From: Paracyclopina nana
Lineage: Eukaryota; Arthropoda; Copepoda; Cyclopoida; Cyclopettidae
Length of the DNA: 64,000 bases
Assembly: GCA_019096065.1 (NCBI GenBank)
Contig: JAGUCH010000008.1
Coordinates: forward strand, 4,593,001-4,657,000
Reading direction: 5' to 3'
This document shows positions 1 through 64,000 of this stretch, piece after piece. A model generated the notes under the pieces. That model was not told the DNA's origin. It saw only the letters and a program-made list of their open reading frames with translations, and did no database searches. Made by a program: the position numbers and the translations under genes. Numbering within the stretch: the stretch's first letter is position 1; every line of letters starts with the position of its first letter.

Positions 1-1553
1 TAAAATTGAGCAACAAACTAGTTCTGACTGAAGAAAGGAGGAAGAGCTTGGCCCACGTAGTTACATTTTCGAGCGGCCACACGAATGCGAAAGCAGCAGC
101 ACTCGAATTCAAACACGGAGAGCATAAGGTGAAAGCTGCGGACTTACTTCAGCAACGTTATCTATCTATAGTAGGAGAGCTACTGAGGAGAACTTGACGA
201 CAACAACGGGTCATAGAGCATTTAATGCGAATAAAATCGACTGAAGGATGCCTAAAAGGCCATAACAATGGCTTCGACTTTTCAGCTGTAGAGGCCACTT
301 TTTCAGGCCTTGATGCGCTTCTACTAAGCTGTTATGGGCAAAAAATCCATTATGCATTCCATATCAGTAGACATGTCCTGTAAGAGAACAGATAAACAGT
401 TTTTCAGCTTGACCACAATATCCAGCTCTTTGGCCCCCATAAGTCAAATTAAGATGCATAACCTTTTGTTGCCTCAAATAACAGTTTTTACTACATGCGC
501 ACGCTTTGACTGCAAACAACTCGAGCAAAAAAATCAATTCAGAGGGAAATGAGCTTTTTTTAATTAAGTGAAGAATTGATTTGTAGTTGGCTCTAAGATA
601 ATAGCTAGAAAGCTGCTTTAGGTTGTTGTTAGCTTTTCAATATTGCTACACCTGAACCTCCCAATTGAAATGTGAGTCGGGTAAAAGTGATCTCTCGAGG
701 ATGAGAAGTGGGAGAAAGCAGTTTCTTGCAAACAAAGTACACCTGCTTGTCAGTCCAAAATATTGTTCTTTAAGCTTTCATCAGTCATGCTTTTCTGACA
801 GCCATAATCAAATTCGAGAATTAATGTGCCTTTTGGCTTTAAGCACATTTTCTCCCATCATCCCATAATTTGAGCTAGCTAGCTCCAGTTTTTTTTTATG
901 GCAACATTCGACGAAAACAAATGCTCATCAGCCTAATTGAGCTGCCAAGCGTAAGATTGCTGGTTATAATGATGACTGCCTTAATTGGAGTCGAGATAAT
1001 GAGGAGTAAAAAGTTTCTCAAAAGATTTGCTCCTACATCAATGATTGCAACAGATTTTCTATGCGAAATATAGAGACGCTCACGACATTTTTCCATGCTC
1101 TGCAGCCAAAATACTCTGGATTCCATGAACTGCAGCCAAGAAAGACTCGAATAGCAAATGCTTTTTGAAAGGCCTAGTTCACTCTTTCTTGCCTTCAGCT
1201 GACATTCGAAGTAATTGAAGGCAGTATGAGAAAATTTAATCTGGCCAAGAAACCTTTATCTTCATTAGCCATATAAGGCTTGTGCTCAGGCTAATTATGT
1301 GCGAATTAGAGCTAGCTTTTTTCTATGCTGCAAAAAGTACTAAAAACGTTTACTCTTCTTGTCAGAAAAAGAAAGCACCAAGTTGAAAAGAAAAAGTTCG
1401 CTCCCTTCTCTAACCATTGCTAATTGTATCATTATTATTAGCTTGTCTTGTACGTCCGTCGTAATCATTATTACAAAATCGATCGAAGAAGCAATCGTTA
1501 TTAAAACACAATATCACACTCGTTTTCACCAATCGAAGCTAATTGGCTCCCAT
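1..1553. other. No convincing gene
   Basis: I see no convincing coding exon, RNA gene or repeat here. A 63-codon frame ending at 197 is open to the left window edge and could be the last exon of a gene outside the window, but it matches no family I know. The remaining frames are short and lack plausible splice sites. The 3' UTR of the SFT2 gene must lie in the right part, but there is no canonical AATAAA on the minus strand close to its stop. Confidence 0.5.
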
Positions 1554-2057
1554 CTAACCAAGGCACCCGTCAACGGCTTTTTTGATGGCATCCCTCGCAT
1601 AGGGAATGTAGGATATGGAGTACCAAGCCATGGAGAGAAACTGAAGCAGGCAGAACAGGATCGTCAGCCCCTTCTTCTTGAGCCCCCAAGCCGAGACGAG
1701 GGTGAGGACCAAGAAGGTCAGCATGAGACAAGTGGCAATCCATCTGGTGGACGCGAACATCCTCTTGATTTGATTAACAGGTCCCATCAAGAAGCAGGTG
1801 GAGGCTAAGGCCACGATATTCCCCAAGGTGTACAAAATCGAGAAAGTGACCAAGTTCCACGTGAGAGCATAGAGCACGGTGGATAACACGGAGAGAATGA
1901 CGCCGAGGGCAAAGCAGGCGATGAAGCCCTTGATTCTGGTGCTCCAGGATAGCGAGGAGGCATCCAGAGCCTCCGCAAGGATGCCCCTGTCTTCCTCGGT
2001 GATGTTGGCGTTTTCAGGGTCGTCCCTGCGATTCAGCACCGCTTTCAACTTGTCCAT
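1554..2057 (-). CDS. SFT2D2: SFT2 domain vesicle transport protein
   Basis: Intronless gene for a 167-residue protein of the SFT2/GOT1 family, four-helix Golgi membrane proteins linked to endosome-to-Golgi retrograde fusion. The N-terminus MDKLKAVL followed by a short acidic stretch and the block SSLSWSTRIKGFIACFALG is the family signature. Four hydrophobic segments follow at about residues 42-64, 68-92, 104-124 and 128-150, with FLMGPVNQIKRMF between helices 2 and 3 and the C-terminal YSISYIPYARDAIKK. Length is close to the usual 160 residues. The ATG is the first in frame and begins the conserved N-terminus. It is transcribed away from the cuticle gene, and the two share the upstream interval 2058-2913. 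The choice of symbol between the D1, D2 and D3 paralogues is an inference from the N-terminus. Confidence 0.93.
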   Translation of the reverse strand: MDKLKAVLNRRDDPENANITEEDRGILAEALDASSLSWSTRIKGFIACFALGVILSVLSTVLYALTWNLVTFSILYTLGNIVALASTCFLMGPVNQIKRMFASTRWIATCLMLTFLVLTLVSAWGLKKKGLTILFCLLQFLSMAWYSISYIPYARDAIKKAVDGCLG

Positions 2058-2913
2058 TTTTTTGGGCTTCTATTTACCACTCCTCCTATCCCTCAACAGG
2101 TAACTGCTGCACATAAATGACAGCTGATGATTTTTCCCTTTTCAAATAGAGGGCTGTAGCGTAGCTGCTGCAGCGTTGCGCTGCTTCGCTCGTAAAACGT
2201 AAACAATCATTTGGCGGAAAAAATTTGGAAAATTTATAATTTATTCCGCGGACTGACCACGTGGCGCGCATTGGTGATTGGTCACGGATATCTTAAATTT
2301 TTGGTAAAGATATTGTCAGAAAAAGCGTGAGTCATTCTTTTTCATTGAGTCACAATGCTCATTTTCAGCTGAGGAAGCTATTAGGGACAGCTATCAGATT
2401 TGCCTCGCTAAGCAATGCACAGCAAAGCATTTTCCCCCGAATAATTGTCATCACTTACTTTTTGGGAAATTTTTTACATCTTTCTTAGCTGGAGGAATCA
2501 GAAAGTTGAAAGGTCTATATGCTCTTTTTGACAAGCTGAAATGCTGAAAGGTATCAACTATCAAGCAAAAATCAATTGAGCGGATTCAGCGGAACATATA
2601 CGTTTTCTCTCTCAACCTTTGATGCATGATTACTTTGTAAATTCAGGATATTTTTATATTGGTAAGTTAGTTTGCAGCGAACTTGTAATTGAAAAAATAT
2701 TGAATCATGACCGTAACACTGCTGGTTTTCCTCTAAAACTACTTTCAATGTGAGCTAATTGTTGCGGGTCGTCTTTTCGCAGCGCATGCGTGTGTTGCAC
2801 GAGTGCCCTGCGCTGCATGAATATAAGGACCTTTGTAATTGAACTTGAAACTTGAGTCGATCCCAATCGGTCGGAAAGTGTGAATTCGAGCTGCCTTTGA
2901 AAAGAGTCGAAAA
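2058..2913. other. Divergent upstream region between SFT2 and cuticle gene
   Basis: This non-coding interval separates the start of the SFT2 gene (minus) from the proposed first exon of the cuticle gene (plus). A TATAAGG element lies near its right end at 2822-2828, roughly 90 bases before the proposed cuticle start codon. The open frames in it are short and have no recognisable product. Confidence 0.5.
2822..2828 (+). promoter_or_regulatory. TATA box candidate of the cuticle gene
   Basis: TATAAGG lies 86 bases upstream of the ATG at 2914. That leaves room for a start site about 30 bases downstream and a short 5' UTR, a layout common in arthropod cuticle-protein genes. No transcript data are available, so the start site is inferred. 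Confidence 0.45.
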
Positions 2914-2931
2914 ATGGGCTGGCGATTCATA
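2914..2931 (+). other. Proposed signal-peptide exon of the cuticle gene
   Basis: An ATG with six codons (MGWRFI) is followed directly by a strong GTAAGT donor in phase 0. The next phase-0 acceptor with a hydrophobic continuation is at 8147 (VLTLVLSAVTQALA). Joined, they form a textbook signal peptide. Tiny first exons of this kind are typical of arthropod cuticle genes. The 5.2 kb intron (2932-8146) is long for this window, so an alternative short exon closer to 8147 cannot be excluded, but I found none in phase. Confidence 0.55.
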
Positions 2932-5900
2932 GTAAGTATCTTTATCCTTAATTTTGCAACGATGGCGCGTTAAGGTCTCCAAGAAAACATAGATAAGTAT
3001 CTCCATACGCATTTTAAGTTAGCTTTTGTTAATACTGAGCAATGTTTTGCGTTACTTCTTACCATCTAATTTTACCTAAAATAGCATGCAAATTGGTTAG
3101 TTTTAAGCTTTGTGTGTGTTCAGTGGTTGTAAAATTATCATACTTTAATACTAATTGGATGCTCCGCGGGGGCTAAAATGCCATCAGTCACAACAGATCA
3201 AAGCTCTGCACTCCTGAAAGCGAGGTTCCAAGTAGCTTCTTACATCTACAATTTCAATGCTTATGAAAAATAAGCCGCATCTCAATTTAACAATTCAAAG
3301 GGTTGGACACTTTGAGTAGGAGAATAGGCAAGCAAATCTTGCTGGCTTGGCAGCCAAAAGCAGCTAGATTCCATACCCTGAAGATTCACTTAAAATGCAG
3401 TTTACTGGCGCTAAGGAATGTCCGGCGTGAGTAAAAAAACGATTCGTTGTCTAGAATAGCCAAGTCCTGCGTGAGTTTTGAAGGTATGCCTTGATCAAAC
3501 GGCAGAATAAGGGATGCATTGTTTCGTTCCAATATGGCTTGATTGACTGCCATTTTTATCAAAAATATGCGAGATTCGGCTAGCAGAGGCTCTCAACGTA
3601 ATTTTGTTTTCCATAAAAAATGGAAGTATTTCCAGGTGAATAGTGCAGCTTATTTCATAAGCTATTTTGTCTGGAAAGTTTTATGTAAAGGATGCGTATC
3701 TTTGCACAACACAAAAGTCTCCATAAATAACCAACAATGACCTTGACGTGGTCCATCTTCAATCGGTTTGAAGACTAAGTAGGACTCACCATGTGATTGA
3801 GTGTCCTGCTGGTGGCCATTTTTACGACAAAGTGGCGTTCTTGTTGCGAGAAGTGCCATTTAAAGCAGAGCCATTTTAGGTTTTGTACTTCCACCTTTAT
3901 TTCTCTGACGAATCGCTATGCGATTATAGTATGTTGCAGTCATGCTAAATCAGAATTATTTCATAGCACAATTGAGACCAATTAGGGAATCGGGTGGTTT
4001 GACACGAACCAGATATCGACCTCCAAGATTGGAGCCATAAATAATATGAATATAGTAAATCTGGGTAGGTCAAAAGTTGCACTTTGTTACAACCGAGAAT
4101 TTCAAGGATGATCCTCCTTTTAATGTCTGTTGAATCACAGCCATTAAGTATCTTGCCAGAATAAATTAGCATCCATCTTGAAACAAGAGCATGTCGTCGT
4201 TACTGCTAAAGGGACATTTACTATTGAATAAAACAGGCCCTTCTTTGTGGCGCTTGTCAGTGTATTCCCATTTTACGTGCAGCGATGATGCCATCTTGGT
4301 TCCATTCATTCTTTCATCCTCAATTTATAGTATATGACGAAAATGGCGTTTCCATAATAAAAAGTCTTGGCCGCAGCCAAATCTTTTTTCCCATAATAAC
4401 AGCACAATGCGAAATCATACCAGCCATGGGCATAAAGAATCAAGAAAGTGTTGAAATATTCCCGAATCCATTTTTTTATTTGATTGCATTGCATTTAGTT
4501 TGACAGCGTTTTTTATGCAGTGCAATGGCAATAAAAATTAGTTGGAATAATAGGCTCTTAGGAGCAGATCGTAGATTTGATCCTCAGTGTTAATTTAGCC
4601 TTGGCAAGGAAGTGATTTGCTAATTGCTACTCTCGAATTCAATTCCAGACCTTGGTTTTGTTGTAAAACCCATAGCCCAAAGCCAAAGGGTTTAGTAGAT
4701 GGCCAAGTCACAAAGTGCCCTTCTTCTTCTTCCTCCTGCTAGCTATAATCATTTTAATGCATTATAGATGAGAATCCAGAGCAATCTGTAAAAACTCTGT
4801 GTTTCGATCAGCCAACAGTAAAAAAATCCTTTGTTGTAACAAGGTCATCTTGCAATCAATGTAATTTTAGAAGATTACTTGACCTCTCCTAAATCCAGAC
4901 TTGAGTTTTGTCGAAGAAGCGAGACTAACAATTTGAAAATCTCGTGTGAAGTATAACACATACCAGCCAAAAAATTGGTCGTAGCACTTTTTGCACGCAA
5001 ATGATGTGCGTGACTGACACTTTTTTCTTGCCTGAAATACGTAACGCTGCAATAGTCTCGTAGTTTAATTTTTAAACGATTAGTCAGTGTTAGACTTGGA
5101 TTGCACTGAGACATTGAAAGTTGCATGAATTGTCGATTCTCTGCACTTCGAATCAAATTGCCGATGCTTGATAAATTATTGTAGGTTTTTTCACATTGTC
5201 AGCTGCACTAAACCATCAAAAACCACTTATTTGGGAATCATCGCGATGGCAATATGTTAACTATTCACTTTTACACTTTTAATTATACTCAAAATTCACT
5301 CTTTTAAAAGTTCCAAATCAAGAAAAATATCAAGCAGAAAAGGGCTACACTTTTGAATGAACAATGCATATGATGAGCCTTGAATGGTTTATTAATGCAA
5401 AAATATCTATATAATTAACACCGGTATAAGTTGCCTTTGATAATTACGTGGCCACTATTTTGGACTATTAAAGCCAGCTTCAGAGGGAAACTGAGCAGAG
5501 TCTAATTCAATAATATCTGCTATTTCCGCTTCATCAGCTGATGCCTCGTCAGCTGTCGTCGTCATTGTTGACACTTCCGTTGTTGGGCTAGCAACAACAC
5601 GTTTTGCAATTGTCAATTCTTCTATGAATTTCCACAACTCTTGGTATTGAGCCTTTCGGATTCCAACGTGGTCAAAGCGTGGATTTTTTCTGATGTCCGA
5701 CCGCCTCTTGATCACTTTCTCCTCATTTTCTATTGTATCCATTTCAACTATGACAAGTGACTTTCCATTTGACTGCAAGATTGGCAGCCTCAGTGCTGTT
5801 CTCACCGAATGCTGAGACACATTGGCCTGCTTTTCAAGCACTGACTGCACCAGTTCTTCTTCCGTTTGGTCCACTGTGGGCTCTGGCAGTCCCTCAAAAA

Positions 5901-8900
5901 CCAGAATGGGCAGATCATGAAATGCGCCATCCTGAGCTTCATGCGAAGAATATCCCTTGGCCTCTATGATCTCCACTTGGCCTTCATCGAATGGGCCCTC
6001 ATCAGCTATGATGACATCACCTTGGTCAGTGCTCTCGGTTCCTGATTCAGTTTCTATATCTTGCTGGTCCGTTTGGCGGAGATCATTAGGGTCACAACTC
6101 TCCTCGAACTTTTCATTGCCTAAACGTTCCTTGACCACACCTTCGCCACCCATTTGAGAATTTAGATTTTCCAAAAAGCGGCCTGCTTTGCACAAAAACA
6201 CCCTGGGTTCCAAGAAGTCTTTGGGCTCCATCACATTCCATTGTTGTCCTGTCCCACCTGCATCACCATCCCTGCATTTTTTACATGAGCTTTTCGACTC
6301 GGGTTGCAAATACTATGCTATTTATTACCTTTGAACTGAGGACTTTGCCACTTTCCTAGAGATGGCGCCACCATCGTATTGGTTGGTGGTCTCCAAATGA
6401 TCCCACCAGCCTCCACAATCGGGTGCAATTTGGCCGCACACTCCATTCGGCAAATTGTCACTTCTCCTATGCCCAAGCCCATATCCCAAAGCACCAGCTC
6501 TGACAAAGGGGTACACTGCTCCCTTTCTCTCCATCACGTGAGAAACATCCACGAAAAAGTCCAAAGCACTGCAAGAGGAGAAATCTTTTCCGTTCGTTTT
6601 GAGCTTCAACTCTGTGTAAAATCATGCTTACTGAACCACACTTGGGAGAGGGATATTTTGGACCGCAGTCGAAGCCAAAGCCACAAATGCAGCCAATGCT
6701 GTAGGTGCTTGACGTCGATTGCTGGAAGCCAATCCAAGCCTCCTTCCTATGCCCGAAATTGCATTGAAAACTGTATCGCCCATCCACCGTAGCCTCCCCT
6801 TTCTCTGCACAATTTTGGGCTTGTACACAAACGTCCTCTTGACAGGATCCAATTCTGCCGTGGCCTCAATGATTTCGTCTGCAAACTCACTACACAGTGT
6901 TTTTTGCATGCACTGGTTATGCACAGAGTCGAATGCCAGAAGGCCCCCAATCACATTTTTCACACCAGTTAAAATTGTTTCAGAGCCCAGCAGAGATTCT
7001 GCAAGCACTGGGAATTGGGCCTGGCTTTTTTGCACGAGTGTCACTAAAGTTATTTGTAGCAGGAGCAAGTTTGCAGCTATTTTTAGCATTGTTGCACCAG
7101 CTATGCTACCATGTCACAGGACCATCAGACACACGACTGAGGCTTCTAGTGAGAGTGAAATTTTTTTAAGCTTAACCTTATCTTGGGCCTCTCATCTCTG
7201 TTCCTCACTATACGCAGACTGTTATGTAATCAAGTTTTTTCATGTCCTACTTGATATAGGAATTGTTCACACCACAAAGTTTCTTTTTCCACTGATTTTG
7301 TACGTCGTGGTACTGCTTTAGGTCTCGCGATTAGGTTGCTCCTAGCACACAAAAAAGTTGGGAAAGTAGTGGGTGTCGCGAAAATATGTGACTTCACGTG
7401 TGGTGTCACCCGATTCCAGATTAAAAAAGCTTTGCCGCATGCGTGCATATGTGGTTGTCATGCCTTCTAAGATGACACGTGGTTGATGGGGGGGCAAGCA
7501 AAAAAGCTGATTTTCCCATCAATGGGCAGCTAGTTTAGCCTGTGTCAAACCGATATAGTAGGCCCATGATTTCCCTTTTTGCCTCGTTGAGCATGGCCAC
7601 AAGAAATGTCGGTTTTTCCCTACCTTCATGCAATAATTTTAAGCTTTTTAGCGTGTACACGCTGTATATCATCCTCGTCGTCTTTTTAGCCCGTTGGCGC
7701 GTTAGCTACCAAACAGGTTGTGGGAAATTTCATACAGAGCTACGTACATAGCAGAGAAAATCGACTCCATTATTTTATGGGCAACGAACTGCCGCCTTTC
7801 ACTGCTCAGGGCAAGAAGCTCAATTGTAGTAAATGGGTCAGATCATGTCAATTGAGCTAAGTGCTCCTCCACTCCATAATTATCTCTTTTGTTCAGGCTG
7901 GGATAAGAAACCCACTTTTTAGCCACGAGTTTAGTTGATGTCGTAGGTGTCTTTTTATCGCAGCTAGTTGCTAGTACACAGTCGCATGACAAGTCTGTTT
8001 CGTGTTGTGCGACATGTCTTCTTGCCGAACAATAAAAATGCACCTTTACTCTGCTGTGTGGCATAATGAGCTTGACTTCGCATTTGTGTGCAGATACTCG
8101 ACACAGAATATAGTATACTGTATATGTTTGCGATTTCTACTTTCAGGTTCTGACCCTCGTTCTTTCTGCAGTCACTCAAGCTCTGGCCAAGCCGAGCTTG
8201 TTACCAGGTGGGTCAGATGAACATCACCATCATGAGCATGACACCACTGACAATGATTACTATGATGACAATTCCGATCGATCATACAAATTTGGATTCG
8301 ATGCAGATGGCTACAGCCGTGAGGAAGAAGCTGATGAGAATGGCAATGTAGTTGGAAAATTCTCATACACCGATTCTGATGGTGTGCTGCGATCATTGAG
8401 CTACAAAGCTGGCGCGAACATTGGATTCGTACCGGAGGCTGGAAATTTGCTTGATCAAAATGTCATGGCTGGATTCAGCAGTTTTGGGCAAAAAACTAAA
8501 CCAGAGCCTTTGGCCTCGCCAACCACGTTGGTTAAAGCCTTAGTTCCACCACCTGAAAAGGCTCTACTGGGTAAAGGCACCAGGGGCAAAGGCATTATGA
8601 TTAAAGGCTCCCTGATAAAAAGCACGCTGCTTAAAGGCATAGTGGGCAAAAGCAACACTGGTAAAAGGCAACTTAACTAAAATGGCACAAAAAGAAAAAA
8701 TGGTATCACAAATTTATTTGTCTGTTTGTAAAAAATCTGACAGCAGAATTAGCATTTGCGTCGACGTTTTTGGGAAATGATATTTGATTGGTCAATGTAT
8801 GAAAGATCACGATTTTTGCGCTTAAGCTCACTATTTGAAGTGCTCTCAGTTGCGGGTAAGAAAACTTCTGAAGACTCTGGCTTTATTTATGAAGCAATTG

Positions 8901-10653
8901 CCATCAAGGAATCCCCTTTCAGAGTTGCCAATTGCTTTCATGAAAGTTTCCAAATCAGTTTTGTGCGCATGAAGATTTTTCATAAGATTGGCTTTCTGCA
9001 TTTTAAGCCTTTTGTAGCATCTTTTGAAAGTCTTCTTGTTTGGATTGCCAAGACATTTCTCTTGCACAGCAGTAAGTCCAACTGACAAAAACATACAGAA
9101 ATGCGGAAAATAGCACTGTTTTGCCGCCTAAAGTTTCCCTGATTTTCCGCAATCGTTATAACACGCGCGCGCATCTTCCCCACCTATTCATTATGAGTGA
9201 CTCACCTTTATTGCTTAAAGGTGCCTTTGACAATTTGTGCCTTTAGCCAATGTTGCCTTTGCCCATTATGCCTTTCGTCAGAGCGCTTTTTATCAGGGAG
9301 CCTTTAATCATAATGCCTTTGCCCTTGGTGCCTTTAGGCAGTATACCCCCTGAAAATACTGTCGGATATCCTGCACCTGTTGCCAACCCTGTAAAGTTCT
9401 ATGCTCGTGCACCTCCAGCACAACCTCTGAGCTTGTACGAAGCACCTCCCCAACCTTCCAGTCTATATGAAGCCCCCATCGCCCCAACCTTGCAAGTCCA
9501 GCAGCCTGAACCCACAATTCTTTTTGAAGCACCAGCGAATATTCCTGCACCAGTAGCTGCTCCTAAAATCACTACTCCTCAGCAAGTGGCACCAGCAGCC
9601 TCTATTTTCTACCAACAACCCACAGTAAATATGGACAATTGGGAGCTGAGCAAGGCCTACAAATTTGGTTACTCAGATGATTCCGATGACAGCGGCCTTT
9701 CCAGATCAGAAGAAGCTGATGAGGATGGAAACGTGAAAGGAATGTATAGCTACATCAATCCTCTGGGAGAAAAAGTGGTTGTACATTACAGTGCAAGTGC
9801 TGACAGGGGATTTGTGATTGAAAGTGAAGAAATTGCTGGAGAAGCTCCCCAACAAGATGACCTTCCTGAAATCGTATCAGTTGATGATGACGCCATCGAC
9901 ATACGGCAATATGCAAATGAAGATCAATTGCCTGCATCAAATGAAGATGTTGCCACTATTTTTTTCGAACAGCCTGAAATCAACCAGGACACGTGGATCC
10001 AAAGTAAAGCCTACAGATATGGGTTTTCTGGGGCAAACGATCTGTCTCGTAGCGAAGTTGCTGATGATGAAGGAGCTGTGTTTGGCACTTACACAATACC
10101 TGACATCAATGGCGAGCCCCTGATCGTAAGATACAAAGCTGGACCCAAAACTGGATATGTCATCGAGAATCTTGACGAAGTCAGGCGACGCACTGTGCCA
10201 TCTTCAGAGGAACCAATCATACCCACTTCTCAAGCAGCAGTAATTACGTTGAAAAGTGCCTCCATTGCACAAGAAGAACCAGCTCAAGATCCCTTTGTGG
10301 ACCCTTTGGCAATTGAAAATGCCGATAAGTCTTACCAGTTTTCATATGGCTCGGAAGAAGAGGGAAATCTCAGAGAGGAAGCTTCTGATGCAAATGGGAA
10401 CATAAAGGGTAGGTACAGCTATGTCAATGCCGAGGGCAACACAATCACTGTTCAGTACTCTGCTGGAGCTGAAAAAGGATTCGTGATTGAAAACGAGCAA
10501 GAGGTTCAGGAAAACGTGGCAAAAGCAACTCATGCAGCAGCAGTTGTAGGAGGAGGACAAAAGGATAGAAACAGCAGAATGAGAGTGGTGAAGAGAAGGA
10601 GAACCAAATCGCTGAACAAGCCATTCAATCCCAACAGAAGACGAGCCTACTAA
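2914..10653 (+). CDS. Four-domain Rebers-Riddiford cuticle protein
   Basis: Structural exoskeleton protein, 585 residues in this model. Exons: 2914-2931, 8147-8570, 9338-10653; phases 0 and 1, total 1758 nt. The joined N-terminus MGWRFIVLTLVLSAVTQALA is a good signal peptide. Next come a His/Asp-rich stretch and four chitin-binding (chitin_bind_4) domains at about residues 53-108, 255-312, 373-428 and 480-535, each with the pattern aromatic-x-F/Y-G/S ... EEAD..G...G.Y/FSY ... YxAG...GFVxE. A Pro/Ala-rich linker separates domains 1 and 2, and the tail is strongly basic. AATAAA lies at 10673-10678. Intron 2 has inverted terminal repeats. Without that splice, the upstream frame would run into a Lys/Gly-rich tail ending at 8680, and the downstream frame would begin with the antisense of that tail and lack a signal peptide. 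Exon 1 is the least certain part. Confidence 0.68.
2932..5454. other. Cuticle intron 1, left part: no gene seen
   Basis: This AT-rich sequence lies between the proposed cuticle exon 1 and the 3' end of the nested antisense gene. I found no coding exon, RNA gene or obvious repeat in it. The minus-strand AATAAA at 5388-5393 belongs to the nested gene. Confidence 0.5.
5388..5393 (-). terminator. Polyadenylation signal of the nested secreted-protein gene
   Basis: AATAAA on the minus strand, about 60 bases past the stop codon at 5455. Confidence 0.5.
5455..7089 (-). CDS. Secreted protein of unknown function
   Basis: Three exons, 7089-6632, 6568-6329 and 6271-5455, separated by introns of 63 and 57 bp (both GT-AG, both phase 2). 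They encode 504 residues; the spliced length is exactly 1515 nt. The N-terminus has a clear signal peptide (MLKIAANLLLLQITLVTLV, cut probably near QSQA-Q). The middle is Cys-containing with CGQIAPDCGGWWDH at about residues 200-215 and a Gly-rich stretch before it. The C-terminal 270 residues are acidic, rich in Glu, Asp and Thr, and look disordered. I recognise no family; the layout of a small Gly/Cys core plus a long acidic tail suggests an extracellular or matrix protein. The gene lies wholly inside the proposed first intron of the cuticle gene on the opposite strand. Confidence 0.75.
7090..8146. other. Cuticle intron 1, right part / upstream of nested gene
   Basis: This 1 kb interval precedes the nested minus-strand gene and ends at the acceptor TTTCAG at 8146. 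It should contain the promoter of the nested gene. I see no further coding exon and no repeat. Confidence 0.45.
8571..8677 (+). repeat. Left terminal inverted repeat of cuticle intron 2
   Basis: Consists of AAAGGC-containing units. Pairs with 9231-9337 in inverted orientation. If the intron is not removed, this arm is translated as a Lys/Gly-rich tail with a stop at 8680, so an intron-retention isoform is possible. Confidence 0.85.
8846..9094 (-). CDS. Small open frame inside the TIR intron
   Basis: An 82-codon ATG frame on the minus strand inside the inverted-repeat intron. The product is Lys/Asn-rich with three cysteines (EKCLGNPNKKTFKRCYKRLK and a later NCF). There is also a good acceptor-like sequence (TTTTTGTCAG) near its start, so it could equally be the last exon of a small gene. 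I recognise no family. It could be cargo of the element, a nested gene, or chance; the plus strand is also open over part of it. Confidence 0.25.
   Translation of the reverse strand: MFLSVGLTAVQEKCLGNPNKKTFKRCYKRLKMQKANLMKNLHAHKTDLETFMKAIGNSERGFLDGNCFINKARVFRSFLTRN
9231..9337 (-). repeat. Right terminal inverted repeat of cuticle intron 2
   Basis: Reverse complement of 8571-8677. The open frame through this arm starting at 9250 reads as Pro/Leu-rich peptide that is simply the antisense of the left arm, so it should not be annotated as an N-terminus. Confidence 0.85.
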
Positions 10654-10672
10654 GATTGCCATAATTTTTCAG

Positions 10673-10678
10673 AATAAA
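10673..10678 (+). terminator. Polyadenylation signal of the cuticle gene
   Basis: AATAAA 20 bases after the stop codon. The convergent zinc-finger gene ends only about 70 bases further on. Confidence 0.6.
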
Positions 10679-10747
10679 AAGTCGAGAGATCATTCCTCCA
10701 ATGCGGATCATTATCATTACATTTGTTGTAAAAACTAATACTGATTC

Positions 10748-12628
10748 TTAATACATTACCGCATGGGCATCTCGTTTGTGAATTTTCAACCCAATAGGTG
10801 AGCTAAAGTCTTTGCCGCAAATATCACAGGGAATTTTCTGTCCATGGATTTTCATCATATGACGTCTATAGCACGAGTCGTTGCGAAGTTGTCTGCCACA
10901 TATGTCGCACGTGTATCGTTTGATATCAGAATGGGTCAAAATATGCTCCTTCAGAATGTAAGCAGCGTGAAAGCTTTTTCCGCAAATCTCGCAGACGTGG
11001 GTACGATGCACGTTAGGATCTTCGTGGCGCCGAACGGTGTGCATCCTTAATGATCCAGCTGTATTGCTTCTGAAGTCACACTTGTCGCATGCATAAGGCT
11101 TTTCTCCAGTGTGGCGTCGCTCGTGCAATGTCAAGTCACGCCTACGTGAAAATGATGACCCACAATACTTACACACGTGCTGCAAGAAATTAACGCTTTT
11201 TACTGCGCTGGAATGAAAGGATTCATTCAGGGAATACTCACAGCTTTTTCATGGTATTGTTTGATATGCTGACGAAGCATATCGTAAAACGGGAACTTTT
11301 CTTGACAATAGGTGCAATCAAAAGGCTGGAAAAAATTATGCTTGGTGAATACTAAAACACTATAATGCAAAAAATCTGCTTACAAAAAGATCTCGATTCC
11401 AATGCTTCTCCCTCAAATGCAGCCAATATTTGTTTCTTCTTGGAAAGAGAGGCCCATTTATTCCATCAGAGCTGCAGTCGGGATGAAGGCAGTAATAATC
11501 TTTGCCTTTCACAATCCTCAGCCACTTCGGCTCTGGCTTGCCAGGACAGCGCCAATCATCCTGAACAAAAACTCAGCATGGTGAACACATCACAAATGTA
11601 TATAACTATCATACCCTTTGATGTATTCGAAATTGTGTTTGTGTGTTGTATGTTTTATGGCACTTTTCGCAGGTTTTTGGACTCTTTTTCTTGCTTGATG
11701 ACTTTTTCTTATCTGAGCTTCCCAACGATTCCTCAGAAGCCTTATGAGTATCATCATTATTGATAATATAATCTTCGTCGTTATCATCTTCCTCTTCATC
11801 CTCTTCCTCTTCTCCTTCCTCGTCAATATTTTCTATAAAATCGTCATCGTTTAGCCCGAGTTCTTCCATGACATTTTTTTCGTCCTCCTCCTCAGAGGGC
11901 GTGCTACCAAACTCAGTTTTAACCAAGGTCAAAGGCTTAATTTCTTGAGGTTTGAACATTTTCTCTTTGTACATAACGGGGAACTCTTCGATATCTTTGA
12001 CACGAATGGTAGATTGTTCAGAGGAAAAGAGCTCTGCAATATGAAATGAATAGATAAAAGCAAAAGAAAAGATGAATTAAAAAATAATCATACGTAGGGA
12101 AAGGCCTCTGCTAAGGGATAATGTCGTCCCTTCGGAAAATTGTTGATTAGAGTGGCTGCCGTCACATTGACAGCAATGGTGCAACATATCGACCACATCT
12201 TGAAGCAAAATATCGAGTTCGGCTAGCAAGGTTTTGACGACTGCAGTTGGTTCACACGAATCAATTTTCAGCCTAAGAATCGAGCATTTTAATTGTTGAT
12301 GAGCAAAATAAAAATGAGAAGAATAAAGCAACACTCACCTCGAGCGCTCTGCAAGCAAATCGAATGCTCCGACTTGAGGTAGAATTTTTGACTTTAACAT
12401 GGCCCATGCCAGCATTGGGTCGACATTTTCAAAAAAATCGATGACATTCTCGTTGTCTTGATCAAGAATTGAGCTCACAAAATCTCGTTTCTTTCCACCT
12501 TTCTTCTTTGTGTTTGGTGGCTTGGCACAATCCATGGAGGAATGCGAAGGCGGTTTTTCACTACCATTTTCAGATTTGATAATTCCCAAGCCTAGCATTG
12601 GAGATTGGGCCGAAGTAGCGGCCATCAT
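10748..12628 (-). CDS. C2H2 zinc-finger protein
   Basis: Six exons: 12628-12339, 12272-12094, 12033-11615, 11560-11384, 11325-11242 and 11179-10748. The introns are 54-66 bp, all GT-AG, and the spliced frame gives 526 residues. The N-terminal 150 residues have no domain I can name; it is not a Cys-type ZAD. An acidic Glu/Asp stretch at about 195-235 and a Lys/Ser-rich patch follow. Zinc fingers: a degenerate one near 280-296 (CEKC..., second His missing), an atypical one across exon 4 (CLHPDC...HLREKHW), then FDCTYC...HIKQYH and five classical C2H2 fingers from about 384 to 520, including one TGEKPY linker. Likely a nuclear DNA-binding regulator; target unknown. It is head to head with huntingtin and tail to tail with the cuticle gene. 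The start ATG lies in a good context (AAAATG). Confidence 0.85.
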
Positions 12629-13106
12629 TTTCGCTTGCAAAATTATATATATCCGTCCAAAAAATTCATTTCTGCTTCACAATAACATAGCTGAGATTAA
12701 ACGATTTTTTAAGAGTTTATTTAGTATAAAGAGCCATAATTTTAACAAAAACGCCAAATATTGTTTAAGAGCTTTTGATTTTTACGAGGTAATGTTTTTC
12801 GGCAACTGAGAGTTAGGGTACTGAAAAGCTTATTTTAGGGCAAAGTAGAATCTCGAGATGAAAGTACAAATTATATATTTAGCCTCTTTGATCACACCTT
12901 AGTACTTTTCAAAATATGAAATTTTTTTATTTGACTTTTTTTAGCCATTCAGCTGAAGAAGCACTATTTTATTGATCATGTATTGATTAAATAAATGGGA
13001 TTGACTTAAAGTCAATCGTTTTTGTTTTCAACTCCTTGAGGCAGAGAAGATAATATTTTCTGTCAAATCAAATGGCGAGTTTTAGGTGACGAGAAAATCT
13101 GTCAAA
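12629..13106. promoter_or_regulatory. Shared intergenic region between zinc-finger gene and huntingtin
   Basis: These 478 bases separate two divergently transcribed start codons, so this is probably a bidirectional promoter. It is AT-rich, with no clear TATA box placed for either gene, as expected for housekeeping promoters. I identify no specific binding site. Confidence 0.5.
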
Positions 13107-16100
13107 ATGGCAACGTTAGACAAACTGGTGAAAACTGTGGAGTCATTGCGACTCTATCAGAGTCCTGCCATCAGCTTGGATCCAAACCTTTCGTAAGATT
13201 ATTACAGCTCACATTGACTTAACTTCCTACTTAATCGTTCACATGCAGGAAAAAGGAGAAAATGGCTCATTGCAATGCTGTGGCGGAGAATATTTGCAGT
13301 CAAGCCAATATGAAAACAACATCAGAGTTTGCGAAATATCTGACAGTCGCATCCGAGATGTTCTTCACGCTCATTAACGATGAAGACGCTGACATAAAAC
13401 TGTTAGCTGATGAATGCTTGACCAGGATTGTCAAACACCTGTCCGAATCCGCCACAAATGTGGGAAGAATGCAGGTGGAACTCTACAAGGAAATCAAGAA
13501 AAATGGGTCTTCAAAAAGTCTGCGATCTGCTCTGAGCAAATTTGCGGCCATTTGTGGCCAAATTCGGCCTCAAAAGAGCAGAGCTTACATTGTGAATCTG
13601 ATTCCCTGTTTCATCAAAATTGCAACCACAAGGCGTGAAGAGGCTGTTCACGAGACATTGGCTGATGCAATGGGAAATGTCTTTTCTCACCTAGGACATT
13701 ACACCAACGACAATGAAGTCAACCTGCTATTAAAGACATTTCTGAACAATTTGTCAGACACCTCGCCGCCAATAAGAAGATCGACAGCCTCAATTTTAAC
13801 CTCAATATGTACTGGAAGTCGCAAACCAGCCTACTTTCTGCTTTGGCTGCTCAGCTCCATTATGGATTTAGTCGTACCGGTTCCTGGAGAGGACTTGGAC
13901 CAGGTTCCCAGTGAAACTTTACTCGGTGTTTTAGTTGGTTCAAGAGCCACAATTCCTCTCTTGGAGAGACTTGGCTTTACTTTGGAGTTAGACTCGTCAT
14001 TGCTGCTACAAAAGTGCATCCAACTGTATGAGCTGTGCATTTGTCTGCTGAATTCCAAAAATTCTACTGTTGTAGCTCATGCCTTGGAAACGTTGCAACA
14101 AGTGCTTCACACGCCTCCATTCATTTTAAAGCAGGCTCTTACTTCTCCAGCGGGAATTCTTGAGTCGAGGATTTTCCAGCATAATCAGTGCAACGAGCCC
14201 TCTGCTAGTCAACCACCAACTCAAGGTGCTACTCCTTTGCAAGAGAGCGACAACGATGAGGACCTAGAGGAAGAGTCAAAGCTAGGTGAGTGCGCCACTC
14301 GAGCTTTCGAAAGAGGTCGTATCAAACTGATGGATTCTATTGACGTACCGATTGATTCTGACATCGAGAGGTCTGAACTAAGTGAGAGTGAGGCAGGCGA
14401 CTCCCTTACAAACGGATGCCCGTCACAACAGCCGACTGATAAAACAGCTTCTGGAACTTTGAATACAACCCCAGGCAATGTCGGATCATTTTGTGACAAA
14501 GACGTCCCCCTTATTTATTGTTCAAGAAAGCTTGTGGCAAGTTTCTTACTCTTACCATCAAAAGGAGACTTGATTCCTGATAGCCAAATAAGAGTGAGCA
14601 CTAAGGTTTTGGCGATTGGTTGCTTGACTCATGCTATTGCTATGGCCCCCAAAGTGTTCCTGCTCACGCTCTACTCAGACAAGGCAAGAATTTTACAGCA
14701 TGACTTTCCTTTGAAAGTAGTATTAATTAGCGAATTCGTGTACAGGAGGAAGAGGATATTACGACAGTTCTGATCAGAGACATTGCTAATTACACCCAAC
14801 ACGAGGACCCGCAGCTTCGTGGTTCGACGGTTTTATTAATGGGACAAGTCCTCAGAGGTGCTTCAGTCGAGTCAGGAGGAGATCTCGACCTTTGGTATAA
14901 TAGTCGAAGGCCCGACCATATGGATACCCTCAACATTCTCCAAGTGAGCGATCCTTTGCTGAGGCTACATTTTCCAATAGCTAAAATGTGTATCTTTCCT
15001 TTCAGAACTTGATGAGCGATGAGCTCATTTCAGCATTGACAATGAAGCACATCCTGTCATCGGTGTCCAAGTTTTTGCCTGGACTTCTATGTTCAATCCA
15101 TGCTCGATCTTCCATCAATCTCTTAAAAGACATTCTGGCGATTCCGCATTCCCCTACATATAATTATTGGCTAGTGAAAACTGAATTGTGCAAGTTGATT
15201 GGGGTACTTCCTTTTATGGCTCTTTACCATGTGGTGCCCGACATTCGATTGCAGGATGAATGCATTACCATTTTAATGTCAAACTTGGGGGATGAGGACT
15301 CTAAAGTAAGGGAAGAAGCTGCTCAAGCTTTTGCAGTCGCCCAGTTTTATTGGCCGCATGATGGTGGAGTGCAAAACTCCAATAAGTGTTCTGTGACAAG
15401 TGCTGCTATCAAAATGTCATCAGATTTATTATTGCCTGTTATTGGAGAAAGAGAGGCTGACGATCAGGCTGGAAGTCGAAGGCTAATTTACATGTTGGAA
15501 ACAAAATTGATGACGTCTCATTCCCCTGCCATGACTTCAGGTTTGGTTGAAGTTTTGTTGAGGCTTTCAACAACTCAGAAAATCTACCTTGAATGTGAAT
15601 TAATGGAGCAATGCAGTAAGATCCTGCAGTCAAGACAGCTCGTGGCCATAGATGTCGTGGCTCATGGGAAGCTTCTAAAACTTGTCTCCAACGCGCTTGA
15701 AAGCCTTGCAACCAGAAAAGAAAAGAGCTCTGAAATCAAAGAGCTGTCTGTAATAAGTCATGAGATTTTGACTCATTGCTATGTTGTCCTCAATCTAGTC
15801 CATCATCTGCTCGACTCGGCTGCAGCACCTTTAGTTCCAACACCAAAACCTCAAAGCACAGTTAGCCAGAATTCAATTACCAATCCAAGTGCTTCACCAA
15901 TTAAGCAAATCAAAGCATCTACCATCGTGCAGGAGCTGACAGATGTGGCTGCAAATGCCACTAAAGATCAAGGGCGAAAAACAACTAGTGAAGAAGCTGC
16001 AAGTACAAAACAGCAAATAGGTTACTTTGCTCACTCCCATCACTACTTGAAGTTTTTTGATACACTGAAAAACGTGTACTCGGCACAACGCAATTCCCTA

Positions 16101-19100
16101 GAAGCGTAAGCAATTATGATGTCAAACATGCTTGTAAGTTTCACTTTATCTGTGTTTTTTTCCAGGAATGATAAATTCAAGCAATTTTGCATTGATTGCC
16201 TTGATTGCTTATCGTCAGTCTTGGAATATGCGCCATTAGACAAAAGTGTTGGAAAGTCCTCAGAAGAGTTGCTATTCTACCTTAAGACTACCTTCGGAAT
16301 TGATTCTTACAGTAGTCTCAAGTGTGTGCGAGCTCTTCTCCGTTGCATTTTTGGTGCGAACGCTGCTAGCCTACCTAATGTGTCGAACGACGCCATTACT
16401 GGGGCAACCATAGTGTTTTCTCAAACAACAGGCTTATTTTACCCATGCTTTGACCAACCATACAACGAACTAGTCCACACGTTCCATTTGGCCAGAGACT
16501 CAACCTCGACTCCTGATAGATCTGAAAGTCTGCTCTTTAAACCTTCTTCAAGCTCTTCGGGGTCTTCATCTCGAAGTTCCAGAAGAGCGTCAAAATCTTC
16601 TGTCGACAGGGCCACATTGTCTAACTACATCCGACTTTTCGAGCCAATGGTAATTAGAGCGTTGAAGCACTACACTATAACCAGCAATGTGGACCAGCAA
16701 AGTCAAGTCCTCCAGCTTCTGATTCAACTCGTTCACTTGAGAGTCAATTATTGCCTTTTGGATTCTGACAAGATTTTTGTGACTTATGTTCTGAAGCAGC
16801 TTGACCTGATTGAAGAGGGTCAAATGCATCGGGCATTCACGCTCATTCCAGATATGTTCAAATTCTTGGTCTTGTTGTCATACGAAAAGTACCATTCCAA
16901 ACCGATCATTGACATTCCCAAGATTCTTCAGTTGTGCGAGGGACTTTTTGCAAGTGGACAAAATGCTGAACTGTTTGTCATGCCTGCTCTAATCCCAGTT
17001 GCAGAGGATCTGTATTGTGTTCGATCTGTTTCAGACCAGTTGCAACAATCAGAATTAGATGCACAGCGAGAAGTTATGCTAACAATGCTTATTAAACTGC
17101 TCCCCTACACACCAGTAAGTTATTATTAATTGATGGCGAATTTAGAGAAACGTCAAAAAGTAACTTTTTCAGGTTTTGAAGCTAACGATTAAGATGCTGA
17201 GATCCACAAAATCTGAAGGAGATGACCGTTGGAGGAAATTATCCAGGGTGTTGGCGGAGGCTTTGATTCCGTTGATGGCAGCTCAAAAAATCCACATCGA
17301 GGAAAAGCTGCAGGTTGATTTGATGCATCAGATTTTCGCATCCTTGGCTCCTGGCACTTTACGACCGGTTGACCCACTTTTGTCAGCAATGCTGACATGC
17401 ACAGTGGATATGGCAAAGTTGCGGGACGTCCAAAGGTGGCTGGGCTTTGTGGTGTTAGCACTTCCAATTTTAACAAATCAAAGCCCTGAAGAAGCCATCT
17501 TAGCCAGGCTGGAGGAACTTGGCATTCAAATGATTGCTTCCACAATGTCAGGACAGGACGATGATGGCAACGTCGTCATGGGAGCCTCTTTGATGTCGAT
17601 GGATTCAAGTACGAGCACATCTAGTGATGCTTTAACCAGTGGGTCAAAGCCAGAAATAACCCTGGCCAAATTCCTTATCCAAGCCATTGGAGCTGCATGC
17701 ACCAAATACCACCACATGGTTTACTCCCAATTGACTGAGTCAACATCCACATTCCTGCAGCAAGAATTGTCGCATTTGCTCCTCTTTGTCACCTACATGT
17801 TCCAGTCTGGAAGATACTACAAAGTTGCCAAGTGAGTACATAATAGGATTAGCTTTCATAATTAATTTATCACCTTCTGCCTTTCTCTACGCAGGGCTGC
17901 CAAGACTCTAGCAAAACACGAAATGGATGGCAACAAAACGCAGATGTTATATACTCTGGAGTTTATTACGGAAATGTTCATTCAATTGGCTCACAGTTCA
18001 CCCTTCATTACGTTGCAATGGTGCTACATCCTGAAACTGATGAATCATTGCCCCCAGGCGTTGTGGTACAAAGTGTTGCAGCCTCAAGAACATCGAGGCA
18101 ATTGCTTGGAAAGTGAAAGCCTCAACTATGAAATATTGAGAAGGGGAGGCCTTGTGCTCCTCTGCGACCATTTGTGTGAAAATATTAGCAACGTCGAGCA
18201 CACCACGTGGCTAATAGTGAATTTCACTCAAAGCTTGGTGTGCAGCATTAACGAGAGCCCAGTGCAGGAATTTGTGATGTCTGTGCATAGAACAGCCTCA
18301 TCGTCTGGCCTTCTTCTACAAGCCGTCATCACGCGTGTGGCCACCGTCGGAGACAACGCCAAAGTGGCTTTCTTGAAGGATGCATTGGCCGTCGTGGAAA
18401 ATGTGCACAAGTCATTGGCTGGCAAGCTAGTGGGCTTTCTGGTCAACAAGTACTTGCTCGGGCCCCATTTGTCATTGACCAAGCAAGCGAATTTCATAGC
18501 GTGCACGCGTGTGGAAGCAATGCTGAACTCTCCCAAGGAAGATGTGTTTCTCCTGTTCTCTCCAGATGAGCTGGCTTCCATACTGGAGTCGTTAAAGTCA
18601 CGCAAATTAACCAAGCGCTTTGGACGCCTCTCCACGCTGTTGAACCGAGTTGCCACTGACTTTTTCGACTTATCTCCAATCACAGGCGTGGACGATGTGC
18701 GCACCTTCAATCCTGGCTCTATATCTCAAGTACGGCTTGATCGAGATTGGTTGCTAGGCCAAATTCGTGTGCGTTGCTGCCATCCCGAAAATCTGACAGC
18801 AAAAGCCAACACCAGCAATGGCCTCGTTTGTGCGAAAATTCTGTCCACCTTGGAAAGTGAGGAGGAAATACTGGAGATCATGACCCTGAATGACTTCAGT
18901 CTGTCCGTGCTATCAAGCTGTCTCGTTTACGACTCTCAGAGGAAGGCCAGTGGCCTTTTTAGTGCCTCTCGCAAGATTCTATTGAGCCATATCAAGACCA
19001 TGACCGAGACTTTGCCTCTGCCCTTCGGCTTATTTAGGCCCAATAGTTGGCCCATGTCTAGCTCAGACTCACGATACACCGAATGGCTCGAGTCGACGTT

Positions 19101-21750
19101 CAATAATGGTGACTTTGTGCGAACCTTATCTTATTTATTGCCCGCCGTGCAAGTGGCCTTTGAAACGAAGGCCTTGGAGGAAATGGACGAGGACGATTGT
19201 TTTGCGCTCACTCGATTAGTGGTGCTTGTGCTCGAGTTCTGCAAATGGGTGAATTGTGACTTGACTGACGAAAAGATCGTTATGGGCAGAGAAGAGACGT
19301 CAGTCCAGTGCTTCAAGGTTGTTGCTCTGGCCTTGGCCGACCACCAAGTTTCAGAGTTCCTTTCAAGAGACCAACAAAGAACGAGCCTATGGCCCACGTC
19401 AATCTGCTTAATGCTGAACGACATCATAATGGTGCGTTTTTCAATCGCCACCGACCAGGTGCCCATTTGCTCGGCCTTTAAAGTGGCCTCGGAGGAAGGC
19501 CAGGAAACGGCTACCATTGTCGCGTGCATCAATCTCAACGAACTCTTCACTGATTTGCTGAACGGGCGAAAAGCGCAGGCTGTCATGCCTACGTGCTGGT
19601 TTGACTCGTACAAGGCAATCATCATTGGCCTATGTCGACTCTCAAAGTTTACTTCGTATCTGCGCAACCCTCCTGAATTGTGGACGTTGGGCTGGTCACC
19701 TCTAGTAGATTTGGACTCGTTGTCCTTTCCCAGCATCCCCATTGACTATTTGCACGACCATGACATACTAGTTGTCTATGCCAAAAGACTGCTTGCATTG
19801 GGCTGGAGGTCTCGCAAACAATTTGAAGAGTCTTGGATGGCCTTGCTTGGAGTGTTTAGCCTCTCGAAAGAAGAGCTAAGCGATGCAGAAGTTTCAGCCT
19901 TGGCTCAAGTCTCGACAATTGCAGTGTCGGCCATAACAGGCCTTTTATTGCAGACGATATTGCTACCGCTACCGGGTCATCCTGGGCTCTCCAGGCTCAT
20001 TCACCACCCCAGGGACTACCCAAGCTCATTTTTGGCTACCAAGCGAGGCCAAAAGCTGACTTTGATCCAAAACCTCATTCACGAGGGACTGAAGGGCCAG
20101 AATGTCTGTTATCTGCCGGTTGACAGTGTTTTCAACACGGAGCGCTGCAACGGCCTTCACGCTGACTTATCGTATGGGTTCGGCCAGTTGTCAGTCCATT
20201 ACATCTTGAGCAGCATCAAATACAACAGTGTATCATCGCACAGTGAACTAGATAACAAGTCGACCAAGTCATCAGCAGCAATGCCATTGGCCTTGATCCA
20301 GCGAGAAGATGCGATGAGCCATTCTGGCCTTGACACGAGGTCTTGCCTGATATTTTTGCAAGAACTTTATGGCCAATGGCTTACAGAAGAGACCCCATTA
20401 AGCCTTTTGACTGAAACTGTGCGCTCCGTGCTTGTGCTCAGTGATCTCTTTTCGGAGACGTCCCAATACCAGTGGATGCTTGACAACTTTCAAGAGATCC
20501 AAAAGACCCACCCATTTGAGGACGAAATGCTGACAAACTTGCTACGCATCGGCATTTGCAAAGCTGTCTCGGTTCTAGGCTTGGCAGATCCTGATTTAAT
20601 GGAGAGACTCAGAAAGTCTTTGGAAGTGGGATTAAAGGCTGCCAACTTGCCCACGCGGATGGGATGCCTGCATGGCTTGTTGTACTTGGCTCAAAGTGAA
20701 AGCCCTGAAGTGACAGCAGAAGTGAACTCACATATTTTACCGTTTGTACTGGATTACTTGCAAACCTACTTGCAGCACGCGTCCACGCCACACGTGGGCC
20801 AAAGTGAGGCTCATGTGGCCTTGATGTGGTCGGTGGCCTTCCATATTTTGGAAAACAACAGGGAAGATGTGGTAGACCACGACGAGGCTGTAGCCGCGAG
20901 GAAAAAGGACTGGGGCTCGAATATGCTGAAATTGGCTGTAAGTGAGGCGTCCAAGGGCAGCAGTGGCACATCGCATGGCGTCTATCTCGTCCTCTTGATC
21001 GGCCTCGAGCGACTGGTCATTGAGCAAGTGCTTGACGAGGTCATTTTCAACAAAGTCATCAAGCTGACCACAGATTTGCTGACCGAGCCGAATCCCATGG
21101 TTTTCATACCAGCCGTCCAACTATTTTTGGCCTGCATGTACAGCAACAAAAACTGGACTGAGGTCGCTGGCCTTGGACAAGATCCTGAGCAACTGATGCA
21201 AGCCATGGAGCAAATGAGCATTTTGTTCGACTGTGTCCGAAGATCTGGCGTCAACGAGGCCAAGTTGCTCTGCGACATTCTGCCCAAAGTCCTTGCTGAC
21301 TTTTTCTCTGCTGCTGACGTGATGAACCGAGTCATTAACGAGTTCATTTCTCCGGGCCAGCCGCACCAAGTCCTCCTGGCTGGGATTCTCTTTGCTGTGT
21401 TCCAACAGGCAGCTGGCCAAGATCAAATGGTGATGATGCAACAATGGGTCCTCAGCTCATTGCCCAATTTCACCAAGCGGTCTCCGGTGTCTCACTCCAT
21501 TTGGTGCTTGACAGTTTTCTTCATTTCTGCCTCAGCCAATAATCCCTACTTGCAAGCCATGTTTCCGTACTTGCAGCAACGCTTCGGATGCTACAGTCAT
21601 GAAGACAAAAGGCTCTTCTGCTTGGCTGCTCGCCACTTTTACCACAGCCTTGGAGAAGACAGGACCTCGCAAGAGCATTTTATTCAGACGATCAAAAATG
21701 TGGCTAAACCCAGAACTCCCTACTTCGATCTGTTGAAATCCCTGGAATGA
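13107..21750 (+). CDS. HTT: Huntingtin
   Basis: Complete huntingtin orthologue of 2760 residues in seven exons: 13107-13192, 13249-14683, 14746-14943, 15006-16105, 16166-17114, 17173-17831 and 17895-21750. Spliced length is 8283 nt with all phases consistent. Huntingtin is a very large HEAT-repeat scaffold that works with HAP40 in vesicle and autophagosome transport. The N-terminal amphipathic helix MATLDKLVKTVESLRLYQ is plainly the N17 segment, but one Gln is followed by Ser-Pro, so the polyglutamine and polyproline tracts are absent. Conserved blocks include ELYKEIKKNG, RPQKSRAYIVNL, NDNEVNLLLKTF and EDPQLRGST. The region at about residues 360-470 is acidic and Ser-rich, as in other huntingtins. 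Intron 2 (14684-14745) is a GC-AG intron with AAG|GCAAGA. The last exon is unusually long (3.9 kb). Vertebrate huntingtin is about 3140 residues. Confidence 0.95.
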
Positions 21751-22065
21751 ATTTTGTGGACCCTGATGTGGCCGCAGATGTGAAGCGCACAAAACTGCGA
21801 AAATTTTATGTAGTCAGTTGTAGTTCTCATCGTTTCCCCGTCCGCCCGTGTTGATTCAGCTCAGTGTGTGATGATCTGAAATAAATCCTTTGAATAAAAT
21901 AGCATATACTATGTGATTTAGTGAAATTCAAAGATCCTCTCTAGGCGGGAAATCGGGGGCATAAATCACAGATAAAGTTCTTATCTTTGTGACAGTGAAA
22001 AATAGAAGATAAAAGCTTAAAAAAGAAGAAGCCCTTACTTTATTTCTAGGCGTCTAGGGATCAAT
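21751..22065. other. Intergenic: huntingtin 3' UTR and GGT upstream region
   Basis: A short 315-base interval between two genes on the same strand. It holds the huntingtin polyadenylation signals and must hold the promoter of the transpeptidase gene; I see no clear TATA box. Confidence 0.5.
21880..21898 (+). terminator. Polyadenylation signals of huntingtin
   Basis: Two AATAAA hexamers, at 21880-21885 and 21893-21898, about 130 bases after the stop codon at 21750. Confidence 0.6.
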
Positions 22066-24426
22066 ATGGTGCAAGTGTGGATAACTGTCTTGCTTTCTCT
22101 TCTGCTGTGCTGCGAAATCTCCCTTCAAATCGATGGAATTTGGAGACCATCAGTTCGTAGCAATCTGGGAAATTTTTCATCGGCTGCAGTATCCATTGAT
22201 AGTCAAATCTGTGCCACGATTGGAAAGTAAGTACATACAATCTGAGATTGCTTCAGAATTGGAAAGAAAGCTCATTAGAAAAAGGAGACGCATCGTTATT
22301 ACGTGAGCAAGTTGACTCTGAACGTTCTCAACAGCCTAATAAACGTATGTGGTTATCTTTAAAATTGCTATTATTCAATCAATATAAGCGCGTGTTTGAT
22401 GTAATGAGCATATGAAGGCTAAAGATCATACTTGTTTCAGAGAAGTATTGGAGAGGAATGGCAGTGCCGTAGATGCAGCCATTGCGGCTCTCTTTTGCAA
22501 TAGCTTGCATCAATCATCGAGCATGGGCCCAGGGGGTGGTCTTTTCATGACTATTTATCAAAAGTCCACCAAAAAAGTGGAGATTCTGAACGCTCGAGAG
22601 AGGGCTCCATTAGCAGCTACTGAAGATATGTTTGAGGGAGATCCATCATTGGCCAAATATGGTAAAAGGAAAAGGCTATAGGAAAATATTCTTACGTGAT
22701 GCTTGCCATACTTGAAGGTGGTCTTGCCATTGCTGTGCCTGGTCAAATCAAGGGCCTTTGGGCTGCCAAGCAAAAGTATGGAAATCCCAATGTCTCTTGG
22801 GAGAGCCTAATCCAGCCTTCTATTGATTTATGCATCCTGGGCATTCCCATCTCAATGACAAATCATGAAGCCCTGATTGGATTGAGGGAAAGAATAAAAA
22901 AGGATCCAGGTATGGCTGAGATTTTCGTCAATCCCAAAACCGGAGATGTCTACCATTACGATGACTACTACACTTGGCCTAATTTGGCCCGAACGTATGA
23001 GAAAATTGCCAGAAATGGAGCTGATGAATTTTATTTTGGTGAAACTATGGAACTGATGTTGGAAGACCTCCAAAGTTTTGGATCAATTATTACGAAAGAG
23101 GACTTTCACCAATATGAGTAAAATAGCCAATTTCCAACTTAGAAAGCCCTTCATAATTGAGTTTTTAAAATATTCTGTAGAGTTGAATGGGTTGATCCAG
23201 TTTCAATCGACTTGGGCGATGGTTCAACTTTGTACAGCTCTCCAGCGCCTGGTGGGGGAGCAATTTTGGCTTACATTATGAACATTCTCAAGCGCTTTCA
23301 ATTCAGCGAGGAAGACTTGAAGGACGAAGCTCTCTTGTATCACAGAGTGGCAGAAGCCTTGAAATGGGGATACGGTCACCGTTCTAAATTGGGAGATCCT
23401 TTCGACGAAAATATCACTGAGTACGTCCATGATGTAAGCACTTTTTTGAAGCAATTATGAATATGAGAAATTATTGTGGTGTATTTTCAGGTTATGTATA
23501 ATTTAACATCAGACGAGTACGCTCTTCATACATATTTGATGATAAACGACACTTTCACAGTGAACAATGCAAGCTATTACGGCGCTGACTTTAGCACTCC
23601 TGACGACTTTGGAACAAGCCATTTGAGTGTTTTAGCTCCTAATGGCGATGCTGTTTCCGTGACAAGCACAATTAATCGCGAGTATTACAGCTCAACATCG
23701 TAGCATATAAAAAGCAGGGTTGAATTTCAACATTTCGTTTCGGTTGCAGCTTTGGAGCTGTAGTGATGTCTCCCAAAACTGGGGTGATTTTCAATAACGA
23801 AATGGACGATTTCAGCTCTCCAAACATTACGAATTCATTCGGCGTTCCCCCCTCACCCAATAATTACATTAGGCCCTATAAGAGGCCACTCTCTTCGACA
23901 TCTCCAGTCATTGTCGTGGAAAAATCCACTGGAGACGTCAAATTGGTTTCTGGTGGATCTGGAGGAACTAAAATTACAACTCAAACAGCGTTGGTAAATA
24001 AAGCAATCATTTTTAAGAGCTATCCTACATTTACCCTAATTAGGGCTACAAAAATAAAGCAACAATAACATCATTGTTTGCTAGAATAAAAGGTCTTTTT
24101 TTCCTTAAGGTTTTGCTCAGGAATCTTTGGCTGGACAGAAATATACAAGAGGCAACAGATGATACGCGAATGCACCACCAGCTTGCACCGATGACTCTAT
24201 TTCATGAACCCGGATGGTCGCAGGTTGTGAATTGTATTTTTCGCTTATTAAAGCGTGCGAGCTAAAGTTTGATTTATAGGCGACTATTGAAGGATTGGAA
24301 GGGAGGGGTCACATTGTCGTGGAAACAACTGCTGCAGCAGCAATCAACTCCATAAGGAGAGGGGAAGATGGACGAATTTATGCGAACGCTGATTTCAGAA
24401 AGATGGGAGGAATTGACGGATTCTAA
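22066..24426 (+). CDS. GGT: Gamma-glutamyltranspeptidase (glutathione hydrolase)
   Basis: Eight exons: 22066-22226, 22441-22661, 22718-23117, 23181-23433, 23491-23699, 23750-23993, 24110-24223 and 24280-24426. The spliced frame gives 582 residues, the normal family length. The enzyme cleaves the gamma-glutamyl bond of glutathione outside the cell, and the precursor cuts itself before a catalytic Thr. A signal peptide or signal anchor lies at residues 4-20. Key motifs are NGSAVDAAIAAL, MGPGGG and NARER (substrate Arg). DDFGTSHLSV carries the nucleophile at about Thr387. Others are NNEMDDFSSP, the oxyanion Ser pair in PLSST, and GGSGGTKITT. The exon 5/6 junction (TC|CTTTGG) restores the conserved reading STSFGAVV, so the gene is intact, not a pseudogene. 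The 3' end abuts the convergent receptor gene. Confidence 0.94.
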
Positions 24427-24438
24427 TACAATATGCGT

Positions 24439-25457
24439 TTAATAAAAGCACATGGATTTCGCGTAGGTCAGGGAGAAACTTGCAATTTTTTTGTTGGCTA
24501 CAATGTGATAGATGGGGATGATTATGGCGCAGCTGCTTTTGACAAATAGAGATTGAAGAAGAATGCTCAAAGTTGGATTATCTTGAGCTTTGGCCATTAT
24601 AACTTGAGCTAAGATAAATAGGGGTATGATGAAAACGAGCATGTAGCATCTTGCGTTTTTCAAGTCCTTGGTGGAGACCCTGAATGATCCGCCTTCATTT
24701 GAAGATGACATGTCAACAATGACCTGCTTTCTTTTTTCCAAGAAATTCTCCAGCTCAATTTTGGCTTGAAGGAAAACTCCTGTACTTAAACTGACTGCAG
24801 CAGTCCATATTAGGCTTGACCTTGCAATTGGACCTGGCCTGAATGAGCAAAATATTAAAGCTGAGAAAAGTAAGAATTCAACAATTAGCTACTTGATCTT
24901 ATCGATGTTCAAAAGGTATGCAGCAATGTAGCCACTTCCAGGCTCGAAGATATTATGCAAAACAACTATGATAATTATGACCAATCCAATAGCCGACCGA
25001 ATCCAGGCTCTGATTTTCATGTCGGGGAGCAATTCGAGCAAATAGCCGTGATAAATGGTCAAGTATCGCACAATAACATAGACTAAAAAATACAAAAACA
25101 CAATCAGGTTGCCAATAAGGTCAAGGCAATCCAAAAATGAGACAAAAAGTAAGCTGCGGGACCTGCAAATTTACCATATATTTTAATTGAAAGCAATTCG
25201 TAGGAATTTCTCCAAATCGAGTTAACTTACACCGAAATCGGAAGAATTGGCTTCAAAATGAAAAGTAAGTTGAGTGAGGTCAAAAAAAGCTGCCCGCTAA
25301 AGGTCAAGTCTCGGGTCATTTGATCGACCAAAGTCTGCATTCCTAAAGGTTTTTGGTCCCAATATTTCCTCAGTAGCATCATTACAGCACCACATGCCCC
25401 CATAAGGCACAAGTTTCCAATAACAATGCTTAGATCTAATAATGGCTGCGTCATCAT
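24439..25457 (-). CDS. Divergent seven-transmembrane receptor (orphan GPCR)
   Basis: Three exons, 25457-25231, 25162-24893 and 24838-24439 (introns 68 and 54 bp, both phase 2), encode 298 residues. I count seven hydrophobic helices at about 9-30, 52-72, 76-110, 124-143, 166-188, 225-245 and 260-280. The end of helix 3 reads YVIVRYLTIYHGY, in the place of the DRY motif of rhodopsin-like receptors, with Asp replaced. Helix 7 has IIPIYHIVANKK, resembling a degraded NPxxY followed by a basic patch. Extracellular loops are very short. Ligand and subfamily are unknown; a lineage-specific chemosensory or peptide receptor is possible. The start ATG follows an in-frame stop, so the N-terminus is about 9 residues long. 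It is convergent with GGT. Confidence 0.7.
24441..24446 (+). terminator. Polyadenylation signal of the GGT gene
   Basis: AATAAA begins 15 bases after the stop codon. It lies inside the last codons of the opposite-strand receptor gene, so the two transcripts must overlap. Confidence 0.6.
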
Positions 25458-25643
25458 TACTTCAAGACCACCTTAATGCAACTGAAGAGAAACACAATCT
25501 TTTCTGCGTAGATAGCTTCTCATAGCAGAAGAGTAGAGTAAATGGAGGAGCAGCAATTTGACAAGTTTTTGTGCTCAACTTAACTTTATTATGAGAATAT
25601 GCTTAAAGTTATGACGGCCACTGTTGGGGGCGACGAAAGTCTC

Positions 25644-26109
25644 TTAATCCACAAGGAGATCGTAAAATGGCAGCAAATCCTCAAAGTACTCAGCAGATTT
25701 TCCCAAGCATGAATTTGGGACATGACAGCAGCGCTCAAGCTTGCTAGTAAAGCCAATTGGGCTGTCCGCCACGAATTTCATGCTGACTGCCAAACAGCTA
25801 AAGCATTTTAGCAGACCCACTTCCTCAATTTGTATCCTATTCCCTTTGATGAATGTTTTCACGTGACTCATCCTCCTCAGATATTATTAGTGACCCTTTG
25901 AAAACTTCTTCATCCTCCTCTAGTTGGAGGAAAATCCATTTCCCAAAGGAGAAGCTGGATTCAATCAGCTTTGTAGTCTTACTGTAGTCGTAGAGTGGAT
26001 TTTTGTTCCAAGTCTGCATCATTATTGCTAAACCAAATACACATGCAGAGAACCACTCTCTCTTCGTTCGTTCCCCTCTCCAAAGTCCCAAGGGAGCATA
26101 TACCACCAC
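25644..26109 (-). CDS. Two overlapping open frames, possible small gene
   Basis: Upstream of the receptor gene are two minus-strand frames: 26109-25837 (90 codons, with Trp/Phe-rich KREWFSACVFGLAIMM and an acidic end) and 25871-25644 (75 codons, ATG start, six cysteines). The first is preceded by an acceptor-like CCAGTTTATAG. The two are in different frames and overlap by 35 bases; I could not find an intron of credible length joining them. They may be exons of one gene with a missed splice, two small genes, or chance. I recognise no family. Confidence 0.25.
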
Positions 26110-27524
26110 TATAAACTGGAGAAGGAAAAGTTTTACTTATCAATATAAGGTTGTTTGCGTTTGACAGCAGCAGCCACAGTCAAGAATTGTTGCCCTCGCG
26201 GGGAGCTAAGAGCTGGCAAAAACATTGACAAATAAAAAGTGGAAGCACGCCAATGAAATCCACACCCACGAATTGTGAAAGCACCGGAGCTGAAATGTGC
26301 TCAGTCTGATAATAAAATTATTGAGCCCCCACCATATACTACTACAGCCATGCATGATGTCAGCAGTTTTTGGCTAGCCTCCCCTTATTTGCTTTTACCA
26401 CCATGTCATCATCGTGTGGCTCGATTTGTCGATCATAATCAAGGTGTCGGACCAGCAAGCCTCCCAAGGGACGTGGTATTCAAAAGAGTCACACTCCAAC
26501 AGCCTGCGGGATCCAAACAGGAAAATAATTGAAAGCCCCTTTCAGTTCAGCTTTCAATTTGCAGCCCCTTCTAAAATCCACTGTATTGAATATAGCAGGG
26601 GATTTACTGCTGCACACCGTAAAACCGCAACAAGAAAGAAAGCAGCCTTTAAAAATAGCATAGCCACACAACTGTTTGCTTTCGTTACAAGGGGCACTCT
26701 ACCATATTAAAAAAGAGAAAATGGATAAGTAGTCAAAAAGGAGGAGGTATCACCTTTTAATTGAAGAGACGGGCGCACAAAAAGCATTACTTTTGTAGGG
26801 ACGAGTTGTTTTTTTTCTCCAGCAAGCTTTTGTGGTGTGAAGAGAAAGCAGCAATATTTTCACTAATGGGAAGGAGCAAAAAAGGAGTCAATAACAAATT
26901 AAGTGAGTGTAAGTAAAGGAAAATAGCGTGAAGGAAGGAGGCCAGGAATAAATATTTATCAAGGTAACACTTATATGCTTCGAGAAAGCTCGTATGTAAT
27001 CTGCATGCAAGTATATCACAATCCATCATCCAGGATGCAAAGTAATACTTTTCTTCTTCCATCTCACGAAGAAGTTTTTAATCGCGCAGTTGTTATTCTT
27101 GCTACTGCTCTCTCTCTCTCTTCACGAAAAAGCTCTTCAGTCCCCAAAGGGGATATCGGATTAACCTAACTCCGAACAAGACCTTTCCATTATCGTGTCA
27201 TGCTTTTTATTCAGACATTTATTCCTCAAGGAATATCCCAGCATTAATACATATATCCATTATTAGGTCCAAAAGTTTCACCCCCAATTTTAATGAAGAT
27301 ATAGTAGCTCTATATGGCTGCTATCTCCGGTTGCATTTTGGCTAAAAAAAGAGGCAAAAAGGGGGATAGAATAAAAGTGATAGTATCCTTCTCCCCACCA
27401 TCTAGTAAGTTTTTTGCTCTGTCTGCTGATCCATCCATGCTTTTGACACTTCCGCGTCTCTTTTTGGGCAGAGGAGGAGGGCAAAATGTGCTGCTTACCA
27501 ACTTTGAGTCTGCATGGAGCCAAA
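26110..27524. other. Intergenic, no gene seen
   Basis: AT-rich, with a short CT microsatellite near 27110. Several open frames occur on both strands, but none has a recognisable product or consistent splice sites. Confidence 0.45.
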
Positions 27525-27968
27525 TTAAGCTAAATAAATGACAAAAGTTGTCAAAAGCACACACACGTGCTGCACTATAAACCGCAATAACCACAAGCAT
27601 TGAAGATAAAAAAGTGTATTACTCCACTTCAATTTTTGCATTGGAATTGCTCTATACAGCCTCAAGTGCAAGTTAGGGGTGCAATATTTGAGAAGGTGGT
27701 GGTTGTGGGAGTTTTTCCGGAGATATCTTCCAGTGTCAGCCAGAAAGGGCTCCCTGGTGAATGGTCTGAAGGGGCTTTTCTTATCGCCCTGTGTCTCCGT
27801 GTTCCTGCTCATATCGAGCTGCTTTCCTGAGAAGACATTGCCCGTCTTCTTGCAATCTCCATGATTAAAGTCTTTTGGCACGAAACGGAAGCTCCTGTGA
27901 GAATCCTTCGAGTCAAGCTTAACAAAAACGCGATTCTGGCACGGGTTCTTCCCACTCTTTTTCCCCAT
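27525..27968 (-). CDS. Basic protein of unknown function (putative)
   Basis: A 147-codon ATG frame. The ATG has a favourable context (AAAAAATGGGG), and the first 100 codons sit in a distinctly GC-richer island than the flanks. The product is Lys/Arg-rich (MGKKSGKNPCQNRVFVKLD, then RPFTREPFLADTGRYLRK) and ends in a hydrophobic stretch of about 25 residues that could be a membrane anchor. I recognise no family, and a second minus-strand frame overlaps it. The C-terminal part may be intron or 3' UTR. Confidence 0.3.
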   Translation of the reverse strand: MGKKSGKNPCQNRVFVKLDSKDSHRSFRFVPKDFNHGDCKKTGNVFSGKQLDMSRNTETQGDKKSPFRPFTREPFLADTGRYLRKNSHNHHLLKYCTPNLHLRLYRAIPMQKLKWSNTLFYLQCLWLLRFIVQHVCVLLTTFVIYLA

Positions 27969-28619
27969 TTTTTGACTAGTTTTCTTTGCTCTTCTTTGGC
28001 TTGACGTGGGAGAGATGCAGTTTTATCAAAAAAGCTTTGTGTAAAATGAAACCTCAAGAAAATTGTGCAAGCTTTGTTCCCTTTTTGCAAATTACTGCTA
28101 GAATGAGTTATGCATTTATGGCCAAGAGAAACAAAAAGCGAGACAGATAATTTTTTGGACAAGGAGAAAAAAACAAGTTTTTTTAGCTGCATTGCAAAAG
28201 CAAGTTTGCCGTTTGCGTCTGAATTTGTAATAGGCTTCGCTGACAGCTAGTAAGCCACCAAAGAAGCTCAGCAAGATAAGGGATTTTTCTTGCAGTCGAG
28301 CTACTTTTTCAGATTCCTTAATTCCCAAGCCTGCACATGATGAAGTCAGGGCCTGCTTTTATGCCGAAAAATGAGTGAGCAAACTTGGATATGGTATATT
28401 AAGCTGGAATGGGAAGTTCTAGGCTAAAAAAGAACAATAATACGAACAAGTTTCCAATAAAGAGTTGAGAGCAAAGTTTCTCTCATAAAGAGCCGTTTTT
28501 CGTGCCATCTGTATAGAATAGTATATGTTTTAGTATATAAACTCACAGAAAAAAACCGAAATAAAGCTTTAGCTTTTTAGATGGCGCCAGAGCTAACAAC
28601 AAAGGCTCAGTAATTGCTA
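27969..28619. other. Intergenic, no gene seen
   Basis: Short open frames on the minus strand have no recognisable product. The sequence ends at the left boundary of the GGCC-ended MITE. Confidence 0.4.
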
Positions 28620-29031
28620 GGCCTGGATCAGCTGGTTATTTCACCGCAATTTTGAGCGCCGTAATTGCGATGCAATTGTCAACATAACAGCAATCAGCTG
28701 GTAATTGTAAACCAATTTTTGCTATGTGCAAAAATTACTTCATTAGCAAGTTTAAAGTAAAACTTTAAGACTAAAATTAAGAAATCGGATCATTAGAGCT
28801 TGAATTACCAAAAACAGCCTCTATTATGATAAGTAAGGCCAAAAATTCGGCCAACTGAAATTACAAAGGTTTGGTTGACTTAATTCTTAAAGTTCCGCCG
28901 CTGCTTTGCTCACCGAAATTACACTGCAATTATCTTTTGTAGCTGATCCACTTAAATTGCAGCGCAATTACAAACAGCAGCTGAAATTATGACTGAAATT
29001 GCGCTGCATTCAGGACCAGCTGATCCAGGCC
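28620..29031 (+). mobile_element. GGCC-ended MITE, copy A (412 bp)
   Basis: Non-autonomous element with terminal inverted repeats GGCCTGGATCAGCTGGT and its complement, flanked by TA on both sides. Inside are several palindromic ATTGCNNNGCAATT-like motifs near both ends. It has no coding capacity. A second copy lies in reverse orientation at 40180-40592. The GGCC end and a TTA duplication at copy B suggest a PIF/Harbinger relative; that assignment is inference. Confidence 0.85.
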
Positions 29032-29059
29032 TAAAAGCATCACTAGGTGGATATGAAAT

Positions 29060-29270
29060 GATTTTATCTATTTATATATGTAAACAATTTATAAAACAAG
29101 CTAATAAAATAGCTGAGCAAATTTTGTAAAGTAAAAATCGAGTGGCATTTTTGCGGGCTCGAGCTTGCAAGAGCCAAGTAATGCTACGAGATTTTTACTT
29201 TGCAAAATGAGCTCAGATATTTTGTAAGCCTGTTTTATAATTAGTTTACATATATATACGATTTTATATG
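29060..29270. repeat. Imperfect 200 bp inverted repeat (hairpin)
   Basis: The sequence running in from about 29060 (ATATGTAAAC ... CAAAGTAAAAATC-like) matches the reverse complement of the sequence running back from about 29270. The arms are some 85-95 bases with several mismatches, meeting at a GCTCGAGC-like centre. It looks like a small foldback element or MITE remnant. It begins about 30 bases after MITE copy A. Confidence 0.7.
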
Positions 29271-29565
29271 ATGGAAAGTAATTTTCAAATGTTAATGAAG
29301 TTACCAGACCATGCAATCTTGACTTAGCATCTGATCCATTACTTTGAAGGCTTGGGTTGAGAGGCCCTCAGTAGGGCAAGAGTAGTTGAAAGCGTTATTC
29401 AATCAATTAAAAATTATGCATTTTGAATTTGGCACTTTTTGAAGCTTAAAGATCTGTTAGATAAATCTTAGTATGGTTTCTCTGATAGCGACTCTACTAC
29501 TCTACTTTGCTTATCTCAGCTTAGATGAAGAATAAAAAGGTACTCGATCAGCAATTTTTCTAACT

Positions 29566-29638
29566 GTCATGGTAGCTCAGACAGTAAAGCGCTGGATTCC
29601 TAATCGTGGGGTACAGGGTTCGATCCCCATACATGGCA
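29566..29638 (+). tRNA. tRNA-like sequence, probably tRNA-Arg(CCT) pseudogene
   Basis: Acceptor halves GTCATGG / ACATGGC pair with one mismatch and two wobbles. There is a near-consensus A box (TAGCTCAGACAG), a perfect B box (GGTTCGATCCC), an anticodon loop TTCCTAA with CCT, and a run of T immediately after. The anticodon stem has two mismatches and the T stem only three good pairs, so it is probably a pseudogene or the head of a tRNA-derived SINE that keeps its Pol III promoter. Confidence 0.5.
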
Positions 29639-30380
29639 TTTTTCTCCTTTTTTTCTCCAATCGGATTTACTCCTTGGACAATGTCATAGTAACAGAGGAG
29701 CAACACACCTTATAAAATACTTTATAATGTGTGTCACTTAATAAAGTTAAACGTCAGAGCTTTTATATATGTGTAGTAATATGAACTGAGACGAATTGGT
29801 AAACTGAATTATACATGCGAAAATTGCTTTCCATCATATAAAGCCCATTTCTAAGCCAAAAATGCCAAATTGGCAGGACTTGTTCAAACCCTTTAATCGG
29901 TACCGTCTCAAGGCAAGTGAAAATAAATGGAATTAAAGATGCTTTAAAGACTTTTGGGTCCTTTGTAGTATTACACTTCATATTAGCGGTTGGAAGCAAT
30001 ACTGCGTCCATATTGTAGTTTTTGGCTCGTAAAAAGAGCAGTTGGCATACAGCATAGAGGAAAATTCAGCTTTAGGACGACTGCAGCCAGCCTTTTATGA
30101 CAATTGAGAAAAAAGACCTTGAGTCAGATAGCAGTGGTAAATGCGAGCAGTAAGGAGTCCGATGTGCGCGAATCGAAGCCCGAATTTGCGCCGGGCGTTT
30201 TGCTTGCGCGCAAAGCTGCGTGCTTCTCTCTAAGCTCACCGCGAACGAAAACCTTTAGTTGCGAGTGAGACTGGTGCGCGATCACACTTCTGTGCATGAG
30301 GTAACTTTTTCCAGAAGAAAAATGTGAGCTCTCATCCCGGCTACAAAATAAAAGTGCACCACATTTAAATAGAGGCTGAC
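29639..30380. other. Upstream region of roundabout
   Basis: Non-coding sequence before the roundabout signal-peptide exon. A GC-richer stretch at about 30120-30300 is the most likely position of the promoter and 5' UTR. No TATA box is evident at a convincing spacing. Confidence 0.4.
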
Positions 30381-30483
30381 ATGGCCATTTTGCCGATCAA
30401 AGTGCTATTATCTTCACTGGCAAACATGGCATTTTCAAACATGTTATTGTTATGCCTGATAATCTCGATCTCCTCTGTGAAAG
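30381..30483 (+). other. robo: Signal-peptide exon of roundabout
   Basis: A 34-codon frame ending in phase 1 at G|GTAAGA, with a hydrophobic core NMLLLCLIISISSV. The split Gly codon joins the phase-1 acceptor at 48256 to read VKGQYRSPHI, exactly before Ig1, where a Robo signal peptide should end. A second in-frame ATG 45 bases downstream (30426) would give a shorter, also plausible, signal peptide. The alternative is a signal-peptide exon closer to 48256 that I could not find. Confidence 0.72.
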
Positions 30484-33400
30484 GTAAGACACAGCACACA
30501 CAAAAAACAGCTCTATAAAAAGCAATCCATTCAGTGTTAATTTTTTATGAGGCGAAATGCATAACGTGCTATATTGCTTTGTTCTGCGACGGGAAAAAGT
30601 ATTCAGAAAGTGGAGCAAGGTCCAGAGCAGTGAGAGGCAAATCCAATCTCTTCACACTTGCCTGCCATCGATCACTTTTTTGGGGGTTTGCCATAGTGCA
30701 AAAGTTTCCCAATCCCTTTCTAGGCTAATTTTCTTCTCTGCCAGGGTCCAACTAAATTAGACCTCGCACGTCACGTGTTACATCAATTTCTCAATTTGCT
30801 ATACTGCGCTGCAACGCCATTCGAAGGGTGAGAAATTTGCCACATTTTCAGCAATTTAGGGATTGTTTAACATCCCATCAGCCAATGGTTGTCTGCCATG
30901 AATTGCCAGTGGTGGAAATTGAGAGCTTTTTCGTCCAAATCCTTTTTCCACCTTCGCACCACGTTGGTATAATCGTGGATTCTGAATAATAATAATAAGA
31001 TGAATCGTTGGACGAGTGTGAATGGCAACTTGACTGATGTTCTCGCGCTCGTGTCCCACTGTGCCTTTGTAATCGTCCATCGATAGATTCTGCTCATCCT
31101 GTTTTGAGCTACGTGGGAATTGACAAACAACATTGCCCAGAATTTTTCGGGTTGTACACTGGTGGGCGCCAATTTTCATGCCAGGCTTGGGGTGGATCAA
31201 AAGTGGGGTCAAGTGCATAAATGTAACCTTATCACACCCAATTGAACTCAGATCTGGCCCGAGCAAGCAAACAAAAATAACATATCAGTCATTCCTATTT
31301 AAAAATCTGAGGGCTTTTAATTAGAGGCAATTGGGGGAGAATTTTCCGGACTCCTACCCTTGGATCGACAACGGATCGTCCGTGGATAGACTACGACGAA
31401 CCGGCCTTGCATCGACAAAACGGATCATCCGTGGACCGACTGTCAGAACACACAGTCCTTGGATAGACCAGGACTGACATGTATTAGGTTAGACAAGAAA
31501 AACGAGATGTACTTGGATCGACAAGACGAATCGTCCTTGGATCGACTATGAGAACATACAGTCCTTGGATAGAACAAAAGTTTTTGTTGAATTCTAACAT
31601 TGTACAGTACGTTCTAGCTGTCGATCCAAGTACGATCCGTTTTTCGATGCAGGGACAGTCAGTTATGTCAGTCTATCCTAGCACAGTTCGTTCTAGTCGA
31701 CCTAGGTCCTGCTAAGTCATAGTAGTCGATCCAAGGACTATCCGTCTCGTCGATCTAGGGACTATGAGTTCTGTCTGTCTATCTAAGGACGATCTGTTGC
31801 AGTCTATCCAGGGACAATATGTCCTAGTCGATCCAAGTACGGCCGCCCAATTTTCCCCTGAAATTGGCCACTTTCAAAATGCCCTATAATTAAGTAAATG
31901 AATATGGGGTGTTTTTGTTGTGCGAAATTCACACTTTTATTGGGAGCACGCAAACCTTGCATTTTGGTGAGCAACATATGAAAAATATGGTTTTCGTCTT
32001 CTTTTTAAATTGACTGTTCGCGTGATTTTTTCCAGATGACCCTAATCGTAGTCGTGTGCGTGCGTGGCTCTTAACTTTTTCTATGCCAACCAAGTCCGAT
32101 TATCATCGGTGATGTGTCGCCACCGACGACAGAATTTATGCTCGTAGCTAGCATCGATTTTTATTTTTCAGCTCTCTAGCTTCTGCTGACGACAAACTAT
32201 TAATCAAAATATTATCACGCGCCACTGTACCGAATAACATGTGAAGCGACTTTAGCATAACGAACAGCTAGCGAGCGTCCTTTCACGGAAAATTGCCTTT
32301 TTTGCAACAATTTATCAGTGGAGCAAATCGAATGCAAATTCTACAAGCTGCTAAAAGTGAGTAGCAGGTGAGGAGGAATAGAAATCAATTTTGGTAAGCA
32401 GAAAAAAAGTAGAACCGAGGCAGTAATCCTTTTATTCAAGCTATAAAGGCAAACGTCATCTGCCATCCGTAGAGATAAAAAATGACGGGGTTTAGTAATT
32501 TATCTCGCGTGCTCGAACAGAATAATCGGCTCGAGCATGCAAAATCTGTCGGGAATCACTGCGTTCAGCTTCCTGGTTTTTAAAGCACAAAAATATGCGA
32601 ATCAGTAGAGCTAATAAATAACCCGCGAGTGGACGGATAGCGTACACTCTGTATGCATATGGGGTTTAATGATCACACATTCTGCCAGTGCTTTCTAATA
32701 GGAACCACCCAGAATACAGTGCGACCCCTCTACAAAAGAGCACTCACATATTTCATAGAGTAGTAGCTTCTTTCAAGCTTCACTAGCAAAGAATTAGAAG
32801 CATTTTCAAAGGGTTAAAACGACTGCTGTGAAAATATGCTTATTAATGTTTTCCTGCAGTCATTAAAAGTGCTGTCACAAAAGGAAGTGTTACATTTGCT
32901 GGGACACATTGTACTCCTGCTGCTATAAAATGCAACCCCCTAGCTGCTCAATGGTAGCTAATGCACACACACACACACACTGTAGTAGTAATAGTGTTGG
33001 CTTTTGCCATAACTGTCAAGTTGCATCTGCTTCCTTATATTCAGTAAACTCAGTACTGCTATACATAGAGGCTCGTGGCTGATGTGCCTGATCACATGCA
33101 TATAGGAAACAGACTGCATGTATAGAGATGTTGAAAACTTGCCCCATTGTTTTTCCAGAACAAAGGCTTTGGGGTGTAAAAAGTGCCGCCTCATTTCACC
33201 ATCACCAGCTTTGAATAGCTGGCTTGTTTAAAAGCATTTTTGGATAGGGTTTGACAGTCTTACAAATTTCAAATGTCACAAAAACTTAAACAATGAGGTA
33301 CTTGATGGCAACAGTAATTTAAAGCTTACGCGTAATCTCTGCTTGCCATAAAACCGTTTTTTCTCTCTAAGTGCAATAGCGCTGCTGAGGGTGGAGATGG

Positions 33401-36400
33401 ATGTTAGTTTTACTATGTGTTACATCATTATTGATGGCATAGATATCTATCTAGTGCATACACTGCTAGCCACCTGGCTTAATTAACGTTGCACATTATA
33501 TTGGGGGTGATGCTATACTATACACAGTGGCATTTGCAATTGCTAATCCGCATCTGTATCCACAACAACGATCTTGAAGATAAAACTTATTTGGAGGCGT
33601 GTGCCACGGATTCGGTCGTGGTGACAACTTGTCAACGAAACCATTGTTACAATCGTAGCGACAGTGGAGCAAATCCTAACAATATATTGTAAATATCTCA
33701 TAGTTATACTGCTGCTAATACGCTGTGAGCAATTTTCGTCTTGCGGTTGCGCGGGGGATTAATGCGAGAGTATCATTGATTTCTGGCCAAAGTGCATCTA
33801 TTTTAGCTGATGATGGAAGAAGAATTTATGTGGTTTTGCTCTTTGATGCGTAAGCACTGTTGTCTGGTCTATGGTTGCCAACTGTCGACACCATAGCTAG
33901 TATAATGCTACACCGAAAACCGACTCAAAAAGTTTCAAATGGCTCTTGCTACGAGCAAACCCAATATTTTCCTTTGGCATGTCTATTCAAAAAAGCAGAA
34001 TAGAGCACCGGACACCATTTTTCTTCTGCTGCATCAGCCAGCTTAGAATGAATAGTAATTCTTTTATGGAAAAAATCATCGTGCATTCCTCAAACGAGTT
34101 TAATGTTGTATTGTTTGAACAAAGGATCAAATTGTTCAAAGTGAAATTGTTGGTGCACATTGGGATCTTTTCAGGAGGGGAGAAAACTCCTTTTTTTAGC
34201 ATGGAACATGCTCAATTCATCTATTGAATTTGTGTGAACAACAATAATGATGCATCATTACACATTTGCGGTGTGGCCAGCGAGAGAGTTGCGGTCTTTA
34301 TTCAGAAGCTAAATTTGATGGATGATCTCACTCTTGTTGTCAGAGGATCTAATTCAATCTAACAATGTTACCACACTGTCGTCCTGTGAGCGCTGCACCC
34401 CATTTGCAACAATAACAGTAAGTAGCACAGTGCTACTAAAATCAGCCATGTTTTCCCTCTGAATGATCTTGTAGCTGATAACATACATGGCATAGAGCCA
34501 GCCAGCCAATCATCAAATGTAGACATTCCTTGGTAAATGTTTGCTCTTGTCATAAGCAAGATGCAAAAATAGTAGGGGGGAATTGGCAAATTGAATGAAC
34601 AATTGGTATGCAGATCAATATTTATCTAATATGCCTCCATTTTGGAAGATTATATTTGAGCTTTGAATTGTAGCGTCATGCTAAAAACGAAAGGTTTCAC
34701 TAGTTAGGCCAATGAAGTACTAACACAGTCAGCTGCAACTTTTTAGCACAATTGCTCAATATTTGGAGCATGAAGCTTCAAAGCCAACTCAGCTAGAAAA
34801 AGTTTATGAGCAAGCACTAAAAATGATCATGTTGAGCTGAAAGCAGCAAAGATTCATGACTTTGAAGTTAACAAAAAAGATGAGAAGGGGAACTTTTTTC
34901 AGATGCATCGTGACAGCAAAAATAAGTTGACAAAAGCGTAATCTAATTTACCATAACATTATTAAAAGTAGTCTGATATCTCTGTTTTCAAGAATCATTC
35001 AGCTATGGCGCGAATGTCTGGTTCCATGCAAGTTATTTGTTGCCAAAGCTATGAAGAATATGATGGCGCGATTTGCCTAATCAGCCACTGCAGATATAAA
35101 CTTTTTACAAGCTACAATAAAAAGAGGATCAAAAGGACACAAAAATATTATTCTGGCAAAGAAACAATTTCTCGAAAAGGGGTCAAGAACTCGGCAGAAC
35201 TTTGTCCAAAGACATAAACAGTCATAGATTTTGATTTGACATATTTTTATGATGGATTGAATCCGGCCAAAGATTTACACAACTTTTCACACTCAGTCTG
35301 AGTCACAGTTGGCAAAAAAGTGGCAAAAGTCAACATTGACTCTTGTCTTCTCCCAAGCTTCTGCAACAATCTTGGAGCAAAATCTCAACGGCTCCTATTA
35401 CAGCCCATACAATATAAGTAAACGGTATTTGGGCTATTTTTACTGTTTAGCTATTTATTTCCATGCTTGTTCCATATCAGCCCAATCTCTGGCACAGTTG
35501 CATTGCTGGCTAGCTGTCAGTCAATCAAGTGTCATTATACTTCTACTGGCTTGCTAGCTTTGTGGCAAGACCCTAAAAACTGAATGCTTGGGGATGATGT
35601 TGAATTTTTGGCAAGTCAAGGGGGCAGCAGCAGCACTTTCAAAAATCAATTCTATTGTTCTACAGTCATAATGTGCAGAATGTCTTCTCTCTCTTTTTTC
35701 TTCTTTTCCCAGGATCATAAACTTTTGTTGAGAAGATGCTCTTTTTTGCTGCAATAAAAAAAACTTTTTCTTTCTTTTTTTTTAGGTAAGCTACTAATAG
35801 CCAACTGTGGAGCAAACAACAGCCCAGAATTAATGAGGCAATTTGAAGAAATATCCTTAAAAGGCCACGAAGTGGCTTGAGTTGAATAATCGTGCTAGCA
35901 GCAGAGAAACAAATAGAGCTATCAACATATTCAACTAACAAATAGTCACTTGACGTTTAAATGGGCCCCCCTTATGCATAAATAAATAGGACAGCATTAT
36001 CAGATAATTTCATGAGGCATTGAAGCAAATATTTTTGATGATGATGAAGGTCTTGACACTTATGATGTGATGACTTGACTTGAAGAACTTCTTGAATCAA
36101 GAGCTTTGCTTCTGCCTCTTTTGAATTGTGTAGCTGCTGTGAGAGTTATGAAAAGCAAATGAACTGACATGTTGGAATATCGTGTTTGCCCAACAAAAGG
36201 GACACATGCTAAGTATATGGAGAAGTGCAATGCCTATCAAATGTTCTTACCACCAAACAGTAAATATTTGAGCACTTTGGTACACTGCACATCATCTTCA
36301 AGGCCAAGCCACTTTTTCACGTAGCTCCAATTGCTTTTTCTCATTGTATATAGATACTTAAGTTTGATATAGGAAGCCCATAATAGTTAAGCTTCGAATT

Positions 36401-39400
36401 ACAATTTTCACCATGTCGGCTCGTAAATCATTTGCCTCGTTGCAAACTCGCGAAATAGTAACGAGAACATTTACATGGCTAGTTTGAGAAGACATTCAAA
36501 ATTTCCGGTTAACGTCAATTTTTCTGCGAGCGTGACTGCACCAATTGTATAATAAGAAATTTGACCACGATTGAATTTTGCCGCCAGTTTCTTCTAGGAA
36601 AAATGAAATTCGTTTAGAAATTGCATTATGACAAAAGAGGCTAGCAAAGAAGCAAAATAACATCAATTTTCAGAGTAATACGAGTACTTTAGGCAGACCA
36701 AGTGGCAAAATTTCAGATGGTGAGATCAGCAGACAAAAAAATCTCTGAACTGACCATAGGATATGCATTTGCATGAAATTGTTAGGTACTACGATTCAAG
36801 CCTAGATGCGTGACCATATAGAGAAACACAGCATTATAATTATTATTCCACCTTCCAAGTCAGACCAGTTCCAGATTAATTCAGTCATGTCATCGATTCA
36901 TATGCATGGCGTTCTTACAAGGTTTCCCTTTTTTTCAATTGCGTGATTTTACGAAAACTCGTCAACAAATGCATAATGTTTTTCTCACACAAAATCAGAA
37001 ATCGATTTGTCTGTGCTGACTGATTGATAGGTCGAGATGACATCAATTTCCGATTGGCACAACTTCTGCTCGACTATTTTTGGAAGGACGACTTTTATTC
37101 GATTACCACAATGGTAAAAAACCTAATTTGGCTAGTGGAATGAAATTCGTGTGAGTGAGACGCAGTCAGGTGTTGCTTTAATTAATGAAGATCCATGAGT
37201 AACTGATTACCTGACGTAGCATAACAACTCAAGTCACGAAACTGGCAGCAATAGTAAAGCCAACAAAAACAAAATAACAGCTGAGAATCAACAATTCTAA
37301 AAAGAGAAATGGACGATTAATTTCGTTTAGCTAACTGAGCTTGACAACATATATGAGCTTGACAGAAATGTTCATGGTGATTGTGATGAAGAAGCTCTAG
37401 CATGAAACTTTGGAACAAATTGGAAATTTATGTCAGTTGGCAACTGACTGTTCTTCTTTCAGGGGTAGAGAGAGGCTTAATGCCTTTCTAAATGGGTACA
37501 AAACAGCTATGGTCGAAAATTTAACGCTTGACTCGTTCTCAAGCTCACATCCTTAGCACGAAGTAGAAGAACAGAAGACACTTCTGAAATTCAAGACAGC
37601 TCAATTTCAAACTTCAAAGTTAGGGTAGCGTAGCACAGCGGGACTTATTTGTACTCCAAACACATTATGCTGCTATCGGTAATGAGGTTTAACATCTTAA
37701 TTTCACAGTTCCATAGTCAGTTTTTTTATTTCAGTTATGCGTTTTCATCGTTTAAATTGCATCAATCTGTCTCAGTCCTTGAGTCTTTGCCTATGAGTCT
37801 CAGTCCTTGGGTCTCAGTCCTTGAGTCTCAGTCCTTGAGTCTCAGTCTTTGAGTCTCAGTCCTTGAGTCTTTGCCTATGAGTCTCAGTCTTAGAGTCTCA
37901 GTCTAAGAGTCTCAGTCTTAGAGTCTCAGTCTTAGAATCTCAGTCCTTAGAGTCTTATTAGCCTTTGAATCTCAGTCTTTTTTACCCTCAGTCTTTGAGT
38001 CAGTTCTTTAATCTCATCATTCTTTGAGAGACTTTAAGCCTCAGATTTTTAGTTTTATCCATTGACATGGTATTCGGTCATGATCACCTTTTAGGTCTTT
38101 TTTCAACCTGACCCAAAGTGCATGGGAAGTAGAAGTAGCTACTAGTGTGTGCGGTCTCTTCTCCTTGTTAAACAAGAGTGGCTTTGACGAGTTTAAGCGT
38201 AACCCGATCCGCTTTCCATGAAAATTACAGGAATTTTTACACATTTCCCTGTTCAAGATCTTGTTCCTTCAGCTTTGAAGAAAGAGTTGCACAGGAAATG
38301 GACTTTCTCTTTGTGTGCCAAGTGTGACCCTTGGGACACTTTTTTACACTTGGCTACCTTTCCAAACGGATTATCTGAACACACCTAGTGCAACTATACT
38401 CAACATGAGATTTCAGTTTATCTCTGCTCCAACTGGATGCTCCAACTGGATGTTTTTTATGGTGTCAAAATATGGTGGGATTATTAAAGGAATGCTATCT
38501 TCTTTCTTGTGTTTTAGAAGGGTTTTTGGCCTGAACACAATCCAGCTGCTTTTGAGCTCCCCCTTTACTACTTCCGACCCCCTCTTAAATGCAGCAGTAA
38601 CTTGACCACTATCAGAGCCGGCCAACAAACCTTCTAAATGGCGACGAAACGAGATGAGCAGAAACTCAATTGAGACTGGATTCCACCACGGTCCAATGCA
38701 ATTAAGCCTTAGCTTGAAAATGCTCCAAAATAGCTCACCATCACCCCAACAATAACAACAACAGCTTAATTAATGCAGCTAGCTGGATGTAAACTTCTGT
38801 CTGTGAAGCCCAACTCGAAGTTGAACTATGTGATCAATATGATAGAGTAGGAAGGGGTTGTGAAGTGGTCTGGAGCTATTGATTTTCCATGGAAGAAGTG
38901 AAACTCTTGAAGCACCCACTTGAAACTTCAAAGTTGACAAATCAGGCTGATGCAAATGTGTCGATGATTCCATTTTTAGCAAAGAAAGAGGAATGCTTTC
39001 TCGTCTTGGATGAGCGAAAATGTCTACTTCCTCCCCTTGCAGCACTTGAAGAATATTCCAAGTTGTCAGTAGGTATAGAGTATGAAATGGCAAGGGAGAT
39101 CTATTGAGCTCGCTGGAATGCCTAAGTTCTCACAGTTTATCCACCTGGACACCCATGAAATGTGGGCGTCTTCAGCGAGAAATTGCACAAGTATATACGA
39201 CCCCACCAGAACTTTTCCCTTTTTTTCGTTAAATAATCGATTACTTATCATGGTTGATTTTAGTTCTCGATGATTACTTGTCTCGGTTGCAAATCGGTGA
39301 CGGAATTCAATGCTGAGAAATCAATTTGCTAATGAAAAGTAACTGATATTCAAAGTTGATTATTTCCTGATCATTTCTTATGCTTGGCCACTTTCAGCAG

Positions 39401-42400
39401 ATTATTCAAGAACTTTTCAGGAACTTTCCAAGAATTGAGTTCAGTTAGTATTCAAGGACTTGATTTCAGCTATTATTCAGGGACCTGTCAAAAATTATTT
39501 TTTTTACAGCTTTCTAGCTTTTTGATTAGGCTTACTCATTCTTTAAACAATGATGGCTTATAACTGAAAGAAAGAAAGTTAGAAAAGCCAATATGAAAGT
39601 TTACCCAGGGTGGACTCGAACCCATGAACCTCAGATTTGGAATCCAGTGCCTTGCCTCTAGACCACAGATGTCTCACTCTGATTTGGGCTTTTTTAGCTA
39701 TAATATTGTGCAGAACATACTCTAGATGGAGCTAGCTTTAATTTTTAGTGTACTGGGACATGTTTTTTAAGTCCAGGTGTCACTGAATAGTTTTTGACTG
39801 CTCAAGAAGAATACACAATTGAAATATTGCTGAAATAAAAAGTTCAAAATAGCTCTTGAAACTGTGAAAAAGTATTTATAAGTTATTGACATGAACATTC
39901 CTGAATTGTTATTGAATACTCAAGTTTCATTCATTATTGAAAAGCTACTGAACATAAGCTCTTGCATAGTTCTTGAATTGTTAAGAAGCTTTTGTTGTTG
40001 AAAAGTTGCTGAAATGAACATCACTGAATAGTTCTTGAAAAAAATAAGCATAATTTATTGTTGACAAGTTGATGATTGAAAGTTCTTGAATAGTTCTTGA
40101 ATTATCAAAAAGTATTCATTATTGAAAAGTTGTTGAATTGAACATTAGTGAATAGTTCTTGAATAGTCAAGTAATATTAGGCCTGGATCAGCTGGTCCTG
40201 ATTGCAGCGCAATTTCGGTTATAATTTCAGCTGCTGTTTGTAATTGCGCTGCAATTTAAGTGGATCAGCTACTACAGATAATTGCAGTGCAATTTCGGCG
40301 AGCAAAGCAGCGGCGGAACTTTAAGAGTAAAGTCAACCAAACCTTTGCAATTTAAGTTGGTCTTATTTTTTGGCCTTATTTGTCATAACAGAGGCTGCTG
40401 TTGATAGTTTATGCTCTAATGATCACATTTTAGAATTTTGGTCTTAAAGTTTTACTTTAAACCCGCTACAGAAGTAATTTTTGCACATAGCAAAAATTGG
40501 ATTACAATTACCAGCTGATCGCTGTTATGTTGACAATTGCATCGCAATTACGGCCCTTAAAATTGCGGTGAAATAACCAGCTGATCCAGGCCTTAATCAA
40601 AGAATGTTTATCGAGATTTGTGTTAAAGATTCTTTGCCAAGAATTCGAGTAATAATCATAAACGATTATTTCTTTGAGTCAAATTAACCGACTAATCGAG
40701 ACAAAATCGTAGAACGATTCTTTACCGAATACCTACTTTGGAGGAATCGTGTAACATTCGTTCTCGAATCGGGAACCTAAGTTCTGGTGGGGGAGTGGTG
40801 TAGTATATAGGGGAATTTTCTGACAATTCAAACAAACAAAATTCAAAATTGGCTGAGGAATTAACGGAGTGAAATAAATATATCTTGACTGCCTTGCTTT
40901 GCAGCTAGCCATATAATGGGGTGTGAGCAACTGACTTCGTAAGGGAAGACTTGACACAGCTGCGCATTTACTTCCAACGTTTCAAGCTGTTATATACTAT
41001 ATTCTATGGCTGGGGTGTCCCCCTAAAAACATGCCCAAAATTCACTCTGCCAATGATAAATGGCACCTTCTCCTCTCACCGTTACGACTACAGCATTAAA
41101 AGTGCAATATGGTATTTCATCGCGATGATTCTTTCCAAATTATATGCTCTTTCGCTAACTTTGATTCAAGGGCAAAATCACATACATTTTGTTCAAAAAC
41201 ATATTGAGACCTTGTGTTTATTTAATTTTGCTTAGGTATTTTAGTTGAATGCTGGATTATTAAAAATGATGATGGAAGTGAAATAAATTTTGGGAGCTTC
41301 AGGACTGACAGGAGGGTAAAATGGACCTATACGTCGGGACACAAAGCCATAGATCTACATAGCGCGAGCACCCATTGTGTTCAAGTGCTTTGCTTGCCAA
41401 AGCAACAGCAGCAGTGGACTTTTTTTCAAGTTGTGCTGTGACAGTTATGGATATTGCTCCACACCTCTCCACGCTTTTTCGTACAAGCATGAAAATTGTT
41501 ATGGCAAAATATATCAGATATGCTCGATCTCTGTCATACATACAATTTCACATAGCAGTATCAGATAAGTGAAGCAAATGTTCAAAAGGGAGAGGCGGCT
41601 TTCATGTACGTGTGTGGTACATATGAAAAGGAAAAAAATTGAAAAATACCAGCCTAATTTCCATGACATTGAAAAGGTCCATGAAAAAACTAAGCATAAT
41701 GGAGACGTACTGAGAAAATGAACTTTTCAGCCGTTGAGTGCATAATCCGGGATTTGTGACACGCTCTCTCCCCCTTTTGTACTCTCGCGCAGAAATAGCA
41801 AAAGTTGGATCAGTGATTGCTTAAAAGCCCTATCAATCATCCCTAACAGAGCAGTTCTTTTTATTAACACCACCAGAGAGCATAGAGCACATGCGATGTA
41901 GTAGAAGATCCAATATGTTTATCGAATCAGCTCGTGGAGATCAGAGCAATTACTGACGCTGCGTGAAACCCATCGGCGACACACTGGGCCAACAGCATCC
42001 CAATTCACAAATACTCGCGCGCGCACATTTGGCCCACTTTTCTTAACGATAGGACAGGAATTCTGAGCTTCTTCTCCACTCCTCGGTTAATTAAGGACAT
42101 CAACACTCATGCACAGAAGATATCGCGAGACCCTAGTTGCATTGTTTTTCGCAATTTGCAGCATGTTTCGCATTTCTCGTGAACACTCTATGGGGTGTAG
42201 TTTTCGTGTAAGATTCTCATTAGCTCCTGCTTTTTGGTCTACCTTCTTTTTTGTGCTGTGGTCGTCTCCAAGATCTCGCGGCTTCCTAATCATTAGTTAA
42301 CTCGCTTTGCAACGCACTGTGGCGGGATTTAGCCAAAGCCTCGACATCCAATCTTCCTTAAAAACTTGGTGTAAAACTAACAAATTGCACAGCTACTACT

Positions 42401-45400
42401 ACAGCCCCACTGAAAAAAAGGGAAGACAGACATATCCTCCTTTAAAACTATAGATATTAAGGAATTTCTCAACAGATGTGAGATTTTTGGCCATGGCCTG
42501 ATGACATGTGGAATGTCAGTCATCCAATAGATAGATCTCCCCTCCTCATTTCTTGCTGAAGACTTTTGTTGTTGTTTTTGCAGCAGCAGCAGCGGCAGAA
42601 GTAGATGAACTTTGCCAAAAAGATCATTCAAACTCCATTACTCAGTAAGGAGTCTAGTAGTAACTTGGCTTAATTTCCCTTCGAAAATTAACAAGTACTC
42701 CTACTAGTTGTATCTACACCCACAATTGCTCATTTTTGCACATGTCCAAGCCATGTGGACGATTTTTCATGGCTGCGCACAAGAAAATAGCCAAAATGCA
42801 CATAGAATAAGCATTACCTGCAAAATAATGACCCTGATGTGCAGTTGGGCTGAAGATTGAGCCAGTGCTATATACCCTTCATAAATCACATTTTCCCCAA
42901 TAATTCTGCCTATATTATGGTAGTAGTACTACACTGTCCTCGCGCATTTTCCAAGCACCAAATATGGTGGCACAAAGGTTTGACTAATAATTTTGCAGCC
43001 GAACGGTTAAGCACACTTTAGATAAAAGTATTTGCATCGCCGTCGTGAATTGCCTCCTGCTGACTTTCAATAGGCTCGTGGTTTAGGGATCTATTAGGGA
43101 ACCGACTAAAGACGTATGGCCAATACTTTGTGGCTATAAGAAATCCATTACTTTGGGTTACAGCCCAACGACACACTCACACGTACACAAAGAGCCCCGC
43201 TCATTTCTCAGCCCAAACCTTGGCAGTTGAGGAAAATGTGTCACCAAATAATCGTACTCGGCTGAATCTGGAGAAAATTGCATGAACAAAAAATTGTCCA
43301 GAGCAAAACCACATTCACACTCTCTCTAAGGGAACAGCCGTCATCGTTTACGATGGGAGAAAAAGTGTGCTTTTTTCCGCTGAATTCCACACATTTATCG
43401 GATTTCTGATCAGCTGGTTATATGATGACCTACAGCTAAAAATTTCAATTAGGAAATAGACGATCCATTACTCAATGTCACACACTCTGGTCCTCTTGCT
43501 GAAACATTGATGATGTCAATTTGACCAAAAAAGGGAAATGGAAAAAATTACTGTGGCTGCTCCACATTACTAGCCATTTTCTTCTCACAGTTTATTTTTC
43601 TCCTTCTCCAGTTTTACAAGTAGTTTCCGTTTCTCACGAATTTGTAACAGACCCAATGATGCGTGATTTTTACATAGATAGCTTAAAGTCAAAAAGCTTT
43701 ACGATATGCAGAGCTAGACTATTTGACCGTTTTTTCCACCATTTATGATAGTCAACAGATGTCTGACCTCGATATGACAAGCTTTTAGTTTACACACGCA
43801 GGTCGATTACTTTTTAATGCAACAAGAAGGGTGTTGTCCTTGCTGTATCAACTTTTTCCATCAACATAATAAGTGAATGTGGCGCGTTCATTTACTGCCT
43901 ATTTCCTTATCACATGATGAAACTTCCATTTGTGAAAAAAATGTCAACTTTTTTGTATTATTAATGATACAGCCTTTTTCAGTCAAAACAGGAGCTACTA
44001 CAATCAATAAAACAATTAATGAGGCTTGATAGCAATCGACCAATTTTATGATAACTTATTCAGATCTAAACTTTGCTAAGTGTTTTTTGAAACTTTCCGG
44101 CTTATGAAGATTCCTTTATAACTCTGAGTAATGCCAACTGTAAAATGAGTCCAATTTCTGTTAATTGCAAAAGTGCTTGTTCGTAGTTAATGAGTCATTA
44201 ATTTTTGCTGACCAGAGCGTGGCTTGAGGCTTGATTATAATGGCTTGTAAAAGGGTGGAGCAACAACGCTTAAGTGACAAAGTATTTGGCATCAATTTCG
44301 ATGTCAAATGTAATGAGTCTTTGAGAGGAGTGTGAAGAAGGAATTTCTGAAACAGCTACTCGTTTTTTACTAACCATGTACTTGTAGAAGATGACCTGTC
44401 AAATTTGTTCACGCCCCCAGTTTGAGAACAACGATCCTCAAGCAATTTCCATCACCACAAATTTCTTGGCACAAAATGTCTTGCATTTTATAATTGAAAA
44501 TTTTCTGTTGCCCTAGGGAGTCGAAAATGAGTTGAAAATGCCACTGTGTACTATATTCTTACAGATGTGTGTGTGCAAATTTGAGCTCGTTAGTTGCTAA
44601 CAACATAAACAAGTTCTTGGGCATTTTTTGCACTAATAATAATAATGATGGTGATGACCCCGTTTGATTGAGCAGCCAATTATCGGTATAAAGCCATTTG
44701 TCATCACTGCAATTAAGGCCATGTCAGCTCTTGCATAATTGATGCTCAGTTTCTAATCTAATGCCTAAAAGGTGGGCGATAGCTACTTTTATGAAGCAAG
44801 TGCAACTTTGCTACCAATTACTAAAGCAAACACTCTGGGGAAATTACCATACTAATGCACTAAAAAACCACGTGGCAGTGTACTATTATATAGGATTCTG
44901 CACTAGTTTTTTATCGGGCCACAACATGCAGCGAAACTTTTATTATAAATTAAAAGTTCCTCCTTCTATTTTGGCAAACTTTTGCTGCTGCGTACAGAAA
45001 ACAGTTGCCACATTGTAGCCCAGCACAAGTAATTTCCGCCACAACAGCCAGCTAGTAGGCTGCTTGTTGACCCAAATGCTAACACCCTGCTAGAAGACCC
45101 TGAAAAGTGCATCAAGTCTGGCCAATGGAGTCCCGAGTATGAGTAATGGTTGCCAGGGTCAAAAGTCACGAGACACGCAAAGCAATAAGAACAGTTTGTG
45201 TGTCATCATGGCAAACACTTGAGAGAGTCCCAAGAAGTCCTTATGAACGAACTTTGTTATGATTGGAGAAATAGTGGATTTCCAGCCATAAAATGAATGC
45301 TGCTTCAAGCTCTGCTATCTGTTTCAAATATCTGCTGGCCGTAATGGCTCCATTTCTGACAAAGGGACAAAATGGCCTGCTTTGATGCTGCTGGAGGTCC

Positions 45401-48400
45401 GAGACAAATGCTCCCCAAAAAAACATAGTAGGGTCGACTTGCCCTTTTTGCAGTTAAAAAAACATTAGTATTCCTCTGGTTGGTTCGTAAAAAAGGAGGT
45501 TTTTTTAGCCAACAATAAACAACCTCCTCCTCATTCCCCAGTGTGCATTTTTAAAGAGCACCACGCCTTTTTGATGTCACCGCAGATAGAGCACAAAACT
45601 TCTTGAATTTCCCCCCATTTTTTGCTGGCAGCATCCATGTGGGTGGCATTTCCACTCTCAAGGACGCAATAATTGCATATTTGCATACATATTAATGCCT
45701 CCACAAGGCAAGGGATGAAAGGAGGCATTCTTGTGCAAAAAAGCTGCTGTACCTCCAATAATAGCCATATACTGAATAATAATAGTAATCGACGCGTGAC
45801 ATGCAAGGCTGGTGCTGTAGTAGACAAAGCATTTTGCCAGAAAGTTGGACCAAATGACTTTTGCTTGCCAGGGGTGATTCCAATAGTTCTAGAAGTGAGG
45901 AATATGAATTGCTTGGCTTAGCAAGAAAGTTCCCCCATGCTTGGTTCCCCTCTAAAACTACTTTATACTCTCTATACAGTACTTTGGCTGGAACAAAGAA
46001 CAATATATAACCAGGAAGGCATATTATTAGGTTTTCATTTCCATGCCATCATTTGGACAGCTTTGCAGTTTGCATGAAAGGCATGACTAAAATTGCCAAA
46101 TTTCACCTGCAGGATAGTAACAATATGGAGCTCTTTTGTGCTCTAAGTCAAGGGCATTGTAATATGCAAAAAAAGGTTGTCAACAGTTGGATAGAAAAGG
46201 GTGAAGGTGTAGTGTTATATTGATCAGTGCTTTTTTCCTTCATAAAAGAAAGCAAGTGTTCCGTATGAACGTTTCAGGGAGCCAATTTCGATAATGAGAG
46301 GAAAAGCCAGGCTTCAGAGGAAAATTTGGAGGTAGAGGCAAAAAGTATTGCCATTGCAAGGGATTAGATTGCTTCCCTAGCTAGCTCCTGGTCCTTCTCC
46401 CCTCCTAGTCATCTTGGCTTTAGCTATAACCAAATAATGTGTGCTAGGTACTATACTGCTAGTCTTACACCTTGGAACGATGGTTTTGGTGCTACTATAC
46501 GCATGTGTGTGTTATGAGCCTACATTTACTACACCCCTAGCGATACATTACTGCTACAGCCCTCCTTCAGCTTTATGAAAGATTCAACCCATTCACTGCA
46601 ATGGTTAATTATTTCTGGGTAGTACACTGCAGTATCCAATTGCACAATAATAGTTTGCTCATATTTACTGAGTTGGCAAGATTGGATTTTTCAAGAAGAA
46701 GAAAAGGAGCTTTCCGTTTAAAGAAACAGAGGGAAATGCACCACACTTCTCGCAGTTGTGTCATCATGAGCTTTCCCTCCTCACACACCCTGAAAATGGT
46801 TAGTAGCCTTCATGGGAAGGGGAAATTTTTCCCTTACCTACTATATACCTAGCACAGCAAGCTATTCAAGCACTCCTGACTGCTTTCTAATATCCTGACT
46901 GTCTGGCATGATCCTGTATAATGTATGCTCTCATACCCAAGGTTTGCCAAAACGGTTTCATAGCTGAATAGCCCCATGCTATCAAGCCAGACTGAAGTTG
47001 GCTAAATTCTAGATACTAGAAAAGTTCAGCTCGAAGCAAGCAAATTGCTGCGTTGCTTTCTAATCCATGCTTTTTACCATGACTCATAAACGTAAATTGA
47101 GCTAGGTACCCAGCGCAGTAGCTTGCTCCTCAATAATCACCTTGAAGCATGCAACCTACTAAGGAAGATATCTCCTCTCAAAATGCTATGAAAAATAGTA
47201 GCATACGTGTACGTGGAGAGCTACTAGAAGACGAATAATGGCGAAACATCAAGTTAGCTCCCCTCCTTGCAGCATCACCACGTACGTAGAAATAGCAAAT
47301 GCAATACTTAGACCGATGATGCTAGCTAGCTGATACATCACAACACAGTGGAAAACAGTATCTAAAAAAAGATATCCAGGAAATTAGGGAGACAACGAAC
47401 TATAGCTGCTACAATTTTACCGCATAAAAATGGATACAGCAAAGTTAAGAAAGCAGCATCGTTAATCATTCTAGTGTACTATGTTGTACACTATGCAGTA
47501 GCATTGTTCCCAAAACGGCACGAGATCAAAATGCAGACAAAGCTCTTTTCATACCCCTAATAGGCGCATTTACACAAGAAATTAAGACATCTCCAGAACA
47601 GCTGAGTCCGAAGGGAAATTGCTTTCTTCCTAGGTGTACGTACACCACGACTATCATCAATTCTAGTTAAGATGAATCCTTTTTCTCCCCAATTTGCAGT
47701 CTGCCATGGTTCGCGGTTTACACGCCCCTTGGCTACATTGCTGCCAACTGAATACATCTTATCAGTTTATGTATCGTTACATAGGGAAGATTTGTTTGGT
47801 TTGGCACGCGACCAACGAGAGATGAACGCGGAAGATACCAAGGATGACTCATATGTAGAACTCATATGTAGAACTACTTACAAGTAAATTGCATATTACA
47901 CGATTTTTTCCAATTATTAGGGCCGGAACTTGGCCATCATCTAGTGCTTGAGAGCCGATGCGAAAAAAGGGGCTGCTGCTAAGTAAGAAATGGTTCCCCA
48001 CTTCCTTTCCTTCCGCTTTTATTTCCGGCTTTCCCCCCTGACATTACTACACTTAACAACATCGTTTTTCTGGGGCAGCGAAGGAGTCACCCATCTGCAA
48101 AAATTGGATCATGCATAATTTTCTGCAACATGTTTTCCCTCATCTGCTTCTTTTCTGTTGTCAACATGGCATAAGAAGCTAGCTTGACTCGTGACATTCG
48201 ATACGCTTGAAGATTGACTCACTCAGCCTAATGAGTCTTTTTCTCCTTCTTTCAGGCCAATACCGATCTCCACACATCACCGAGCACCCAACTTCGATGA
48301 CAGTGCCGAAAAACGAGCCACTTACGCTGAATTGCAAAGCTGACGGGATTCCAGAGCCAGAAATCAAATGGTACAAGGATGGAGTTGAAGTGCCCACAGC

Positions 48401-51400
48401 TCCAGCAAATCCAGAATCACACAGGGTGATTTTGCCCACTGGCTCTCTCTTTTTCCTGAGGGTGATTCAAAACAAAAAGGAACACGATGGAGGCACTTAC
48501 TGGTGTGAAGCCACCAACAAAGTTGGCACTTCTAGATCGAAAAATGCGACCCTTGAAGTGGCAGGTAAGATATTCCACATCACACCCATCCATCACTGTG
48601 TTTGAGGCAAGATTTTTTCCCCCGAAAAAAAAACTTCCGAGAAGTGTACTATGGGCCTTGTGATGGATGGTAGCGGAAAAGTTGGGTCCCATATAGATTT
48701 CTTGAGTGCTACTTGAAACAGTGCTCGGTGATTTATTTAGAAATTCGGAATGATGAGTGGGCTGCGAATTGATGGATGAGAGGCAATAAAAGTTCATTTG
48801 AAAGAGCATTCACTGCCCAGTTCAGCAGCTCGAATAACTCTTCTTATGCTCGTGAAAAAATAAATTCTTGAGGAGCAAAAAAATGAGCAATTCAAAATAG
48901 TAGATAAGCGAGAGCTCAAAACAGTTCTCAAAGTTTGTTTATGACATTTCATCTTCATCGCTTCGAAATGATGTTTATTTTCCCACGCCTGGTAGCATTG
49001 AGAGGCTGCTAAAAAAGGAGATTTTTCTCTCGCTTCTCGATGAAATTATTTCGGATGCCTCATTTACACTATAAGCAATTTCGAGGAATTCCTCTAAATG
49101 CTACTCTACAGCTTGCTTTACACTTTAATTGAACTGGAGTAGAAAAACGCATAAAAATTCCAGCTGAGAGGCTGAACGAGAAAAAGAAAGAGCTCTTGAG
49201 TTTCAATGCAGCATTTTTCAATCTCTGAGGAAAGAAATGCTGTTGACACTTCAATTTCATCGCTGTACCATCTGGATTGAGTCTAGTTCTTATCAAAGAA
49301 GGGCCGACTTATAGGACTAACTGCTCTATGCTACACTAGAAGGTAGCAGCTAGCTAGCAGTAATCATAATGGGTGAAGCCCCAAAAATCTTATCTGTAAA
49401 TGAATCCTAGGCGTCGTTACACCCTCAAACCTCGTGACGGTTTCTCATAAACAGCCAACCTTTTTCGGCATACTACCTAGCTGGCCACTAAAAGTCAAGG
49501 TCCATTAGCATAAAACATCTTGAACAAATTAGAAATTGCCTGTTGGTGGCCATGTTTTTACATCAGTGTTAATGCGAGGCCAAAAGGAGAAAAAATGTCC
49601 TCTCGCAGCTTTTGGTCATGTGGATCACGTTCCATATTTTTTGCCACCGAGCTGAGCCGGCCAAACGTTCTAATTTTCGAATCTTCTCTTTTTCCTCTAT
49701 GGAGAGAATGACAAACGGGCCCAATAAATAAGGCTTAGCTAGCGCAACGCCACCAACAGAACAGTTATTGGTTTTTTACTCCTACGAAAAGAGTAATTGA
49801 AAGATGCCATCAGAATACTTATTTTTTCCATAAAAGGGGTCAACCCAAAAAAGGAATTTGTAGCGCTGCAGAAGAAAGTGGGTCGAACTTCCAGCTCTTT
49901 GGTCAAATTTGGAGTGGCAAGCAATAAATTACTGATCAACAGCAGCAGCCCTCGCATGATGGACCACTTTAAATTCAGCAAAATTCAAGTATCGATTAAT
50001 CAGATCCAATTCATCCTCAAACTACTCCCACCCAATTTGGTATCACACCAGGCTCATAGCCTTGGGGGGTCGTCTCGAAGGTGTGAGTCCCCTCGGCGAG
50101 GGGTCTTGCTCTAGGAACCGATTTTTCACGCAGCACAAGACGAAAAGTAGATTGAAACCGAGACACTTTTTTCTCTATATCAGCTGCAAGCCAGGTCAAC
50201 CTTACACTAATGGAGTTGTTTACCCAAACATTGCCCTAAAATGGAGCCAGACGTTGATTGTGGCCCATAACGAGCAAAAAGTCGTGTCACCTCACACAAA
50301 GAATAGATATGTTAACTTTCAAATATAATTTAATGAAAGGTTATGAGGCAATAATTTTTTATATATTTTTTAGTAAAAATAATTATAGATGGACAACACT
50401 GAAAGTCTTTTCATCAAAGATAAAAGTTAGCTTACTATAAATAAATAGAACAGGGCACAGAACCGTCCAATAAATAACGAAGTCTTGACGCGGTGCCATA
50501 AATTGAGTCTTCAGAATGGAACGAAATAATAAAGCAATAAAACTGATGTGAGACCTATTTCTTGCAGTTCTACGAGACGATTTCCGCCTAATGCCCGTAG
50601 ACACTCGAGTGGCCTCAGGAGATAGCGCCGTTCTCAAATGCATTCCACCCCGGGGCAACCCGAAGCCGCGACTGATTTGGCTCAAAAACGGACAGCCCAT
50701 GCCAATGGATGCTCGATGGCACGTGACTGAGCCCGGCAGTCTTGTCATAGAGGCCGTGCAAAAGTCCGACGAGGCCAATTACGTTTGCAGGGCGGAAAAT
50801 ATGGTCGGCTCACGAAATAGTGATTCCATTCGTCTAGATGTGCATGGTAACATTTTTTAGACATAAATGCTGCTTTCATTGTGCGCATATATCCCTCGCT
50901 ATTGGGATGGGGAAGTGATGCAATAAAAGTTGAGCCCCTTGTCTTCGATGGCCTCACGCAATTTCGACACTGGCTTTCTTTATCGCAGCAGTGCTATAAG
51001 GGAGAACACATAAATCTGGAATTGGGGCAAAGCACGAGTAGTTATGTCCATGTCCTGGCTCGTCATCACCATTGACTTTTTGCTGCTAGAGCCCCTTACC
51101 CCACACACACACATCCACCAGAGCTTCTTTATTCTACAGACATATGAAAAAAAGTAGGAGAAGGGGGAACGATTTTCCACAATAACGAGAGGCGGAAACC
51201 AGACAAAAAACGGAGGATAATAGAAAGCATTTGAGGCAGAGATGAAACGCGCAGGCCATCATATACTGCAGCAGGTCCAAGAGTATAGCAATATTTTTGG
51301 CAATTTTGGGCCACAGTAGCAGCAGCACAGGCCAAGAAGCTATTAGTAAATGGGGCATGCAACCAAGCATAATTGAATCTCCGATCAATTGGGCCATTAC

Positions 51401-54400
51401 CCGCACACGGGCAGCTTTCCTTTGTCTGGTGCACTAGAAAGCATCTCCCATGGGACAGCACTCCTGATAAGGAACAAGTTCTTGCAGCAAAAGCCCTCTA
51501 AGGCTTCATTATGCATTCTTATTATGCATTACAGATCTACAAAATGAGCCCAAGGCAGAGAGGAAGGGAACAACGTTTCAAATGTTCTTCAATTCTAGTA
51601 CATAGTATAGCAGCGCTTGACCCAAATGCTTACGAGAGCTTAAGTGAAATGGCAAACATGTGCTACGAGTGCTTTTATAGGAACCCACCGTGTTTTTCTT
51701 TTTTGCAGTGAAGCCGTATTTTCTGCAAGAACCTGAGGACGTCTCAGCGCAAAATGGAGATAACATCAGCCTCGATTGTGAGGTAGGTGGTGACCCAAGT
51801 CCCACAGTATTATGGCATCGTGAAGATGGTACTCTACCACAAGGGAGGACCAGTATTCAAAACGGCAAGCTCAGGATCGACAAAGTCACTCCCAAAGATG
51901 AGGGTGTGTACATTTGTGAAGCACAAAACACAGTGGGCACGATTTCAGTCAGTGCAACTCTCGTCGTCCTAGGTAATATTAATATTACATACTATCCTAT
52001 GTTTCCCCGAGGAAAAATGGATTTAGCACGGCTTTCTCTATATCATTTCATTCCAGCTCACCCGAGCTTTGTGGTGAAGCCTAAGGACCAGAGAGTGGGC
52101 ATGAATGGAATTGCCAAGTTTGAATGCGAGGCCAGTGGAAATCCACCCCCGTCTGTATTCTGGACCAAAGAGGGTAGCCAAGAACTGATGTTTGCGGGCA
52201 CCACACACGGTCAAATGTTTGTCAGTGATGATGGAACACTCACCATTCAGGTTGGCTTTTTCTCATGCTAAATAATGAAAAAACAAATCCAATTCGAGCA
52301 GTTTTCTGCAATGCGCAAATATGTAGTACAAATATAGCGTTAAGGATTTATGATGCGGAAAAGATGGTCATTTTTTGTCCTTATCTTAATAGGGAGTTCG
52401 CAAAGAGGACGACGGGTTCTACATTTGCTCGGCTTTATCAGTAGCCGGAAGCTCTGTGACCAAAGCCTATTTGGAGGTGACTGCCATTGAGGATCAGCCC
52501 CCGCCAATCATCGCGATGGGCCCTGCCAATCAAACGCTGCCCATCAACACGATCGCAGTATTACCATGCACAGCCACCGGAAATCCAAAGCCCACCACGA
52601 GATGGCTGAAGGACCAAAATCCAATCTCGAATACGGAGTCAAGTAGACTGATGGTTGAGGAAACTGGAACTCTCGTCATTGACAGTAAGATCATAGGATT
52701 ACATACATCTTTTTTGAGAATTTCTATAATTTTGGCTCTCAGATTTGATGGCCGAGGATACCGGAATTTACACTTGCACAGCAAGTTCAGAATCCGGAGA
52801 AACGTCTTGGTCTGCATCATTGAGCGTGGAGAATCCCAAAAATCCCAACATCATCTTCCACAAAACGCCCGATCCAGCCACTTTTCCACAGGCTCCAACA
52901 AAGCCGAAAATTGTGGACAGGCGGGCAACATCTGTGACAATCTCGTGGAGACGAAATCTGGACTCTGGCAGATCCCCGCTCATTGGGTACACCATTGAGT
53001 ACTTCAGCTTCGACTTGGAGACGGGGTGGGTCGTCGCTGCCCACAGGGTCACATCTGAGACCTACACGATCCACAACTTGAAACCAGACACCTCCTACGT
53101 ATTTCTGGTGCGAGCCGAAAACTCCGATGGACTTTCGCATCCCTCGCCAATTTCAGAGCGAGTCCGGACTTTGAGGTGAAAATTATCACATATTTGAAGA
53201 AGTAGCAATTTTGATCTTGATTTTCTTGCAGGCTTCTCTCTTCTGGATTATACAACAATATGGACCACGAAAATCACCAAATTGATCTGGCTGAGGTGCA
53301 AAACACACTTTTGTCCAAGGTTGTCGAGCTGTCTTCGGTTGAGGCAATCAGCTCCACGGCCATTCGAGTCACTTGGCAGCTCCTCATCAATGAGAATCCG
53401 GAATATGTGGAGGGCTTCTTCATCCGCTTCAGAGACATGTCTGGAGGCTCTCAGAAATTCAATATGAAGACAGTGATGAACTCAGCCTCAACCTCTTCGC
53501 ATATCATTACTGGCTTGAGAAAATACACAGAATACGAGGTGTTCCTCATGCCCTTTTTCAGAAAGCTCGAAGGCCAGCCGTCCAATTCCCTCCATATTCA
53601 AACTCTGGAGGATGTGCCTTCCGCTCCGCCGACAAATCTGAGGGCGGAAATGGTCAACAGGACCTCGGCCAGCCTCAGCTGGGCTCCACCTCCGCCCCAG
53701 CACAGAAATGGGATGCTCAAGGGATACCAAATCCACGTGAAGGGAAATGGATCGGCCTTTCACTCCAACATCACGCTGAATGCCACAACAACCAACTTTG
53801 TCCTAACGAATTTGAGCTTAAGTGAGGATTACAGCGTGAGGGCTGTGGCCTTCACTAATGTGGGCCTGGGTCCATTCTCCCCTCCGATGCATTTCAAAAT
53901 GGACCCAGCATATTTGAAGTTTTTGGAGGTGACCATTAACAATCCGGATGCAGAGGATGTGATGAGCGAGCCGTGGTTTTTGGCCTTGTTGGGCGCTGTG
54001 GTCCTCACTGTGCTGATTCTGATCTTTGTGGGCATTGTGCTGTATAGAAAGCAATGGTCCAGGCAGAAATTGGCAAACAGCGCGAGGCACTACGAAGATT
54101 TACACGAGGCTCAAATGCAGGTTAGTGAAGAGCAAATCAAATCAATTGGAAAGCAGGCACTAAAATCCTCTTTATCTTAAAAGGCCAATAACTCCATTTG
54201 GATCAATGGAGGCTGGAAGGAAAAGCTTCAGGAACAGCAGCATCTTCAGCAGTTTCAAATGATGCAGCAGCAAAATCAAGACCAAGGACTTTATGCAGAA
54301 GTTGGGGATGTTGTGGCCAACAACAACTCCTCACTTTTATCCACTTTTGGTGGAGGAATGATGGGTAGCGGATATGCTAGGGATCCAGCTCCATATGCCA

Positions 54401-55482
54401 CCACAACTTTGGCGATGCAAAATCGAGTCAGAACCTTGGTAAGATTCAATGATCCGAGAAAATTGGAAGAGCAATCCTATGGTCAGAAAAAAGGAGCTGT
54501 CTTGAATCCGGAATCATTTTTTTACAGAACGGAGCTCAATTTATGGCCATCCCACAGACTGATCAAAGCCAGGACTTTATGTCACATCGAACCACACCCA
54601 CCACATGCAGTTCCGGAGCTGACAATATGATGTCAAGCTCCAGGATATCTTCCAATGCTGGAACAACCAACAGCCAAAACAGCCGAGTCTTGCCGAATTG
54701 GTCAGACATTTTTCCTCCACCTCCTCTGGACCAGCCACCACCGATTCCCCCACCAAACTCCAATTCCTCATCCAGAAACAACATATTCAATAACTTGAGA
54801 ATGCAGCAGCAGCAAGTACGTTTTCCTCAGAATCAATTGAAATGTGATATCAACTTTCCAATTCTTTTCTCCAGGCGGCAAGAAATATGAGCAGTAGTCC
54901 TTCAGTCAACAGGAAGCAGCCCAACTTGATGAACTCTGGAATTTTCACGAGATTGACGAGTGAAAATGGGCAGAATGTGGACATCTATGAAAATCCTTCT
55001 GAGCATTACTCCACCAGGGCATTCATCTCCAGCAGCCCATTTTTGAGCTCAAGAAGGACCAACGTTGATTCTCCCAAACCTTTTGGTAATGCTAAATCCT
55101 CATCAAACACAGACTCAAGCTAACTCTTTTCCCCATAGAATTTGTTGGAGGCGAAGGTGTGTATGGAGAAAGACTTCCAGCTGAGTTTGGTGACATCACT
55201 GATGACAATGTCACCGATGAGGATGATCTCAATGATTCTAGTCAGAAACCAATCATGACCGGTTCTACCAATTTGAAGCCATGCAATGACTGGAGGACAA
55301 ACTATTCCGGAAGCAGCAGCCTCTCCTCTTTCTCCTATTCTCCCAGATCCTCAAACAATTCTAGTGCTTCTTCATCAAGCAACAAAAAGTCGTCGAACAA
55401 ACCATCAAAGCTAAGGGTGGATGGAAGCCTAAAGAGCAATTCAAGCCAGCAAAACGAGACATCTCCACAAATTGGGTCATAA
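30381..55482 (+). CDS. robo: Roundabout (Robo) axon-guidance receptor
   Basis: Slit receptor of 1286 residues in twelve exons: 30381-30483, 48256-48564, 50568-50846, 51709-51972, 52057-52250, 52393-52684, 52743-53175, 53232-54120, 54184-54438, 54528-54815, 54875-55085 and 55139-55482. All phases agree. Order: signal peptide 1-35; Ig1 about 36-137 with LPTGSLFFLRV; Ig2 138-230 with VLRDDFR; Ig3 231-318; Ig4 319-418; Ig5 419-505; three FN3 domains about 520-855; one membrane helix about 872-898. Ig1 and Ig2, which bind Slit, are single exons. The cytoplasmic part keeps CC1 (APYATTTL, about 988) and CC2 (DIFPPPPLDQPPPIPPP, about 1065-1081, an Ena/VASP and SH3 site). I see no clear CC3. Intron 1 is 17.8 kb and packed with repeats; the other introns are 53 bp to 2 kb. 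CC2 makes it more like Drosophila Robo1 than Robo2/3. Confidence 0.93.
30856..31266 (-). CDS. Antisense open frame in robo intron 1 (putative exon)
   Basis: A 136-codon minus-strand frame in a GC-richer patch just inside robo intron 1. An acceptor-like CGGGCCAG precedes it at about 31256, after which it reads LSSIGCDKVTFMHLTPLLI. The composition looks protein-like, but another minus frame is open over most of it and I recognise no family. It may be a decayed gene fragment. Confidence 0.22.
   Translation of the reverse strand: MLGPDLSSIGCDKVTFMHLTPLLIHPKPGMKIGAHQCTTRKILGNVVCQFPRSSKQDEQNLSMDDYKGTVGHERENISQVAIHTRPTIHLIIIIQNPRLYQRGAKVEKGFGRKSSQFPPLAIHGRQPLADGMLNNP
31328..31867. repeat. Palindromic array of ~25 bp GGATCGAC units
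   Basis: The left half carries about eight copies of CTTGGATCGAC-like motifs (31359-31575), often followed by a second GGATCGTC-like half. The right half carries about nine copies of the complement GTCGATCCAAG (31621-31839), spaced around 25 bases. The two halves form one large degenerate inverted repeat around 31590. The outermost 40 bases on each side also resemble each other when inverted (GGCAATT...GGGG...AATT). This is a foldback-type element whose arms are built from short tandem repeats. No coding sequence. Confidence 0.85.
31868..37767. other. Robo intron 1, part: no gene seen
   Basis: AT-rich intronic DNA. A short CA microsatellite occurs at 32964-32980. The open frames are short and on both strands, and none is recognisable. 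Confidence 0.45.
32964..32980 (+). repeat. (CA)n microsatellite
   Basis: About eight and a half CA units in robo intron 1. Confidence 0.8.
37768..38010 (+). repeat. 14 bp minisatellite with 84 bp higher-order period
   Basis: Tandem copies of GAGTCTCAGTCCTT with C/T and small variants. A variant block containing TTTGCCTATGAGTCTCAG begins at 37777 and again at 37861, exactly 84 bases (six units) apart, showing a higher-order duplication. The right end decays gradually. Confidence 0.9.
38011..39189. other. Robo intron 1, part: no gene seen
   Basis: Intronic DNA without a convincing exon. It contains a local direct repeat CTCCAACTGGATG (two copies at about 38427-38452). Confidence 0.4.
39601..39675 (-). 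tRNA. Degenerate tRNA-like sequence
   Basis: The minus strand reads a tRNA-Glu/Gln-like A box (TGTGGTCTAGAGG), an anticodon-loop-like ATTCCAAAT and a perfect B box (GGTTCGAGTCC). The acceptor and T stems do not pair well, so it is a pseudogene or a SINE head. It shares GGATTCC(A/T)AATC with the tRNA-like sequence at 29566. Confidence 0.4.
39780..40176 (+). repeat. Degenerate tandem repeat (TTGAAAAGTTGCTGAA ... GAATAGTTCTTGAA)
   Basis: Four to five diverged units of about 60-80 bases, each with a TATTGAAAAGTTGCTGAA-like half and a CACTGAATAGTTCTTGAA-like half. Inverted relatives lie at 39395-39490. Confidence 0.6.
40180..40592 (-). mobile_element. GGCC-ended MITE, copy B (413 bp)
   Basis: Reverse-oriented copy of 28620-29031 over its full length, with the same terminal repeats. 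It is flanked by TTA on both sides (40177-40179 and 40593-40595), a three-base target duplication. Inserted within the older foldback element. Confidence 0.88.
40811..48255. other. Robo intron 1, right part: no gene seen
   Basis: About 7.4 kb of intronic DNA ending at the acceptor TTTCAG before Ig1. I found no exon, RNA gene or structured repeat in it. Several scattered (A)n and (AAT)n runs occur. Long first introns of robo genes commonly hold enhancers, but I can name no site. Confidence 0.45.
48565..50567. other. Robo intron 2: no gene seen
   Basis: A 2 kb intron between the Ig1 and Ig2 exons. It contains one GC-rich hairpin (CCCCTC GGC GAGGGG, about 50088-50102) but nothing that resembles a known RNA gene. 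Confidence 0.45.
50847..51708. other. Robo intron 3: no gene seen
   Basis: An 862 bp intron between the Ig2 and Ig3 exons with a long pyrimidine tract before its acceptor. No other feature recognised. Confidence 0.5.
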
Positions 55483-55943
55483 ACGAAGTAGCAGCATACC
55501 CTCTTAACCTTTTTAGCTTTTTCCCAACCTCTCCAGCTGCCCAGCTGTTTAAGAGGAAGAAAAAGTAGCCATTGATCTCCACAGAAAAAGCTCAATTATA
55601 GCCAGCAAAAACCTCTTTTTTGGAAAAAAATCTTCATGTTCATTGGCTTGCAAGTATCTTGAACCACATATCAGATACGACTAACCACATATCCTTTGCT
55701 CTTCAATAATAAGCTATCATAAATATTTTTGGCTGTGATACATTACTAATGTTTTTTGTCATATAATACTACACACTATATCAGTGAGTTTCAATGATTT
55801 TCCTGTCTCTCATGCTTACTAAGTCATATAATAAGACATTTGTTAGAGTTGAAATACAAAATTGCTTTCTAAAACTACTCCGCCGGATTAATTATTTCTT
55901 AGCAATGATTTTTTGTCTTACCTTCGTAAAAGAGTCCTGAAGC
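55483..55943. other. Robo 3' flank
   Basis: 3' UTR and downstream sequence of roundabout. I find no canonical AATAAA here. It ends at the target duplication of the hAT-like MITE. Confidence 0.45.
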
Positions 55944-56435
55944 TAGTGATGGAACGAGTTTCAGCTTGGCTTGAAAGCTTGAAACTGAAACCCAGCTTGA
56001 GCTACATAAGCAAAAAGCTTGGGATCGCTCGAACCAAATTTTGAAAAGCTTGAAAAAGCTTGAAGCCCAAAAATGCAAAGCTTGAAAAAGCTTGAGACCG
56101 AAAAATTTCAAAACTTTATCTATTTTTAATCAAAACAAAAAAGGGCTGATTTTAAAATTAACAAATACTTGAAGGAGTGAAGTACTTAAGTCAAAGTTAA
56201 AGACATTTCTGTCATTTTTTGCGCTTTTTGGGTAATTTTGTCAAATCTGGTGACTGATCGCAATTTTTTGTGTTAAAATACTAAAAAAGTGAAAAGCTTG
56301 AAAAAAGCTTGAAATGTGAAATTTTGAGCTTGAAAAAGCTTGATAATAATTTTCAAAAGCTTGGGATCGCTCGAACGCTTTTCAAAAAGCTTGAAGCTTG
56401 ATCAAGCTGAAATTTTCCGGCTCGTTCCATCACTA
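55944..56435. mobile_element. hAT-like MITE (492 bp)
   Basis: Terminal inverted repeats TAGTGATGGAACGAG / CTCGTTCCATCACTA are perfect over 15 bases. They are flanked by a perfect 8 bp target duplication CCTGAAGC (55936-55943 and 56436-56443). An 8 bp duplication and a TAGTGATGG end are the hallmarks of the hAT superfamily. The interior is built of AAAGCTTGA repeats, and AAAGCTTGGGATCGCTCGAAC occurs near both ends in direct orientation. No transposase, so non-autonomous. Confidence 0.9.
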
Positions 56436-56443
56436 CCTGAAGC

Positions 56444-57706
56444 TGTCCTCCAGGTGAACAAGAAAATGCACTTCATGCCTCTCATCACAGAAGTCTTGAT
56501 CACACCTTTACGAGCCCGCTTTTCACTTTTTTCGTTCAAACTGTCGCCAATTTTGAGCACAGAGCAGACACTGGTTCATCTTAAGTCCAAACTGTCACAA
56601 CTGAGCCATAGAACGAGCTGATATTTTCAGTCCACAAAGGCAAATTGAGATGAAACGCATTTTTTTTGGTAAAAGTAGGGAGGACTTTTGCCCGTAGGTG
56701 AATGACTTAATCGAATAAAAAAGAGCTGTGCGTTACGCGTTGTAGGAAAATTAAATTCCGATGTTTTTCGATGAAACTTTCATTAGAAGAGTACGGCGCA
56801 GTCAGATGAGACTTAAAAATCGATGTTTTACATGTCGCAACTTGTGCAAGAAAGTTCAGGGGCATTTGTCTAAGGTCGAATTTATAGAGTGGACTGACAA
56901 GAATTTCGACCAAAAAAGCACTTGAAAAGAACCGACAAAGCACATCCCTCATTTGAATTAAATCAGAGTAATTATGTCACTTTGCCAAATCTGTTTTTAA
57001 AAATATATTTAGATAAAATACTTTTCAGCTTTCGACCTTATGAAATCGGCCATACTTCTGCGCCCCAACTCACCTACAGAAGATCGCGATCGAATGCGAG
57101 CTTACGCTGAGACGACACGATGAAACTTGAGTGGTTGAGTTGGACTCAGCATCTTCTCGCCAAACTCAAACGCGGTCCAAGCTACTCAGCCAAACTCTGC
57201 TTAAGCCAGCTGCCATTCTGCCAACAATTTTGACTTTTTCCAGCGACATTGGAGCTTGCGAGTCGCGACGAGAGCAAGAAATTCGTAGATATTGCGACTG
57301 ATGCTTTTTAGTGGAGTTTTTCACACTCTACTCTTGATGAATCGGGAAAAGTCTACCATCATCCGTTTAAAGGCAGGTACATTTGCTACTTTTTTGATTA
57401 TTTTTTCATTGTAAAAGAAACCCTCGAGGGACTTGATCCTCAGTGCTTTGGGTCGAAATAGGAGTTAGTTTTAAGACCGAAGTGCCATTTTTATGGATTT
57501 GCTTTACAATCGGAGTGCTTGAGTTACTAGTTCGAAGTGTTGTTAGTACCAGAATCTACTAGATTTACAACGGGCGACTTCACTTATTCATAAATCGGCA
57601 AATGGCAAGCTGCTACCTAGCTTTTATTGAAAAACTAATTACATAGACTTGATACAGATTTATATTTTAAGTATTTTATGCTGGTGAATCTTCAAATCGA
57701 TCCTAA
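56444..57706. other. Intergenic, no gene seen
   Basis: Sequence between the hAT-like and Transib-like elements. The open frames are short and unrecognised. Confidence 0.4.
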
Positions 57707-57711
57707 CTGCT

Positions 57712-58343
57712 CACAGTGGGGTCATCTCATTGCGAAAAGTGGCGTTTGGCGGGATAGTGATATATTCTAGTACTTAATGCCCTAGGCCTTTCATACGTAC
57801 ATTAAAGGCCTAGTTTTTTTTAAAAAAAATTGACTCTAATTGATGATTTTCCATTGAAAAGTGCTTTAAAAACGGTTTTGTCTGCTATTAATGAGTTTGT
57901 TATTGTTTTGAATATTCAAAAAGGGCTGCTGAAGTCGGCAAAATGGGCTCAGTGAAAACTGTGATATCTCAAAATGGCGCCAAAATGCGCAAATAAAACT
58001 TTGTCATAATGATTTCAGGTATTCAACTGAATGTTTTATGCAAAAATTGTTGAGGAATTTTGAGAACTAACGAGCAAATTGATATTTGAAAATGATTTAA
58101 AAAAGCTTAACTTCAGGGTCCCCCTTTCGCGGAAAAAATTGAGCGAATCGCAAATTTCCATAAACAGTTATCGTAGTATGTAATGTAACCAAAATTTAAT
58201 TTTAATGCCACAATCATGATCCTATTACTTTCGGCCTCAAAATTTCCAATTTTTAACTACCGTGTTTTCAGTGAGTTTGAAAGATGCTGCCATTTCGCGA
58301 GATTTCCGAACGCCACTTTTTGCAACGGGATGTCCCCACTGTG
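57712..58343. mobile_element. Transib-like non-autonomous element (632 bp)
   Basis: The ends CACAGTGGGG / CCCCACTGTG belong to terminal inverted repeats of about 38 bases (33 identical). They are flanked by a 5 bp target duplication CTGCT (57707-57711 and 58344-58348). A CACAGTG start with a 5 bp duplication is the pattern of Transib transposons, relatives of RAG1; the first seven bases equal the RSS heptamer. The interior has no coding frame. A hAT origin is less likely because no 8 bp duplication fits. Confidence 0.72.
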
Positions 58344-58348
58344 CTGCT

Positions 58349-61185
58349 GCAGCAATATCTAAAAAAATTAATTTAAGATCCCAGGTTCATGGCCTTCCTG
58401 TGTCGTGAGGCTCAGTTTTTCTTGTAAGTTACAATATATCAAGCAATCCTTACGGAACAACTATAACTGTAAATTCTAGAACTGGATAAACCAGTGTGAG
58501 AGGGAGCATACGTTGAATTTTGTGTTACACAGTAGTCCTGCAGAAAGCAAGAGCTCAAGGAGACAGCTTTTTCTCTTATGAGGCAATGCTTACGAAATGG
58601 CTTTTTCATCAACTGTTGATTTTGGTAAAGGCTGGTAGATTTTTTAGCAACACCATGCTGTTAAGGAATTGCAGTTAGAACATTCTTATACTTTCTTTCA
58701 CTTTTAAAATCAAGCAATCTTCAATAGAATAACAGCTGAGATTAACCGGAAAGTCAAAGACTGTAATGGCCATGGCTCAAAGGGGTTAATATCTATGTGG
58801 CTGAATATGGCATGCTGTAATTTTGCCGGGACTAGCTCTAAGCTCTCTTGAATATTGGCGTTTCCTGGCTTTCCTCTGCAAATTTGGAAGTCACTAGTAT
58901 AAAGTCTGGAAATCAGCGAGGCTCAGGAGAAGAAAATAATTTAATGTCGGCTTTAAGCTGAAAGGCTAAGCCTATTTAAGTCCTCTTAGATGAAATTAAA
59001 ATGGCTCCCTTAGCAGTTGGCCTTGGAGTGAAAGTGTAAACGAAAAAGTTTCTTCACTTATTTAAGCCTGGTTGTCATCAAAAGCCAACTTTTGGCCAGC
59101 TTGTAGAGAAATCACTGCACTATGTTGGAAATATGCAATTTAGTTTGATACTAGCAATATATTGCAATCGTGCATTGGCTAAATTGAATGCCGGGCTGTC
59201 AGGTTGTCCATTTGTGTTGACATAGCATTATGTACTCTTTTACCTTGGTAATAAAGCAAATAATATGAATCATGCACACAATCCATCCATCAGGCAAGGG
59301 TACAAAGCCAAGATATATGTGTGCAAAGAAGTGAGCTTTGCGCTCAAATTATCTTCCTTTTTTGCCTGAGGCCTCAGAAAACGTTTTTCATGGTGTGGGA
59401 CAGTTAAGAAAACATTTCTCCTAGAAAGAGTCCACATTCTATGTGTAATGCTCAAGAAAGTTTCATTATGCCACCAACATCAATCATATTCGAACAAATA
59501 GTTTCACGCTGAATTAGTCTTCATAAATGATAAAAGGCTTTTTTCACTGCTTAAGTAAAGCCAACCCAGTTTAGTAACTTTTATGGTATTTGAAAACAGT
59601 TCAAGTTGAGTGCGCTGTAGTGCGGGTAAAAGTGAGCGAAAAAGTAGCCTATATATTGTGTGCTTTCTTTACTTTACAGTGGATTTTTTTGCCAGTCTTG
59701 GGCTCAGATTTCCTGAGCATAATCCTTCCTATCATGAAATATTCATTGGCAGTCACCCTCAAAAAGGAGCCTTATACCACTGGCCTGATCTTTGGAAGAA
59801 CTGGTGGTGCTGCGAGAAATGAGAGCTGAGCGCCATCGAAGTAGAGAAAGCTTTCCAAAAGTGGTAGGCTACGGTCCTTGAGTCTGCGAATAGAATTGGA
59901 GCTGAAAACACTTTGGGTAAGAAAACACACAAGATTTTGCTATAACTATATGGAAATTGCGCCACCTAGTATGTGCGAGGCGCGCAAAGTGTGCATAATT
60001 GATCTGACGTTCACGTCTACCTACTGCTACTGAAGAGCTGCAAAACAATTAGGAACACGTGGTGTGGTAGTATGTGACAGAGCGTGAGTGCAAAATTTTG
60101 CTTTTCTACGCTTCCAGATATGACAGAACATGATATTTTGGCTCTAGCACTCGTGCCAAATATTGATGATGCGATGGTTCGCGAAAATGCAGTAATATAG
60201 TGTAGTACTATGCGGAACGCGTTGTTGTTGATTTGCTGTTATGCAGCAAAAGTGTAAAGTAACTTTGCCAACTGTAGAAACTCGGATTGAGTTGCTAGAG
60301 TAAACGAAAGCCGGAGTTGAGCTAATTAATTACTATAATTGTGTGGAGTAACGCGAAATGTCTCCCTACTGCTCCTGGGCAAGTCTGTCACACAAAAGTG
60401 GTCATTATTACTATTTTTTCATGGGAAACAGCTTACCACAATGTTCCAGTGTCAAGTAGTATGTGAGACACTTTAAGCGTGAGTAGTGGCAACAACAATA
60501 GCTTTAGTGTAATGCTTTTAAGGCTTACTGGCGTGTGTAAGGTACAATTTAATACAGAATATAGCACCAGAACGAGTATGTGCTCAATTGTTGAAATTAT
60601 TTTGGGGGCTTTCTTCATTATTACATGACACTGCCTTTGTGTTTTACGTTGCTACAAGAGTCTGACGAAGTGGTAATCTGAGTTCAAAGCGTGGCACCAA
60701 AACTGTATTGAATTCCTTTCAGGCCACAAACTAAAGTAGTGCTTTCAGATCGCATGTAGCGTACGTTTTTTCAACATCCACAATAAATGTGGCATTCCCC
60801 TTATAAATGAATATGAGGAACTCTGTAGCTTTAAAAAATGTACATTTCCTCAATCTTATTTCCAGGTGAAGCTGAAAAGAAGAAGACGACGAAGAAGCAG
60901 TTTATTGGTAAAAAATTACAGCAATATATACCAATGCACGTACCACAAGTATAGTACTGGATATTACTATACACAGTGCTAACGATGACGACGGAAACTT
61001 CCGTGACAAAACTTTTCTGCTACTCCTCCTTATCGGCTACACAGTGCAGGTGTCAACAAGAATTCGATGACAGCTTCGCAAAATAAGCGTTTTCTTCATA
61101 AAAGTTGACCTTAGGCCATACCACCACCGATTTTTTGCCTGGTTTCTTCTCGAAAATTACCTGAAAAACAAGTTGTGTGACAATC
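58349..61185. other. Intergenic with two isolated exon-like segments
   Basis: Two stretches look like splice-flanked coding exons. At 59680-59822, after TTTACAG, the frame reads DFFASLGLRFPEHNPSYHEI and continues with SHPQKGALYHWPDLWKNW to a stop. At 60866-60907, a 42 bp segment lies between TTTCCAG and GTAAAA (EAEKKKTTKKQFI, phase 1 on both sides). Neither can be tied to other exons, and they may be chance. Confidence 0.25.
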
Positions 61186-61243
61186 ATGCTTCCCGAAACT
61201 GGTTGGATCCTTCTCGTGTTGTGCTTTGTCAACAGATTCGCAG
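61186..61243 (+). CDS. Signal-peptide exon of a gene leaving the window
   Basis: ATG followed by MLPETGWILLVLCFVNRFA and a phase-1 G|GTAAGA donor. The 19 residues have a basic/polar start and a strong hydrophobic core, as in a signal peptide. The exon has the same design and phase as the first exon of roundabout (short signal peptide, split Gly codon, GTAAGA). No downstream exon is found before 64000, so the next intron is longer than 2.7 kb. A tandem Robo paralogue is a reasonable guess, because robo genes sit in tandem in some insects. Any secreted or membrane protein with a phase-1 signal exon would also fit. Confidence 0.5.
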
Positions 61244-63232
61244 GTAAGACCGAAATTGCCCACATAATTTGCCTTGTCAATCCGAGAAAGCTGGCCTGAT
61301 GTTGCTTGCTCCCATGGGAACTTTCCCTCCTCTTTCCGCGTTTCTGTCGATTCAGTAGCCGATCGCTTTGTCAAAATCAACCTCTTCAGCTCATTTGTGG
61401 TGAATGTACTTGTCCCTCCATTTGCTTGAGCTACATTTTTTCAGGGGAACTTCTGCACACAGTGCAGAAAAAATGAGCTCAATTCCGAATTGGCGTCCAT
61501 GATAAATGCTCTTCAAAGGTCGGTTATACAGGGGGAAAAATTGTCAATTGACAAGTTTAATAATGACAACAGCGGTAGCAACTTTTCTCTCCTTTTTTGG
61601 TGGCGTTGCCAAATCAAGGAACATGTGGTGGTGAAAAGTGCAGCATTTTCGTCTAAATACAGGGCTGTAAAAAGTTGGCTAAAGCGGTTAAAAAGTTATT
61701 ATTTACCCACCATTATAAAAAGGTGGCGGTCGGTTTTCCCCGTTTTCCCCGTTTTCCCCATGCACTGAAAAGAAGCAAAGAGAGCAAATTCCACATCGAA
61801 TTATCATCATCAATCCTTCTCAATATCTGGCTAGTTGCTGAGATATCTAAAGGAATGGGAAGTATTTTTTTTCGTATGTGCGTGAGCTTCGACTGTATTG
61901 CATAACTCATAATAACGAAAGAAGCCGCATTCTGTGTACTTACACATCTCACAACCTGACACACACAAGTACAGAAAAAAACCAGTAATTTTCGCCTTCT
62001 GAATCATGATAGTATCAAATCTTCATGAATCATAAATTGTGTTTTTGAAGGCCGGCCCTAATTGGATTGCATTTTATATGATTTCGTTTATTGAGTTCGC
62101 CATGGAGGCTTTGAAAAAAAAGCTAACATTCTCATTAGCCAAAAAGCCAACCGGAGAGGGAGCCAAATTGAGATCAAAGCAGTTACTAGTTCTCAAATTG
62201 CTTCTCCATGTTAATGAGGATTAAGAAAGTGAATTTATGTCTGTACCTCCATGAACCAAGCTGGGGGGATTTTATTCAAAAAGGGCCCTTCAGCTATGTA
62301 TGCAGTATAAGGAAAGTTTTTTCAAGAGGGGCCAGGAGATTTTCCCCAAGCTTGTTTTCATTTGGCTTATTGAAGCTTTTGTCTGCGTCGCAGGAAACGA
62401 AGGCTGAGTTTAATTTAAGTTTAAGGGCTTTTGACGAATGACCTTACAAAAGTCCACTACTACTCTCTTTCGCAGCATCGGCCAAATGTCCCTTGGGAGC
62501 ATCGAATGCAGCTCACGTCCTCATTGTTGGACCGTGTCCGACAGAAACAAACACATTGTTTCTTTTCTTCTTGACCATCTTAGTCTGCCATAGAAGTAGG
62601 AGCAGCAGTCGATCTGAGGAAATTGGTCGGAAAATTGCTTCCAGCTCTCTCTCTCTCTCTCCATATAACTGTCGAGTTGGCAACAACTGGCTGTGTGTGT
62701 ATGAAGAAGGTGCAAATTATTGTAATAACCTTACCACCATCAGCCACTTTTTGATTAGAAAGCCATAGTATTGAGAGAGCATGCTGGAAAACCTTGTTTG
62801 TGTGTGGAAGTATTAGCTATACTATATAGTCGTCGTAGTTGCTGTACAACGTGACCCAGGGGGCTATGAAAAGTTGGTGTCACACCGAGCCATTCCAAGC
62901 ACGTTGGGGAAAAATGGGGCAATCCCCCACCCATTCAGATTGAGGAAGAATCCTTGATTTTGACTCGTGAAAAACAGCTGGTGTTGGCAAGATTTGCTTG
63001 AGTGGATTTTTCGCGCACTGATGAGCCATTGTGTGCAAGGTAATTCTACTGTGGCCTCATCAATCCAATGCAATCAAGAGATGAGCTCGAGCTCTAGATG
63101 ATTCAGGCACATGGCCCGAGGCTGAATATGATGGCAAAAAAAGATACTAGTGTAGTAGCAGTACACTGCAAGTAACTTTAATGGAGTCCAAAAGTACTTG
63201 AGAGCCTGAGCTTTTCCTGTACAGACTATGGC
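61244..63232. other. Probable intron of the gene starting at 61186
   Basis: No exon recognised. It contains a 9 bp tandem repeat GTTTTCCCC (three copies, about 61732-61759) and a CT microsatellite (62645-62661). Confidence 0.4.
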
Positions 63233-63235
63233 ATA

Positions 63236-63390
63236 AGCCCGGTTCCAACAACAAAATAAGTATAGTATAAGTACGATTAACCAGTATAGTATGGTACAGC
63301 TGAGCGCGCGAGCTAGCAGGCACCATACTATACTTATAAGTATAAGTAAGGTGTCCATACTATACTGATTTTCATTGTTGGAACCGGGCT
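63236..63390. mobile_element. Short TIR element (155 bp, AGCCCGGTTCC ends)
   Basis: Terminal inverted repeats AGCCCGGTTCCAACAA / TTGTTGGAACCGGGCT are perfect over 16 bases and flanked by ATA on both sides. The interior is made of TATAGTATAAGT-like palindromic blocks, so almost the whole element can fold back. No coding capacity; the superfamily is not clear. Confidence 0.8.
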
Positions 63391-63393
63391 ATA

Positions 63394-64000
63394 GCTAAGC
63401 CCTTCAAAAGAGCCAGATCTGCAAAAAAGCCAAACATCTTTGGCCACAGATTTCGAGGGAAAAGCAATATTTTCTATGCTTCTTACAGAAGATGAGCCTC
63501 ATTCTAGCTTTCCTTTTGGCCGGGAAGAAAATTATGAGCAATTTGCATGTGCTTTTTGGCCAGGTGTTTCATGTGCCATCTCATTTGTTTGGTGTGCCAT
63601 TTATTATTTCCCTGCATATCTGGCGGTGGTACGTGTGGCCATTCGATTTATGTCAGTGGATATTTACAAAAGAGGCCATGATTGACAATTGCTATTGGTG
63701 GTGGTAGCTTTGGTGAGCATGACTAGTTCTGCTGCTGCAAGGAGCCTTGACGACAATTTACTCGGTTTCCTGTCAAACACTCACCAACCAATATAATCAT
63801 TGCATTGCTGCAGCCAAAGGCCGAATTTCTCCGGTTCCTATCTTGCAATGATAAAGTAGCCTTCATTGTGAATTCTGCCGGCATAGGGTCAACAACAAAT
63901 GCAGCAGCACTGGATTTGCCTTGGCCTTGGGGAAATGGCTATCACAATCGATTATTTTAGCTACTCTATACCATTGCTGCAATGCAAGAATCTCAGCTAG
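63394..64000. other. Window end, no gene seen
   Basis: Overlapping plus-strand frames at 63440-63707 have Phe/Trp-rich products with no recognisable family and no consistent splice sites. Confidence 0.4.

Follow-up and report, generated by a model that had tools for sequence, protein, structure and literature searches.

Can a transposon that lands in a coding exon supply the intron by which it is later removed from the RNA? The question is raised by a cuticle gene in the 64-kb stretch of DNA analysed here (the window), whose coding sequence is interrupted between two conserved parts. An earlier note had read the interruption as an intron made by a transposable element, with splice sites as follows.

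8571-9337, + strand: first proposed intron, GTAAAG...CTTTAG, 767 nt, predicted and in frame (donor score 3.51, acceptor score 1.51)

Our best reading is that the locus carries one transposon-derived candidate intron of a known kind. We give a probability of about 0.64 to removal of the element from the RNA as an intron through any in-frame pair of sites, a prediction drawn from the DNA sequence. Terminal inverted repeats (TIRs), an 8-bp target-site duplication (TSD) and an open reading frame (ORF) across the empty site back the transposon origin and the insertion into a coding exon, whereas splicing at 8571/9337 is compatible with the sequence.

The gene on either side of the interruption was delimited as two coding exons.

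8147-8559, + strand: coding exon left of the insertion, within ORF 8114-8680, ending in the first TSD copy; one RR/Chitin_bind_4 domain
9349-10653, + strand: coding exon right of the insertion, within ORF 9247-10653, with its stop codon at 10651-10653; three RR/Chitin_bind_4 domains

Joined across the proposed intron, the ORF is in phase, as had been claimed, with one Chitin_bind_4 domain to the left and three to the right. Pfam assigns PF00379 (Chitin_bind_4) to the left exon at E 4e-13 and to three stretches of the right exon at E 1.6e-36. RR cuticle domains point to an arthropod as the source of the DNA. The insertion point lies in the Pro-rich linker that separates domain 1 from domain 2 in this cuticle gene of four domains. 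Beyond the stop of the right exon, an AATAAA is found at 10673. A comparison of the left exon with the PDB returned two weak, irrelevant matches only, and no relatives of the right exon were found in the viral contigs. The left half had also been credited with a signal peptide; its hydrophobic core, VLTLVLSAVTQALAKP, is recognisable by eye, but the exon that opens at 8147 lacks a start codon, which calls for a first exon farther upstream. A scan of 7151-8100 yielded no such exon with a donor scoring above 3. A weaker candidate at 7986-8006 has a donor score of 2.39, and the acceptor before 8147 scores 8.73, this site having belonged to the training set of the matrix.

What are the boundaries of the inserted sequence? 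The following features define them.

8560-9348, no strand assigned: foldback-type nonautonomous DNA transposon, 789 bp, recognised by its arms, its TSD, the 15-nt periodicity of the arms and internal ORFs with no credible Pfam match
8560-8670, + strand: left TIR, built of ~15-bp units AAA(G/A)GC-N9
9238-9348, - strand: right TIR, pyrimidine-rich on the + strand by eye
8552-8559, + strand: left TSD copy, CCTGAAAA, codon phase 0
9349-9356, + strand: right TSD copy, CCTGAAAA, codon phase 0

The arms at 8560-8670 and 9238-9348 form an inverted repeat of 111 nt each, 86% complementary with 15 differences, which is the longest in the 64-kb window when arms are searched up to 4 kb apart. The earlier description of the repeat holds for its inner part: the donor GT (8571-8572) and the acceptor AG (9336-9337) both lie within it, and 8571-8623 departs from the mirrored last 53 bases of the proposed intron at two positions in the difference list, 8571 and 8583. 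The similarity that had been noticed to run slightly into the exons is real, but its extent was underestimated, as the repeat continues for 11 bp past each proposed splice site and reaches the TSD. The two TSD copies match at 8/8 positions and stand directly outside the outer ends of the TIRs. Because the repeat ends at this exact 8-bp direct repeat, the unit is a 789-bp element flanked by a TSD. Among 63,180 window positions, an 8-mer is repeated at the TSD spacing at one, namely 8552/9349; when 6 bp of slack was allowed at each end, 20 of 4,000 random placements gave an 8-bp repeat.

Removal of the element together with one TSD copy leaves a single reading frame, ...LVKALVPPPENTVGYPAPV..., which has the final stop only; the empty site, with the element taken out, would read CCTGAAAATACTG. 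Since this join restores one ORF, the element was inserted into a coding exon, and we consider the insertion of a foldback-type transposon there almost certain. A transposon could also have landed in an ordinary intron that was already present, without making one, and secondary insertions of transposable elements in introns are generally known to be common. Such an origin, already disfavoured, is highly improbable here, as the TSD is in codon phase on both sides and the empty site is one ORF with no intron left.

To which class does the inserted element belong? Both arms are periodic at 15 nt, at times 16, with AAA(G/A)GC recurring at 15 or 16 steps, and none of 5,000 base shuffles of the right arm reached its periodicity at 15 nt. 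No transposase was found among the five ORFs scanned (19 are listed around the element), the best Pfam match, at E 0.06, being below the cut-off. With its long arms of short tandem repeats and its 8-bp TSD, and with no transposase to be recognised in it, we class the element as a nonautonomous foldback-type DNA transposon. The length of the TSD fits several superfamilies (Mutator, P, hAT), hAT elements also giving 8-bp TSDs. Most foldbacks fall in Mutator, with exceptions, according to passages of the paper on Tetris (PMC4079207), and Galileo is described in parts of PMC4168063 as a P-superfamily element with TSDs of 7 or 8 bp.

No second copy of the element was found in the 64-kb window, where BLAST found the two arms themselves and, beyond them, only matches of 13-14 nt at E values no better than 0.16. 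The 12-mer at the left end occurs, with up to 2 mismatches, at 8 places in the window (4 in the element and 4 outside; 4.4 expected by chance), and Rfam, at gathering scores, gave no match in the window. In viral contigs, a 21-base arm pattern matched twice, in L001 and L002, over 22 nt each. The surroundings of both matches are unlike the element, with no 15-bp array at the match, and the unrelated 15-bp-period repeats that L001 and L002 hold lie elsewhere; having no flanking similarity, the two matches were rejected as relatives and are presumably due to chance. A degenerate four-unit array pattern matched 65 viral stretches and at least 119 stretches of genome contigs. These were likewise rejected as relatives, the pattern being too loose as judged by a BLAST of the element against 186 stored loci, which besides the two 22-nt matches gave weak ones in L078 and L082 (E 0.006, 69-78% identity). 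The stricter array pattern TAAAGGCACCARGGGCAAAGGC had 0 matches in viral contigs. We regard membership of the element in a multi-copy introner family as improbable.

The window contains other repeats in their own right. A second TIR element at 57712-58343 has 38-nt arms that are 87% complementary and begin with CACAGTGGGG, and it is flanked by the 5-bp direct repeat CTGCT. It looks like a nonautonomous Transib-type element, on the basis of a CACAGTG end and a 5-bp TSD, which we take to be Transib features. At 29073-29256 there is a near-palindromic hairpin element whose 77-nt arms are 84% complementary and separated by 30 nt; beyond the arms it may be flanked by an 8-bp direct repeat, GATTTTAT. 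A tandem array at 37769-37979 shows periods of 14 and 42 bp, with 4.9 copies of the 42-mer.

How would a foldback element leave the RNA of a cuticle gene? We propose that a transposase, presumably supplied in trans, inserted the 789-bp element in the coding exon, and that its purine-rich left arm would offer donors and its pyrimidine-rich right arm acceptors. With donors available on one side and acceptors on the other, the spliceosome would most likely treat the greater part of the element, or almost the whole of it, as an intron. The intact coding sequence on both flanks also suggests an element that is cut from the RNA as a new intron. Use of the outermost pair, 8571/9337, would add ten residues to the Pro-rich linker; this agrees with the earlier hint that the insertion had added residues, the predicted 30 nt left behind being 11 + 11 from the element and 8 from the TSD. 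RNA that stayed unspliced would meet a stop at 8680, shortly beyond the end of the left arm.

GT is mirrored as AC, so that an end of perfect symmetry has no way to place GT and AG at mirrored positions. At the proposed sites 8570-8571 and its mirror 9338-9337 depart from the symmetry and read (exon-intron boundaries marked by a slash) G/GT on the left and AG/G on the right on the + strand. This favours splicing, though the point is made post hoc and from one copy. Broken symmetry is nevertheless not required for splicing, since symmetric arms still offer in-frame pairs at unmirrored places: when both arms were made like the left one, the best pair scored above the observed one, and when both were made like the right one, below.

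Are 8571 and 9337 the sites that would be used? Compared with 35 introns inferred in the window, the donor at 8571 lies at the 20th percentile and the acceptor at 9337 at the 3rd. The length of 767 nt is also large for the window, where the median inferred intron is 66 nt and 3 of the 35 are longer. Splicing at exactly these two positions, as predicted from sequence, is doubtful. Two other introns would also keep the frame.

8661-9337, + strand: alternative in-frame intron with the best-scoring donor, CTG/GTAAAAGG, at the 60th percentile (splice scores)
8642-9246, + strand: alternative in-frame intron with the highest total score, chosen by the crude gene model (splice scores, gene model)

An intron at 8661-9337 would add a further 30 residues. 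Of the donor/acceptor pairs in the arms and their surroundings, 36 were tested, and 8 of these keep the frame and leave it open. The element may thus be spliced from sites inside the arms, whether 8661-9337, 8642-9246 or several of them alternatively, with the arms partly exonised in frame. This is possible, if somewhat doubtful, and its probability is already contained in the one given above for splicing by any in-frame pair. Consistent with such splicing, 15 nt is five codons, so that the frame survives a shift by any whole number of units. In the right-exon frame, the right arm (9247-9339) has a codon score of 3.97 over 30 codons, or ~0.13 per codon, near the 0.16-0.17 per codon of the exons themselves (24.49 over 140 and 69.63 over 436 codons). 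The left arm, in contrast, has a codon score of 0.17 over 35 codons, which is practically nil. The gene model chose 8642-9246 because the right arm scores nearly like coding sequence and the left arm does not. That choice carries little weight, since the codon table was trained on these cuticle exons and the model attached unlikely upstream exons to the cuticle gene. The model also merged the huntingtin gene with its neighbour and placed an antisense gene across it, and false calls are therefore among the 35 introns that serve as the yardstick.

The huntingtin gene itself is represented at 17866-21750 (+ strand) by an uninterrupted ORF of 1,294 codons, with matches to the Htt bridge and C-HEAT models as well as to PDB chains of huntingtin; ORFs upstream of it, from about 13235, probably belong to the same gene. 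Within the element, the right arm at 9247-9339 encodes, in the right-exon frame, a hydrophobic stretch, PMLPLPIMPFVRALFIREPLIIMPLPLVPLG, which could have a signal-like role in a transcript that began within the element.

How much does an in-frame pair tell us about splicing? When symmetric arms were given 15 random substitutions in simulation, a pair that equalled or surpassed the best one observed (8661-9337) arose in 2,021, 402, 1,247 and 325 of 3,000 runs under four settings (11-67%). An in-frame GT-AG pair was accordingly rejected as proof of splicing, being common in simulated arms, and frame compatibility is weak evidence.

The frequency of such pairs by chance is also consistent with an insertion that is not productively spliced at all, as a disruptive allele or as one haplotype of a polymorphism. 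Its transcript would then either be destroyed or be translated up to 8680, where the stop would leave a protein of one domain that ends in a basic Lys/Gly tail. The left arm does continue the open frame of the left exon up to the stop at 8678-8680, an ATTAAA at 8600 in the same arm could serve as a poly(A) signal, and the TSD is still perfect. The splice sites, moreover, are of mediocre quality and lie buried within a stem according to structure prediction. The two arms should pair in the RNA into a single long hairpin, at whose base the outermost splice sites would sit, and the predicted fold is very stable (z -10 against 20 shuffles). The predicted probability of being unpaired is 0.12 for the donor at 8571 and 0.07 for the acceptor at 9337; in 32 window introns the donors average 0.38 with a minimum of 0.12, and the acceptors 0.43 with a minimum of 0.09. 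The donor is therefore buried like the most buried of these introns, and the acceptor deeper. Buried and mediocre sites, together with the unusual length, count against splicing.

The state of the right exon argues in the other direction. It keeps 437 codons with no stop and all three RR domains, though the arms differ at 11 positions in their 99-bp core. If the arms were identical at insertion, this corresponds to ~0.06 substitutions per site per arm, and a neutrally evolving right exon acquired no stop in 4.75% of 2,000 simulations that modelled substitutions alone, at 0.06 per site; at 0.03 per site the chance is 22%. Of the 11 core differences, 5 cluster in 8624-8632 and may predate the insertion, which weakens the argument from age and would make the intact exon indecisive if the arms already differed at that time. 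We consider a disruptive allele unlikely, and we retain the removal of the element as an intron as the preferred reading.

Intron-making transposons are a leading explanation for episodic intron gain, and a clear arthropod case with an empty site readable from its TSD would be a testable instance of such gain. How does the candidate compare with systems already described? Introner families with TIRs or TSDs are widespread (PMC9860276, Gozashti et al. 2022), and that paper places introners, among animals and land plants, in two groups only, both of them animals, with copepods named. In one Aureococcus family the element brings both splice sites with it and generates an 8-bp TSD, and the mRNA gains 12 bp, 4 from the element and 8 from the TSD (PMC9860276, Fig. 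2F-G). The element here resembles it in having splice sites within the element, an 8-bp TSD and extra mRNA bases (predicted, 30 = 22 + 8). Aureococcus introners, however, are multi-copy, with an orthologue shown to lack the intron, whereas the present element is a candidate represented by one copy in the 64-kb window; their family medians are 30-654 nt, and the arthropod element is longer and has tandem-repeat arms.

Other intron gains have been credited to transposons. A review counts 35 gains in Oryza, Drosophila, Oikopleura and Zea that it puts down to transposon insertion, on indirect grounds with no in vivo demonstration, and cites the maize Ds case of Giroux et al. 1994 (PMC3443670). As in Ds-type intron gain, an exonic transposon here is a candidate to act as an intron; the maize element is of another type, and those cases are backed by comparisons or RNA, unlike this one. 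In Daphnia pulex, passages of PMC4202315 report 33 direct repeats of 4-12 bp between the exon end and the far intron end of neointrons, some of which leave or take exon bases. Those recently gained arthropod introns resemble the candidate in their direct repeats, but their origin is ascribed to the repair of staggered breaks. For Amoebophrya introns with inverted repeats at both ends, hairpins have been proposed to bring the exon ends together (PMC7789003, in part). Among the matches listed in our literature search, there was no case of a foldback element spliced as an intron, and one may still be in print.

More speculatively, the locus could represent an intron-making foldback family in an arthropod, with stop-poor 15-nt units that give donors on one side and acceptors on the other in frame-equivalent steps. 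Insertion in a suitable codon phase would then be tolerated whichever unit was used, and the symmetry of the TIRs would be broken exactly where GT and AG must differ. We think such a family quite improbable.

As for the architecture, sea-urchin TU elements have foldback arms with 15-bp tandem repeats and an 8-bp TSD. By description, the 15-bp units and the 8-bp TSD are common to those elements and to the one here, and their host is a sea urchin, not an arthropod. Tetris of Drosophila virilis, as parts of PMC4079207 describe it, also has long TIRs with internal tandem repeats, no conserved ORFs and a TSD of 8-10 bp, but its units are ~220 bp and its arms far longer, compared with 15-bp units and 111-bp arms here. 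Foldback-like Galileo, again compared by description from parts of PMC4168063, shares the long TIRs with internal tandem repeats and, in D. willistoni, a TSD of 7-8 bp, and differs in its ~140-bp units (in one copy) and far longer arms. The candidate intron is of a kind already known, and its less usual part is a foldback architecture with five-codon units.
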